Assembly: GCA_011033025.1 (NCBI GenBank)
Contig: WFMF01000053.1
Coordinates: 434,001 to 498,000, forward strand
Reading direction: 5' to 3'
DNA from: Beroe forskalii
Lineage: Eukaryota > Ctenophora > Nuda > Beroida > Beroidae
DNA length: 64,000 nt
Below the pieces are notes generated by a model. The model did not search any database. It was not told the origin of the DNA and saw nothing but the letters and a program-made list of their open reading frames with translations. Of this stretch, positions 1 through 64,000 are shown one piece after another (position 1 is the first letter of the stretch; every line of letters begins with the position of its first letter). The position numbers and the translations under genes were made by a program.

Positions 1-83
1 CACTTTAATAAAGTTTGTACAAAACACCCCAACACAACTATGATGACCTATAAGCTATTGTTGTAAGTAAGCAGGTAAAATAG

Positions 84-3000
84 TATAATGATTTCTGAAA
101 GCTGTGACGGTCACTCCCTTTCAAGCTGCTCAAAAGAAGATAAACCCGACAACTTTACAAGATTCAAATGGCTCAAATATTATAGCAAGGAGTGAGTTTG
201 AAGACAGGACAGCAAGGAACACGGCAGTACTAACTACTGGTTAATACGACAATATTATTAGATTCTAGTCTCGACCAAGGGCAAGCTGCTGACGAAAAGC
301 CGGCTTCAGTTGATCAGTTGGGTATGAACGTTAACACGACAGTTCAGAGAATGAGGGGACTAACACAAGTGTAAGAAACAGTAAAGATGATCTTCTGACG
401 ATCTTCCGCCTGAAGATGGCTACTGTTGTCGTGTCAGCGATTCTTTCCACATTTTTATGGGCTAGAATCCTAAAACAGACACTAAGGTTTATTTAGATGT
501 GGTAGAAAAACAGGGCAATTTGATACAACTACGATTCTCACAGTAAAGGTAGTAGCACATACATGGCCAAAGGGCAGAGATGGACAATAAAGGTATTTAC
601 ATGCAATCAAATTTTTGCTTTTCTGATAATTTGTCAGTCTACATGGCTATGCACTGTTGGATGAGAATTTATCAGAAAAACAAAATAATGATTCTACGGT
701 ACATATTATGACTCGATAGGTAGGTACAGTCTACAATGTAGACTACAATGTAGACTCTACATATATCACGATTCAAGAAATATACTATATAGCGTGTCAT
801 CATTTTGCAACTAAATATGCGTGTAATACTAATCATAATGATTGGTCAATATTACTCTTTTCTTGCATACGACTATTTGAAATTTATAGTTCAATACAAT
901 TGCAAACATTAAAGAAAACAAAATTTCAAACGATCAACTGAAATTCCGACAGTTGTACCCAATTTAACACCTCTATACTTCTATATTATATCAGCACAAT
1001 ACATAGATTTCACACGTATTGTAACGCTGCGCGGCAACCTGTTGTGCCCACGTGACGTCATCGCGCTGAATTCTATAAACCGCAATAACTCGCGACCTAA
1101 TTGAGATAGAGGCATGGGGATTTCACCATTGTATAACATGCAACGTGAGAAGTGGTAAAATCATAACCATTTTAATTTTCTTAAAAGTCAATTCTATAGT
1201 GAACTACCCCTTTAAACGAATAATTGTCATCCTTTTTAAAAATATAGATCCTATCGAACGAAAGTTATTCATCGTTATAATTCTTATATTCGCAGAATGA
1301 AAAGCCCGTGATTTGGAGGAATCCGTACCCCAACTCCAACTTTTCAATTGAGCCATTGGCACTGGTGTTGGCAGATGAAGATTATGATTTATGCAAGGAG
1401 CTAATGGAATTGTGAGTCCTATCTAACTCCTCTTGTAATATCTAATATTCTATACCTTATCGGACATAATTATCACGGACTTTAGTTTCACGGACCTAAA
1501 ACTTCACGGACATTAATATTCACGCTCGATCCAGCCACTTCAAATTTCAAGAAAACTTCGAAATTATCGGCTCGATTTTTCCCATTTTCTTTCACATTTT
1601 AATGATAATGAAATAGCATTTATTATATACAGACTATTGCGTAATGCGTATAGAGCTATCGGCAGAGCTCGTACAACCTCCACGGTCACTTAAATCCGAA
1701 TGAGAAAGTCTATTGAGGCTTTTACAAACAGCTGCAACCCATGGTATTTTTCACTGATGTAAATTAGGGAGTAATAACATGGTTGCATGGCAGCCTTCAG
1801 TGTTATATCTCCGCCCTAAAATTCCGATTCAAGATGACAAGTAATACTATTACTAAAACTCTATAAATGACAATATCCTAATTTATTCCAGATACTCCAA
1901 AGAGCAAGCGCCGATGGTGATTGAATGTGAAGATGCAGCTGGGCAGCCGCGGCAGCTTAACGTGTGTTTCTGTGTCAAACGCTCAATGGTAGACGGAAAG
2001 CTACGAGGAATACTGAGTGGGCGGGCAGGCGCCCACTGTATCCACTGTGATTGGCAACTGATCGAGTACTATCTCGATGTGCCAAAACATCCTTCACGTG
2101 CAATACCAGTGGTATGTATCAAATTTGATTAATATAACTATATAAAACTTTTCTACGTAATAGATAAATGAATATATAAATCGGAATTAGGAAACTACTT
2201 ATGTATCCCTGACCAAGTCCAATTTTGGGCAATCTGCATGTCCAGGTAACCCTCATTTTCAACAATTGTATAAAATCTTGTTACCCAAAATAAGACAAAA
2301 ATTGGACATAATCTAATTAAGTTCATCGTTTGTTTTCTACTCGCCTGGATTAGTGGGAGTTATTATCTTAGTACATAGAGACATAGATGAAAATTAGACA
2401 CAATGAATAAGGCCTTATATAAAGGCCCAATGCCTTTGTTGTGAGTTAAGTTCTGGTAAGGGTGTCAAAATGCTCAGAGCACCAGAATGCCTACTTTTGA
2501 TATAGCCCTGAGTATAGTTTACCTACTTATCAAGGCAAAATCCTACTTATGCAAATCGCCGATTCGGCGCCTAATGATTTATTAGGCACCGATTCGGCGC
2601 CGATTTTTGTCACCGCTTATAGGCGCCTCTAGGCACCTAAAATTAACATTTTTTAATTTATCGGCGCTTATCGGCGGCTTTGTGGTGCCTATAGGCTCCG
2701 ATTAGCTCCTATACATCGCTTATCGGCGCTTTCCTACCGCTTCTAAGCGGGGACGAAAATCTGTGCAGATCTGCGCCTATGAACTTATGAAAAAGTATAG
2801 GTGCCGATTGCCGAATCGGCGATTTGCGTCAATGGGATTTTACCCTTATATCAACACCCGGTTTCCATCCAGTGATTATATTATATATTTTATAATTGAC
2901 ACGTGGCTTCTTCTTCTGCAACAAATGCAACAGTGCCACTTCTTCTCTTTTCGCCGTGTATACAGAATACAGATACTATATAGTAATAAATCTTTCACAG

Positions 3001-6000
3001 GTACATGAGATGCGCTATGATTGTGCAAAGGCGTCACAGACTCTCGATCAACTGTATATGAAGTACGCCCATGGGAAGTAAGTTTTGTATTAGCTGCGTT
3101 CCCTTATACTCTTATATTCTTTACTAGCAGGCCCGTAGGGCCTGCAAATACACAGCTCACTCGGCGCTGCTACGCAGCACCTCGTTCGCAAAATTCAAAT
3201 CCACCAAATACTTTTTACCGCATCAAAAAATTCCAATCACATCAAAAGTTACGCAGCAACATACTGAAACAGCATTGAACAGAAATGAACGCGCGCGCTC
3301 AATATGTAACCATAGCAACGCGCGCGCATATATCCATACTGCACGTACACGCTTCAAAATGTGTCTACAAAAGGACAAAAAACGTGACTACATACAAAAT
3401 AGTACAGAGGTTGCGAAATTATATTAGAGATAATAAATAATTTATGTAAGCGCGCTTAATATATTTCGGGTGCACGAACTGCATGTCTGTACTGTTTGCC
3501 CTGAAATCAAGAGCTTTTGAAACACTCGGACAATAAAGGCATTAAAGAGCATGGCTTGGAATGTGCTAATGTACGTTAATCTAACGGCACATAGTGATAC
3601 TTTTGCATTTAATACACGAGGCGAATCCGAGTGCCAATTGATGCCCTAATCACCCGAGGCGAAGCCGAGTGTTGATTAGTATACTAATTGGCACGAGCCG
3701 TCAGCTGAGTGCAATTTAGTGCAACTGTATCACTTCTGTGGCGTTAGATTAGCGTATTGTACCACGACCAGTTATACGGTACGTACGTACTCTTATAATA
3801 GAATAATTGCACAACTCAAATTTCAGCCTCTATAAGTCGGCTGCGACCAGGAAGTATTTTACCGATAGACCTCTCACTGTGCTGGACAGTATGACAGTGC
3901 TTCATTCATGGATCAATTGCTGCAGGACCATCGTTGAGCATATGACGAAAGTTGAGTTGTAAGTAATATTTATATAATATACAATGTAAAAGGTTGGGGT
4001 TGGGGTTGGGGTTGGAGTTAGGGTTAGGGTTAGGGTTAGGGTTGGGGTTGGGGTTGGAGTTAGGCGGGTAGGGTAAGGGTTAGGGTTGGGGTTGGGGTTG
4101 GAGTTAGGGTTGGGGTTGGGGTTGGGGTTAGGGTTGGGGTTGGGGTTAGAGTTGGGGTTGGGGTTGGGGTTAGGGTTGGGGTTGGGGTTGGGCTTAGGTT
4201 TGGGGTTTGGGTTAGATTTGGGGTTAGGGTATGGGTTAGCCGGTTAGGGTTTAACTTTAAGTTAGGGTTTGGGTTAACCCTAACTCAAACCTTAATCCAA
4301 ACTCCAACCCTAACCATGACCCAAATGTGGAAGACACACCGTGCAACGAGGGTGTGGGTCAATTTAGGACTGCCTTGATCTTCGGCGCCTATAGGCGCCT
4401 TTACAATTTAGGCCATGAATTTAGGTCATTGGACGATAATTGACTCGGAGCTCAGCTAATAGTAATAAAACTCATCGCCGCCAGTTCAGGACTGTCTTAA
4501 TTCATCGAAAGATGAAGAACCTAGATTACTAGAATCAACCAATATCGGCGCCTATAGGCGCTAATACTTATGCTGAAAACAGCATCGGCGCCTTTAGGCG
4601 ATGAAAAACGTAAGCGCCTATAGGCGGTTGAAAAGCGCCGAAAGCGCCGATAGGCGGTGAAAAGGAGTTTAGGCGCTTTTCGGCGCCTATAGGCGCCGAC
4701 GACCGCTGATAATTTGACAAATGTTTATTATAGGCGCCTATCGGTACCGCTTTAGGCGCCTATAGGCGCCTAAAGCGGTACCGGTCGGCGCCTATTCGGC
4801 GCTTGTCGGCGCCGAATAGGCGGTTTGCATAGATAGGATTTAGCCATCGAATTACTGTATCTGTAATCTGTATTCACGATAGTTTTCTTGTAGCGTATAA
4901 ATAATACTTTTTATAGCGTAGAAGATTTTGAGAAGCTCAATCCAGCGAAGAATCTACCATCTAAGGCCAGAAAAGCAATTGATGACAATGCCAAACGAAT
5001 GGCTGCCCGAATCAAACGCCGAACTGGCATAATTGTTCGTAACATTGGTCATGGAAATACGGGTGGAGCCTCCATATCATCTATATAAGTATATAATATC
5101 TAAATATATAATCAACGGAAAAGTCGTAATGATGACATATTGACATCGAATATGAATTTGAAATGGTCTAAAATTCTCAAAATAATTTAAGACCAACTTA
5201 AAGCATGTATTATAGCGGAATCCAAACATACCTACTAGGCCTCCACCGTGGAGGCCTAGTAGGTATGTTTGGATTCCTGTATGCTTTAAGATGATCTTAA
5301 ATTATTTTGAGAACGACCATCAAATTCATATTCGATGTCAATATGTCATCATTACGACTTTTCCGTTGATTATATATTTAGATATTATATACTTATATAG
5401 ATGATATGGATGTATATTCTCTTTCAGGAAATGAAGCCAAGAAGTTCTTCCAAAACAGTGATAGTATCAGCAATTGTATGAAGAACAACACTTACAGGCC
5501 TATCTTTAAACAACTCCTTGACAAGATGTGCTTGATTCTTACGGTACGTTGTTGAATGGTATTATCAATTTTTGAATTTCTTGGTGATGAGCATCGCACT
5601 TGTATGTGTACACATAGCCGCACATACTTATATACATATAACGTATTATAGTATTATAGTATTATATTCTGCTATCATTATAAATGTAACGTGCTGATAA
5701 GCGTACTAATAAGATCAGAGCATTAAATAGCAACTAGATTGTAGTATTGATCTTTCTTCACTTGACAATTTTATCATGATAAATGAAAATCTTCTTTTAT
5801 TTCATGACATTGAAAATTATTTTCATTTAATTAAGGTTATAAGTTTTACATTATAATTTGAAATTCCAGCTGTTGAACAGCGACGAAAGAATAGACATCA
5901 AAGAATATCAATTTCTGACGAGAGGAGCGCTGATATTCATAACACAACGAATCAAGTTCTTCAGATTCACTCCAACCATCCACACTGTAAGACAACTTAT

Positions 6001-8566
6001 GATCATCGATTAATCACAGGAATTTTGTCTGAAAGCCTTTCTTTGAGGATACTGATAGACGTTTCATAAAATTGACAACTAGTATTATAGAGGCATCCGA
6101 TCATATTCAGATTCTAATTCTAACTCTAATTCTAATTCTAATTCTAATTCTAATTCTAATTCTAATTCTAATTCTAATTCTAATTCTAATTCTAATTCTA
6201 ATTCTAATTCTAATTCTGGTTCTAATTCTAATTCTAATTCTAATTCTAATTCTAATTCTAATTCTAATTCTTATTCTAATTCTTATTCTAATTCTAATTT
6301 TTCTAGATTGATCAGTCCTGTGCGACTTTCTTTTCTGATATTCTGGTATTTTTCAGGTTTTGTTTCATTCATGGCAGTGGATTGAAGAAAACAATTCCCG
6401 GGGTTTGAAAATGCTGTCTGAAGATGGTTTAGAGATGGTCATGGGTAGAGGGAGAAACATTAGAACTTTAGAAAGTTCCAAGCTTTCAGAGGTAATTAGT
6501 GATATCAGAGTTCCCTTCATCTTGGTTTGAGTTGTTGGTTCAACTTTCAAGGGACCATTATAATCGACTAATTTGCCCATGGTGATAAGAAAACTGGAAA
6601 AAATCGTTATTGAAAGGACCCTAAAAATAAAATTTTAAAGATGCGCTTTTATATTGGAAAGAAAAAATCATCGCCATCCTATCCGTTGAAAATATTGGGC
6701 TTGCGGTTGCGGACATTTTTCTATGGCCGACTGGGGGATAAATATAGAAATATATGCAGTAGCTCAGTAGTATAAGTACTTGACAACACTTTTTTGATCT
6801 GTCAGTTGTCACACTGCCACACTTTTTGTCACACTTTTTTGTCACACAAGCCCTGTCACACTGTCACATAAGCCCTGTCACACTCGAATGTCATAGTGAC
6901 AAAAAAGTGTGACAATGTAGCAAAAAAGCAGGCCCGTAATTCCTGGGGGGACACTGATAGGGGAACATAATTGAATTCCCCCTCAGTTTTTTGGTAGATT
7001 ACTGAAAAAGTGCTCAAAATTGGGCACAATCCCACTTATGCAAACCGCCGATGCGGCGCCGATTCGGCGCCGATAAGCGCCGAATCGGTGCCTATATTTT
7101 TTTTGAAAACCCACGGTGGGGCTGGCAATGTGCCGAAATAAATAAAATATAATAAATCCATAAAATTCAAAAACAAGCCACAAGCACATTGAGATGCCAA
7201 TCAAGGCATGTGTTCATAGTACAAAGTAGCCCCATTGCTACTGAAGTAATAAAATAGCACACACATGTAGCACTCAATAACAGAAGACCACGACTTGAAA
7301 CACCCAGGGTTTCGTATGCACGCAAGACGTTGGGCAGTCGGAGTTATTTCCTTCCAGCGCGGGAAGGACGCTGAGACACAGGTGTCGATGCGAAGGCCGG
7401 AGCACTAGCAGTCGCCCGCAAGTTAGATGATAGCGAAGCTGCAGTAGCACTAGCTGATGAGAGTGACGATGGTGGCTGCTGCTTCTCTCGGCTGCACACT
7501 GTCCCGTTCTTGATGTAGTGGTACTGCCCCGGTTCGCTGTTGATCTTCTCCTTGATCTGTGCCACCAGAGCTCTCCTCTGTTCCCGCTCCTCACGGCTCC
7601 TGACAGTAGACACGTACACCTTCTTGAATCTTGTCGTCCCCCTCAACACCCTCGCATTCCTCAACGCCCGATCAGCTGCTGCTTCACTGCTGTTGAGTAG
7701 CACTTTCACTGGACGCTCAACTCCTTCCTTGACTCCCCCTACACGGTAGCAGTCACTTACAGAAGGCTTCGATAAACCGCAACTGACCCTCAGCATATCG
7801 TCCACTTTGCTCTGCAGTGCTTCTTCAGGGCCCTCTCCAAGTCCGAACACCATCAATGAGCGTTTCCTGTCATCCTCCAAAACAGCAGATTTCACAGCAG
7901 CTTTGATGACTCATGACCTGTGTTGAAGCTGCATTTCCTTCACATCCCTGCTTGACTACATCGCTGAAGATCCTGATTTCTGTCTCCACAGTCTTTCGCA
8001 CGGCCTCCACCTGTTCAGTCTTACTCTTCGCAGTAAATAATCTTGGATCTTCAGCAATGTTTTCTGATTCTCAATCTAAAATCTATAGGTTTTTTTCGGT
8101 GCCGATTCGGTGCCTATAGGTGGTACCGCTTTTAGGCGCCTATATTTAATTTTAATATTCTTAATTTTTCGGCGGTCATCGGCGCCGATAAGCGCCTATG
8201 CACCGCCTATCGGCGCTTTCGGCGCCGATTGGGCGCTTATCGGCGCCGAATCGGCGGTTTGCATAAGTGGGATTGTGCCCGAAATTGAATAAAAAACCTA
8301 AATTTTTCAAAACTTTTGTCTACCACTTTTGCTCTTTTGGACTTTTGGATTCTTGGATTTACAAAATTTCCATGTCCCCACCAATTTTTCTTTTCGATTT
8401 TGGTATCGTATGAAAGTATACGGATACTATTGAAACCCTGCTGACCCCCTATACTCACCCATTTTCAGGAAATCTAAGCAAGAATCTCATCAATACGCAT
8501 GAGGTTCTCCAGTTGGAGGCTTCTCATCTCATAAACAGAAACTTCAACAAGAAGAAGGACAAGAAG
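84..8566 (+). CDS. RAG1-like recombinase/transposase core, multi-exon, 5' end outside window
   Basis: Exons read from splice sites and reading frame: 84-191, 269-368 (weak), 1296-1411, 1892-2111, 3001-3077, 3827-3958, 4917-5062, 5428-5543, 5870-5986, 6357-6491 and 8469-8566. Phases join without a stop from 84 to 6491. The protein matches the RAG1/Transib DDE core in order. ESCDGHS in exon 1 matches mouse RAG1 Asp600 (ESCDG). IWRNPYPNS then EPLALVLADED in exon 3 matches RAG1 KPLCLMLADES and the Transib WxNPxPSS block. SMVDGKL in exon 4 carries the second Asp (Asp708), followed by CIHC (zinc Cys727/Cys730). GNEAKKFF in exon 8 resembles the Transib GNTARRFF block. TPTIHT|VLFHSW, split between exons 9 and 10, gives the HxxxxH zinc pair (His937/His942). 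LSEDGLEM in exon 10 carries the Glu (Glu962). Exon 11 (NLSKNLINTHEVL) matches the helix after the Glu. Exon 10 to 11 does not join in phase with the best sites; donor 6499 (GTGATA) or a missed microexon would fix it. The family cuts DNA at paired signals; whether this copy is host or transposon is unknown. Confidence 0.85.
194..1295 (+). other. RAG1-like intron sequence, no gene
   Basis: Apart from the weak exon at 269-368 I see only AT-rich intron. It has a small repeated motif (CAATGTAGACTA) near 730-760 and a hairpin around TTTTCTGATAA near 615-690. The exon at 269-368 is supported only by flanking AG/GT and by phase agreement on both sides. Confidence 0.5.
1457..1570 (+). repeat. End fragment of the TTATCGGACATA MITE family
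   Basis: This begins TTATCGGACATAATTATC and continues with the TTCACGGACCT subterminal repeats seen in the full copy at 15530-15991. It lies in the RAG1-like intron between the LADED exon and the second-Asp exon. The other end is not recognisable here, so the copy is truncated. Confidence 0.6.
2537..2841. mobile_element. GGCGCC-rich foldback element in RAG1-like intron
   Basis: Left end AAAATCCTACTTATGCAAAT and right end GATTTGCGTCAATGGGATTTT are imperfect inverted repeats. Between them are many palindromic units such as GGCGCCTATAGGCGCC and CCGATTCGGCGCC. Related elements occur at 4380-4845, 7013-8288, 12250-12655 and 18603-19008. No coding capacity. Confidence 0.7.
3125..3300 (+). repeat. 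Dispersed repeat starting GCAGGCCCGTAGGGCCTGC
   Basis: This shares the order of blocks with 55190-55345: GGCCTGCAAA, TAGCTCACTC or CAGCTCACTC, CTGC..CA..TTCGCA, and CATCAAAAAATCCAAT. A short related start (AGCAGGCCCGTA) is at 6928. It looks like a SINE or MITE family, and I cannot define its ends. Confidence 0.5.
3991..4310 (+). repeat. Interstitial telomere-like array (TTAGGG/TTGGGG variants)
   Basis: About 320 bp of degenerate hexamers, mostly GTTGGG and GTTAGG, within a RAG1-like intron. Near 4275 the strand sense flips to CCCTAA-type units. Related TTTGGG/TTAGGG tracts occur at 13334-13430, 15411-15490, 19690-19733 and 21055-21186. Confidence 0.85.
4380..4845. repeat. GGCGCC palindrome cluster (foldback family)
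   Basis: A dense run of GGCGCCTATAGGCGCC-type units in the intron before the exon at 4917. The right end, GGCGGTTTGCATAGATAGGAT, resembles the ends of the elements at 2537-2841 and 7013-8288. No open coding region. Confidence 0.65.
5071..5410. mobile_element. 340-bp near-perfect palindrome filling a RAG1-like intron
   Basis: The left arm starts TCCATATCATCTATATAAGT at 5071 and its reverse complement ends at 5410. The centre is CTCCACCGTGGAG near 5246. The intron runs 5063-5427, so only 8 bases at the donor side and 17 at the acceptor side lie outside the palindrome. A MITE or introner-like insertion would explain this. Confidence 0.8.
6105..6303 (+). repeat. (TTCTAA)n hexanucleotide microsatellite
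   Basis: About 33 units of ATTCTA with a few substitutions, in the RAG1-like intron before the catalytic-Glu exon. Confidence 0.95.
7013..8288. mobile_element. 1.28-kb foldback element with captured LINE ORF1 remnant
   Basis: The left end GGGCACAATCCCACTTATGC is matched by the right end GCATAAGTGGGATTGTGCCC as a perfect inverted repeat, continuing inward with CGCCGATTCGGCGCC units on both sides. The interior holds a reverse-oriented LINE ORF1 fragment. It sits in the RAG1-like intron between exons 10 and 11. Confidence 0.75.
7344..8060 (-). pseudogene. LINE ORF1-type fragment, frameshifted
   Basis: A 183-codon frame (7895 down to 7344) contains DRKRSLMVFGLGEG, CYRVGG, RPVKVLL, FKKVYVS and REQRRALVAQIKEK. 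This is the RRM-like/C-terminal signature common in ORF1 proteins of invertebrate non-LTR retrotransposons. The preceding part (8060-7896) reads in another frame, so a frameshift separates them. No ORF2 follows. It lies inside the foldback element, so I read it as a captured retroelement scrap rather than a host gene. Confidence 0.6.
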
Positions 8567-8814
8567 GTAAGATTTTTGTGTCATTTGTAATCTGTGCCTG
8601 CCCCTCCACGTTTTGAGCTAGTATTATATACCTACTTACCTAGAAGTAGACGCCTTATGCAATTAATATCTGCATTGCAAGTGTCAAACTTAAGTGACAA
8701 GTCTAACACTCTATAACCTTATACAAAATAAAAGCGCTCGTTCGCGCTGCGCTGAATTATATTCTTCAGAATTACGTCATTATCAATAATTTCATAGATT
8801 TAGAAAATGAGTTA

Positions 8815-11180
8815 AACAGAGAGGTATCCGTTTTCAGGAACGACATCACAAAATCACGTTAAAGAATCACGTTAAATACCATAAGACGTATTTCGAGGAA
8901 TATCATGATAACTCACGTAAACAATGGCAAATGATAAATAAGTTGCTAAATAGAAAAGGTAAAGGTGATACCATGATAACCAAGCTTATAGGACCACAAG
9001 GAAATGTCGTTTCCAACCAAAACGAAATTTCCAATAACTTCAATGACTAGGTATTTCTGCAATATAGCCTCTGATCTTAAGAAAAAATCTGTTCCTCCAG
9101 AATCGCCTCAGTCTGGTACAGACAGTGGTTTCCTTAAATGCCCCGTTAGTAAGACAATACATCTCAACGATGCCGACGCGAGCGAGATACATAGTATCAT
9201 CAAAAACTTTAAGAATAAAGCCACGCGTGACACGAAAATTAGCTCACTCAAGATAGCAAACGAGTTCTATACCTTCACAGACGCTTTGGCAGGCGTAGTC
9301 AACAAATCGTTTCGTGAAGGTATCTTTCCTGATGAGCTAAAAATAGCGAGGGTGACGCCTATTTATAAGGAAGGATCTAAATCGGACGTTAGCAACTACA
9401 GGCCAATCTCATTACTTAGCTCATTTTCCAAAATTTATGAAAAATTAATGCACGTTCGACTCATGGAATTTCTAGATTTTAACAGCTCCCTATTTGAGAT
9501 GCAATATGGTTTCAGACCGGGTAGGTCATGTGAGCATGCTCTGTTAAAAGCACAAGACACGCTTCTAAATTCTTTGAATAATAGGCAAATATCAATTTTA
9601 CTACTTATAGACTTCTCGAAAGCCTTTGATATGGTTGACCATAATATCCTTCTGAGAAAACTGTCCCACTATGGAATAAGAGGCCCGGCCCATGACTGGT
9701 TGAAATCATATCTAAGTCATAGAAAACAGTTTGTATGTGTAAACAACATCGAATCGACCATGGGGGACATAACCTTCGGGGTGCCTCAGGGGTCAATTCT
9801 AGGTCCCTTATTGTTTATTATCTATATTAATGACATCCCAGAAATATCAGCGATGGCTAAGTTTATACTTTACGCAGACGATGCAAATATAATAGTGACA
9901 GCTGATAGCATAGAAGATGCATATAGTGAGCTACTTAGACTAGTCGATCAACTAATTAGATGGGTGCACCTAAATGGCCTTGCACTCAATCTCAAGAAAA
10001 CTAAGTACATGATATTTTCTCGGAGTAAAATAAGCTTACCTGAGCCCTTAATAATTTCAAAAATACCTATAGATAGAATGACAGAAACACGATTTTTAGG
10101 AGTTATAGTGGATGAATCTCTGAATTGGTCACGACACGTCAAAACCATTTTATCAAAAATGTCGAGATACATAGGAATAATGTACAAGATTAAAAAATTC
10201 CTGCCTCTAAAAGCGCGCTTACAGATCTATCACAGTTTTGTGCAATCCCACATAAATTTTTGTTCTCTGGTGTGGGGTTTCAGCTGTAAATCAAATATTG
10301 AGGCAATTTTCTGTAAACAAAAGAAAGGCATGCGCGCCGTAATTCCCGGGTTCATAAGATATTTTTATAAGGATGGAATAACTCCAGGGCATACTAAGGA
10401 ATATTTCAATGAATATAAGATCCTAACGGTACATAATATTGTAGCTCTTAATAATACTATATTGATAATGCATAAGATACGCTATTACCCTGCCCTGGCT
10501 CCGAAGTCGATAATAGAAACTATCTCTGACGACAGTCCCGAAATAGGATCCAACCATGAAGACTGCGGTACGTGGTTAAACTTGTATAACACAACCACCT
10601 ACCGCAACTCTTTGTTTTTTAAGGGTCCCATGCTATACTCTACCCTTAAATTAGTTAATGACCTTACTAAAGAAAAACATGTATATGTAAGATCTTTCAG
10701 GAACAGATTGAAGGCTGCTATATTGGACTGCCAAAATACCGGGGAATCTTCCATATGGGATACGAGTAATTTTGTACTTTATGATTATAAGGGTCTGCGG
10801 TCTGTAGCATCAAAACAAAACACCACTAAAGTTGATTACACTCAGTTTTTCGATTAAATATTACACTACAACTGGCAGTAAAATCTAGAAATTGCCTCGC
10901 TAACAGAAATAGTCTCGCAAAAATTATGGGTATTACACGATTAACCCTGAAGGATCCTTATCTCTGGGGTCAAAAATTGCCAACTTAGTTAGTACAGCAA
11001 GAGCCATTTGTTAGTTTGCATAATCTACCTTTAATTTATACGATTTTTGTCGTCAGCGAACTGCACGCACAGATAATACAGGTCTAGGTCATAGGAAGAA
11101 AACGGATTAAGAAATAAGGCTTAGGCAAGTCAAAATAAGCTGTAAGCTTTCAAAATTTAAATTTTAAATTTTAAATTTTG
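8815..11180 (+). mobile_element. 5'-truncated jockey-like non-LTR retrotransposon
   Basis: The coding remnant begins after the endonuclease region, near 8815. It continues through the reverse transcriptase frame to 10857, then a 3' region ending in an AAATTTTAAATTTT tract near 11145-11180. The start carries a short tandem duplication (AATCACGTTAAA twice, with a stop). It is inserted in the presumed long intron of the RAG1-like gene. Confidence 0.8.
9004..10857 (+). pseudogene. Reverse transcriptase of jockey-like LINE
   Basis: 617 codons cover the whole RT domain. NYRPISLLSSFSK (motif 1), QYGFRPGRSCEHALL, LLIDFSKAFDMVDH (catalytic Asp), GVPQGSILGPLLF and FILYADDANII (YADD catalytic pair) are in order, followed by the thumb and C-terminal region. 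The real upstream frame (KQWQMINKLLNRKG to NEISNNFND) ends at a TAG at 9048. A 4-base insertion (GGTA or equivalent) shifts it into the RT frame, so the given methionine is not the true start. The RT half has no other stops. The endonuclease is missing, so the copy is dead on arrival. Confidence 0.85.
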
Positions 11181-12249
11181 TATAACAGAGTGTTTGATTG
11201 TGTGAGTATTGAATCAGAGTATCAGTACTATATTCCATATATTTTGATTTATATTATCACTTTTCTGCCCGTAAAAGCGGCAAGCCTCCACGGAGGTTTT
11301 CAATCCAATCCTGGAGCTTCCAAAGTTGTTCCAGCTCTCAAGAAATAGACGATGACGATCACTATATTATATCATATTTACATATATCACAATCGCAGTT
11401 GTTCAAGTTCAACAGTTCAATGACTATATAAGTATAAATATAGTATAGTATCAGTTATGTAATAAATCTATATGATATCTATGGTAAGAAGGTGAATCGA
11501 TAGGTATAACTTATTGGATAGAATATTGATTATATCACGGACTATAAGTTTCACGGACCTACAGCTTCACGCTTAATCCTATCACTTCAAGTTTTTTTAA
11601 ACAAAAATTCGATATTTTCGGCTCGATTTGAATATTCAATTGATGGTTTTTTAATATTTTTCGTTAATAAATGATCAATTCCCAAATCGCATTTACTGTG
11701 CATGAGCAATGAGCATGAACAAGCTAATGCAACTTATTAACAAAATAACATTAACAAGAAGTATAAATTTCAGAAGAATGTTATAATTTGTGCGTTTAAA
11801 AAGAAGAAGTCAGAAAATTTGCGAACGTAGCCTAAAAATTTTAAGAGGAAACACTGGATATAATATTCACGGACCCGAAAATCACGGACATATTAAGTAC
11901 CTTTATCATGGTCATAGTTTTCATGGGCATTATATAATATTGACGCTGAGGTGCTCAACGAGATTTCGATGTTCAATTTCGTGTACCTAAATATAATAGA
12001 CCCTTACCTTTGCATAGAGCTGACATATTGCGAGATAAAGTGTCGTGAGATGAAGTCACTTCATCTCACGACACTTCAGAAGTGTCGTGACGTGAGATGA
12101 AATGTCCGTTCCCCAAAAATGAACTCGTCATAGAAATAAAGCTCTAAGATGAGACTCCTGTTATCGAATTTTAAAGTTTTAAATTATTGTATTGTAAGAT
12201 TTGATTATATGATATTGCTATATTGATAAGTTGGCAAATGACCACATTG

Positions 12250-12655
12250 CAAAATCGCCGACTCGGCGCCGATCGGCGCCCGTCCGGCGCCGATCAGCGC
12301 TGATCGGCGCCGATCGGCGCTGATCGGCGCTGGTCGGCGCCGATCAGCGCCGGTTAGGCGCCGATCGGTGGTACCGCCGATCGGCGCTGATCGGCGCCGA
12401 TCGGCGCCGATGGAAATCGGCATCTTTTCATCGGCGGTCGTAGGCGCTGATCGGCGCCGATCAGCGCCGATCGGCGCCGATCGGCGCCGATCAGCGCAGC
12501 CAGCCCCGATCGGCGCCGATCTGCCCCCGATCGGCGCCGATCAGCGCCGATAAAAACACCTGTATAAGGGAAGCTGTCTGGTGCATTTTATTCCAGATTT
12601 CCCCGTGATTTTCCCATCGGCGCCGATCGGCGCTGATCGGCGCCGATCGGCGCCG
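12250..12655. repeat. GGCGCC foldback cluster in copy A
   Basis: Repeated GATCGGCGCCGATC-type palindromes. The matching cluster in copy B is at 18603-19008. Confidence 0.8.
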
Positions 12656-13430
12656 ATGGGGAATTTTTTAAAAATTTCAAGCTTGGACAGGAAAACGAGA
12701 TATCCGCGGATTTTATCGCATTTGACCGACTCTAACGATCAGGATTATGTTATGGTTTGTAATTATATAATATGTTTTATATGCTTGGACGTCATTGTCA
12801 TACTCATAGATAATGAAGGCTCCCGTTTACATGGGAGGCCGACCTTATTAACTTAAAATGTAAGAATACCTGATGATAATATTAATACGTCGATGATTTC
12901 AAATAAAAAGACATACAATGGACTGTAGTGATGAATGATTTTTGCACGTGATGAATGATTTTTGCACGTGTTGCTTTGCACGTGTAACCATAGTAACGGC
13001 GGGTAGTACAAGTAATAGTATTGTTTAGATGGAGCCGATTTTAGCGTTCGCACTTTTACAGAAAAAACTTTTGGTTGGATGGACTTTTAAACAAGCGCTA
13101 TCCCGGGCACCTCTCGGACACCGCACGGACTTCGGCGGACTTCAGCGGTCTCCGCCAAAATTTTTGGTATCTGTCCCATATAACTCCGGCCGAGTGACGC
13201 CACAGATCAACACCTCAATCTTTATGAGTTTATGTATCCTAAACCTTATTTTTGCCCTAACCATAACCATAACCTCAATCCTGGCCCTAAACCTAACAAA
13301 TGCTGACCCTCATCCTGATCCTTTAGCCCCAACACTTTTTGGGTTAGGGTTAGGGTTTGGGCTAGGGTTTGGGTTAGGGTTTGGGTTTGGGTTTGGGTTT
13401 GGGTTTGGGCTTGGGTTTGGGTTTTGGTTA

Positions 13431-15408
13431 GGGTAAAACGGGGTGGAGTGGGACAGGAGGTAAAGAGGGACAAATTGGGGTGAAATGGAACACCTGGGGG
13501 GAAAGTGGGACACTTAACGAAATTTCAAAAAAACTTCACGTATGCAAAGATATGGTGAAGACTACACTTTGGGTAAGAGGAACACTGTCAAAATGATGCA
13601 TAAGACCGATGTGGGGTAAAGTGGGACAAATTTTTGAAAATTTTCCAAAGCAACACCCCAACAGTATTTCATGCAATAAAAGCCACTGGGTAAAGTGGGA
13701 CAGTCATATTTTGTATACTTTACCCATTGTGGGGGTAAAGTGGTACAGCAATAACACTTGATTTTCATAATGATCTAGACATTTATTTGTTATAATTTAG
13801 ATGGAATTTTATTGCCAACAAGACTTTACAGGTGAGTGGGGAAAGTGGAACAGGAATATAATCTTGATTCTTGGATTGGTGGGGTAATGTGGGACAATTG
13901 ATAAAAAGTATGAACTGATCGGAAATCGCCCTGTTTTTGTGACTTATGTATGAGAATATCAATAATGCCTATTAAAACTTTTAATACAGCATCACGAATT
14001 AAAATTATTGATTTCTATTGAATTTTTGACAATTTTTGCGCAACGTCTTCCCCCCAAATTATTATACCATATCATTTAGTGCTATTTTCAAGAATAATAA
14101 AGCATATTACAACCAAAGTGAAAAATCTTGATGAAAAACAACCTCCACAGCATAACTGTTTCCTTAGGAATACATGATTTCATTTGATCTGACTTGACTG
14201 TCCCTTTCCCCACTAACATGATTTTCAATAACAATAAAATTTCATGCCTGAGAAACTTATAAGGGATGTTTTAGGAACAAATTATGAATTACAAATGCTT
14301 TTATTGCTTATATTGTGATAATTATCCTTGTTAACTATCAGTGTCCCTCTTTCCCCCACAACGTGTTAATTTTAGGTAATTACATTTTTTCATTAAATTT
14401 CGTCATTTTGGGCTTCATGCAGATGGCAACTGAACCGTTGGAATGGAGAAAAATCAATAAATGGTTCCCATACAACAAATTTACAAAGTTTTTAGGTGAG
14501 CGCGGGTAAAGTGGGACATTTTTAAAAAGGCTGTAAATTGGCCAAAAACCAAAATTCTTGCCAAAGGGGTACTTATTTTCCATGTTTGGCCATATATGAA
14601 CCTCTTTATGAAATTTGAAAGTTTAAATCTAAAGAATAATTTTGGGGTAAAGTGGACCAATTATTTAAATCCTTTAATTTTGCCCAATTAGACTCAATCA
14701 TTCTTTTTCCAAAGTGGTTCATTCGACTTACTCTAAAGAACTGTACATGTCCAATGAAAAATAAACTTCTGAAATGGTTATCTCAGAGCTACAGAGACTG
14801 TCCCTCTTTACCTCCACATGAGGGGTGAAGTCATGCCATTACACACTTTTTCGAGCTAGTGGGGGCCAAGGCCCCCCCTAGATTTTTTCTAGGGGGGGCC
14901 TTTTGAAAACTACGGGGGGCCAAAATTTACATAAGCAAATTTTCATTTTCCATAGCCCTACTTTTCACTATTTTGCATAAAAATACAACAATAATCATAT
15001 TTTATTCATTGATTCAACTTTAAAAAAGGTGAATTTCAGGAAAATTTCTGTCTAAATGACGTAAATCTTCACTTCCTTTCTATGTTCAAATTTTTTGAGA
15101 AAATCTTAGGTAGGGCCAAGCCCCCCCCCTAAGATTTTTCTAGAGGGGGCCTTTTGAAAACTAGGGGGGGCCTGGCCCCCCCTAAGGGGGGGCCGTGTAG
15201 TCCCATGGGTGAAGTGGAACATGCCGCGGGGAAAGATGGACAGCTTTTTTCTACATGAAAACCATTGGTTGAGATTTTTTCGGCCAAACCAATGGAAAGA
15301 GGAAGGTTTCATTGCTAAAATCATCAACCAAAAATTAATTTTTTGTTGAAACTGTGACTGTGGCATTAGAATATGTCTCAAATTGTCCCACTTCACCCCG
15401 TTTTACCC
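13431..15408. mobile_element. 1978-bp TA-flanked transposon with perfect empty site
   Basis: Ends GGGTAAAACGGGGTG and CACCCCGTTTTACCC are perfect inverted repeats; a second inverted block, AGTGGGACA/TGTCCCACT, follows inward. TA is at both edges (13429-13430, 15409-15410). Copy B carries the uninterrupted GGTTAGGGTTCCGG at 21107, so removing the element plus one TA restores the site exactly. A TA duplication indicates a Tc1/mariner-type mechanism. There is no transposase ORF, so it is non-autonomous. The interior has about a dozen scattered GGGTAAAGTGGGACA-like motifs in both orientations. Confidence 0.85.
14861..15194. mobile_element. Nested small element with GGGGGCC ends
   Basis: Both ends carry GGGGGCCAAGGCCCCCCC-like and TTTTCTAGGGGGGGCCTTTT-like blocks. 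The blocks are repeated directly and as inverted copies, enclosing about 200 bp of AT-rich sequence. It lies within the TA-flanked element. Confidence 0.5.
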
Positions 15409-15529
15409 TAGGGTTCCGGTTAGGGGTTGAGTTTGGGTTAGGGTTTTGGTTAGGGTTTGGGTTCGGGTTTGGGCTTGGGTTTGGGTTTAACCCATCCATT
15501 TCAACACATGACCCACTCCTAGTCCTACC

Positions 15530-15991
15530 TTATCGGACATATAATTATCACGGACTTTAGTTTCACGGACCTCAAACTTCACGGACATAAATATTCACGC
15601 TTGATCCTGCCATTCAAATTTTCAACAACAATTCGAAAATTTCGGCTCGTTTTTTTCCAATTTTTCTTCCATGATTTGAATACTCGAATTGAATATTTTT
15701 CAATATTTTTCGTTAATAAGTGATAAATTTTCATATCGCAGTTACTGAGCATGAAAAAGAAGTACAATCTCCTGATGAATTTTATTATTTGCGCGGTTAA
15801 AGAGATGACGTAAAAATTTTTTGCAGCTCTAGCCGAGAAATTTTGAGAGGAAATACTGGGCTTAATTTTCACGGACCTGAAAATCACGGACATTAGTATC
15901 ACGGACATATTTTTCACGGACATAAATATTCACGCTGAGGTGCTCAGCGTGACTGTAATGTCCGTGATTATTATCTTATTATGTCCGATAA
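15530..15991. mobile_element. 462-bp MITE with TTATCGGACATA ends
   Basis: The left end TTATCGGACATATAATTATC and right end CTTATTATGTCCGATAA are inverted repeats. Inside each end lie several CACGGAC-based subterminal repeats (TTTCACGGACCT, AATCACGGACAT). Fragments recur at 1457 and, more diverged, at 11530-12000 and 17890-18320. No ORF of note. Confidence 0.75.
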
Positions 15992-17205
15992 AGTATCAAG
16001 AATTACAAATTTATTTCATTGTCATGAAAGTGAAACATATTTTGAAGAATTATTTTAGAATTTTTTTTTCTCGTTTTTCCAACCGAACCACAGGCTATGT
16101 TCTAGGACGAGAAGCTTGCGGGATGGTACAATGATTGTGTGTGCGTGTACATCACAGCTTAATAGGCACACACGAAAAATAGACGGTTAACACTCATCGA
16201 CATTCCACTTTATGCTGTGATAATGACGCGGTATCTCATCCACTTGTTTATCTACAAGTACATGTACAACATATTCGATATTACATCATCACACACAGAT
16301 ATATATTAGGGGGACATTAGTGATGCAATTAGACCCTTTCATTGCATTATACCCCAACACACTGATATTGAACAAACAATCTAATTTGCCTTCATAATAA
16401 TTACTAATTAGTTTATTCTCAGAGGCGGATTTGGGACAGGCATGTAATTCGATTGAATATCCGCATAACAGCTCAGAGGGAAGTGAATACAAATTGGATC
16501 AGACGCGAGTATCTAATTAGCGGGCGTGCGCGGAGTAACGAATTAATTGAATGAGTGTCGTCACGTGGGTGTCAGGTGAGGTAGTGTCACGTGACCAATT
16601 CATGGGAGGAGAGGTGTCACGTGGGTTCATTTTCAAATCAAAATATCTCATGCTAGGAATGAACTACAGCGAAAAGACTTAGCTTGTCGGAATCAGCACA
16701 ATCTTCCTATCAGATGAGCTTCGTATATCAAAAATTCATGATTCAGTGGGAGCCTCTATGAAATTGCCTCCCGGGTGATATGAATTAATGAGTTATAATT
16801 AAAATTATAGTGGGAGTTAATGCGTACTTTCATAATCATAGAATTTCAAAGCATGTTAAAATTTAAAAATTGTCAAAAATAATATAAATATAAATAAAAC
16901 GACGACACCGATATACTTATAGCTATGCGTATTTTATATCCAGATGCATATCGTCATCTTTGAAAATGTAGGTATGTATCGTCATCTTTGAAAAACACAT
17001 TATAAAATACGCATATTTCATTTTTAACGCAGTATTATCTAATCAATAAATAATAATGCAATATTATCAATAAATAATACGTCAATGAAAATACGTTTAA
17101 TATAATGATAGTAGTAATACGTCGGTACTATCACTCAATACTATATCGTATCACTCCTCTACACTAAAAACTAATAATAACAGAGACAACCTTGTCACGT
17201 TTTAG
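15992..17205. other. Intergenic/intronic, no gene seen
   Basis: AT-rich single-copy-looking sequence. It contains an E-box cluster at 16562-16623 and a direct repeat ATCGTCATCTTTGAAAA at 16943 and 16979. These sit inside a small inverted repeat ATGCGTATTTTAT/ATAAAATACGCAT (about 16926-17015). Confidence 0.5.
16562..16623. promoter_or_regulatory. Cluster of three CACGTG E-boxes
   Basis: CACGTG occurs at 16562-16567, 16588-16593 and 16618-16623, each preceded by GT (GTCACGTG). The spacing is 26 and 30 bases. GTCACGTG is the bHLH-zip (MITF/TFE/USF) type of site. No gene start is visible nearby, so function is open. Confidence 0.35.
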
Positions 17206-17207
17206 GG

Positions 17208-17440
17208 CACTCAGGGCACAGGGCACCACGTTAGGGCACTCAGGGCACCACGCCAGGGCACCCAGGGCACCACGCCAGGGCACTCAAGGGCACTAAACGT
17301 ACGTGAGGGCACTAAAGGGCACTACATCAGGGCACTTAGGGCACTACGCCAGGGCACTCAAGGGCACTAAACGTACGTGAGGGCACTAAATGGCACTACA
17401 TCAGGGCACTGGGGCACTACGTGAGGGCACTCCGCGAGGT
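17208..17440 (+). repeat. AGGGCACT minisatellite
   Basis: Tandem units of 17-30 bp built on AGGGCACTCAGGGCACCACG, with a longer sub-unit AGGGCACTAAACGTACGTG repeated. About 230 bp. Confidence 0.9.
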
Positions 17441-18602
17441 CACCCGTTAACTTACAATATCTATTTGCCGTGTTTAATACTATTATTATAATTCACCCTG
17501 CTTATTTACCTGATTAATTTAACCCAGTTAACCTGCTCCATTTATTAGAGTACTGTCTTTACATTTACAATATAATCAGTATTATATTCCATATATTTTG
17601 GATTTATTTTCACTTTTTCTGCCTGTAAAGCGGCAAGCCTCCACGGAGGTTTTCAAATCAATCCTGAGCTTCCAAAGTTGTTCCAGCTCTCAAGAAATAG
17701 ACGATGACGATCACTATATATTATATCATTTACATATATCACAATCGCAGTTGTCTAAGTTCAACAGTTCAATGACTATATAAGTATAAATATAGTATAC
17801 TGTAGTATCAGTTATGTAATAAATCTATATGATATCTATGGTAAGAAGGTGAATCGATAGGTATAACTTATTGGATAGAATATTGATTATATCACGGACT
17901 ATAAGTTTCACGGACCTACAGCTTCACGCTTAATCCTATCACTTCAAGTTTTTTTAAACAAAAATTCGATATTTTCGGCTCGATTTGAATATTCAATTGA
18001 TGGTTTTTTAATATTTTTCGTTAATTATAAATGATCAATTCCCAAATCGCATTTACTGTGCATGAGCAATGAGCATGAACAAGCTAATGCAACTTAACAA
18101 AATAACATTAACAAGAAGTATAAATTTCAGAAGAATGTTATAATTTGTGCGTTTAAAAAGAAGAAGTCAGAAAATTTGCGAACGTAGCCTAAAAATTTTA
18201 AGAGGAAATACTGGATATAATATTCACGGACCCGAAAATCACGGACATATTAAGTACCTTTATCATGGTCATAGTTTTCATGGGCATTATATAATATTGA
18301 CGCTGAGGTGCTCAACGAGATTTCGATGTTCAATTTCGTGTACCTAAATATAATAGACCCTTACCTTTGCATAGAGCTGACATATTGCGAGATAAAGTGT
18401 CGTGAGATGAATTTTCATCTCACGACACTTCAGAAGTGTCGTGACGTGAGATGAAATGTCCGTTCCCCAAAAATGAACTCGTCATAGAAATAAAGCTCTA
18501 AGATGAGACTCCTGTTATCGAATTTTAAAGTTTTAAATTATTGTATTGTAAGATTTGATTATATGATATTGCTATATTGATAAGTTGGCAAATGACCACA
18601 TT

Positions 18603-19008
18603 GCAAAATCGCCGACTCGGCGCCGATCGGCGCCCGTCCGGCGCCGATCAGCGCTGATCGGCGCCGATCGGCGCTGATCGGCGCTGGTCGGCGCCGATCA
18701 GCGCCGGCTAGGCGCCGATCGGTGGTACCGCCGATCGGCGCTGATCGGCGCCGATCGGCGCCGATGGGAAATCGGCATCTTTTTCATCGGCGGTCGTAGG
18801 CGCTGATCGGCGCCGATCAGCGCCGATCGGCGCCGATCGGCGCCGATCAGCGGCCAGCCCCGATCGGCGCCGATCTGCCCCGATCGGCGCCGATCAGCGC
18901 CGATAAAAACACCTGTATAAGGGAAGCTGTCTGGGCATTTTATTCCAGATTTCCCGTGATTTTTCCCATCGGCGCCGATCGGCTGATCGGCGCCGATCGG
19001 CGCCGATG
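18603..19008. repeat. GGCGCC foldback cluster in copy B
   Basis: Same palindromic units as 12250-12655 with small indels. Confidence 0.8.
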
Positions 19009-19733
19009 GGGAATTTTTAAAAATTTCAAGCTTGGACAGGAAAACGAGATATCCGCGGATTTTATCGCATTTGACCGACTCTAACGATCAGATTATGTTA
19101 TGGTTTGTAATTATATAATATGTTTTATATGCTTGGACGTCATTGTCATACTCATAGATAATGAAGGCTCCCCGTTTACATGGGAGGCCGACCTTATTAA
19201 CTTAAAATGTAAGAATACCTGATGATAATATTAATACGTCGATGATTTCAAATAAAAAGACATACAATGGACTGTAGTGATGAATGATTTTGCACGTGAT
19301 GAATGATTTTTTGCACGTGTTGCTTTGCACGTGTAACCATAGTAACGGCGGGTAGTACAAGTAATAGTATTGTTTAGATGGAGCCGATTTTAGCGTTCGC
19401 ACTTTTACAGAAAAAACTTTTGGTTGGATGGACTTTTAAACAAGCGCTATCCCCGGGCACCTCTCGACACCGCACGGACTTCGGCGGACTTCAGCGGTCT
19501 CCGCCAAAATTTTTGGTATCTGTCCCATATAACTCCGGCCGAGTGACGCCACAGATCAACACCTCAATCTTTATGAGTTTATGTATCCTAAAACCTTATT
19601 TTTGCCCTAACCATAACCATAACCTCAATCCTGGCCCTAAACCTAACAAATGCTGACCCTCATCCTGATCCTTTAGCCCCAACACTTTTTGGGTTAGGGT
19701 TAGGGTTTGGGCTAGGGTTTGGGTTAGGGTTTG

Positions 19734-21054
19734 CCCATATCAATATCGTAATTGATTGGTCGTCCCCAAGAAAATATTTGGTTCTCCTTATTTTCGGCAA
19801 GCGCATCCCCGAAATTGGCAAAAAATACTGTCATAATGTATGACGAAATAAAACGTTTATTTGCTCAAATTATTTGACAGAAGTATGTGCGGTTTATAGG
19901 TAATTATAAATTAAGGCTTATATAAATATTCAGGAGTCGTGTAAGACTTAACTGGACGGTAGAAAATTAATATCTATCAACTTATCTATCTATTTACCTA
20001 CAATCATCGATTTAGATTGCGTGTAAATTTAAAGAGATATTCGTGATTTTCACACTTAAAATTGTCACGTGTGAGGATACTCAATGCATGAAAAGCTAAC
20101 AAAATACTAGATGTATTCTACAAGTACTACAACTGCTTATTAATTGTAATTGAGTTAGTCGGGTGAACGTTCAAAAATATAATATTAACTTAATAAAGAA
20201 AATACGTACATTTTATCAACAAAGTAGGTACAAAGGTTCCTACATCTAAGTACCTACAACTTGCAAAACGAAACGGCTGCTTGAAACGGCTTGATGAGTA
20301 CAGTGTGACGACTATTATATGATAACATAGCGATACAAAATTTTGGTATGTAATAAAGTCGGAACCTACATGCTTATACGATTATTAGATTATTGAGATC
20401 ATCACTGCTTCTGTCTGGTACGAGGACACTGCTTCTCCTTCTTACGCTTGAGTACAACGTATTTGATATTTCAATCATTGCGATCTCTCTCCAGAAATTC
20501 GATTTGTTTTCCTGCTCTGCTCGGGCTCGAAAACCAAAGTTACAGAAAACCAAATCTAATTACAAAATGAATTATCCAACGTTAATCTATGTTTTTCGCT
20601 CTCGAGGGGGATCGGAAAACCCATCGCCATTGCTCCCCACCGCTCCCCAAAGTATCACTTTCACAGCTTTAGAGACTTATAGGCGCTCACCAGTACTTGC
20701 GTCTTGCATACTTCTAATATATATGATTAAATAGTGACATTATATAGTGACATATCATATCCTATTGTGTAAACCCCGCAGAAAATAGGCGGTTGAAATT
20801 ACAACATTTCACTATGATGATGACGACATTTTAACTGCCCATTTTTCCTATGCGCTATAAAAATCAGAGTTGTATAATTATAGAATTATAAGCTAACGCA
20901 GGAATCAGGATGGAGAGATTGTCTGCCTGATTGTTTTCGCTGCAAAATTTGAACGAAAACTGTTGAATACTCGAATAATTTTAATCAGTTTCTGAATTTG
21001 ACCCTTTTTGGTCGTCTCCATATGGTCTTCCGCTCTCAATGATATTGATTAGGG
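19734..21054. mobile_element. 1321-bp hAT-like non-autonomous element
   Basis: The ends CCCATATCAATATC (left) and CCCTAATCAATATC (right, reverse complement) are imperfect inverted repeats. AGGGTTTG is present on both sides (19726-19733 and 21055-21062), an 8-bp duplication as expected for hAT. Copy A shows the uninterrupted repeat. The host site is a TTTGGG tract, so the exact duplication length is less certain. The 113-codon frame at 20393-20734 has no family signature, and I do not call it a gene. Confidence 0.75.
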
Positions 21055-21186
21055 AGGGTTTGGGTTTGGGTTTGGGTTTGGGTTTGGGCTTGGGTTTGGG
21101 TTTTGGTTAGGGTTCCGGTTAGGGGTTGAGTTTGGGGGTTTTGGTTAGGGTTTGGGTTCGGGTTTGGGGCTTTGGGTTTGGGTTTG

Positions 21187-21768
21187 ATATTCGATTTTTT
21201 TAACATTTCTGCGTTTGAGACATTATTTTATGGTATAGGTGTTGATTATGTTTTTAGCAAGTACATTATGACGTAAGGTATTCGCAGTGCTCTAATTGCA
21301 TAAGGAGTAGCCGAGTGCTATAAATTAGCGAACTATAATCATTAATCACATGAGATTATAACGAGGAATCAACCGAGTGAAATTTAATTGCCCATACAAC
21401 GTGACGTTACCTACAATAACTCTAGTAATATGAACAGTCAGATTATGAAAATTGCATAGATGAGTTATAATATAATCTGCAAGTAATGAGTACTATAATT
21501 TGCATGTAAGTGAAATAATGTGATTTGGTATGTGTCATTATTACAAAATCAATAGATTTTAACATAGATAAAATAAGTGATCGTGGCTCAGACCTCAGTA
21601 TCTATTTCATGAAATAACTTAATTATGCTATGGATATTCTATGATTCAGGACTGATTATGGCTGTGATAATCTGATCTTTGAACTAAACTTTGAATCGTT
21701 TATATCACAACAGTTTCACAAGCTCACGAAACGATACATATAAGAAAGAAATTATAACAATAAAATTC
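21187..21768. other. No gene; 3' flank of the hAT-like gene
   Basis: AT-rich sequence without ORFs of interest, between the TTTGGG tract and the transposase stop codon at 21769. Confidence 0.5.
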
Positions 21769-24656
21769 CTAAAATTTACCAAAATACCTCCTTCTCCGTT
21801 CATTTTTGCTGACAAAAGCTTTTGCTATACCCTTAATGTTAACTTTATCAGTCAATGACTTATGAGCATGAAGAATCATGAAATGGTTTAAGTGTTCCTG
21901 AGTAATTCTATTTCGCAGATACGTCTTTATTCTCCGTAGAGCTGAAAAGCTACGCTCTGCCGTCGCATTTGATAGAGGAATAGTTAGATAGAGTCTGAAT
22001 AATTTATGCAGTTCATCATAGACACATTTCAGGCCAGGTTGTTGATTGAATATGTCCATAATTGTTCTAAGCGAAGTTACCCTCTTAACACCAGGGTCTG
22101 CTGATGAGATGACTCTTTGAAGCATATCAAGATTTTTCTTGAGTTGAGGCACGTCGATGTCTCCACTGAGCATTTCTGCAAGATTGTTCCTAGTAATGTC
22201 AAATTCTTCATTATTAGCAGCATTTATGACAAGATCCTCAATAGAAATCAAAAAGTTCAACGTTTTCTGATCAAATCGACGATTGATTTCAGTTATGAGA
22301 AGGTCTATGATTTCAAAAAAGTTTATTCTATACATTTGCTCCGGAGATTCCCAGCTACTACCACATCCTGCATCAGAGACAAAATAAGCATTGAGTTTTT
22401 TGGGAATCCTTCTCTTTCGAGGTAAAACGGGTCCCTCCAAATCAAGTTCTTCACACCTTAATTTAGCCTCCTCGAATAAGTCTGTGAAATGTTTTTCTGT
22501 TCGTAACTCACTGAGATACTTGATAAGACTATCCTTAAGAACTCTTACCGTGCCTGCATCTAACTGTTTGGATTGGAGCTGCTTAGCCATCTCTTCAGCT
22601 GGTGCAAAAACTTTCATGCTCATGAAAAGCCCGAAGACTGTTGAAAACTTCTCGAGGGTCGCTAGAAGTCCAGGAGCCATCTTGGCCCCTTCAGAAGTTC
22701 CCCCATTATCCCGTATGTCAACTAACGTGTCCATTAGAACTTCATAGTTGAGAAGCACACTAGTCAGTGAAGCTGTTCTGCAAGTCCATCGTGTTGGGCA
22801 GAGCGGCCGGAGACTTGCAGTGGCAGAAAGTTGACCAGAACTCTCAGCAGAACTCTGCAAGTCTTTGAACACAGCCAATCTGAAGAAAAGTTATATAATT
22901 GTTAGTTGTTATGATTGTTAGTTGTTATAATTGCGTTACAACTGTTATAATGTCGATACCATCATAAAAGCACAATATGATGTATTGCCAGTTCGGCATA
23001 TATCTAAGTCTTATATCATATTATCATTATATAGTCGTATATACATAGAGTATACGAAGGTTTACCATAATATCATACCCATACAATAACCATTGAAAAA
23101 TAAGGCTGTATTTAGCACACGTTATAATCCAAGGCAGACTTCTCATACCTCTTCGGGGAAGCTCTGACAACAGTACAAATGCTTTGAACTGTAGTAAAAG
23201 TCTGTGAAATGACTTCGTTGACTGATGCAGCTTCCTGCAATACCAGATTGAGGTTGTGTGAAAGACAGTGTGTCGGAAGAGCTTTGGGGTTCGTCTCCTG
23301 TATCTTGGCTGCCACACCATTCTGCTTTCCTTGCAGAACTGATGCTCCATCGTATGTCTGCCCTCTGAAGAATGAAATGTTATGTTGATAACAGTTGATT
23401 GCAGGCTTGTTCACTATCACTCTCGTGAAGTTGAACTATACAGGTTTCTGTTAAAGGGACACACTTCGATTGAAGGCCAGATGGGAGTTCACCACATATG
23501 TCTTAGTTTATGATGGGTTAAAAGGAAGTTAAAAGGAACCCCTCGCTCGGATTCACTTACGAAGAAAGAATTATAAAAAAACGCTTATGATATAGGTTTC
23601 TACAAAATTTTGATAGAGGTTGTTGAATACGCGAAAAAATTCGTGAAAATACGACCGAACGACCGATTTAAGCAATATTCAAAAATTGTAAGAAAAATAC
23701 GGCAGTTTTTACCAAAAAATACGTATAATATTTTTTGAAATATTTCTTGAAACGAAAGTATCCAAACATTCAACAACTCAACAATAGCTGGGAAGGTCTC
23801 TGGATATAATATTGACTCCTCGCCTCCATAATTGTGCGAGGGTATTGTAATCAGACGGCAATAATTTGAAGAAGTTGCATCATAATTTGCTCTTACCTCA
23901 AGCAAGACATATCAAGGTCCAGGTCTCCAAGTGCTCCCTCAATCGCTGTCACGATACTGTCCGCATCACACTTGCTGAGAGCATGCAGGCCTACTACGTC
24001 TTCATGCACTGTATAATCGTCATCTACCCACCGTATGATTAGAGACATCTGCTCAACCCCTGAAGACAAAATTGTGTCATTATATACCTCATCGGACATA
24101 ACATGGCCGCTAGATGTCCATAATTATCTCCTCCCATTAAATTATGTCCGACCATAAAATGTTCGTCCAATGCCCATCTAATATATACATATATCATCTG
24201 CCCAAATTATGTCCCCTGATGCATCCTTAGCCATTATGGGGCCTATCAAATGAATCACTATCATATTATACAGTAAGATTTATGCACTTGAACTGAAAAT
24301 ATTGGGCTTCACAACGGCTTTAGCGCAAAAGTTGTTAAATAAAACACTAACATACCGGTTATATCACTGGTCTCATCCACAACGATCGAAAACAGCTTTG
24401 CATCCTTGATCTTTCCGACGATCCCAGTGAGGACATCGTCATACATCAGTCTGACCAGCTCAGAGTTGATCTGGTGAGAAATGTAGTCCCCCTTGTTGAG
24501 ATATGACTTCATCCCCTCCACTGAGGAAAGCGAGAGGATTTGTCGTAGGTTTCCCTCTGCTTCGTCAGAATTCCGGGCGGCAATGTTCTGTCTTGCCAGC
24601 AGCCTCAGGTACTTAATCTGTTCCAGCAAACAGTTCCTACGTCGAGTTCTGGTCTC
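21769..24656 (-). CDS. hAT-superfamily (ZMYM1/DUF4371-like) transposase-derived protein, four exons visible
   Basis: Exons on the minus strand are 24656-24356, 24059-23897, 23364-23149 and 22879-21769. All junctions keep phase (ITG|VEQ, CLR|GQTYDGA, PKR|LAVFKD). The protein has a DUF4371/RNase H-like hAT core: FSIVVDETSDITG (first catalytic Asp), RGQTYDGASVLQG (second Asp), THCLSHNLNLVL, then the C-terminal dimerisation region LPLSNATAERSFSALRR-like (IPLSNATAERSFSALRR, with the catalytic Glu). About 600 residues are visible with no stops. An N-terminal zinc finger (TTF/MYM) would be expected upstream of 24656, where I find no clear exon. The introns are unusual for a young DNA transposon and suggest either a domesticated gene or an intron-bearing hAT such as those annotated as ZMYM1-like. 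hAT termini were not identified around it. Confidence 0.85.
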
Positions 24657-25031
24657 CTGTAAAATATCAAAATTTATATCATATGTTATTATCATTAAGA
24701 GTGAGATTACGGAGTAGAATTCGAAAATATTCCCGATGTCAGTTTTGTTAAATCAGATTCATTTATTTTGCCGCAGAAACTTCTTCTTTTGCCGCAGAAA
24801 CTATAATTATCATTAATCAGTATTTTGATGACACACTAATAAACTTTATTCCTTTGAAAATGTTCGAAAGATTTCAATTAACAAATTTGAACAATCAATA
24901 TTTCGATAAACATGTGTATTAATGAATTAAATACTAATAGCAGCGTGGAACTGACTGCACAATAAGAGTACCAGGCTAACCACGATGTTTCACATTTGAA
25001 AATTCCAATAAAACTGATATGCATTTCATAA
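24657..25031. other. No gene; possible upstream exon region of the hAT-like gene
   Basis: AT-rich sequence. A short repeated phrase TTTGCCGCAGAAACT occurs at 24766 and 24789. No zinc-finger exon was found. Confidence 0.45.
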
Positions 25032-25341
25032 GGGAGCCGTCACATATTTAAACGTCAAAACCCGAAGGGAGGGGTTTCCAATTAATGCTGAAAGATGATG
25101 GCATAGGAAAGTAGAGGGTTTGAACTCTGCTGACGTCAGCAAAATTCTTGAAATTTTACATCCTAAAAAGTTAAAAGGATACGATTTCAAAACTTTTTCG
25201 CGTAAAATATTTTGTTTTGGGAGTACCCATTGCATTTCTGCAATACTTTATTGGCCTTTATTTAACTGGCCCTTAAAAGGACGAAAACGACGTTGGAGAT
25301 TTTTGTACAAAGGGCCGGTTGAAAAAAGGCCGGTCAAATTA

Positions 25342-26511
25342 GACCCCAACTAATCGTGACATGACGCGTCACGTCACGCGTCACGTCATGCGTCCCCTGT
25401 TCTAACTAATCGTGACGTGACGCGTCACGTCACGCGTCATGTCACGATTAGTTAGAACAGGGGACGCGTCCCCTGTTCGGAAGAAAATCCTAACTAATCG
25501 TGACGTGACGCGTCACGTCACGATCTCGCGCGCGCATTTCTTCTAGATTTTGACTTAGGATGTCAATGAGCAGAGCGAGAATCAGTGGCAAACAAAGAAA
25601 CAAAAAGTAACTTCAAATGATTTCTGACAAGTCAAGAGACAAGACGTCTTAAACAACTCAAGATAAAGGTTAAAACTTCAACTTAGACTTGTTTTATTTG
25701 CCCAAAAATAATGCATAAACGCATCAGGCAAATAATCAATCCATCGATTGTCAACAACATTGAACGAACAATCAATAATGCGAGACACAACCAGAAAGTA
25801 TACAGTACACAGAGCAAAGACAAGCAACATATCAGAGAACAACACAAGAGAAATTTGGTGTCAGCTGATGAGGTAGGCGTTGACGCCTGCTGTAGGCTGA
25901 TCAGGTGATCTATGTCTCATATCAACCGTCCTTGCATTATCACCTGATCACTGGTCAGCCTACAGCAGGCGTCAACGCCTACCTCATCAGCTGACACCAT
26001 TTCTCTTGTGTTGTTCTCTGATATGTTGCTTGTCTTTGCTCTGTGTACTGTATACTTTCTGGTTGTGTCTCGCATTATTGATTGTTCGTTCAATGTTGTT
26101 GACAATCGATGGATTGATTATTTGCCTGATGCGTTTATGCATTATTTTTGGGCAAATAAAACAAGTCTAAGTTGAAGTTTTAACCTTTATCTTGAGTTGT
26201 TTAAGACGTCTTGTCTCTTGACTTGTCAGAAATCATTTGAAGTTACTTTTTGTTTCTTTGTTTGCCACTGATTCTCGCTCTGCTCATTGACATCCTAAGT
26301 CAAAATCTAGAAGAAATGCACGCACGAGATCGTGACGTGACGCGTCACGTCACGATTAGTTAGGATTTTCTTCCGAACAGGGGACGCGTCCCCTGTTCTA
26401 ACTAATCGTGACATGACGCGTGACGTGACGCGTCACGTCACGATTAGTTAGAACAGGGGACGCATGACGTGACGCGTGACGTGACACGTCATGTCACGAT
26501 TAGTTGGGGTC
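25342..26511. repeat. 1170-bp giant palindrome
   Basis: Arms of about 565 bp are near-perfect inverted copies. The left starts GACCCCAACTAATCGTGAC and the right ends at the matching GTTGGGGTC. The spacer is about 30 bases near 25910-25940. Each arm begins with tandem GTGACGCGTCACGTCACG blocks and AGAACAGGGGACGCGTCC. TTA is present on both outer flanks. The short ORFs in the arms mirror each other and are not genes. Confidence 0.9.
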
Positions 26512-26809
26512 TTAGAGGCCAGTAATTTAGATCAAATGAAAATTTTATGAATTGGCTTATACAGTGCTCAATTCTCTTGAACGCCATAACATTACACAAT
26601 AATGACCTAAATCATCATATTAGACTGGGATTTGGGCCTTTTGATGCAATTAAAAATGGTTTAAGCGGTCATTTTAGAGCATAAAATCCTTGATCTGGCA
26701 ACGAATAGAAAAGTTTTTGTCCAAGAGGCCGATTAAAAGGTTCAAAAATTATTCGATTTTTGTCCATAGGGCCGGTTAATAAAAAGGCCGGCTAAATAAA
26801 GGCCAATAA

Positions 26810-27086
26810 GGGTCGTACGAGTGAATTTCGACGACACACCTGCGGCACACCTGCGACATACCTGCGACACAACTCAAACATAAGTTCTATTGTTATTGTG
26901 ATACAACCACGACACACCTACGACACACCTGCGACACAACTCGCAGGTGTGTCGCAGTTGTGTCGTGGATGTGTCGTAGGCGTGTTGTGGATGTGTCGCA
27001 GGTGTGTCGCAGGTGTGTCGTAGGTGTGTCGTAGGTGTAACGCAGGTGTGTCGCAGGTGTGTCGTCGAAATTCACTCGTACGACCC
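26810..27086. repeat. 277-bp palindrome of GACACACCTGC units
   Basis: GGGTCGTACGAGTGAATTTC at the left matches its reverse complement at the right end (27086). Between are tandem ACACACCTGCG units on the left and the reverse CGCAGGTGTGT on the right. CAATAA flanks both ends, a 6-bp candidate duplication. Confidence 0.85.
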
Positions 27087-27615
27087 CAATAAGGTATGAT
27101 ATCTATATTTCTAAATTAATTGGGTACGTGACAGGCCATTTAATTATTAACTGTGGTTTTCCTGTAACAAGAAGGACCAAATTTTGTTCGATAAAATGAA
27201 TCACACCACACGTACATGATTGATGTTAATATCTGTTGTTTCGATCCGAAACTATCAAAATTTGTTTTGCAAATTGGGGGGGGGGGAGGTATGGTCGATG
27301 ATGATATCAGCAAGGGGAAGGGGTCACCGGTCACCCAATGATGGCATGAGATGACAGACGGGGGAAGGTGGTTGAAATGACCAAATAGAGCTGACGTAAT
27401 ATGTGACGGCTCCCATAAAAGGACAATATCCAATTTTTCTTCAACTTCTGACTTATATTATTACAAGCTCATATCTCTTTTTTATCACCAACTCATATAT
27501 TCAAGCGCCAACGGCCAAGCCTGAGATACAAATGGGGTTTCCATAAAAAGCACGGAATGTGGAGCCAAAGCCTCGTGAGTTCGGACTAAAATCTTGAAAT
27601 GACATCAATTACTTG

Positions 27616-29947
27616 GGGGTAGGGGGGGGGGCAACGCCGAAAACCCCATAAACCTCGAGAAATGAGTCCCCCATTTGGTTTTTTTCATATCCACTTTGGG
27701 GTTTTTGGGGGTTTAAATTTGCAGATATTGCCAAAAATCAACAACTAAAATGGTACCATTTCAGAACAGGGTCGAAAATATTCAACAAAAATTGCAGCAT
27801 TTGAAAAAAATACAGAAAATTCTCTTTAAAAAATGGTATCATTTCTGAATTAGTTCAAAATTCCTCAACAAAAAATGGTACCATTTGAGAAGGAGGAAAA
27901 TCCAAAGAGGAGCAAATATTCTCAACAAAAATACCAAACAGAAATGGTACCATTCCAGGAAAGGATTGAAAATCCCCAACTAAAATGGTCCCATTTCGGA
28001 AAGACGTAGAAAATCGTCAATTAATTGGTACCATTTCAGAAAGGTATGACGCGAAAAAAAACAACTTTGCTTAAAATAGTAGCAGATCACTAGTGAATCA
28101 CTTCTACGTATATCCCGCAACGCGTGCCTAATTAGATCACCCTCATTAGAGCCCTCAAAGATTCCTATTTCTGCAGCAATACAGCACCCTGCGCTGCATA
28201 TCAATATCAACAACAGTACGCTAGAGATACAGCGAGGCTAATTGCATTATAATTACAGTCTTGGTACTACATTCCACTTTTCACCCGCATAATTATGACA
28301 TTGATTAATATCATTTGATTCACCAGGCTGAAAAATTTTTAAAAACAAATGCTTTATGCGATAAAACGAACAGTTTCAACAGTCAATTCAATCTTTTTTG
28401 ACTGGATCACTACAGCCAGTGTAATTTCCATGTGAGTCCAGAATGAACTGATGTTGGAGTGTGGAGATGCTCAACGAACTGGTGTCAGAGTGCACTGTTC
28501 TCAGAGTGCATTGGACATTGGTGTGAAATTGAACTGGTGTCACAGTTGGGTGCTGGTGCCTGAGCGCAAGGTGCCTGCTGACAGAAGGCACCAGTGTCAG
28601 AGTGAATGGTGTCAAGAGTGCAATTAATGGTGTCACTGTAATTAGAGTTTACTGGTGTCAGGCTCATAGTGCGCTTGTATCAGAATGCACTGGTAATGGT
28701 GTTAGAGTAAACTCGTGTCAGAGTGCGCTGCTGTCAAAGCACACTCATATTTCAGAGTGACGTGGTGTTAGAGTGCACTGGTGTCAGAGTGTACTGTTGT
28801 CAAATGCGCTGGTGTCCGAGTGATGTGGTGTCTGCAGAGTGCGCTGGTGTCAGAGTGCACTCCAGAGTCAAAGAGTCAGAGTGTACTGGTGCTAGAGTGC
28901 ACTATAATTAGAGTTTCAATGTGGTGTCAGACTCAGGGTGTGTTTGTATAAGAGAGTGCTGGTGTTGCAGTGTACTGGTGTCAGAGTGCACTGGTCTTAT
29001 GGTCTAAGAGTGCGCTGGTGTCAGAACCGATTGGTGTCAGAGCGGACTGGTGTCAGATCAGAGTGCACTGGTTTCGGAGTGCATTGGTCTAGGAGTGCGC
29101 TGGTGTCTGAGTGTACTGGTCAGAACGCTGAAGATTCGTTATTGTTGAAACTTGAAATGCATAGTTTAATTCGTTTTAACTATTAAGCTATTATTATGGT
29201 AATTAAAAAGTTCGAAAAACCTTATTACAGTGTGTTAACAAGAGAACATAATTAGCCGAGGTGTATAAAACGAGAAACATGTATTTTACAGCACAACATG
29301 ACACTAAACACGAACAGAAACATGGAACGCAATGTAAACAATACATGATCAGAGGCGAAGGTGCTGTATTGCTGCATCCGGCACAAATTAGTTTATCCAA
29401 TTAGACCGGTAATACATGAAATTTACACGCCCATACTTACCACAAGTTTTTGTTATGCTATAAGGATCACATTAAGCCAATAAAATGTATATGTTAATTT
29501 TTCATGATTATCGCGTCATGCACCTTTAAATGGTAGGTACCATTTCAAAAGTGGGTCAAAAATCCTTAGCAAAAAATGGTATCATTTCAGAAAAGAATCG
29601 AAAATCCTCAAAGGGTCGAAATCCTCAATTGAAATAGTACCATTTCAGAAAAGATCGATTGACCTCAACTTAAATGGTACCATTTCAAAATTGGATCAAA
29701 CATCCTCATGGAAATTGGTACCATTTCAAAAAAGGTCGAAAATCCTTGCCTGAAACGGTACCATTTGAGGGGAGAGCCGAATATCCACAGTACCATTTCG
29801 AATTTCGAAAGATAATCGAATTTTCCGACCGAAAAACGGTGATTTTTATCAGTTTAGCCTCCTTTAACCCCCATAAACCCCCGAAAGATTTAACCCCCAT
29901 TTGACAATTTTAATATCCACCTGGGGTTTTTCGAAGTTGCCCCCCCC
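27616..29947. mobile_element. 2332-bp hAT-like non-autonomous element
   Basis: An exact 8-bp duplication ATTACTTG flanks it (27608-27615 and 29948-29955). Ends are G-rich inverted repeats: GGGGGGGGCAACGCCGAAAA at the left, and the right end read in reverse GGGGGGGCAACTTCGAAAA. Both ends carry subterminal arrays of the palindrome AAATGGTACCATTT with AGAAAAGGATCGAAAATCC spacers, at 27740-28045 and 29525-29790. The centre is a minisatellite. No transposase. An 8-bp duplication points to the hAT superfamily. Confidence 0.85.
28440..29130 (+). repeat. GAGTGCACTGGTGTCA minisatellite
   Basis: About 690 bp of degenerate 16-18 bp units based on CAGAGTGCACTGGTGT, with interspersed variants. It is the core of the hAT-like element. 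Confidence 0.85.
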
Positions 29948-30147
29948 ATTACTTGTATAAGAAGGTAGGAAACTCTGACTTTAAAAATAAAATATTATGA
30001 AAAGCAAACAAAGATGTCAGTCTTTGATATGTAATTATAGATGCCACACCACAGTTCAATAATTTGTTCTCGAGGCAACGATATATTTCTAAACCATTGT
30101 CAGTCATTAGCACCATTCATACATTCATACTCAGCTGACGACAATAA

Positions 30148-31146
30148 TCATATGATTTTCGAAAGCTTCTGATTTTTAACTTTCTCGTACCATTCAAACG
30201 TTTTCAACTTGCTCCCGAATAAGTTCACGATGTGATTGTAGTCTCTCAATCTCTCATTATGGTAGCTGCTGAACTGAGTAGGACCACTTCGTGTACCTCT
30301 TCGTCGTGTGCTGTGCGTAACAGAGTGATATCTGGGTTGGTCGCTTCTGCCAGCTCCTGAAGGCATTATAATTTGATAATTTCTATCATTCTTAATATAT
30401 GATGATCACTAAGCTCCCAGAAGAAACTGATATCAATATAACGAGACTTATTACGAAACAACTTCGGAATAATTCAAGTGATCACTTGCACAGTGATTCA
30501 AAGACGAAGTCCAATATGGTACTAATCAATAGTCATATTCCAAGTAAATTGCAATAAATGTTAAAAATTGTGAGCGTGACAGGAGATTTCGTAAGTCAAA
30601 TTACCTTCACAACCATCGCTCTTCAGAAGCTCACAACAGAGTCCATACCAGCTAAGGCCCCTAGCTAAGGAACAGGTTGAGGGTCCTCTGATTAGTTTGA
30701 TGCAGGCATTGTTGCATCCATCCAATCTTCGCCACCTTGTCTTTCTGTAATTAATGGATGAAAATGTACTTCAGATGGCATATTGGACAGTAAATGAGTA
30801 AAATAGATAGAGACTTGGTAAACTTTATGTTTCAGTTTTTAACTATACTACAGTAGGTATTACCACTGTTTTTGCAAATATGATTATCTATCCTATACTT
30901 AGTCCTTTATGGGAGGCCCTTTTAACAGATTTTAAATTTGACTTGGTGCCTACCCCCAGCACATCCCAGATGCTTCATTATATAACCCAGAGAAAAATAT
31001 ATTTTACGTTTTGTGCTGTTAAAATTTATAATTGAATTGAATTGAATAAAGTAAAAATATATCAATAAGCATCGTACCTGATACTTAAATGCAAGCAAGC
31101 ATTGTTTCTTCTTAACTGTATGACACGCAACCACTGGCAACTGATA
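30148..31146 (-). CDS. Unrecognised spliced cysteine-rich protein (3' part)
   Basis: Three minus-strand exons join in phase: 31146-31078, 30744-30605 and 30356-30148 (TGA at 30150-30148). The reading starts ISCQWLRVIQLRRNNACLHL, continues TRWRRLDGCNNACIKLIRG, then PSTCSLARGLSWYGLCCELL and KSDGCEG. It ends in a basic tail with RRRGTRSG and FGSKLKTFEWYEKV. Eight cysteines fall within the first two exons and NNAC occurs twice. The pattern suggests a disulfide-rich extracellular peptide or domain. The 5' exon(s) with a signal peptide are not found. I do not recognise the family; candidates are a secreted peptide hormone or an antimicrobial peptide, but nothing is diagnostic. Exon 30744-30605 has clean AG/GT sites. 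Confidence 0.55.
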
Positions 31147-31149
31147 CTG

Positions 31150-33260
31150 GAAAGAGTAATTGTATGATTTATCAAATTGGCTCAACTGAGGCAAGAAACA
31201 TAACTCAACAGTCAACAGTATGAAAACTGAATTTGATGAAGATGCTTGATTGCCTGATTGGATTAACATCAATTTTTGAGGTTTCACATCTACGGCCATT
31301 TGCAACTTGTTCCAAGGCATCCATAAGCAAGTAGTGCAATCATTTTAGAAAATGCAAATCCATGGTTTACCATGGGGATTTCTCACGTAAGTGGTCTTAG
31401 GAAATCATGAAAAAGATTCTAAGAAAAGCCATCCATAAAGGACATCCACCAAATTTCGGACATTTAAGTCCCCTTCCTCACCCTTGTCCGCAATCCAAAA
31501 CCCCATCTCAGACATCTACATTTTTCTCAAAATGACTAAATTCTTTGAAAAATCAACACAGAATCCATCAAAATTTCGGAAAATTACCGATGTCCACATT
31601 TGGCCATACCCCCTCCCCCTATGTCCACAAAAATCCACATTGGTCAGAGTAACCCTCCCCCATTGTTTATGCAACATACTTACCAGTTCATTGTTCCATA
31701 TCTGTGAATAAAACATTATGCAATCATGAGAATGGCAGTTCATTGTTGTCATATCTGTGTAGGAATCATTTCACTGCTCAATTCATGAGAATGGCAACAT
31801 GCATCCTCCACACCTACTAGCACATCATTTCTCCAAGCCTTATAAACACTTCAGCCTGATTATCCTTGGCACTGGCTACAGGATAGTTTTGGTATGAACA
31901 ATAGATCACAATCATGAAAAACATACTCATTAATAATAATTATTTGGTTTTCCCAGTCCCATGTTAAGTGTCAGGCTATTCATACAGCTAGATGCTCCAG
32001 GTGAGTAGACTAAGCTACAACAAGCTGAATAGCTATTCTTCCCTCTAAAAGCAACTAAAGATTGTGACAAACAGCCTAGTGGCAGAACACAGTCAGCAAC
32101 TTGCCAGTCTTGAATTTCAGAACCTATAAATCATGTCTCTATAATGGAGTACTATTTTCATTAGGGGCATGATTTCAGATACATCTGCATGCTTGTCTCA
32201 GACTCTCAAAGTTAATACATGATAACACATCATGCCTGCATGCTCAGATCAGTGTTTTGGCACTCTTAGAGCAGATGTACATGAAGTTTAACCATTTAGA
32301 TCAGTTATTGGAGCATTTTATTTTTTGCCAAGAAGGTGCTTATCACAATTATGGAATTTTCTGAATCCTTTAAAACACATCAATCTGCATGACTTAATTT
32401 CTCCAACTCTGGACTTGAACTTTTGACATGATATCTAGAGAAATTCTATGTAAGAACAGCCAAATCCAAATGAGTCACACCTAGATGAGTGGTGTGCAGG
32501 CATCATCAGGCCAATACCTACCTCAGCTTTCAGGGTGTTTAAATTGCGAGATTTGAGAGAGTAAAATAAAATAAAAAAGCATGGCATAATTAATTAATCA
32601 AGCAGAGCTTAAGTGAGTGAGGTAGAGTATTACGGATTACATTAGGAAGATTAGGAGGATCAGTCTGGATGAAAATCATGCAAGGAAACTGTTTTTAAAA
32701 AGTGTGAGCTTAAGGACATCAAGAAGTCGATGATTTCTAGGAACATATGCATAAACCTTATCATAGTAATCAGTACTGTGTGTGTGTGTGTGTGTGTGTG
32801 TGAATTTGGTTGTTTTTTATGTTTGTTCCTTTTCCGTGAGATGAAAAATTGTTACAGCCTGACAGCCAAATAAAATAGGAAAATTATTCCACAGAACAAT
32901 TAAATATTTCAACTGAAAAATGACTTACACTGAGCAAAATAATTAAAAGCAATTGAAATAGGCAGAAGTTCCAATTATATTACTGATCTACTGAATACTG
33001 AATAAACCTCACCATTTCTTAAGCATTTTAGCATGAGAAATGAATTAAAAGACCATAGCTAAAGTGAATATGTCCTCAAAGCAAAACATTTAACGTTATA
33101 ACATACTAACACATCATGGTGACATCTTGAATTTTACCTCGTGTTATAACACGAGGCAAAATATTATTTGTACATGTGACGGGCTTCAGGCCCTTGAGGT
33201 AGCTGAGGAAACTTATTTTGTGTGCGCTGCAGATCATATTCAGTATTCATCATAGGTTTA
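31150..33260. other. No gene seen; contains (GT)n and a dispersed repeat
   Basis: A (TG)13 tract lies near 32777-32802. A repeat at 32465-32550 (GATGAGTGGTGTGCAGGCAT, ACCTACCTCAGCTTTC) has an inverted partner at 42425-42515. A perfect 20-bp palindrome CCTCGTGTTATAACACGAGG is at about 33137-33156. No convincing exon. Confidence 0.5.
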
Positions 33261-33261
33261 A

Positions 33262-33660
33262 CCTCTAACCAGAGGTGGCGTGCCGCGCACCCTGTGCGCA
33301 AAACCAGGGCCCTGGTTAAGGTTAATTATTGGCCGCGCGCATCACCAACCAACAAACAAAGGCTCCCATTAAGAAAATAAAAACGCTGAGTTGAGCGTGG
33401 CTTTGCCCTAACCAGGACCATGGTCTCGTGCACAAAGTGCGCGGCGCCCCTGGTTTGGGGGAAAGCGTGGCTGTGGCGCTTCCCTAAGCCCCGTATAGGG
33501 CGTGCATGCACAAAGTGCGCCCTACGCTACCTACCCTTCCTGTTCTGAGGAAGGCGCGCAGACAGGGATATACGTGTTTAGCAAGCGCGTTCCCCTAACC
33601 AGGGCTCGCCGCGTCAAAATCGCGTACTCAAATATTTTCTCAAAAAGCGCGCGCACAAAC
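33262..33660. repeat. GC-rich dispersed repeat (CCTGGTT / GCGCGC type)
   Basis: Contains GCCGCGCACCCTGTGCGC, CCAGGGCCCTGGTT, CTAACCAGGACC, GCGCGGCGCCCCTGGTT and CTAAGCCCCGTATAGGG. The same phrases recur at 48935-49690 and 55700-56080. It stands out from its AT-rich surroundings. Origin unknown. Confidence 0.7.
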
Positions 33661-34465
33661 AATGATCGAGGTAGGTTTCAATTTCATAAAATACCACAAT
33701 ACTATAAGCTTAATAATGCTAAAATACTATAAGCTTTTCTGCTTTTACTTCATACTTTATTACTTTCTGACTCTCCTTTAATTTAAGATCTTAACCTTAA
33801 TTAATAATTTGGAGATATTGTATATCAACAATTAAAGAATCAATCATTTAAAACAAATCGATCTGCAAGACTAGACTTTTGCCATGCCCATGCTTGAATG
33901 AATTATTGGAATATATTTGAAAATTCCTGATATTCATTGCTAGAATTTTTTGCTTTTATCTGTAACACTTTATTTCAAGAAAGAAAGATTCCTTCACTAC
34001 ATCAATCTGTAGCACAGTTACATTACTTAATACTTTTTCATTTTATATGTGTAGCTACTAGCTACGATGCAGTTAATCCAAATAATCCACATATCTATTT
34101 CCCTTTTATCACTTTTTAATTAATACTTCAATGCATGGTTCTTTGGTGCTAGTCAGTAATTTTAGGCATGATGACCCCTTCAATTCAATTCAATTCAATT
34201 CAATTCAATTTTAAACTTTACAACACTACTTTATACAATCAAATTTGAGGTATGTGAAATGTACGAAGTCAAGTAACGAAACACGACGACAATCGTTAGA
34301 CAACTTGCTGTGCAGACAATCCCTGCTCTCCTTCATTAGTGCAGGAGCACATCAAACAACCAGAAGGGTATCCCACCCATAAGTGGGATTCAACACGGTC
34401 GGTAGGACTTTTCAATTTTTGCAGCCGGTTCAAGTGCCAGTTCTGAAAAGATTTAAGTTCTGATC
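33661..34465. other. AT-rich 5' flank of LINE ORF1 with (CAATT)n
   Basis: A (CAATT)6 tract near 34180-34209 precedes about 250 bp that may be the LINE 5' UTR. No other feature. Confidence 0.5.
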
Positions 34466-35953
34466 ATGGTGATTAACAAATCTCTTGCTAGTTTAGCACC
34501 TCCAGAATTGAATGTTATTCTAAATGTATTTCACCTTGATGTTCCAGGTCGATTGAGTACTCAAGAAAAACTCACCATCCTGAAGTACCATTCTGGATAC
34601 TCAACTCCATTTGGAAAGTATAGCTTTGACCAAGTCCTTGCTACCCTTTCTAATGATACTAAAGCTCAACTAAAGTTCGTTAATCTCAAGACCACTGATG
34701 GAAAGGTATGTGTTGAAGCACCAAAATGTGATTCCCCCTGCACAGCCTGTAGAAAACCTGTTCTCGATGGAAATGGCCCATTGGGTGATGGTATTGTCTG
34801 TTCAAATTGCTCAAAGTATTTTCATAATGCTTGTACATCCTCTCCATTGGACAAAAAAGCTTACAATGTTCTCACCAGTTCACCTAGTTATGTTCAATTG
34901 ATTTGCCCCATCTGTATGCCAATGTTGAGTCATAAATCTGATAGTACCCCTACTCTTAACATGTCACACTTAAATTCAGAGATAGCAGAACTAAAAAAGT
35001 CTGTTTTTGATCTATACTCATTACTAGAAATACATTGTCACTATGTTTCTTCAGACAAATCTGGTATTTCTAGTCAATTAACAACACTCAATACAGAGAT
35101 GATGAGAGCAAACACAAAGATAGAACAACTTGATATCTCTGGAACTTGTGAGGCAGTTCCAGATCTCTGTAATGAATTATCAGGTAAATTAGATGGGGTC
35201 AGTCGATCTGTTGACACAACCTTGTCATCAATGGAGCAGTCTGTTGAGCATGCTGTATCAAAAATTTCACAACTAGAACAATTTTCGTTTGATGATCTGA
35301 CCTGCAAAGTAGATGAAGCAATAAATAACATTTCATCTCTTCAAAGTCCAACTAATGCAAGTTCTGAAGTTCTTAAAGAGTTGAAGTTAGTTCATAAAAA
35401 GCTATCATTACAGAATGATGCAATCAAGGTGGATACTTCAGCAATCATAGATAGTTGTGAATCACTGAAAGAAACATCAGGCTCATTGTCTGGGGGTAGC
35501 CTCAGTGACCTTAACTCTTCACTTAATCTAACTGATCTAACTGTTATACGAGAAACATCAGAAAAGATTCTTGACCAAGTGTCTCAATTACCTGCAGGGA
35601 TAAAGGCCAATATGGAATGGGATAGGTTGGAAAAATCCAAGTGTGTATCATATGCTAGTGTTGCAAATTCTCAGCCAAGCTCATCATCCTCTCCTGCACC
35701 ACCTAACAATATTGGAATCAGAACATCAAACCAATCTACCCAAGAGACTAAAAGACTTTGTGATGAAACTAAGACTGTTGCTATTGATAATGTTATATCA
35801 TATGATAGGTTCATCAAAAAATCCTATGATACCAAGAAGGAATTTAATAAACATTTTCCAAGAACTAAAATTGTACAGTGTAGACGCACCAGGCATGGTA
35901 GTCTCCTTATTGAAGTCACAGACACAAAAACAGCTATTGACATCGTGCAGAAA
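34466..35953 (+). pseudogene. CR1/L2-like LINE ORF1, truncated at its 3' end by an LTR
   Basis: 496 open codons. Residues about 87-152 form a PHD-type zinc finger (CTAC, CSNC, FHNAC, CPIC), as in ORF1 of several CR1/L2-group elements. A coiled-coil-like Leu/Ser-rich stretch follows, then an RRM-like block (KTVAIDNV to RTRHGSLLIEV). The frame is cut at 35953: the TGA that ends it is the first three bases of the retained LTR fragment. No CCHC knuckles and no ORF2 follow. Confidence 0.8.
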
Positions 35954-36270
35954 TGAACTGAACTTAATGATATGATATTATAAGATTGTTTACTGTAGAA
36001 GTTACGTGACTTACAGTGCCGCGTAGTCAGTGAGCGCAGTTGAGAGACCGCGAAGTCGAGAGTGTTTCGCGCTAGTGTGTTCTGTGTTCTGAGAGTGTGC
36101 GCAAGAGTTGTGTACGGTGGTGTGTTCTGCAGGTTCAAGTAGATTGCGGAATATAGTTATATCATATTGATATATTTGCATTCCTTAACATCCTTAACCC
36201 TTTGTAGATCCGGACGAGTTTGTTTTACTTTGTCTAACCCTCTTATCTCCCATTTTCCCCATTTATAACA
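35954..36270 (+). repeat. 5' LTR remnant (last 317 bp)
   Basis: It matches 41643-41959 with a single difference (GTAGATTGCG against GTAGTTTGCG). It ends TTTATAACA directly before the primer binding site. Confidence 0.9.
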
Positions 36271-36271
36271 G

Positions 36272-36280
36272 TGGTAGCAG
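36272..36280 (+). promoter_or_regulatory. tRNA primer binding site
   Basis: TGGTAGCAG, one base after the LTR end, is complementary to the 3' end of animal initiator tRNA-Met (CTGCTACCA). This is the usual primer for copia-type elements. Confidence 0.75.
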
Positions 36281-36285
36281 GAATC

Positions 36286-38376
36286 ATGGGCAAGGAAGGA
36301 CACATACCGCAACTCTGTGATACAAGTATCTACTCGGAGTGGAAGAATGAAGTGAAACTGTGGGAAGCTGCAACATCGTTGGCAGCAGTGAAGCAAGCTC
36401 CAAATGTGGTCTTGGCGATGAAGGGCAAACCAAGGAAAGCAGCACTGCAGATTCCTATTGACACATTGAAGGCTGCAAATGGTATGAAGACGCTGGTTGA
36501 GGAGCTGGACAAGCTGTACCTGAAGGATAATGTCCAGATGTTGTTTGCTGCCATAGACACATTTGAGAAGTACCGTAGGCCAAAGGGAACCAGTATGGAT
36601 GAGTACATTACTGAGTTCACCCGCCTGAATGGAATTGTTACTGAGTGCAGGGGTAACAAACCAGGCTATGAAGACGGCATTCTTGCTTATAGACTGTTAC
36701 AACAAGCTTCACTGTCTAAGGAGGAAGAGAGACTTGTGAGAGCGACAAGTTCAGAGCTCACTTTGGCCAAGATGACGGAGACGTTGAAGAGAACGTTTGG
36801 TGATGGTCACACCAGTTCAGCCATATCACCATCGTGTTCACGTCGTTCCAGTAGCAGTACTTCATCGCTGGAAAGCAGTTTGGGTGGAGGATATTCTTAC
36901 AGCAGTGAAAGATCGGTTTCACCAGCTTCAGAGGTGAAACAGGAACCTACTTTCTATCAGACAGATCATTGGGTTGAGGAAGACCCAAGTGATAAGCAAG
37001 ACATTGAAGAAACCTTGTTCTACAATGGAAGTTACTACAGGAAGGCATCCAGACCCCAGGATAATTCTCATGGATCTCGTGGATCATTCCCACGTGGGGC
37101 AGGAGGAGATCGAGAATATAATGCCTACAAGAAGCCAGGCTATTCTAGTGCACCTGCTGGAGAGAAGTGTGACACTAAGAAGAACATCAGATGTCATAAA
37201 TGTAAAGAGCTGGGACACATCAAGTATGATTGCCCTCAGTGGAAGACGAAGGAGGAAGAGACTAAGATGAGCTTCTACTTTACATTTGAAGACAACCCTG
37301 GAGATTCTAGTTTGACTTTTCTCGTGGGAGAGACAGTGAACAAAGCACTATTGGATACTGGTGCTAGTGCAACGGTGTGTGGGGCCAAGTGGATGAAGAA
37401 CTTCAAGGATTCCTTGACATTGGAAGAACAAAGGGAGATCATTGATCTTAAAGAAAAGGCGTCATTCAGATTTGGAGATGGAAAGACTGTAATTTCTTGT
37501 GCTAAGAAGAAGATTCCTGTGACTCTGTGTGGTAAAGATATCCTGCTGGAGACTCATGTTGTGGAAAACGATGTTCCGTTGCTGCTTTCTCGGGAAACGA
37601 TGAAGAAGATGGGTATGAAGATCGACATCCAGAATGGAAAGATATTCGCTCTTGGTGGTGTTGAAGACTTTACCATTACTCGGTCTGGTCACATGGTCAT
37701 CTCTATTGGCAATTGTGTTGAGAAGAGGCCAATTGTTGCTGGCAAGAGACCTGTTGCTAAGAAAAGAGCTGTTGTTGAGAAAAGACTGGTTGTTGAGAAA
37801 CGACCTGCTGTTCAGGAAAGACCTGTTGTTGACAAAGATCCCGATACTTCGTCTGACGAGAGTTCAGATTCAGACTCAGATGACGATGAGGCTGTGGAGA
37901 GAGCTTCGAGTGAAGTATCAGATCATTCTGCTGGGTTACAGAATGATGACAAAGACCCTGTTTGTTCTGGAGACAAAGACCCCGATGAAGACCCTGTTAA
38001 TTCTCGAGAGAAAGACCGTGGTTGTTCGAGAGAGAAAGATCCTGATGGAGATTCGAATTCTGACTATGAGGATTCCGTGGAGGATTCAGCGGATGATACC
38101 TTGTGGCAAGGTGTGGTCAGAAGGTCGAAGAGTGTGTGCCTGAAGCCGAATGATATTGTGAGGTTCAGAGCAGATGGATCAGAGGACTGGACAAACGGAC
38201 TTGTGAAGAGCAGAGCAGGTAAAATCGGTGGGAAGAATCAGAACCTGTTCAACCTGGAGGTTGATGAAGAAGATGATGTAATTCTTGTCGATGCTGACAG
38301 AGTGGAGATTGAGAAGCTTGGCACTGCTAAGACTCCACAGGTCAGAGGCAAGAGAGCACCCAAAGGGGTGACATAG
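36286..38376 (+). CDS. Copia-type Gag-protease polyprotein
   Basis: The first ATG is at 36286, just after the primer site; the frame is open for 696 codons. N-terminal Gag of the UBN2/copia type: SIYSEWKNEVKLWEA, then MDEYITEFTRLNG and ILAYRLLQQASLS. A Ser-rich linker is followed by a CCHC knuckle CHKCKELGHIKYDC (around residue 305-318) and an aspartic protease with LLDTGAS (around residue 360). After this come an unusual run of RPVVxKRxVVEKR repeats and an acidic DSDSDDDE/KDPD repeat region. The last part, NDIVRFRADG to GLVKSRAGKIGG, resembles the segment normally found between integrase and RT in copia elements. The frame is intact, although pol is deleted. Confidence 0.85.
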   Translation: MGKEGHIPQLCDTSIYSEWKNEVKLWEAATSLAAVKQAPNVVLAMKGKPRKAALQIPIDTLKAANGMKTLVEELDKLYLKDNVQMLFAAIDTFEKYRRPKGTSMDEYITEFTRLNGIVTECRGNKPGYEDGILAYRLLQQASLSKEEERLVRATSSELTLAKMTETLKRTFGDGHTSSAISPSCSRRSSSSTSSLESSLGGGYSYSSERSVSPASEVKQEPTFYQTDHWVEEDPSDKQDIEETLFYNGSYYRKASRPQDNSHGSRGSFPRGAGGDREYNAYKKPGYSSAPAGEKCDTKKNIRCHKCKELGHIKYDCPQWKTKEEETKMSFYFTFEDNPGDSSLTFLVGETVNKALLDTGASATVCGAKWMKNFKDSLTLEEQREIIDLKEKASFRFGDGKTVISCAKKKIPVTLCGKDILLETHVVENDVPLLLSRETMKKMGMKIDIQNGKIFALGGVEDFTITRSGHMVISIGNCVEKRPIVAGKRPVAKKRAVVEKRLVVEKRPAVQERPVVDKDPDTSSDESSDSDSDDDEAVERASSEVSDHSAGLQNDDKDPVCSGDKDPDEDPVNSREKDRGCSREKDPDGDSNSDYEDSVEDSADDTLWQGVVRRSKSVCLKPNDIVRFRADGSEDWTNGLVKSRAGKIGGKNQNLFNLEVDEEDDVILVDADRVEIEKLGTAKTPQVRGKRAPKGVT

Positions 38377-38504
38377 AGAACGTTTCCTGGGTTCCAAATC
38401 AGGAGATGTTAGCAGACTGTCTGACGAAGAGGAACGCCGATTCCATGAAGTTGACTAGTGTGTTGGAATCCGGTCAGTTGAAAGATCCAAATTGTTATAG
38501 ATGA
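38370..38504 (+). pseudogene. C-terminal tail of copia RNase H
   Basis: In a different frame from gag, GDIENVSWVPNQEMLADCLT followed by KRNADS reads to TGA at 38502-38504. WxP...ADxLTK is the standard end of the copia RNase H. Only about 43 codons survive, showing that the internal pol region was lost by deletion upstream of this point. Confidence 0.8.
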
Positions 38505-40913
38505 TATCAGTTTGATTGGACAGAATATCAGTTCAGTGTATGAGATCAGTTTTGTTTTCAGAAATCAGTCGTGAAACTTGAACAGTTATCAGTTTTGTGT
38601 ACATCAGATCATGTATATTCAGTGCTGATATGAGAACTACAAATCAGCTGTTTAATCAATTCGTGGAAAATAAATCAAATCTTGCTCAAAATTTGTTGTA
38701 ATTGACAATTTAACCAATTATGTAATTGACTAACGATATGTGTTTGTATATTTTGTGTGAATTTAATTTATTATTCAATAAGACTAGGTTATTAAGTATA
38801 TTATTTGCGTGTTTATTTGATAGGTATCAGTGTGAATTTGTGTTGATTTAGTAGGCAATGCTAATACATGGCATATTTGTATTGAATATATTACATGGAA
38901 TGGACTCAATTTTGGTATTTTGGAATGAAGAAGTTAATTTTACTCGAATTTAGTGGGAAAATATTCATGAATTGAAGAATGAGCGAAATTTTAGATTGGA
39001 CTTGTCAGTTTATGACGGTCGGTTGTCGCATTCGTGTTTAACACAGTTCGTTTGTTGTCAATCAATCGAAATTGCGCTACATTCATCAATTTTATGCACG
39101 TCATATGAGAGAAAATTACAGTTCTATGATAATTTGTGTACGGAAATTTTATGTATCTCGAATGAAATGTAATAAATTATTCCATTTTCCTAAATCCTAA
39201 CACAAGTTTCAGATTCCTACTTCCTCAAAATGTAAAACATTTCAGGTGACATTACTTTTCAGGAGTAAGACGATCCTACTTCCTAACTTAAAGACTTAGT
39301 AGATAGGATATTACTTGAGAAATTGCTTGAGTTTTTACACGAATATTACTTGAGAAATTTACGAAAATTTGAGTTGAAAATTGGAAATAATGTAGAAAAT
39401 TTAGATAATTAAGTTATTTATGTATCATACAATTGCAATGATAAACGTTATTATAGGCGAAATTCAGTTTAGATTCGTAATTATTTACCATTTTGCGTGT
39501 GTAACATGTAAAATTCTGTATCTCGATCGAGACAAACTTTTTGTCTAGGTGCTGTTCGCAGTTACCGCGAGTTTTACATTACAGAATTTGACATATCAGT
39601 TATGTAATGAGTAATAACAGTACATAATTCATGTTTGAATGAATTATTTTGTGTGTGGGAATTTTAATAAAGTTTGAATTTTGTAATAAAATATTTTCTG
39701 GATCTACAACGTAATTAAGCATTAATTTATTCATATTTGAGAATTGAAGTAATCATATTTATAGTTATGTAAGAGTTAACAGTAATTATTTTCATAGTTT
39801 AATCGTAATTCAGGTATTTGATGAAGTTACCGTATTCACTTAGTAATTTGTAGTAATGAATTATGTCATTTGACAATTTCTGGAATTAAATTTTAGTGAT
39901 TTGAGACGAGTGAAACGCATATTTAAAGATCACATTTCCCAAATGTATAATATAGAAGTCATTATCTAATTCAGTTGTTTTTAGTAAGAATTCAATTAAT
40001 AATATTATTTAGTTTCAAGTAGCAACATATTTCAAATAATAATTCGTAATATGATGGAATTTGAACACATACAGACTCTACAGAATTCATCGTATGAGCT
40101 GAAGCGAAGTTTTAGTAGCTTGTCAGCTGAGAATCCCTCACGTTGCAGACACCATGTTGTGTTTCTTCTGCGGATAATAATCTGTATGAGGTTTGAATTA
40201 AGAAATGAGAATCTGCAATTTACTAATTTTGCACAATTTAAGCAGCTATAACGCATGTAATTGATGACGTTTGTACTTAGAAATACGTGCTATAGCCTTG
40301 AATATTCTTTTAATAGACTGAATAAGTTATGTTTGTCATTTAGAAAAGTAAGTTATTCACAACTATTTCGTTTATTTAATATTTGAACGGAAATAAATCC
40401 GAGATTTGATGAATTTTCGTCTTTACTCGAGCTATTTGTGGCTGTTGAGTACGATTAGTACATGTAAACTGTTACACAGTTACAGGTACAACGAAAATCT
40501 CGAATTTACATGGCAGGCTAATCTGTGGTATTTGTTATCATGTTTTAACATGCAGGATGTGCAATTTAGGCGGTAATCTTGATTTTCTTTGTTCGATTAC
40601 ATTCCTTTGTGCGATAGAGCAAACGACTAGCAATTTTACGGAAATATTTGTAATATCGTTAGCGCGAACGAACGTTTATATCACGCGCATTGTAGATTTG
40701 TTAGAAGATTTTAACGGTTTTTTGAGCTGTTTTAGCGGACATTTTATCTTTTGAATTTTTACGCGGGAATTTGAATGCTAGAGAGATCATGGGGAGTATG
40801 ACTTAATTTCTAAGAGGTGTTTTTGACATATAGTGATCTCGTCATGGAAAGCTGCCTAGGTGTCTTAATACTTATTCATTTGCAAAGTTTGTTTTAAAAC
40901 AGATAGAGGGGAA
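38505..40913 (+). other. Non-coding interior of the copia-type element
   Basis: AT-rich, no sustained ORF. It is long (2.4 kb) for the gap between RNase H and the 3' LTR. It ends with the polypurine tract at 40901-40913. Confidence 0.6.
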
Positions 40914-41959
40914 TGTTAGGATCTGTATTGATAGTATTGAATATTTTACGATAGTAATTCGAATATTGATCTTTGAACTAACCATACTATCCTACTATAT
41001 ATAGCAAGTACCATGTTGAAGATCAGACTGAAGTGTTCCGGAGTGGAAGGCATGTGGTAAGGGAGACGTGCAGAAGGACACGGCTGCAGACAGTGACAGG
41101 AGACAGTAGCAGTCGACGGTGCAAGGCACGAGGTTCGTGTCCGTGGTGAGATCGGCTAGGTGAAGTCTCAGAGGGTCTGCACGGTAGTCTGAGCTGGTTG
41201 GTGCTGGTGGACTCTTAGTCGGAGGAGTACTCGTGTGTGTCATACGAGGGTACTGGACCGATAAGGGTTAGTGATAGTTAGTGTGTTAGTTTGTCCGTCT
41301 GTTCGTTTTCTACTGTTCATATATTCATTCGATATACTTATATACTCTATTGATATCCTTTCCCCGGTGTGACTGAGATCACTTCTCAGGTCCTTCAGTT
41401 ACTGGTTAACTGGTTGAAGTGTGCTGACTGTATACACCTACAACGTGCAGTACGTTTACAGCAGCTGTGAAGGTCTTAACTCAGTGAGTTGAAGCAGTAT
41501 CTATAACCTACTGAAGTGTGCGTCGTGCAGTGAAGTTACGACAAGTTTGTTATCAAGTCATCCAGCGTTATCGCGCAATCTTAACAGAAGATTAATATCA
41601 AGAGATTAAGTTATTGAGAGTTTATATTTGTTATCAAATTATTGAACTGAACTTAATGATATGATATTATAAGATTGTTTACTGTAGAAGTTACGTGACT
41701 TACAGTGCCGCGTAGTCAGTGAGCGCAGTTGAGAGACCGCGAAGTCGAGAGTGTTTCGCGCTAGTGTGTTCTGTGTTCTGAGAGTGTGCGCAAGAGTTGT
41801 GTACGGTGGTGTGTTCTGCAGGTTCAAGTAGTTTGCGGAATATAGTTATATCATATTGATATATTTGCATTCCTTAACATCCTTAACCCTTTGTAGATCC
41901 GGACGAGTTTGTTTTACTTTGTCTAACCCTCTTATCTCCCATTTTCCCCATTTATAACA
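40914..41959 (+). repeat. 3' LTR, 1046 bp
   Basis: It begins TGTTAGGATCTGTATTG right after the polypurine tract and ends TTTATAACA. A TATA box (TATATATA, 40996-41003) lies in U3, so transcription would start near 41030. Confidence 0.85.
40996..41003 (+). promoter_or_regulatory. TATA box of the LTR
   Basis: TATATATA about 80 bp into the LTR. The 5' LTR copy lacks this part, so the internal gag ORF has no upstream LTR promoter here. Confidence 0.5.
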
Positions 41960-43655
41960 ACCCTACCTCTGCTGCACACACATAATTTCCGCAGGGAGTA
42001 GTATGCAACACGACCCTCCACACTTCCGAGTGTTGTGCACTAGGGATGGGAGAAATCCATCAATAAAATTGCAAATAGAAATTAACCTGTATATACTATT
42101 ACTAGATTTCTTTTTAATTCAAATATGTTTTAACCCTGATTTTCAGGAGAAGCGTCTCTCAAGATGGAGTATTGGATGAGGATGCATGCCACTCTCATTA
42201 ATTTCATTAATGTGCAATGAAAAAGGACACAAATAACCCGGATCCATCCACTGGTCCTCTACTTCTCTTCACTTAGTGTTTTGCTTAATTTCTTGATGCT
42301 TGGAGTACAAACAAAGACCAAAGAGCAAGTTTCAGTTTCATTCAGGCAGGTGGTCACTGCACTTGACGGTGCTATACCCTGGTACCAGGGGGTGACTGCT
42401 GGGGGGCCTACCTCATAAAAAGCTCTCACAATTTAAACACCCCGAAAGCTGAGGTAGGTATTGGACTGAAGATGCCTGCACACCACTCATCTTGGTGTGA
42501 CTCACTTAGATCCTGCTGCTCTCAACATTGCATTACTTAAAGGGATTGTGTTGGTGTTCAAGTATGGAGTTGGAGAAAAGTCTTGCAGATTGTCTTGAGG
42601 AAATGGAATAGAATAGAATAGAATATATTATGGTATTAAACCATCACGCTTCCTTTCATTATATCAAAACATTAGCTTCCACTAAAGATATCTTTTTAAT
42701 TCAAATAAATATACTAGGAGTGGGTAAATTTATTAATCAAATGTCAGGCGCATGCATAGAACAGTGGTCGATCGAATGGAATTGGTTGATCGATCAACTT
42801 CATTTGATTGATGGATGTGTATTAAATAGGAAATCTTTGAGCTAGTAGTGTAACAACTAAATATTGCTCATTTAAACACGATTCAAGTCATTAGGTACCA
42901 GTCAAACACATCATTTGTTCAAATGGAGTTGATCGATCAACGAATTCCATTCGATCAACCGACGATTGTTACAGGCGCCTCAATACAAAATATAATCTGA
43001 ATCAAACGTCAATGTGCTCTCTAGTGGAGACGCTTAGGGACATAAAAAGCAAAATGTAAAAATTTTTCTAAAATCGACAATTTTGGTACCAAAAGAAAGC
43101 TCTCGTTGAGTAGATTACGAGATCGACTAGACGCAAGCGTGATTCCCTTTCTATGAGTCACAATACCTTCCGAAAGGTTTTCACACTTTTGCCCATAACT
43201 CGTGATGCTTTCGGCCAATCGTAAAAACTTTGATACCTACGGAAGCAGAATTTTAAGCGGAATCCGATGCAATTCTCAAATTTATGATTAGACGCTAATT
43301 TGTTATCGTTATCGCCGATTTAAAAATCGACGCATTCATACAATGCTGACAAAATGTGAAGACCTCTTAAGAGTTGCGTCGTTTGGCGCGCGCGTTCGGC
43401 GCCACTTTATTGATTTTGTGACATGCGCGTTACAAATTTTACGAGTTGAGTGACGAAGCTGAAGGTAGTTTCAGCACATGCATGATTGCGGGGATCATAA
43501 ACGTGGAAAACACCACGGAGAAGTCACAGATAAGGAAAAGGAATAATATTGTGCATCATTGTACAGTACAACGTGAGAACATTAGTACAATGTATCCAGC
43601 CATTAGTTCCCACTTGCCAGGGATGGTGGCAACAGAATTTGAATGATACAGCCTA
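41960..43655. other. No gene; small inverted repeats
   Basis: The motif GCAACACGACCCTCC...GAGTGTTG is at 42004-42036. The inverted partner of the 32465-32550 repeat is at 42425-42515. An imperfect inverted pair, ATCGAATGGAATTGGTTGAT (about 42770) and the reverse near 42920-42965, both contain GTTGATCGATCAAC and could be a small MITE. (GAATA)n is near 42605. Confidence 0.5.
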
Positions 43656-43660
43656 TTAAT

Positions 43661-45145
43661 ACAATACAATATACAATACAATACAATAGCTATCAATACA
43701 ATACAATACAATACAATACAATACAATACAATACAATATACAACCTATTACAATACAATACAATACAATACAATACAATACACAATACAATACAATACAA
43801 TACAATACAATACAATACACAATACAATACAATACAATACAATATACAATACAATACAGCCTATTACTAATATACAATACAATACAATACAATACAATAC
43901 AATACAATACAATACACCTGTACAATACAATACAATACAATACAATACAATACAATACAATACAATACAATACACAATACAATACAATACAATACAACAA
44001 TACAACCTATACAATTAATACAATACAATACAATACAATACAATACAATGTACAATACAATATACAATATACAATACAATACAATACAATACAATATACA
44101 ATACAATACAATACAATACAATACAATACAATACAATACAATATACAATACAATACAATACAATACAATACAATACAATATACAATACAATACAATACAA
44201 TACAATACAATACAATACAATATACAATACAATACAATACAATACAATACAATACAATACAATACAATACAATACAATACAATACAATACAATACAATAC
44301 AAATACAATACAATATACAATACAATATACAATACAATACAATACAATACAATACAATACAATACAATACAATATACAATATACAATACAATACAATACA
44401 CAATACAATACAATACAATACAATACAATACAATACAATACAATACAATACAATACAATACAATACAATACAATACAATACAATACAATACAATACAATA
44501 CAATACAATACAATACAAATACAATACAATACAATACAATACAATACAAATACAATACAATACAATACAATACAATACAATACAATACAATACAATACAA
44601 TACAATACAATACAATACAATACAATACAATACAATACAATACAATACAATACAATACAATACAATACAATACAATACAATACAATACAATACAATACAA
44701 TACAATACAATACAATACAATACAATACAATACAATACAATACAATACAATACAATACAATACAATACAATACAATACAATACAATACAATACATTTACA
44801 ATACAATACAATACAATACAATACAATACAATACAATACAATACAATACAATACAATACAATACAATACAATACAATACAATACAATACAATACAATACA
44901 ATACAATACAATACAATACAATACAATACAATACAATACAATACAATACAATACAATACAATACAATACAATACAATACAATACAATACAATACAATACA
45001 ATATACAATACAATACAATACAATACAATACAATACAATACAATACAATACAATACAATACAATACAATACAATACAATACAATACAATACAATACAATA
45101 CAATACAATACAATACAATACAATACAATACAATACAATACATTG
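43661..45145. repeat. (AATAC)n pentanucleotide satellite, about 1.5 kb
   Basis: Nearly pure AATAC units. The right half, 44400-45145, is the most homogeneous; the left half has two-base slips (AATATAC) and short insertions. The long ORFs it yields in several frames (YCIVL or TIQYN repeats) are artefacts of a 5-bp unit that lacks stops. Confidence 0.98.
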
Positions 45146-45155
45146 TTTGTTTCAG

Positions 45156-45290
45156 GAGGAAATGTCTGAACACCCGGACAAGGAAAACGACACGTTCCAC
45201 ATGTATTTCCACTTGGCTGACCAGCTCCTCAACACAATGTACACCAAAGTGGCGCACCGGGGAGCCAGCCCGGACCCTCGCGACGATTGA
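45156..45290 (+). CDS. Candidate terminal exon of the RAG1-like gene
   Basis: A clean acceptor (TTGTTTGTTTCAG) is followed by 44 codons beginning EEMSEHPDKEND and ending GASPDPRDD, then TGA at 45288-45290. The exon starts in phase 0, which fits the phase-0 donor at 8566 (AAGAAG|GTAAGA, protein NKKKDKK). No other convincing + strand host exon was found in between. Joining the two implies a 36.6-kb intron filled with mobile elements. I see no recognisable domain here, so it could equally belong to another gene. AATAAA lies at 46006-46011, about 0.7 kb after the stop. Confidence 0.4.
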   Translation, partial: EEMSEHPDKENDTFHMYFHLADQLLNTMYTKVAHRGASPDPRDD

Positions 45291-46654
45291 GGAGTGAGGA
45301 CCAAACGTTGGCACATTGCCAGAAAGTAGCGCGTGATTCATAACGCGTGAGATACAACTACAAAGTCTCCTGTGTCACTCAAGTTTCTTATTAAAAGCGA
45401 TTCTGCTTTTTCTCGTTCCAAAACAGCAAGCGAAGGATTCATCACTCATTAGTATGTATTTCACTGGACATTCAAGGAAACCGCTTTTAGTTCTACAAAC
45501 AATATTTCCGCAGCAAATTTTATTTGTTATTTATATACCGAAAATGTTTGGACGATTGGTTGGTGCAGTACATTAGTTGATTTTCATTTCGATTCTAGCT
45601 ACAACGGATTATATCACAGAATTTGTTGCGACTTCATGAATTGAGGATCATTCTGCAATTTCCGAGTCGCGCGGCTCCTTGTGCGCACGTGTTATTTTCA
45701 CTGTGATTGTGTTATCTGTATCACGTACGTACGAATGGCAGTCTTGTGGAAATTTTAGGTGTTCTCAGAATTGATTGCTTAGGAAATGTATCGATACTTT
45801 AGTTGACAATGCTACTTGGTAGCTTAAGTTAGCAGTTTCCTCGACAGAATGAAGATAATATCTTATTGATTTAGTGATTTTAATGTTACGACTCTATTGA
45901 TTATGATATGAATTTAGTGTTTCAACTATTATATTAAACTTATGTTATAATTTACGACTTATTTCATATTTGGTGTTGTACTTAGGAATGTATGAGAACA
46001 TAACAAATAAATTTGCAATCTTTATTACTATTAGTCGCATATTTTCGTGAAATTTCATTGATATTATCCATTTCCGAATGTTTCGTTTGCTTATAATTAA
46101 TATTATGCTCATAGGCCGAAGGGAAGCAGTTTGAGTTAGAAAGTTGTTTGCTCATTGTAACCGTGGTATCCCTATTCTACGTGGTATCCGTAACTCTATT
46201 CTACGCCACATAATTACAGCTAAGTGTTACGCGGCGTAACATTTTAACTAAAACTTTTACTAAAAGACTATAATTCAGTATGAGTGGGCACTCGCTCGCC
46301 CAAGTGCCCACTGAATTAGTTTCTTTACGCCGCCCAAGTGTAGACAAGTTGGGGATGCCACGGTAACGCATGGGAGCACATGATAAGTTACCGATATGAA
46401 CCGATTTTATACTCGCAATTATAAAACTCTCCGAGCGTTATACTGACTAACTGAAACGTAGAAATGTATCATTATGCAGTATGCACTACACTTACATAGT
46501 AATTTGAAATGTAGATATTATGGACGCTTTTCCTATTTGAATTTTGTATTTTACTCTAAAAGGATGTGTCATTTATATTTTATCATTATAATTAGAATAA
46601 TCGAAATATGTATTCTCATCGAGCGTCCCTGACCCCCAAATCTAATCGAAGTGT
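45291..46654 (+). other. Possible 3' UTR and flank; no gene
   Basis: AT-rich. AATAAA is at 46006-46011. A repeated phrase CTACGTGGTATCC/CTCTATTCTACG lies near 46165-46205. No ORF. Confidence 0.4.
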
Positions 46655-48915
46655 CCGGGAGACTTCACAGTTCCTTCACGGACCCTTCACGGTTCCTTCA
46701 CGGACCCTTCAAGTTCACGGTTCCTTGACGGGCCCTTCACGGTTCCTTGACGGACCCTTCACGGTTCCTTGACAGGACCTTCCCGGTTCCTTGACGGACC
46801 CTTCACGGTTCCTTGACGGGACCTTCCCGGTTCCTTGACGGACCCTTCACGTTTACTTTACGGACCTTTCACGGTTCCTTGACGGACGCTTCACGTTTCC
46901 TTTACGGACCCTTCACGGTTCCTTGACGGACCTTTCACGGTTCCTTGACGGACCTTTCACGGTTCCTTGACGGACCTTTCACGGTTCCTTGACGGACCTT
47001 TCACGGTTCCTTTACGGACGTTTCACGGATCCTCGACGGACACTTCACAGTTACTTGACGGACGCTTGCTTCATGGTTCCTTTACGGACCCTTCACTGTT
47101 CCTTGACGGACGCTTCACGGTAACTTGACGGACGTTTCACGGTTCCTTGACGGACCTTTCACAGTTCCTTCACGGTTCCTTGACGGACGCTTCACAGTTC
47201 CTTCACGGACCCTTCAAGTTCACGGTTCCTTGACGGGCCCTTCACGATTCAATAACGGACCATTCACGGTTCCTTGACAGACGGGTAACGATTCCTTGAC
47301 GGACCCTTCACGGTTCCTTGACGGACGCTTCACGGTTACTTTACGGACCTTTCACGGTTCCTTGACGGACGCTTCACGGTTACTTTACGGACCTTTCACG
47401 GTTCCTTGACGTACCCTTCACGTTTCCTTTACGGACCCTTCACGGTTCCTTGACGGACCTTTCACGGTTCCTTTACGGACGTTTCACGGTTCCTTGACGT
47501 ACGCTTCACGGTTACTTTACGGACCTTTCACGGTTCCTTGACGTACCCTTCACGTTTCCTTTACGGACCTTTCACGGTTCCTTGACGTACCCTTCACGTT
47601 TCCTTTACGGAACCTTCACGGTTCCTTGACGGACGCTTCACGGTAACTTGACGGACGTTTCACGGTTCCTTGACGGACCTTTCACAGTTCCTTCACGGTT
47701 CCTTGACGGACGCTTCACGGTTCCTTGACGGACCTTTCACAGTTACTTGACAGACCCTACACGGTTCCTGGACGGACCTTTCACGGCCCCTTGACGGACC
47801 CTTCACGGTTCCTTTATGAACCCTTCACGGTTCCTTTACGAACCCTTCACGGTTCCTTCACGGTTCCCTTGACGGACCCTTCACGGTTCCTTGACGGACG
47901 CTTCACGGTTCATTGACGGACCTTTCACGGTTCCTTGACGGACCTTTCACGGTTCCTTGTCGGACGCTTCACGGTACCTTGACCGCCGGTTCCCTGACGA
48001 ACGATTCACGGTTCATTGACGGACGCTTCACGGTTCTTTGACGGACGGTTAACAGTTCCTTGACGGACGCTTCACGGTTTCTTTACAGACCCTTCACGGT
48101 TCCTTGACAGACCCTTCATGGTTCCTTGACGGACCCTTCATGGTTCCTTGACGGACGGTTAACAGTTCCTTGACGGACGCTTCACAGTCCCTTGACGGAC
48201 CCTTCACGGTTCCTTGACAGACCCTTCACGGTTCCTTTACGAACCCTTCACGGTTCCTTTACGGACCCTTCACGGTTCCCTTGACGGACCCTTCACGGTT
48301 CCTTGACGGACCCTTCACGGTTCCTTTACGGACCCATCAGGGTTCCTTAACGGACCCTCCACGGTTCCTTGACGGACCTTTCACGGTTCCTTGTCGGACG
48401 CTTCACGGTACCTTGACCGCCGGTTCCCTGACGAACGATTCACGGTTTCTTTACAGACGGTTAACGGTTCCTTGACGGACCCTTCATGGTTCCTCGACGG
48501 ACGCTTCACGGTTCCTTGACAGACCCTTCACGGTTCCTTGACGGACGCTTCACGGTTCCTTGACAGACCCTTCACGGTTCCTTTACGAACCCTTCACGGT
48601 TCCTTTGACGGACCCTTCACGGTTCCTTGACGGACCCTTCACGGTTCCTTTACGGACCCATCAGGGTTCCTTAACGGACCCTCCACGGTTCCTTGACGGA
48701 CCTTTCACGGTTCATTGACGGACGCTTCACGGTTCATTGACGGACGCTTCACGGTTCCTTTACGGACCCTTCACGGTTCCTTGGCAGACGCTTCACGGTT
48801 CCTTGACGGACTCTTCACGGTTCCTTGATGGGCTCTTAACGATTCCATGACGGACCCTTCACGGTTCCTTGACGGACGCTTCACGGTTTCTTGACGGACC
48901 CTTCACAGTTCCTTA
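46655..48915 (+). repeat. 22-bp minisatellite TTCACGGTTCCTTGACGGACC, about 2.25 kb
   Basis: About 100 tandem units, mainly 22 bp, some 17-18 bp, diverged and with higher-order blocks: a stretch near 47990 and one near 48430 share TTGACCGCCGGTTCCCTGAC. ORFs in it (RPFTVPLTDPSRF) are repeat artefacts. Confidence 0.95.
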
Positions 48916-48934
48916 TCCTTGACGTTCCTTTCAT

Positions 48935-49690
48935 TTCTAAGCCCGCATTGGTGTGCGTAACAGTTTTACCACATGTTACGTATGTCCCGGTGTCCCTGTT
49001 TGTTCGCGCGCGCCGCGTTGCCCATACCAGCGCCCAGTTTTGCGCGCCTTGCTCCAAACTTTGCTTTGTCAGACGTTGTCTGACCTTCAGTGGGCGCGCA
49101 TTTCGAGACGATCAGACGACGCGACGCCCGCGCCTCTGGTTAGGGGAACTGCAGCTGATACAGTCGCCACGCGCCAGCTGGAAACGGCTGCGCTGTGTCA
49201 GCGGTATACTTCGCTTCGAATTGAAGGGTACATCTTCCTTTCCTAAGCCCGCATAGGTGTGTGTACGCGCCGCGCGCTTCCCTACGGAATTGCCCTAACC
49301 AGGACCCTGGTTACGCGCACGGAGTGCGCGACGCCCCTGGTTAGGGGAACTACGGAAGGAAGTGCGACGATAACAGAGGTATTTGCTAAACACGTATATC
49401 CCTGTCTGCGTAGGGTAGCGCGGCGCGCGTACGCACACCTATGCGGGCTTAGGAACAGAGGTATACGTGTTTAGCAACATCTTCCTTTGCTAAGCACGTA
49501 TATTCCTGTTTGGCTCGCGCGGTGCGCTCAATCCTAAGGGAAGCGCGTGACACGTTTACCCAGGGAAGCACGCGGCGCGTTTACCCAGGGAAGTGCGCGG
49601 CGCGTTTCCCCAGGGAAGCGCGCGGCGCGTACACACACCTATGCCGCTGCGCAGCTTACGTCAGCAGGTTAGGTATCGTCCGACATCGTC
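48935..49690. repeat. GC-rich dispersed repeat block
   Basis: Contains TAAGCCCGCATAGGTGTG (48937-, 49241-), GCGCGCGTACGCACACCTAT, CTAACCAGGACCCTGGTT and tandem units of GCGCGGCGCGTTTACCCAGG at 49560-49630. Phrases are shared with 33262-33660 and 55700-56080. Short ORFs are not convincing. Confidence 0.7.
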
Positions 49691-50490
49691 GCGACAACAA
49701 TATACCTCAGGACAACTTCCATGGCTTGTAATATTGCAATATCAAATTACATTTGGAGTGAAATTGAAATTTGTACTTGCCTTCGCGCGCCCGCCGAAGG
49801 CTAAGGGGTCAGACAACGTCTGACAACTTGTCGAACAAGTGACAGGATGAATAATAAGCAGAATTCAATGCAGAAAATTTTAATAAGTAACTATAATATT
49901 CATTGCCAGTACCATTAACGACAAACTCAAACCCTTTCAATCTAAATTGTCTTATTAAACTTTCAATAAAGTATAGATTTCGAAGTTGCTTAAGACTGAG
50001 TAAATAATTGATAATATCTTATATAAGTCATGGAATGAAAAAATCTATTACTTAAATAAGATCAATCGCATGAAATTGAAATAACGAACAATAAATAGTC
50101 ATGATAAATATTAATTATGATTTATGAACTTATCATACATCAATAAAAAGTAATTTAAACAGTTAAATCAGGTTGAACAAGCTTAAGTCTGATTATAAAT
50201 AATTCTCTCCTTCCAGAATGGATAAACCCTGAATATCGTACACACAATGAACACTGTCAACACCTCGCTTTTAACAAATATTTCTGCATTTTAATATAAT
50301 CCGCCGCATTAAATCATCCTTTGTAACGCACGGCAGTGTTTGGTGACGTCACATGGCGAGTTACTGATAGTTATATTAAATATTGTGAAAACTGCTACTA
50401 CCTTCCACTAAACTTAGTAGGAGTTCCTTTTTCCGCGAATAAGTTGCAACACGACCCTCCAAATGTCCGAGTGTTGCGCTCTAAGGATGG
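49691..50490. other. No gene; AT-rich flank
   Basis: Nothing coding. It ends with the GCAACACGACCCTCCAAATG...GAGTGTTGC motif at 50446-50478, which recurs elsewhere in the window. Confidence 0.5.
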
Positions 50491-50492
50491 TA

Positions 50493-51159
50493 CAGTAGGG
50501 TGTCAGAATTATTGGCGCGTTTTGAAAAATACGTGTATTTTGATATGAAATCGCCCATTTTCAATCGTCCATAACTCGACTTCTGATTATCGAAATTACA
50601 CAATTTAAAAACAGGCTTGTAGAGGAATGTTTCAGCTTTCTAACGACATCAAATTGACCAAATGAAATTTTTCGGAACCCAAGATACGGTCCCTTAACTT
50701 CGAGGCTGTTCTTGACCTTGACTGTTTTTATGAAGGAGTAAGGTTTTCATGAGTAAATTTTCCGGTCAAAATTTTTTTCAAAAAATGTCTGTCGGAATCA
50801 GGGGCAGAACGCCAAAGCAGAACACCGAACATAAGGTCATCAGAAAGGGCTATTTCTACTCTAACTAAGGAACCAAAACTTTTCCACATTAACCCAACAG
50901 GAAGGTCAAGCGAGGCAATTGAAAAAAGGTGGTCGAAAAATCGATAATTTGGGCTTTCAACGGAAATATCTCGCTTCCTATTGATAGAAACAGCTTTAAA
51001 TTTGTACTGAGTTCAAGATTAATGTATTTTCTTTCGAATGAAATAAAGAAGACTTGATTTGATAAATCAGAAGCGAAGATATGGTCACTGCAAGATGTCC
51101 GATTGGACAGAATTTTCGTGCAAAAATAGCACCGCGCCAATAATTATGACACCCTACTG
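50493..51159. mobile_element. 667-bp Tc1/mariner-type MITE at the Orai 3' end
   Basis: The ends CAGTAGGGTGTCAGAATTAT (left) and CAGTAGGGTGTCATAATTAT (right, reversed) are inverted repeats continuing to TTGGCGCG. TA is at each edge. A further imperfect inverted block (CGACTTCTGATTATC / CGCTTCTGATTTATC) lies deeper. It ends 36 bp beyond the Orai stop codon, so the Orai 3' UTR probably runs into it. Confidence 0.85.
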
Positions 51160-51194
51160 TAGAAACCCATCTTCTACTGCTGCTTATCTTTCCA

Positions 51195-53044
51195 TTACAC
51201 ATGGTGGATGCTGCTGATCTTCTCCTGTCTCCCCGTTGCAACGAGTGATGTGCTCTCCAAACTGCTGCCATCCTCCGGGAAGTTATCGAGGTGGTGCGCC
51301 AGCTGGTCCAACTCCTGCAGCCCCTTGTCATGCTCCTCGATCTTGTGATCCAGCAGGGATCTGGGAGGAAAGTCACGGTATTTATGGGTGCAGGAGTCTG
51401 GGAAAAGGTCAAGGTATTTATAGGTGCAGGGATCAGGGAGGAAAAGTCAGGGTATTTATAGGTGCTGGGGTATGTTACATAAAAACAGGACTGAAAACAG
51501 ACGTTCAATGACATGGTGTGATAGTGTGAACGTTTTGATTTGAATAGAAATGAAATAGTATAGAAAACCAGTAAACCCTCCAACATTATGATCAAATTCT
51601 CCAAATACGGTGATCATAACGAATTCAAGACAACAAATGAAACCTGTGAAAGTGAAGGGCGAAGCCGAGGAAAATGAAGGCAACAGGAATGAGAATGGCA
51701 GTTGTTAGCCACGCTGCTAGCCGCGAGGCACTCCAGAATTTGATCCAGCAAATCAAACCGAATTCTGCCATGAACAGAATGATTCCTGTGGTGGATTTAA
51801 ATGTCTTGGTTATTACATTGTCATAGGAGGAAAATATTCACTTAGATTGTTCTTTTCATTCATGAGGAGGAAGAGACACTTTCACCAGACAGCAGTTAGT
51901 CCCTCGCTCACCTAAAACTGTAGAGAAAGCCCACGATATTGTGATGTAGTGCTGAAACCTCTCGCTCGGTGGTAAAATGTCCCGATCCGTCGAGAGAGCA
52001 GACTGCAAACCAGACTTAACACTCTGAAACAGATCACTGAAGTACTAATTAATCAATGGATATGTTAAGAATTCTTCTGATAATGATTCTAGACAGAATC
52101 GCATCCTAAGTGTGAGCACATGTCTGAAGATCGAATGTAACATTTGACGTGTCTACTCAAAACGCAATTTCAACACAATTGCGCTGTTCGCTTTAGGTGT
52201 AGCTGTAACTCAATTCAAAAGTTTAAGGAGGCAATGGCTTTTGACGCCAGGTTTATGGCGTAAGGATGTAATAAGTAGCTTCATGCATATAGGTCCTGTC
52301 AAGATGTGAGAAAGCCCTGAGGCATCTGTGAAGTTTTAATTGCATTTAGTATTTATGCAGTATACTGTCGCGCGCGGCGCGCGCAATGCATGTAATTAAT
52401 TGTAATTTTGCGCGAGGAACATCACAGAAATGAATTAGCGCCTTACGAATATTACATCTGATTTTGAGACTCGCACAAACGAAAGCGAATTGCAAACCGA
52501 AAGTAACTTCATTGTTATTTCCGCACAATTATGTCATAAGAATGTTAACCGGAAAATGTCACCCCACGCACCTGTAAGTTAGGCAGGATGCAGGTGGCTA
52601 CCATCAGTGCGAACAAGTACACGGAAATGAGGACGGTAGTGACAATAGCAAACATGATGAGGATATAAGGGGGGACAGTAGAACACTCCTCAGGCGGACT
52701 GCATTGGTAATTCGCGTTCAGATCCACTTCCACCATAGCAACCATGGCGAAACCTGGGGTGTGCGTTATTAATACTGGGCGGTGTCAGAATGTTCACGAC
52801 TGAAATCATGTACCTTAGTGGCAATTATTTAACCGTCCATAGATGGACAGAAACTGAATCATTCGCAACAGGTTGATTACTGAATCTATCATAAGTACAA
52901 AAGCTAATGTATATAATATATATTGAAGGAATTACCAGACAACAATGTCGAGATACGGCTGGCTTCTTTGAGTTTAGACCTTGCTAAAACTGTCTGTCTG
53001 TACCGGTATGTGTTTCTCTCTTCGATGTCATCTGATCTCATCAT
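51195..53044 (-). CDS. Orai: Orai store-operated calcium channel
   Basis: Five minus-strand exons (53044-52936, 52753-52572, 52023-51912, 51785-51644, 51360-51195) splice in phase into a 236-residue protein. Orai subunits form the plasma-membrane calcium release-activated channel opened by STIM. The order matches the family: [15 protein letters not shown] (pore helix base, Arg91 equivalent kept), FAMVAMVEV (TM1; Glu of the selectivity filter, human Glu106), [19 protein letters not shown] (TM2), [20 protein letters not shown] (TM3), [25 protein letters not shown] (TM4), and [20 protein letters not shown] (the TM4 extension and coiled coil that binds STIM). The N-terminus is short, starting [10 protein letters not shown], and an upstream exon could exist. 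The TM1-TM2 loop is longer than usual and has two cysteines ([14 protein letters not shown]). Confidence 0.95.
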
Positions 53045-53112
53045 AGTGACACCTGGTAGGCACTGTTCAGAAAAATAGTCTATATCAAATTATGTGTAAC
53101 TAGCAAGCCCGT

Positions 53113-54370
53113 TGGGAAAAACGTACGTTTCATGCTTATAGGGCCCATAAATTGCATGAGTAATGGCTAAAGGTTGGTTCGAATGTTTCAATTGATAGCC
53201 TGGCCCATGCTAGATCATTATTTATTCAAACCAAAAAAGTCGATTTTTTGGTCGATTTTGACCATTTTTGAAGGGTATACATCAGTGTTTTTGGCGAAAA
53301 ATGGCCAATTTTTGACATATCGGTTAATCGTCAGTTTTCGGACCAAAGGGTCAAGACTGCTTGAATTATGAGTGACAATGACGATTCCGACCATTTCTGG
53401 CGATTTAACATCAAAATAACGAAAGTATCTGATTATTTTGGGGAAAAACGTACTTTTCGTGCTTATACTGCCACAAATTCCATCAGAAACGGCTAAATAT
53501 TGGTTCGAATGTTTCAATTGAAAGTCTGATCCATGCTACATCACTATTTCATCATATCGAGAAAGTCGATTTTTTGGTCGATTTTGACCATTTTTGAAGG
53601 GTATACATCAGTGTTTTTGGCGAAAAATGGCCAATTTTTGACATATCGGTTTATCGTCAGTTTTCGGACCAAAGGGTCAAGACTGCTTGAATTATGAGTG
53701 ACAATGACGATTCCGACCATTTCTGGCGATTTAACATCAAAATAACGAAAGTATCTGATTATTTTGGGGAAAAACGTACTTTTCGTGCTTATACTGCCAC
53801 AAATTCCATCAGAAACGGCTAAATATTGGTTCGAATGTTTCAATTGAAAGTCTGATCCATGCTACATCACCATTTCATCATATCGAGAAAGTCGATTTTG
53901 GTCGATTTTGACCATTTTGAAGGTATACATCAGTGTTTTGGCGAAAAATGGCCAATTTTTGACATATCGGTTAATCGTCAGTTTTCGGACCAAAGGGTCA
54001 AGACTGTGAATTATGAGTGACAATGACGATTCCGACCATTTCTGCGATTTAACATCAAAATAACGAAAGTATCTGATTATTTTGGGAAAAACGTACTTTT
54101 CGTGCTTATACTGCCAAAAATTCCATCAGAAACGGCTAAATATTGGTTCGAATGTTTCAATTGAAAGTCTGATCCATGCTACATCACTATTTCATCATAT
54201 CGAGAAAGTCGATTTTTTGGTCGATTTTGAACATTTTGAAGGGTAAACATGGTGTTTTGGCAAAAAATGGCCAATTTTTGACAAATCGGTTTATCGTCAG
54301 TTTTCGGACCAAAGGGTCAAGACTGATTGAATTATGAGTGAGAATGACGATTCCGACCATTTTTGGCGTA
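53113..54370. repeat. 326-bp tandem repeat, about four units
   Basis: Units begin near 53113, 53441, 53767 and 54085 with GGGGAAAAACGTACTTTTCG. Units 1 and 2 are almost identical; units 3 and 4 carry short deletions. The identical 99-codon minus-strand frames in units 1 and 2 are repeat shadows. It lies immediately upstream of the Orai start. Confidence 0.95.
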
Positions 54371-54399
54371 TTGCAAAATAAAGTCAGTTTCAGACCGAA

Positions 54400-55555
54400 A
54401 TTAGAGAAAGAAATTTTAGAGAAAGAAATTTATTGTCGGTTTGAAACTGACTAAATTCTTGGTCAATTCAAAATGAAATTGCTTCAGATTTTCACAGATG
54501 CTGTCTTATTCCATTAACTGTATCCTTGCAAATTTCGGTATTGATTGGCTCTCAACGGTGGAGCAATGTTGATTTTTGAGCCGGGGAATTTTTCCCTCGA
54601 AAATTAACGCTAATTGAATTATGGTAATTTAATTATAGCAGTCCAACAACATTTTTGATCCCAAAAGACAAACAGTAACGTAGTTGTATGAAACATTAGC
54701 TTCCCACTCCCAGTCCCAAGGTTGTTTGTTTTCCTAAAGCAATCAGGTCGGACCAATATCTACATGTTCTCATGTTGCAGCATATCAAAATGATAGGCAT
54801 ATGGAAGTGACATCATAATATTGTGTTATTGCACTGAATTACCGATTGGTAAAACCACTATCAAATGAAAAAGTCGTGTAACCACACCGAATCTAGTTTG
54901 TATCGGTTAATGATGGTCATAATCCTATTTGGTCAAGGTAAAGTAGCCTTGAAATAACAAAAGCAAATTTTTACACAATTATAGATTGGCCAGAAAGTGT
55001 AACTTGAAAAGTAAGGCTCAAAGCGACAAAGCTGGTCACAATTTGCGATTTTATATAAGAAGGTTGAAAATTTTGTCAAATTTGAGCCGGGGAAAAAGGA
55101 TACTTTTCCCCGGCTCCATAAATTAAGCTGGGGAAAAAACCCCCTGTCCCCGGCTCCTGCTCCACCCATGTTGGCTCTGTAGTCCCAGCCATTTGGCCTG
55201 CAGCCCTGCAAACAAATAGCTCACTCAAGGAGCTGCCTCATTCACAAATTGTAAATAGCACCAATCCAATCAAATTGATTGGATACTTTATACAGCATCA
55301 AAAAATCCAATTAGATCAATAGTTATGAGCAGAAAAATCAAATATTTAACTTTATGAAGGAGCAGAGAGGAAAATAAAACTTCGTTGGCTAAATGGTTAG
55401 TCTTAGTTGAGAGTTGTGCTATTGTAGTATTGTGCTAAACCATTTGACTTTTCTTCCATTTTGATTAATGTTTATTCATTATTCTGACAACTGATTCCCG
55501 TCTGACATTGAAAAATGTTGTTTCAATGGAAATCGATTTCACCCATTGCATCCCT
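54400..55555. other. No gene; GAGCCGGGGAA repeats and a dispersed repeat
   Basis: The phrase GAGCCGGGGAA(A/T) occurs near 54579, 55084 and, reversed, near 55106 and 55143. At 55190-55345 is a second copy of the repeat described at 3125-3300. No coding support. Confidence 0.5.
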
Positions 55556-56080
55556 AGCGCGCAACACTCGGAAGTTAGGAGGGTCGTATTGCAGACACGG
55601 AAAAATGGCGGGCGGCGGACGCGGAGGATAGGGTAAAATCCTAATATTTCAATATTTTGCGCATTTAATCACATTGATCCAGGCCATACGCAAAACACTC
55701 GGAAATTTTGTCTGACGACTCTGCGAGCTTCGTGGCGCGCGCGCTTCGGCGCTTCGAGCGTGCGTGAGGGGGTCAGGCATTCAGGCAACGCTTGAATACG
55801 GCGCGGAACTAAAATAAAATTTGAATTCAAATTCACGAGGAGTATGCAACACGATGAGTATGACATGACACGGCCACGCGCTTCGACACCCCTGCCACCC
55901 TTGCTAAACGCGTAAATCCCTGTTTGGCGCGCGCTTCCCCGTAATTCTGTCAACGATCAACAACATCTTGTCATATTGCTAAACACGATGTCAGGCGTCA
56001 GGCAATAAACACGTATACCCCTGTTATCGTCGCGCGGCGCGCTTCCTCAGCCCTATGCCATGCGCGGGCTTAGGAACTTG
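55556..56080. repeat. GC-rich dispersed repeat block with CAACACTCGGA motif
   Basis: GCGCAACACTCGGAAGTTAGGAGGGTCG at its left end is the reverse of the motif at 42004 and 50446. Further on are GCGCGCGCTTCGGCG, CGCGCGGCGCGCTTCC and CCATGCGCGGGCTTAGGAAC, as in 48935-49690. Confidence 0.6.
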
Positions 56081-56647
56081 TCATACGATGCATCAACCTT
56101 CCAAAACCATGACCTGCCGCGAGCCCGCGAAGTGACATGACGAGGCCAGGGACGATGGTTTGTGGTATGTCAACGGCCGACAGGCGACAAGGCTGCATCT
56201 AGTGCATCTGGCAAACATTTCACAATAAGGGCATAATTTCAACATGTCGAAGGTTGTCTGGGAAAAGGAATAACACAGGTTGTTGCTTGTTGCCAAAGTG
56301 AAAACCTGAACAGAAATGGCAGATTGGTTTTGCATTTTGAGAACCAATTGGGCAAATGGTAGTTGATTTTCGTGCTAAATTTTTACTTATTTGCTATGTT
56401 GAGATTTAATAATAATAATAATAATTTAAACTTTTATATTATAGTGGCACATCAACTTAAATTAATGCACAGCTGTGCCACGAGAACAGATTCAACAATA
56501 AAAGCAATGACAGTGCTTCAAATAACTTAATATACAAATAATTAAAAGTTAACTAAAAAGCTGGAGTCATGCTGAGATTAAGCACTGTCAGAAAACACAA
56601 AGCATAATTTATACAAAAATGAATTGCAATAAGTTAAGTAATATAAG

Positions 56648-59462
56648 TTAAATATCAAATGCTATTTTGAATAAATACGTTTTAAGAGTTGATTTGAAAG
56701 ATTCTATGGAGGAACAAGTTTTAAGTTCTAAAGGTAAACAGTTCCATAGTTTAGGACCAGACTTCTGGAAAGATCTTTCACCCATATGAGATAAAACTCT
56801 AGGTTCATATAGGGAGATTGAGTGATTAAAATCTACATACTTAAACATTGATTCCAAATATTCTGGAGCAAAACCATTCAAACATTTGTATACTATTAGG
56901 AGAATTTTAAAATGAATACGAAATTGTACAGGAAGCCAATGTAACTCTTTCAGTGTATCTCCAAGATGATCATGTTTATATAGTCCAACAACAGCTTTTG
57001 CAGCTGCATTTTGAATGAGCTGTAGTTGTTTGATAAGTTGTTCATTAACACCAAAGTATAATGCATTACAATAGTCTAGTCTGCATGCAATGATGCTGTT
57101 AACCAATAGTTTCATCTGATCTGTAGTGAAAATAAAACGCTTCTTGACAACATTTCTGATGAGGCGAAAGCAGTCCTTTTTTAGAGCTAAAATGTGAGTC
57201 TTGAAGGAGAGATTGCTGTCAAGTGTGATTCCAAGGTTTCTGGCACTTGAGACAAATCTCACACATACATTTCCAGGTAAGATTATACCCCCAATGTTAA
57301 TCTGATTCAATATGTTTTGGGGGCCAAAAACAATGACTTGAGTCTTTCCAGGGTTAAGTTGTAAAAAGAAGCTTATCATCCAATTATGAATGGTCTTAAA
57401 ACAGTTTAGTATTCTAATAGTAAGAGTGTCTGCTTGTTCACTAGGCTTAAAGCTTTTATAGACTTGATGATCATCTGCATAGCCGTGAATTGTGAATCCA
57501 CTCTTTTTTATACAACCATAAAGGGATCGTATGTAGATATTGAACAAAATAGGACCCAATACAGAGCCTTAAGGAACTCCAAACTGAAGAGTGATTGATT
57601 CACTCACAACATGGCCAAGCCTTGTTCTCTGAGTTCTGCTTGTCAAGAAACTCTTGAACCACTTCAGTGCAACCCCTCGGATTTTAATCTCCTTGCTCAA
57701 AATTTCAAGTAGCTTACTATGATCAACTGTGTCAAATGCTGCAGAGGTCAAGCATCATAAGAACAGTTGCCGATTTTTGATCACAGGCTATAAGCAAATC
57801 ATTGGTAACTTTAAGCAGAATGGTTTCAGTGGAATGGTTCTTTTTATATGCTGATTGCTGAGAGATGTTCATGTTGTTCTTATCAAGATGATCATTCAGT
57901 CTACTAAGTACTACACGCTCTATGAGTTTTCCAAGAAAAGACAGATTTGATATTGGGCGATAATTCTTCAACTCCTCAGGATCAAGCTTGATATCCTTGA
58001 GAGTGGGGATTATGTCAGCAATTTTCAACCCTTCTATTGATCCAGTTGATAGAGATTGGTTAACTAGCTTACAGAACACTGGTATGAGTAGATCAATATT
58101 TTCTTCAACAATAGCTTCTGGTAAAAAGTCTGTTGGTGCACACTTAATGCCACTTTCCTTGATTATACCCTTTAGCTCTTCTTCAGTGCATGGAGCAAAC
58201 TCATTCAAGTAATCACTTGTGAAAACTGGTTCTATCTTAGTGAGATCATCATTACTGATGGTTGGTAGTGATTCACGAATTTTGGTTATTTTCTCATTGA
58301 AATAACTATTGAACTTCTCACTTAGTTGCACAACATCTGAATCTGAGGGCAGCATATTTTCCTGCTTTCTATCCAGCTCCTTGTTCACCACATTATAAAC
58401 TGCTTTTAGATTGCCTTTGTTCTTTTCCAGCAACTCTCTATAGTATTGCTTCTTTTTCAAATTTGCCATTAATGTTGTTTCAGAGCGTATTTCTTCAAAA
58501 AGTGTTCTATGATACTCACTTTTGCTCTTTTTCTTCTCAGCTTTCCTCCTTAGTTTGCGCTGGTTCTTATATTCTGAATCAAACCAAGGTGCATGTGCCA
58601 CAAATGATATTGTTTTCTGAGTGAGTGGTGCATGCTGATCAAGTAAACTGTTCATGGCTTTGAAAAAGTTGTTACATGAATCACTGAATTGGGAGTTCAT
58701 CTCAAAGCTTGAAAGTGACTGAGACATATCAGAGGATAGCATATTTAGGTCTACACTTCTTAGGTTTCTGGTAGTTATGATCTTTGGTTTTTTAAGACAT
58801 ATGTAAAATTCTTTGGTTGAACAAAGGATAGGATAGTGGTCACTCAATAGAAAATCATTTTTGATGCACATGGAAGCATGCCCTAAGAGATTACTATTGT
58901 CAAACAAAAGATCAATTGTCCCTTCATTGATGTGAGTAGGTTTATCAACTATTTGTTTGAATCCATACGAGTGAGCCATCTGCTCAAGTTCAGAAGAATA
59001 GTCATTAATTGATTCCATGTGTATGTTAAAGTCTCCACCAATCAATATGTAATCATACCGCATGCTAGCCTCCCCAAGCAGATTTTCTAGTTCTTCAAAA
59101 AACTTTTTTGTGACTGGTCCTGTTCTGTAGACTGAAATAAACAGTATCTTCATATCAGCTGCACATGTTATCAAGGCACAAACATGTTCAAATGTGGTGA
59201 CCCCCTGAATTTTAAGAATTATTGGATTATACTGAAGGCTGGATTTCAACAGTAGTGCAGCACCACCTCCTTTTGTTTCAGATCGATGCTGATGTATAAT
59301 AGCATAACCATATGACTTGATATCAGCAGTGATTGCATTTGAGTGGTCAGTGAGCCAGGTTTCTGTAAGGAAAGCAATGTCAACAGCTTCATCCTGAAGC
59401 AAACACATAGTATCTTCACATTTATTGTTGATACTGCGTGCATTCCACACAAGGATTTTCAA
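56648..59462 (-). pseudogene. LINE ORF2: endonuclease-reverse transcriptase, broken
   Basis: The apurinic-type endonuclease begins at ILVWNARSIN, with TETWLTD (catalytic Glu), GGDFNIH and LLSDHYPI (terminal His) in order. The RT follows: NYRPISNLSFLGK, AYKKNHSTETILL, FDTVDH, GPILFNIYI and HGYADDHQVY (YADD). Two lesions break it. A frameshift near 57748, in the block around the first RT Asp, and a TAA at 57568-57570, where the family has Gln in GVPQG. The downstream 303 codons are otherwise open. About 935 codons in total, near the normal size. Confidence 0.9.
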
Positions 59463-59491
59463 GTGAGACTGGGTAGCCAGTTGAGGTTTCG

Positions 59492-60645
59492 CTAGTTTTT
59501 TGAGTAGTATGACAAGGAGGCTTTTAATTTTTCCTGTCTTGAACGATAAGAGGGGCAGCTGCTTGAAAAGGCAGGGTGCTTTAGATCATCACCAGTTTTT
59601 CCAGCTTTTGAACAATTACAACACTTATATACTGATTCAACATTTGGGGTATCCTTGTGAGTGCAGTTACGAGTTTCATGATCACCAGAAGAACATATTC
59701 CACAACAAGTTGATTGAGAACACTCCATAGCGTAGTGGCCAAATCCTTGACACTTATGACAACGCTTGATGTACAGTTGGTCATAAACAGGACATGACAA
59801 GAGTCCATAGAACAGCCTATTATTGTTATTCTTTATAGCATGTCTGATATCATCACTCACTTTGATAATTGCTTGTTTCATATTTTCATTTGACTTTAAA
59901 GGTTTCACAGACAGAATTTCAAACACAGAGGAGTTATTTTTCAGACAGTCTCCCAAGTATGGGTTTTGGCTGAGGAGAGTGTTATATATGGTAGCAGCAT
60001 GGTCCTTATTGAGCTCCTTGGGGATCCCTACCACTGAAATAGTGGGATTCTTCTCCTTGGGCTCTTTAAGGAGGTTAGGTGTAATACCAGAAGTGAATAG
60101 TTTTTCCTTGAGATCATCCCTTGACTTTTGGTTAGGACAAACAATAACAGTATCACCATTTTTGTTAACAAACTTCTTGTGAACCTGAATACCATTTTTT
60201 ATCACAGTCTGCTCTAAAGATTGCCCATCAACACTGGCATCCTTAGCTACAACAAGAAGGGATTTGACTCTATTTTTATCTAGCCAAACATTTCCTGCTG
60301 ATTGTTCAGCTGCTAAATTTGACTGTGCTGGGCTGCCAGGGTTTTGGTTTATTGTTGATGATAGAGTTGGTGGAGACATGGACACTGGAGCTATTAAACC
60401 AGAAGAATTATTGGAAGAACATTGTAAGACAGGTTCAACTTGATGGCTGGGTGACTTTGTTATGACCTCTTTGAGCAACTTTTTAATTTCAGTAACATCA
60501 TCTGCCAAATTAGTAACACGATTATCAATGATATTCACACGGTCATTAGTGTCACATGTAACCTGATTCTCGTGTTTAGTGAGGCAAAGGTCACAAACAA
60601 AAACAAAGTTACCAAATCTTTTATTTTTACTTTTGTTTGTTGCAT
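59492..60645 (-). CDS. LINE ORF1 (nucleic-acid binding), N-terminus truncated
   Basis: Open from an ATG at 60645, earlier than the GTG at 60538. The extra residues read FVCDLCLTKHE, which looks like the last half of a PHD-type finger, so the rest was lost with the 5' end. Then a short coiled coil (VTNLADDVTEIKKLLKEV), an RRM-like block (RVKSLLVVAKDAS), and zinc knuckles CHKCQGFGHYAMEC and CGICSSGDHETRNC plus a third Cys-rich motif. ORF1 proteins coat the element RNA. The order of domains agrees with the truncated ORF1 at 34466, so both belong to the same broad group. Confidence 0.8.
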
Positions 60646-60700
60646 TTTGATTAAACCCAGTTTACTTTGATCATTTATCTTATCTTATCAAACTTTCCAA

Positions 60701-63158
60701 CTGAAGTAGTAATATCTTAGAATATGGAACATTTGTTTAAATGGTGCCTATTGGACTGTAGTGCCTTTGTGTCATGTAGGCCTTTGTGTCATGTTCCATT
60801 TCAACATCAAAGCATTTCAGTTCATGTCAACTTTGAGCTGAGTGACAAATTGGTGATATGAGTTTGGGTTACTGAGTTTGTTGCTCAAATTATATTATAA
60901 ATCTAAAAAAGAAAATTGGTTATCTGTTGAATAGGTTATCTCTTGAATACACAAAGTTATAATATGTGGTATATAAATAAATCTTCAGGGGACAAGCCAT
61001 TACCCATGACATATTGGTTTTAACACCATCTAACATAAACCTTAACCTCATCAAGCCAGCAATGACTCAGACTCTCATTGAAAATAAACACTTTAATACT
61101 AGAGTAGGTATGGGAAAAGGCCATACTTTCTGGTTGAGTACATAAAATCCTCACTTCTCCATATTTTACTTGTACCAGCTTGGGAACTAAGAAGTTAAGA
61201 ATCTCAATGATATTAATTTTTCTTTTCTCATTGATTATGTCTGAAGTGATTGATCATTGATGCAGTGAAGATTATTATTCTTGAATTATAATGAATCTGC
61301 TTTGTACTCCCTGACTTGAAGTCGGACTGAATTTTGTATTGACATTAAATTGACTTCTCTAATGTCTATTACTAATGATAGAACATGTTAGGCATGTGTG
61401 ATGTGATTAATGAGAGAATGGACTCCTTCAGAGCAACATCTGCTGGAGAAAAGGTAGTTATACATATCTATAGAAATTGATTCATGTGAAATATTTATCC
61501 TTCGAAATCTGTATGGTATTGTCAAATCATAGATTTCTATCCAAATGCATACATATGAACTGATTTTAGTCAAGATTAATAAGCGGTTAAAATTACCTAT
61601 ACTTGTATTTCACCCTATATTTTATATTTCTAATGCATAATACAAAGGTACAGGATGTATATACTAGGTGAATCATACTAAACATAACAAAATTGCTTAA
61701 AAAACATGTTTGTTTACATTTCATCTGCAGAGTGTGTAACTTGATGAAACTTTCAGGATATAACAGGCAATATTATGTGGTCAAAATGATCCTGGAGTAG
61801 GTAACATTTTGACCTTCAGAAGCTAATATAGTAAAATATGGCAAATAAATTGGTGTTTTGTTGATAACTCAGACATTTCTTGAGCAAGACACTCCAGATT
61901 TTTGGGCAAAATTGTATCATTCATACCTAGCTATGGCATCCCCTAGTTTCATGAATAAACTCCAATCACAACCTAAGTTACAGTGGCACAATGCTCTACT
62001 TTTGTAATGTTTATTATGACACACCGGGTATAATATATGTCCAAATGTCAAAAGATCTAGCATCTTATTAATGTTTAATGGAGCATTGGTATCATTCAGC
62101 AATCAAACTTGTTAGATTTTGTAGTTAATCTTAGAAGAGCTTCTTATTAAATTTTTTTAATGTTTCAGAAACGGATCTGCTGGGGAGCTACCTGTAAATA
62201 TTCCAAAGGAAACAGACAGCTTTCATGTTGGTATTTATACTATTATTGCAATATTAATTTTCAGTGATTCTTACCCAAATATTTATAATTTAATAAAAGC
62301 TATAAAAGTAAAACCTTCAAACTAAAATTTATTCATTTCACAACCTATTAGAATATATTAACTTATTCTAAGTAATTGAAATACTCATTATTGTATTATA
62401 ATGGAGATTTACAATTGATTGGGCGTTTATTTTCACCTTCAGGCCTGAAATTCACATATTCCTTTTAAGTATGATTAACTGTAATGATATGCCATGGATA
62501 CATAATATGAATTCACCTTACTTAGTTTAAATGTTGTCTATGAATGCATGTATATTGGTTCATATTATGTTTGCCATTCGTAACCCAGCCTCAGAGATAT
62601 GGATGGATCAAATCACAGCACTTCTGTATTATGTTTTGTAGATTAAAATTAAAAATATCAGGCAAATTTTGGACCTAGTTGGACCTGAGTAGACTCAATA
62701 TAACTCTCAGCCATCTAGTTAATGATATCCTATATTCCTATGGAAGCATAGAGCTTGACATTGTCAAAGTGGCATAGTCAATTGATGTTAATTATTTGGT
62801 GCAGAAAGAGTAAATATAAGTTTTTTAATAAGGCCTTGGAAGCTAGATGCTTTCTGGATTTTTAGCTGTCCTCCAAACTTCCAGATTAATTACTATGCAA
62901 ATTTTCCTGCATGTTTTTACATTAGTTGGATTTGTTACACTCAAACTACTGGTGCTCAGTGCTGAAATAACTTGCTTTATGAAGTGATGAACTTAATATG
63001 AACGAAAGGTTCTGTTGAACTGTTAAAGGACCTTACCCCTCAAACTAATATAAACTTAAAAAATCCAACAGTCTATGCTATTTAATCTCTTATTAATGCT
63101 AAAAGTTATTCAGTTTAATGGGCATGGATGATAGATAAGATAAGATAAATTATGTAAA
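60701..63158. other. Intergenic or intronic, no confirmed gene
   Basis: AT-rich, single-copy looking. Two weak + strand exon-like stretches were noted (about 61391-61455 and 62169-62229) but do not show a family. GATAAGATAAGATAAA is near 63133. Confidence 0.4.
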
Positions 63159-64000
63159 TCATGGTGTCATTGATAATAGTTGTTGGAATCTATTGATGAA
63201 AATGTTAACTTCAGTTTCCAAGACATTCATTGGAACTCCGCCAATACTAGCCACTAAATCGTGGAACTCTCTGACGTCAAACTTTCCTCCCAGTGCACTT
63301 TCTGCCTTGCTACGTAATTCCTTGATCTTGAGTTCTCCCACTTTGTAACCACAAGCTTGCCCTGGCCAAGTGATATATCGGTCAATCTCAGCCTCAACTT
63401 CACTGGAACTCGCTACCGTGTTCTGCTCCATATACTGCACTGCCTCTTCCTTTGACCACCCTAGTGCATGCATCCCTGTGTCTACTACTAGACGGCAAGC
63501 TCTGAGCATCTCGTAGGACAGCCTGCCAAACATGTCATATGGCGAGGAGTAAAGTCCCATTTCCTCCCCCAGATACTCAGAATATAGGCCCCATCCCTCC
63601 ACATAGGCCGTGTTCATGGCAAACCTGGCTGGTGGCTCGTAGTACTTCCGATCCTCCATGAAACGCCTGAAGTCGACAAGGGAATCCTGCTCCATGGTTA
63701 GGGCCCCCTGGAGATGATGGCCTGGCTCTGCTTCGTGTAGACTCAGAGCCACAGCCTCATACTTGCTCCGTGTCTCTGGTTCGTGAGTGTTGAGGTAGAA
63801 TACTCCTGGCCTTGATCCGTCCTCGGGAGGAGCTAAGTAGTAAGCTGTGGGGAAAGTCTTGGCAATCTCTGCTGGAACTTCAGTAATGCTGTACCTAATG
63901 ACGGGGATCCGTTTGAAGTATTGGGGCAGCAGTTCTGATATTTTAGATGTGATTTCATTGTACTCTTTAAGCATTTCCTCCCGTGAGGTGAATTTAAATT
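63159..64000 (-). CDS. DUF885 metallopeptidase-like protein, last exon (5' end beyond window)
   Basis: The frame is open from the window edge (FKFTSREEMLKEY) to TGA at 63159-63161, about 279 codons. It matches the C-terminal half of DUF885 proteins: PTAYYLAPPEDGSRPGVFYL, LHEAEPGHHLQGAL (HExxxGHH, a gluzincin-like zinc motif), YVEGWGLYSEYLGEEMG, GRLSYEMLRACRLVVDTGMH, EIDRYITWPGQACGYKVGEL and FDVREFHDLVASIGGVPMNV. The role in animals is unknown. These proteins are usually 550-650 residues, so the first half lies to the right of the window. No disruption seen. AATAAA-type signals were not located near the stop. Confidence 0.9.
   Translation of the reverse strand, partial: FKFTSREEMLKEYNEITSKISELLPQYFKRIPVIRYSITEVPAEIAKTFPTAYYLAPPEDGSRPGVFYLNTHEPETRSKYEAVALSLHEAEPGHHLQGALTMEQDSLVDFRRFMEDRKYYEPPARFAMNTAYVEGWGLYSEYLGEEMGLYSSPYDMFGRLSYEMLRACRLVVDTGMHALGWSKEEAVQYMEQNTVASSSEVEAEIDRYITWPGQACGYKVGELKIKELRSKAESALGGKFDVREFHDLVASIGGVPMNVLETEVNIFINRFQQLLSMTP

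Follow-up and report, generated by a model that had tools for sequence, protein, structure and literature searches.

A spliced gene of the RAG1/Transib recombinase superfamily, probably of Transib-type descent, in the ctenophore Beroe forskalii

Background

The recombinase RAG1 is thought to descend from transposons of the Transib type. Ctenophores, which branch off at or close to the root of the animal tree and have been proposed as the sister group of all other animals, also carry relatives of these elements. Six Transib-like proteins have been reported from ctenophores, those named being MleTransib_3931 of Mnemiopsis leidyi and PbaTransib_8175 of Pleurobrachia bachei (Tao et al. 2022, PMC9435367), so that a ctenophore Transib as such is not new. 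The Subgroup I Transib elements described in the same paper keep the alpha11-alpha12 region and have asymmetric TIRs and a CTT1 tail (PMC9435367). RAGL genes are placed in protostomes and several cnidarians by PMC7204232, and the sea urchin RAGL genes are described as domesticated (PMC9885083). The matching passages of the Beroe ovata genome paper (PMC11184263) and of PMC8075586 hold nothing on the gene described here, and no Beroe Transib or RAG1-like gene is reported among the matches listed in the open-licence literature.

The window, by which we mean the whole 64,000-nucleotide stretch analysed here, is G000:C614:434001-498000 of the Beroe forskalii genome, in a 216-Mb assembly of 1134 contigs. 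Positions given without a contig name are counted from its first base, negative ones lying upstream. A first-pass annotation had read in it a RAG1-like gene, intermediate in sequence between RAG1 and Transib and likely functional or only recently lost. We were interested in the exon structure of this gene, in the family to which it belongs and in whether it behaves as a mobile element, a host gene or a relic.

Results

A spliced gene of 13 exons

A composite of relatives from the same genome was aligned with contig C614 by a purpose-written splice-aware aligner which allows only GT/GC-AG introns. This yielded 13 credible exons over C614:430366-442566 (-3634 to 8566; Table 1), with the start of the gene upstream of the window. 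The alignment scored 897.4 on the 14 kb of C614:429501-443500; a longer query, run on 19 kb, scored 912.6. Controls on the 14-kb stretch reached 65.0-80.6 (eight shuffled proteins), 78.3 (the reversed protein) and 69.9 (the minus strand). The gene is real, and its likeness to the relatives is far above chance. The spliced gene is identical to the composite at 233/547 positions, a count that includes a 24-nt microexon offered by the aligner at 5239-5262, which we judge spurious because it sits in the middle of a palindrome some 330 bp long. This palindrome, which lies in an intron of the gene, is MITE-like.

Splice donors are strong in five of the 12 introns (GTACGT, GTGAG or GTAAG types: GTACGTCA, GTGAGTCC, GTAAGTTT, GTACGTTG and GTAAGACA), of the GTAA/GTAT type in three, and weak in the other four (GTTTATGT, GTGGTATG, GTTGTAAG and GTGGAGCC); because the aligner admits only GT/GC-AG, boundaries at weak donors may be some bases off. 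By our own reading of the alignments, 11 of the 12 introns fall where a relative reads on continuously. N-terminal exons upstream of -3634 are not claimed (the likeness there is weak, 59/175 identical, with two frame breaks), and two aligner exons 3' of 8566 were rejected, the second falling within a reverse transcriptase frame.

Table 1. Exons and associated features of the window gene (window positions)
Feature	Position	Strand	Evidence
Exon with first catalytic Asp (KDGLDGAGNQ; LNIKDGLDGAGNQIHIKEK)	-829..-657	+	spliced alignment; paralog match
Coding exon 5 (WRNPYPNS..EPLALVLADED)	1296..1411	+	spliced alignment; AG before, GTGAGTCC after; paralog match C614:435308-435418, E 9.8e-6
Coding exon 6: second catalytic Asp (SMVDGKL, Asp codon 1992-1994), zinc CIHC (from 2037)	1892..2108	+	spliced alignment; at least 12 other same-genome matches
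Coding exon 7 (VHEMRYDCAKASQTLDQLYMKYAHG)	3001..3077	+	spliced alignment; donor GTAAGTTT
Coding exon 8 (SMTVLHSWINCC)	3827..3955	+	spliced alignment; weak donor GTTGTAAG
Coding exon 9 (end = GIIVRNIGHGNTG)	4917..5062	+	spliced alignment; weak donor GTGGAGCC
Fold-back palindrome, ~330 bp, intronic	5077..5410		sequence and its own reverse complement almost identical
Coding exon 10 (GNEAKKFF)	5428..5543	+	spliced alignment
Coding exon 11 (FFRFTPTIHT; first zinc His codon 5981-5983)	5870..5986	+	donor GTAAGACA; aligned to FFRFNITIHQ of the C300 copy
Coding exon 12 (VLFHSW, second zinc His codon 6366-6368; LSEDGLEM, catalytic Glu codon 6420-6422)	6357..6491	+	spliced alignment; 3' part loses frame relative to the C300 copy
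Exon 13, homologue of the C-terminal exon of the C300 copy (GNLSKNLINTHEVLQLEASHLINRNFNKKKDKK), out of phase with exon 12	8469..8566	+	donor GTAAGATT

All eight motifs on which the first-pass annotation relied are present in the translations, HTVLFH only across the splice 5986/6357, and seven of them lie in exons recovered here (exons 5, 6, 10, 11 and 12). The second Asp, the CxxC, the HxxxxH and the Glu, which it had placed in spliced exons at RAG1-like spacing, were likewise recovered by the spliced alignment. Matches to RGS2 (PDB, E 0.0084) and to Pfam NAD1 (E 0.11) came from a rough concatenation of motifs with a wrong first exon and false junctions, and are chance matches.

The first catalytic Asp lies upstream of the window

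The eighth motif, ESCDGHS at 97, had been taken for the site of RAG1 Asp600; it is intronic, and the first catalytic Asp is found in the exon at -829..-657, outside the window. A paralog frame of 182 aa matches C614:433176-433352 (-824 to -648) with 42% identity and E 2.6e-10, and the one TGA in this match lies past the donor of the exon in the gene model. The Asp segment of the relatives scores 139 on this exon and 18 on 84-209; its best score in 1-1289, 27, is not at ESCDGHS and compares with a mean of 27.1 and a maximum of 31.0 for 20 shuffles scored over that interval. For the HzTransib Asp segment the scores are 41 (upstream exon) and 33 (1-1289, where shuffles reach up to 42), and the profile comparison with human RAG1 also pairs Asp600 with the upstream exon. 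The contrary evidence, which gives the first-pass impression some basis, is that RAG1's own Asp segment finds in 1-1289 an alignment that ends at ESCDGHS and scores 38 (20 shuffles, maximum 34), against 27 on the upstream exon. Because the relatives do not share ESCDGHS, we take this likeness to be chance, and ESCDGHS was rejected as the Asp600 site.

The C-terminal frame

Exons 1-12, when joined, give 522 codons with no stop; by the last few of these codons the frame has already parted from that of the copy on contig C300. The reading frame is not intact over the whole gene, and in this the first-pass annotation, which had it open through its last exon, was mistaken: exons 12 and 13 are out of phase, and reading across their junction meets a stop after two codons of exon 13. 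The length difference between exon 12 and the C300 copy, which lies in the 3' part of the exon, is not a multiple of three, and the frame is lost after the catalytic Glu. Exon 13 is a genuine homologue of the C-terminal exon of that copy. Such an out-of-frame C-terminus would mean that the protein now ends after the catalytic Glu helix, or that the gene was recently lost, or that the assembly is wrong there.

Placement between Transib and RAG1

Both zinc pairs (CxxC and HxxxxH) and all three acidic residues of the catalytic site are present in the order of RAG1 and Transib, and the signature DGAGNQ..IKEK / M[IV]DGK / GN.A..FF aligns with HzTransib. Of the local likenesses pointed out in the first-pass annotation, GNEAKKFF falls in the GNxAxxFF motif that is aligned with HzTransib, and EPLALVLADED in a longer stretch, PNSxxSxEPLALVLADED, that resembles PNSELCCKPLCLMLADES of RAG1.

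We compared with the PDB a profile of three family sequences, one of them a partial overlap. HzTransib (6pqn) was the best of the 15 PDB sequences listed (E 1.5e-13), followed at a distance by mouse RAG1 (1.8e-4) and lancelet RAG1L (6b40, 1e-3), in a comparison set that holds neither Subgroup I Transib nor any other ctenophore sequence. For scale, a search with the 418-residue core of human RAG1 reaches lancelet RAG1L at 3.3e-67 and HzTransib at 0.0051, and HzTransib as a lone query finds no RAG1 at E up to 1. With the 182-aa paralog frame as query, 12 of the 13 PDB sequences listed up to E 10 were RAG1 (best E 0.0087), and one of three family members matched Pfam RAG1 weakly (E 0.007). A profile comparison with human RAG1 brought both Asp, CTLC, HKTLAH and SE into register in order over 447 columns, at 22% identity and with marginal significance (E 0.019, probability 2.4).

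In the window gene the Asp-Asp spacing is 104 and the Asp-Glu spacing 255; the corresponding values are 99 and 260 for the composite of relatives and 99 and 207 for HzTransib, while the residue numbers of RAG1 correspond to 108 and 254. From the first Cys to the His of the LH motif there are 75 residues in the window gene versus 34 in HzTransib.

Because the profile prefers HzTransib, while lancelet RAG1L matches RAG1 at 3.3e-67, we assign the family to the Transib type rather than to RAG1L, the core similarity that marks a real RAG1L contrasting with the 1.8e-4 at which this family reaches RAG1. By these comparisons it lies between Transib and RAG1, nearer Transib. What stands of the first-pass reading is a spliced, intermediate recombinase gene of the RAG1/Transib superfamily; its choice of RAG1-like as the family does not stand, and the profile search that it had proposed matches both families, with Transib ranking first.

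Pfam RAG2 gave no match in the genome and none in the control genomes either, so that this result is uninformative. No Kelch domain was found in the 10 of 22 window ORFs (at least 130 aa) that were scanned, a scan which short exons would escape. A single pattern for a CTT1-like Cys/His motif had no match in the 5.6 and 6.5 kb read downstream of the two loci, the window gene and the C300 copy; the apparent C-terminus of the C300 copy has no such motif, the window gene being modelled as far as 8566. Among prokaryote and viral contigs, 67 and 36 pattern matches yielded no confirmed relative. Residues 17-83 of the spliced window protein weakly match Pfam DUF1280 (E 0.0019, below cut-off), a possible link between DUF1280 and Transib.

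Relatives in the same genome and constraint on the gene

When the best candidates of a genome search were scored, exon 6 had at least 13 matches in the assembly (itself and 12 others, 44-58% identical), and exons 9-10 matched only themselves and C300. The 182-aa paralog frame has 27 matches, and the family thus extends to sequence upstream of the window. A frame-tolerant aligner showed every one of the 15 related copies examined to be interrupted by one or more stops or frame breaks, although the frame penalty was lenient, so that a lone break at the end of a short copy is doubtful. Ten of the 15 end at reference residue 330-331; only C300 reaches the C-terminus, and it is broken in its own 5' half.

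The window gene is much more divergent than these broken relatives (about 41% identity to them), yet it has no stop. In neutral simulations (300 per level), the runs free of stops made up 34% at 0.02 substitutions per site, 12% at 0.04 and 3.7% at 0.06, and there were none at 0.1. Set against these simulations, the absence of stops despite such divergence indicates that most of the divergence of the window gene was not neutral. A stop-free frame fits constraint during a mobile phase and constraint as a host gene alike.

Shortened Transib pieces are amplified beside tandem-repeat arrays at G000:C469 686-966 kb and C447 25-35 kb, and at G000:C447:26267-30527 a tandem array of roughly 43-bp units starts right where a Transib piece ends. 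These pieces, together with the cut of 10 of 15 copies at the same residue, suggest that satellite or segmental duplication, rather than transposition, has spread them. A 2.1-kb element was considered for the multi-copy pieces of C469 and C447 and rejected: seven of the eight C469 copies displayed share sequence beyond its edge, and no element end is shown.

Mobility and surroundings

Simple matching, which eroded or distant ends can escape, turned up no TIRs paired with a matching 5-bp duplication, either in the flanks of the window gene (12.5 kb on the 5' side, 17.4 kb on the 3' side) or around C300. The best CAC-type heptamer pair of the window gene has 8/18 following bases alike and no matching duplication, and that of C300 has 6/18. 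The window gene thus appears to be a single copy without TIRs. A strong inverted pair of 93 bp, 91% alike, flanks it at C614:417196-417287 and 453733-453825, 36 kb apart.

The surroundings of the gene are transposon-rich. At 8992-10857 (+), 56648-57568 (-), 57732-59585 (-) and 21769-22890 (-) lie frames for reverse transcriptase, one of which has an endonuclease domain, and a hAT dimerisation domain. A large AATAC satellite (290 copies) and then a 22-bp satellite (103 copies) lie at 43658-45142 and 46663-48914.

Elsewhere in the assembly, contig C1134, which carries COX1, reads with code 4; its first 6 kb have 18.1% GC and carry their larger reading frames on one strand. The AGA positions of this COX1 that are read as Arg fall at sites which we take to be conserved Arg. 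The matching text of PMC6991124 gives three Beroe forskalii mitogenomes a mean GC of 17.3%, code 4 and one-directional transcription.

Discussion

The reading that we consider probable is that of a single-copy, intron-rich ctenophore gene which derives from a Transib-type DDE transposase and is long-resident, possibly domesticated and perhaps recently lost. The ancestral enzyme, to judge from the superfamily, would have worked as Transib and RAG1 do, binding two transposon ends as a pair, nicking them and completing the cut by way of a hairpin in a DDE active site of the two-metal RNase H type. The locus would then have ceased moving long ago and gained introns, and may have been under selection for much of its history, as a host gene or a candidate for domestication. 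Against this reading count the splice donors, strong in only five of the 12 introns, the small size of the three-sequence profile, the marginal comparison with RAG1 and the strong inverted pair that flanks the gene. With no stop in 522 codons, the earlier suggestion of a functional or recently lost gene is possible for the window gene, though with the C-terminal frame lost it may simply be a dead copy.

That last reading is a serious contender, if somewhat behind, and it overlaps with the one we prefer. Under it the locus would be an ordinary dead Transib copy which acquired introns, or gaps resembling them, without ever having served the host. The breakage of all 15 relatives read, the loss of the C-terminal frame and the transposon-rich neighbourhood are as expected of such a copy; the stop-free codons at about 41% identity to the relatives, and the 12 introns of which 11 interrupt sequence that a relative reads continuously, speak against it.

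A bolder form of the preferred reading is that ctenophores underwent a RAG-type domestication of their own, independent of the vertebrate and echinoderm ones, and kept its product as a many-exon host gene; from the present sequence we regard this as doubtful. Somewhat less credit is due to the proposal that the gene is intact and active and that the loss of frame beyond the Glu exon reflects faulty assembly or an individual variant. The whole model upstream is open, and exon 13 is homologous and ends in a good donor, as this proposal would have it, but the length difference in exon 12 is no simple homopolymer slip. A true RAGL gene, inherited vertically in ctenophores from a RAG1L-RAG2L transposon, is improbable: its Asp-Glu spacing near that of RAG1 and unlike that of HzTransib, its RAG1-like LADED stretch and the weak Pfam RAG1 match are outweighed by the better profile match to Transib, by the gulf between lancelet RAG1L and this family in likeness to RAG1, by the absence of the CTT1-like motif in the sequence read downstream of both loci and, for what silent controls allow, by the lack of a RAG2 match.

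A long-resident gene of Transib-type descent would matter on two counts. Its family, which matches both Transib and RAG1 and combines RAG1-like spacing with a Transib-like active-site context, should be useful to root the history of RAG1, and the intron-rich copy, if host-resident, would be a candidate for an independent domestication.

Among the described systems, MleTransib_3931 and PbaTransib_8175 share with the window gene the ctenophore host and the Transib type, a likeness drawn from their descriptions, their kinship and subgroup being outside the sequence comparison. The Asp-Glu spacing of the window gene is compatible with a retained alpha11-alpha12 region such as Subgroup I Transib is described as keeping; the asymmetric TIRs and the CTT1 tail of that description were not found in the flanks and the downstream sequence searched. 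Vertebrate RAG1 has the same order of two Asp, CxxC, HxxxxH and Glu, nearly the same Asp-Glu spacing (254, against 255 here) and the PNS..PL.L.LADE stretch, but the identity of 22% is of marginal significance, and the partner RAG2 was not found with a Pfam search whose controls were also empty. Lancelet RAG1L belongs to the same superfamily as the window family (E 1e-3), yet is far closer to RAG1 (3.3e-67). HzTransib differs in its Asp-Glu spacing (207 against 255) and is about 23% identical, but it is the best solved match, with DGAxNQ, MIDGK, CxxC, GNxAxxFF, HxxxxH and SE all aligned to the ctenophore gene.
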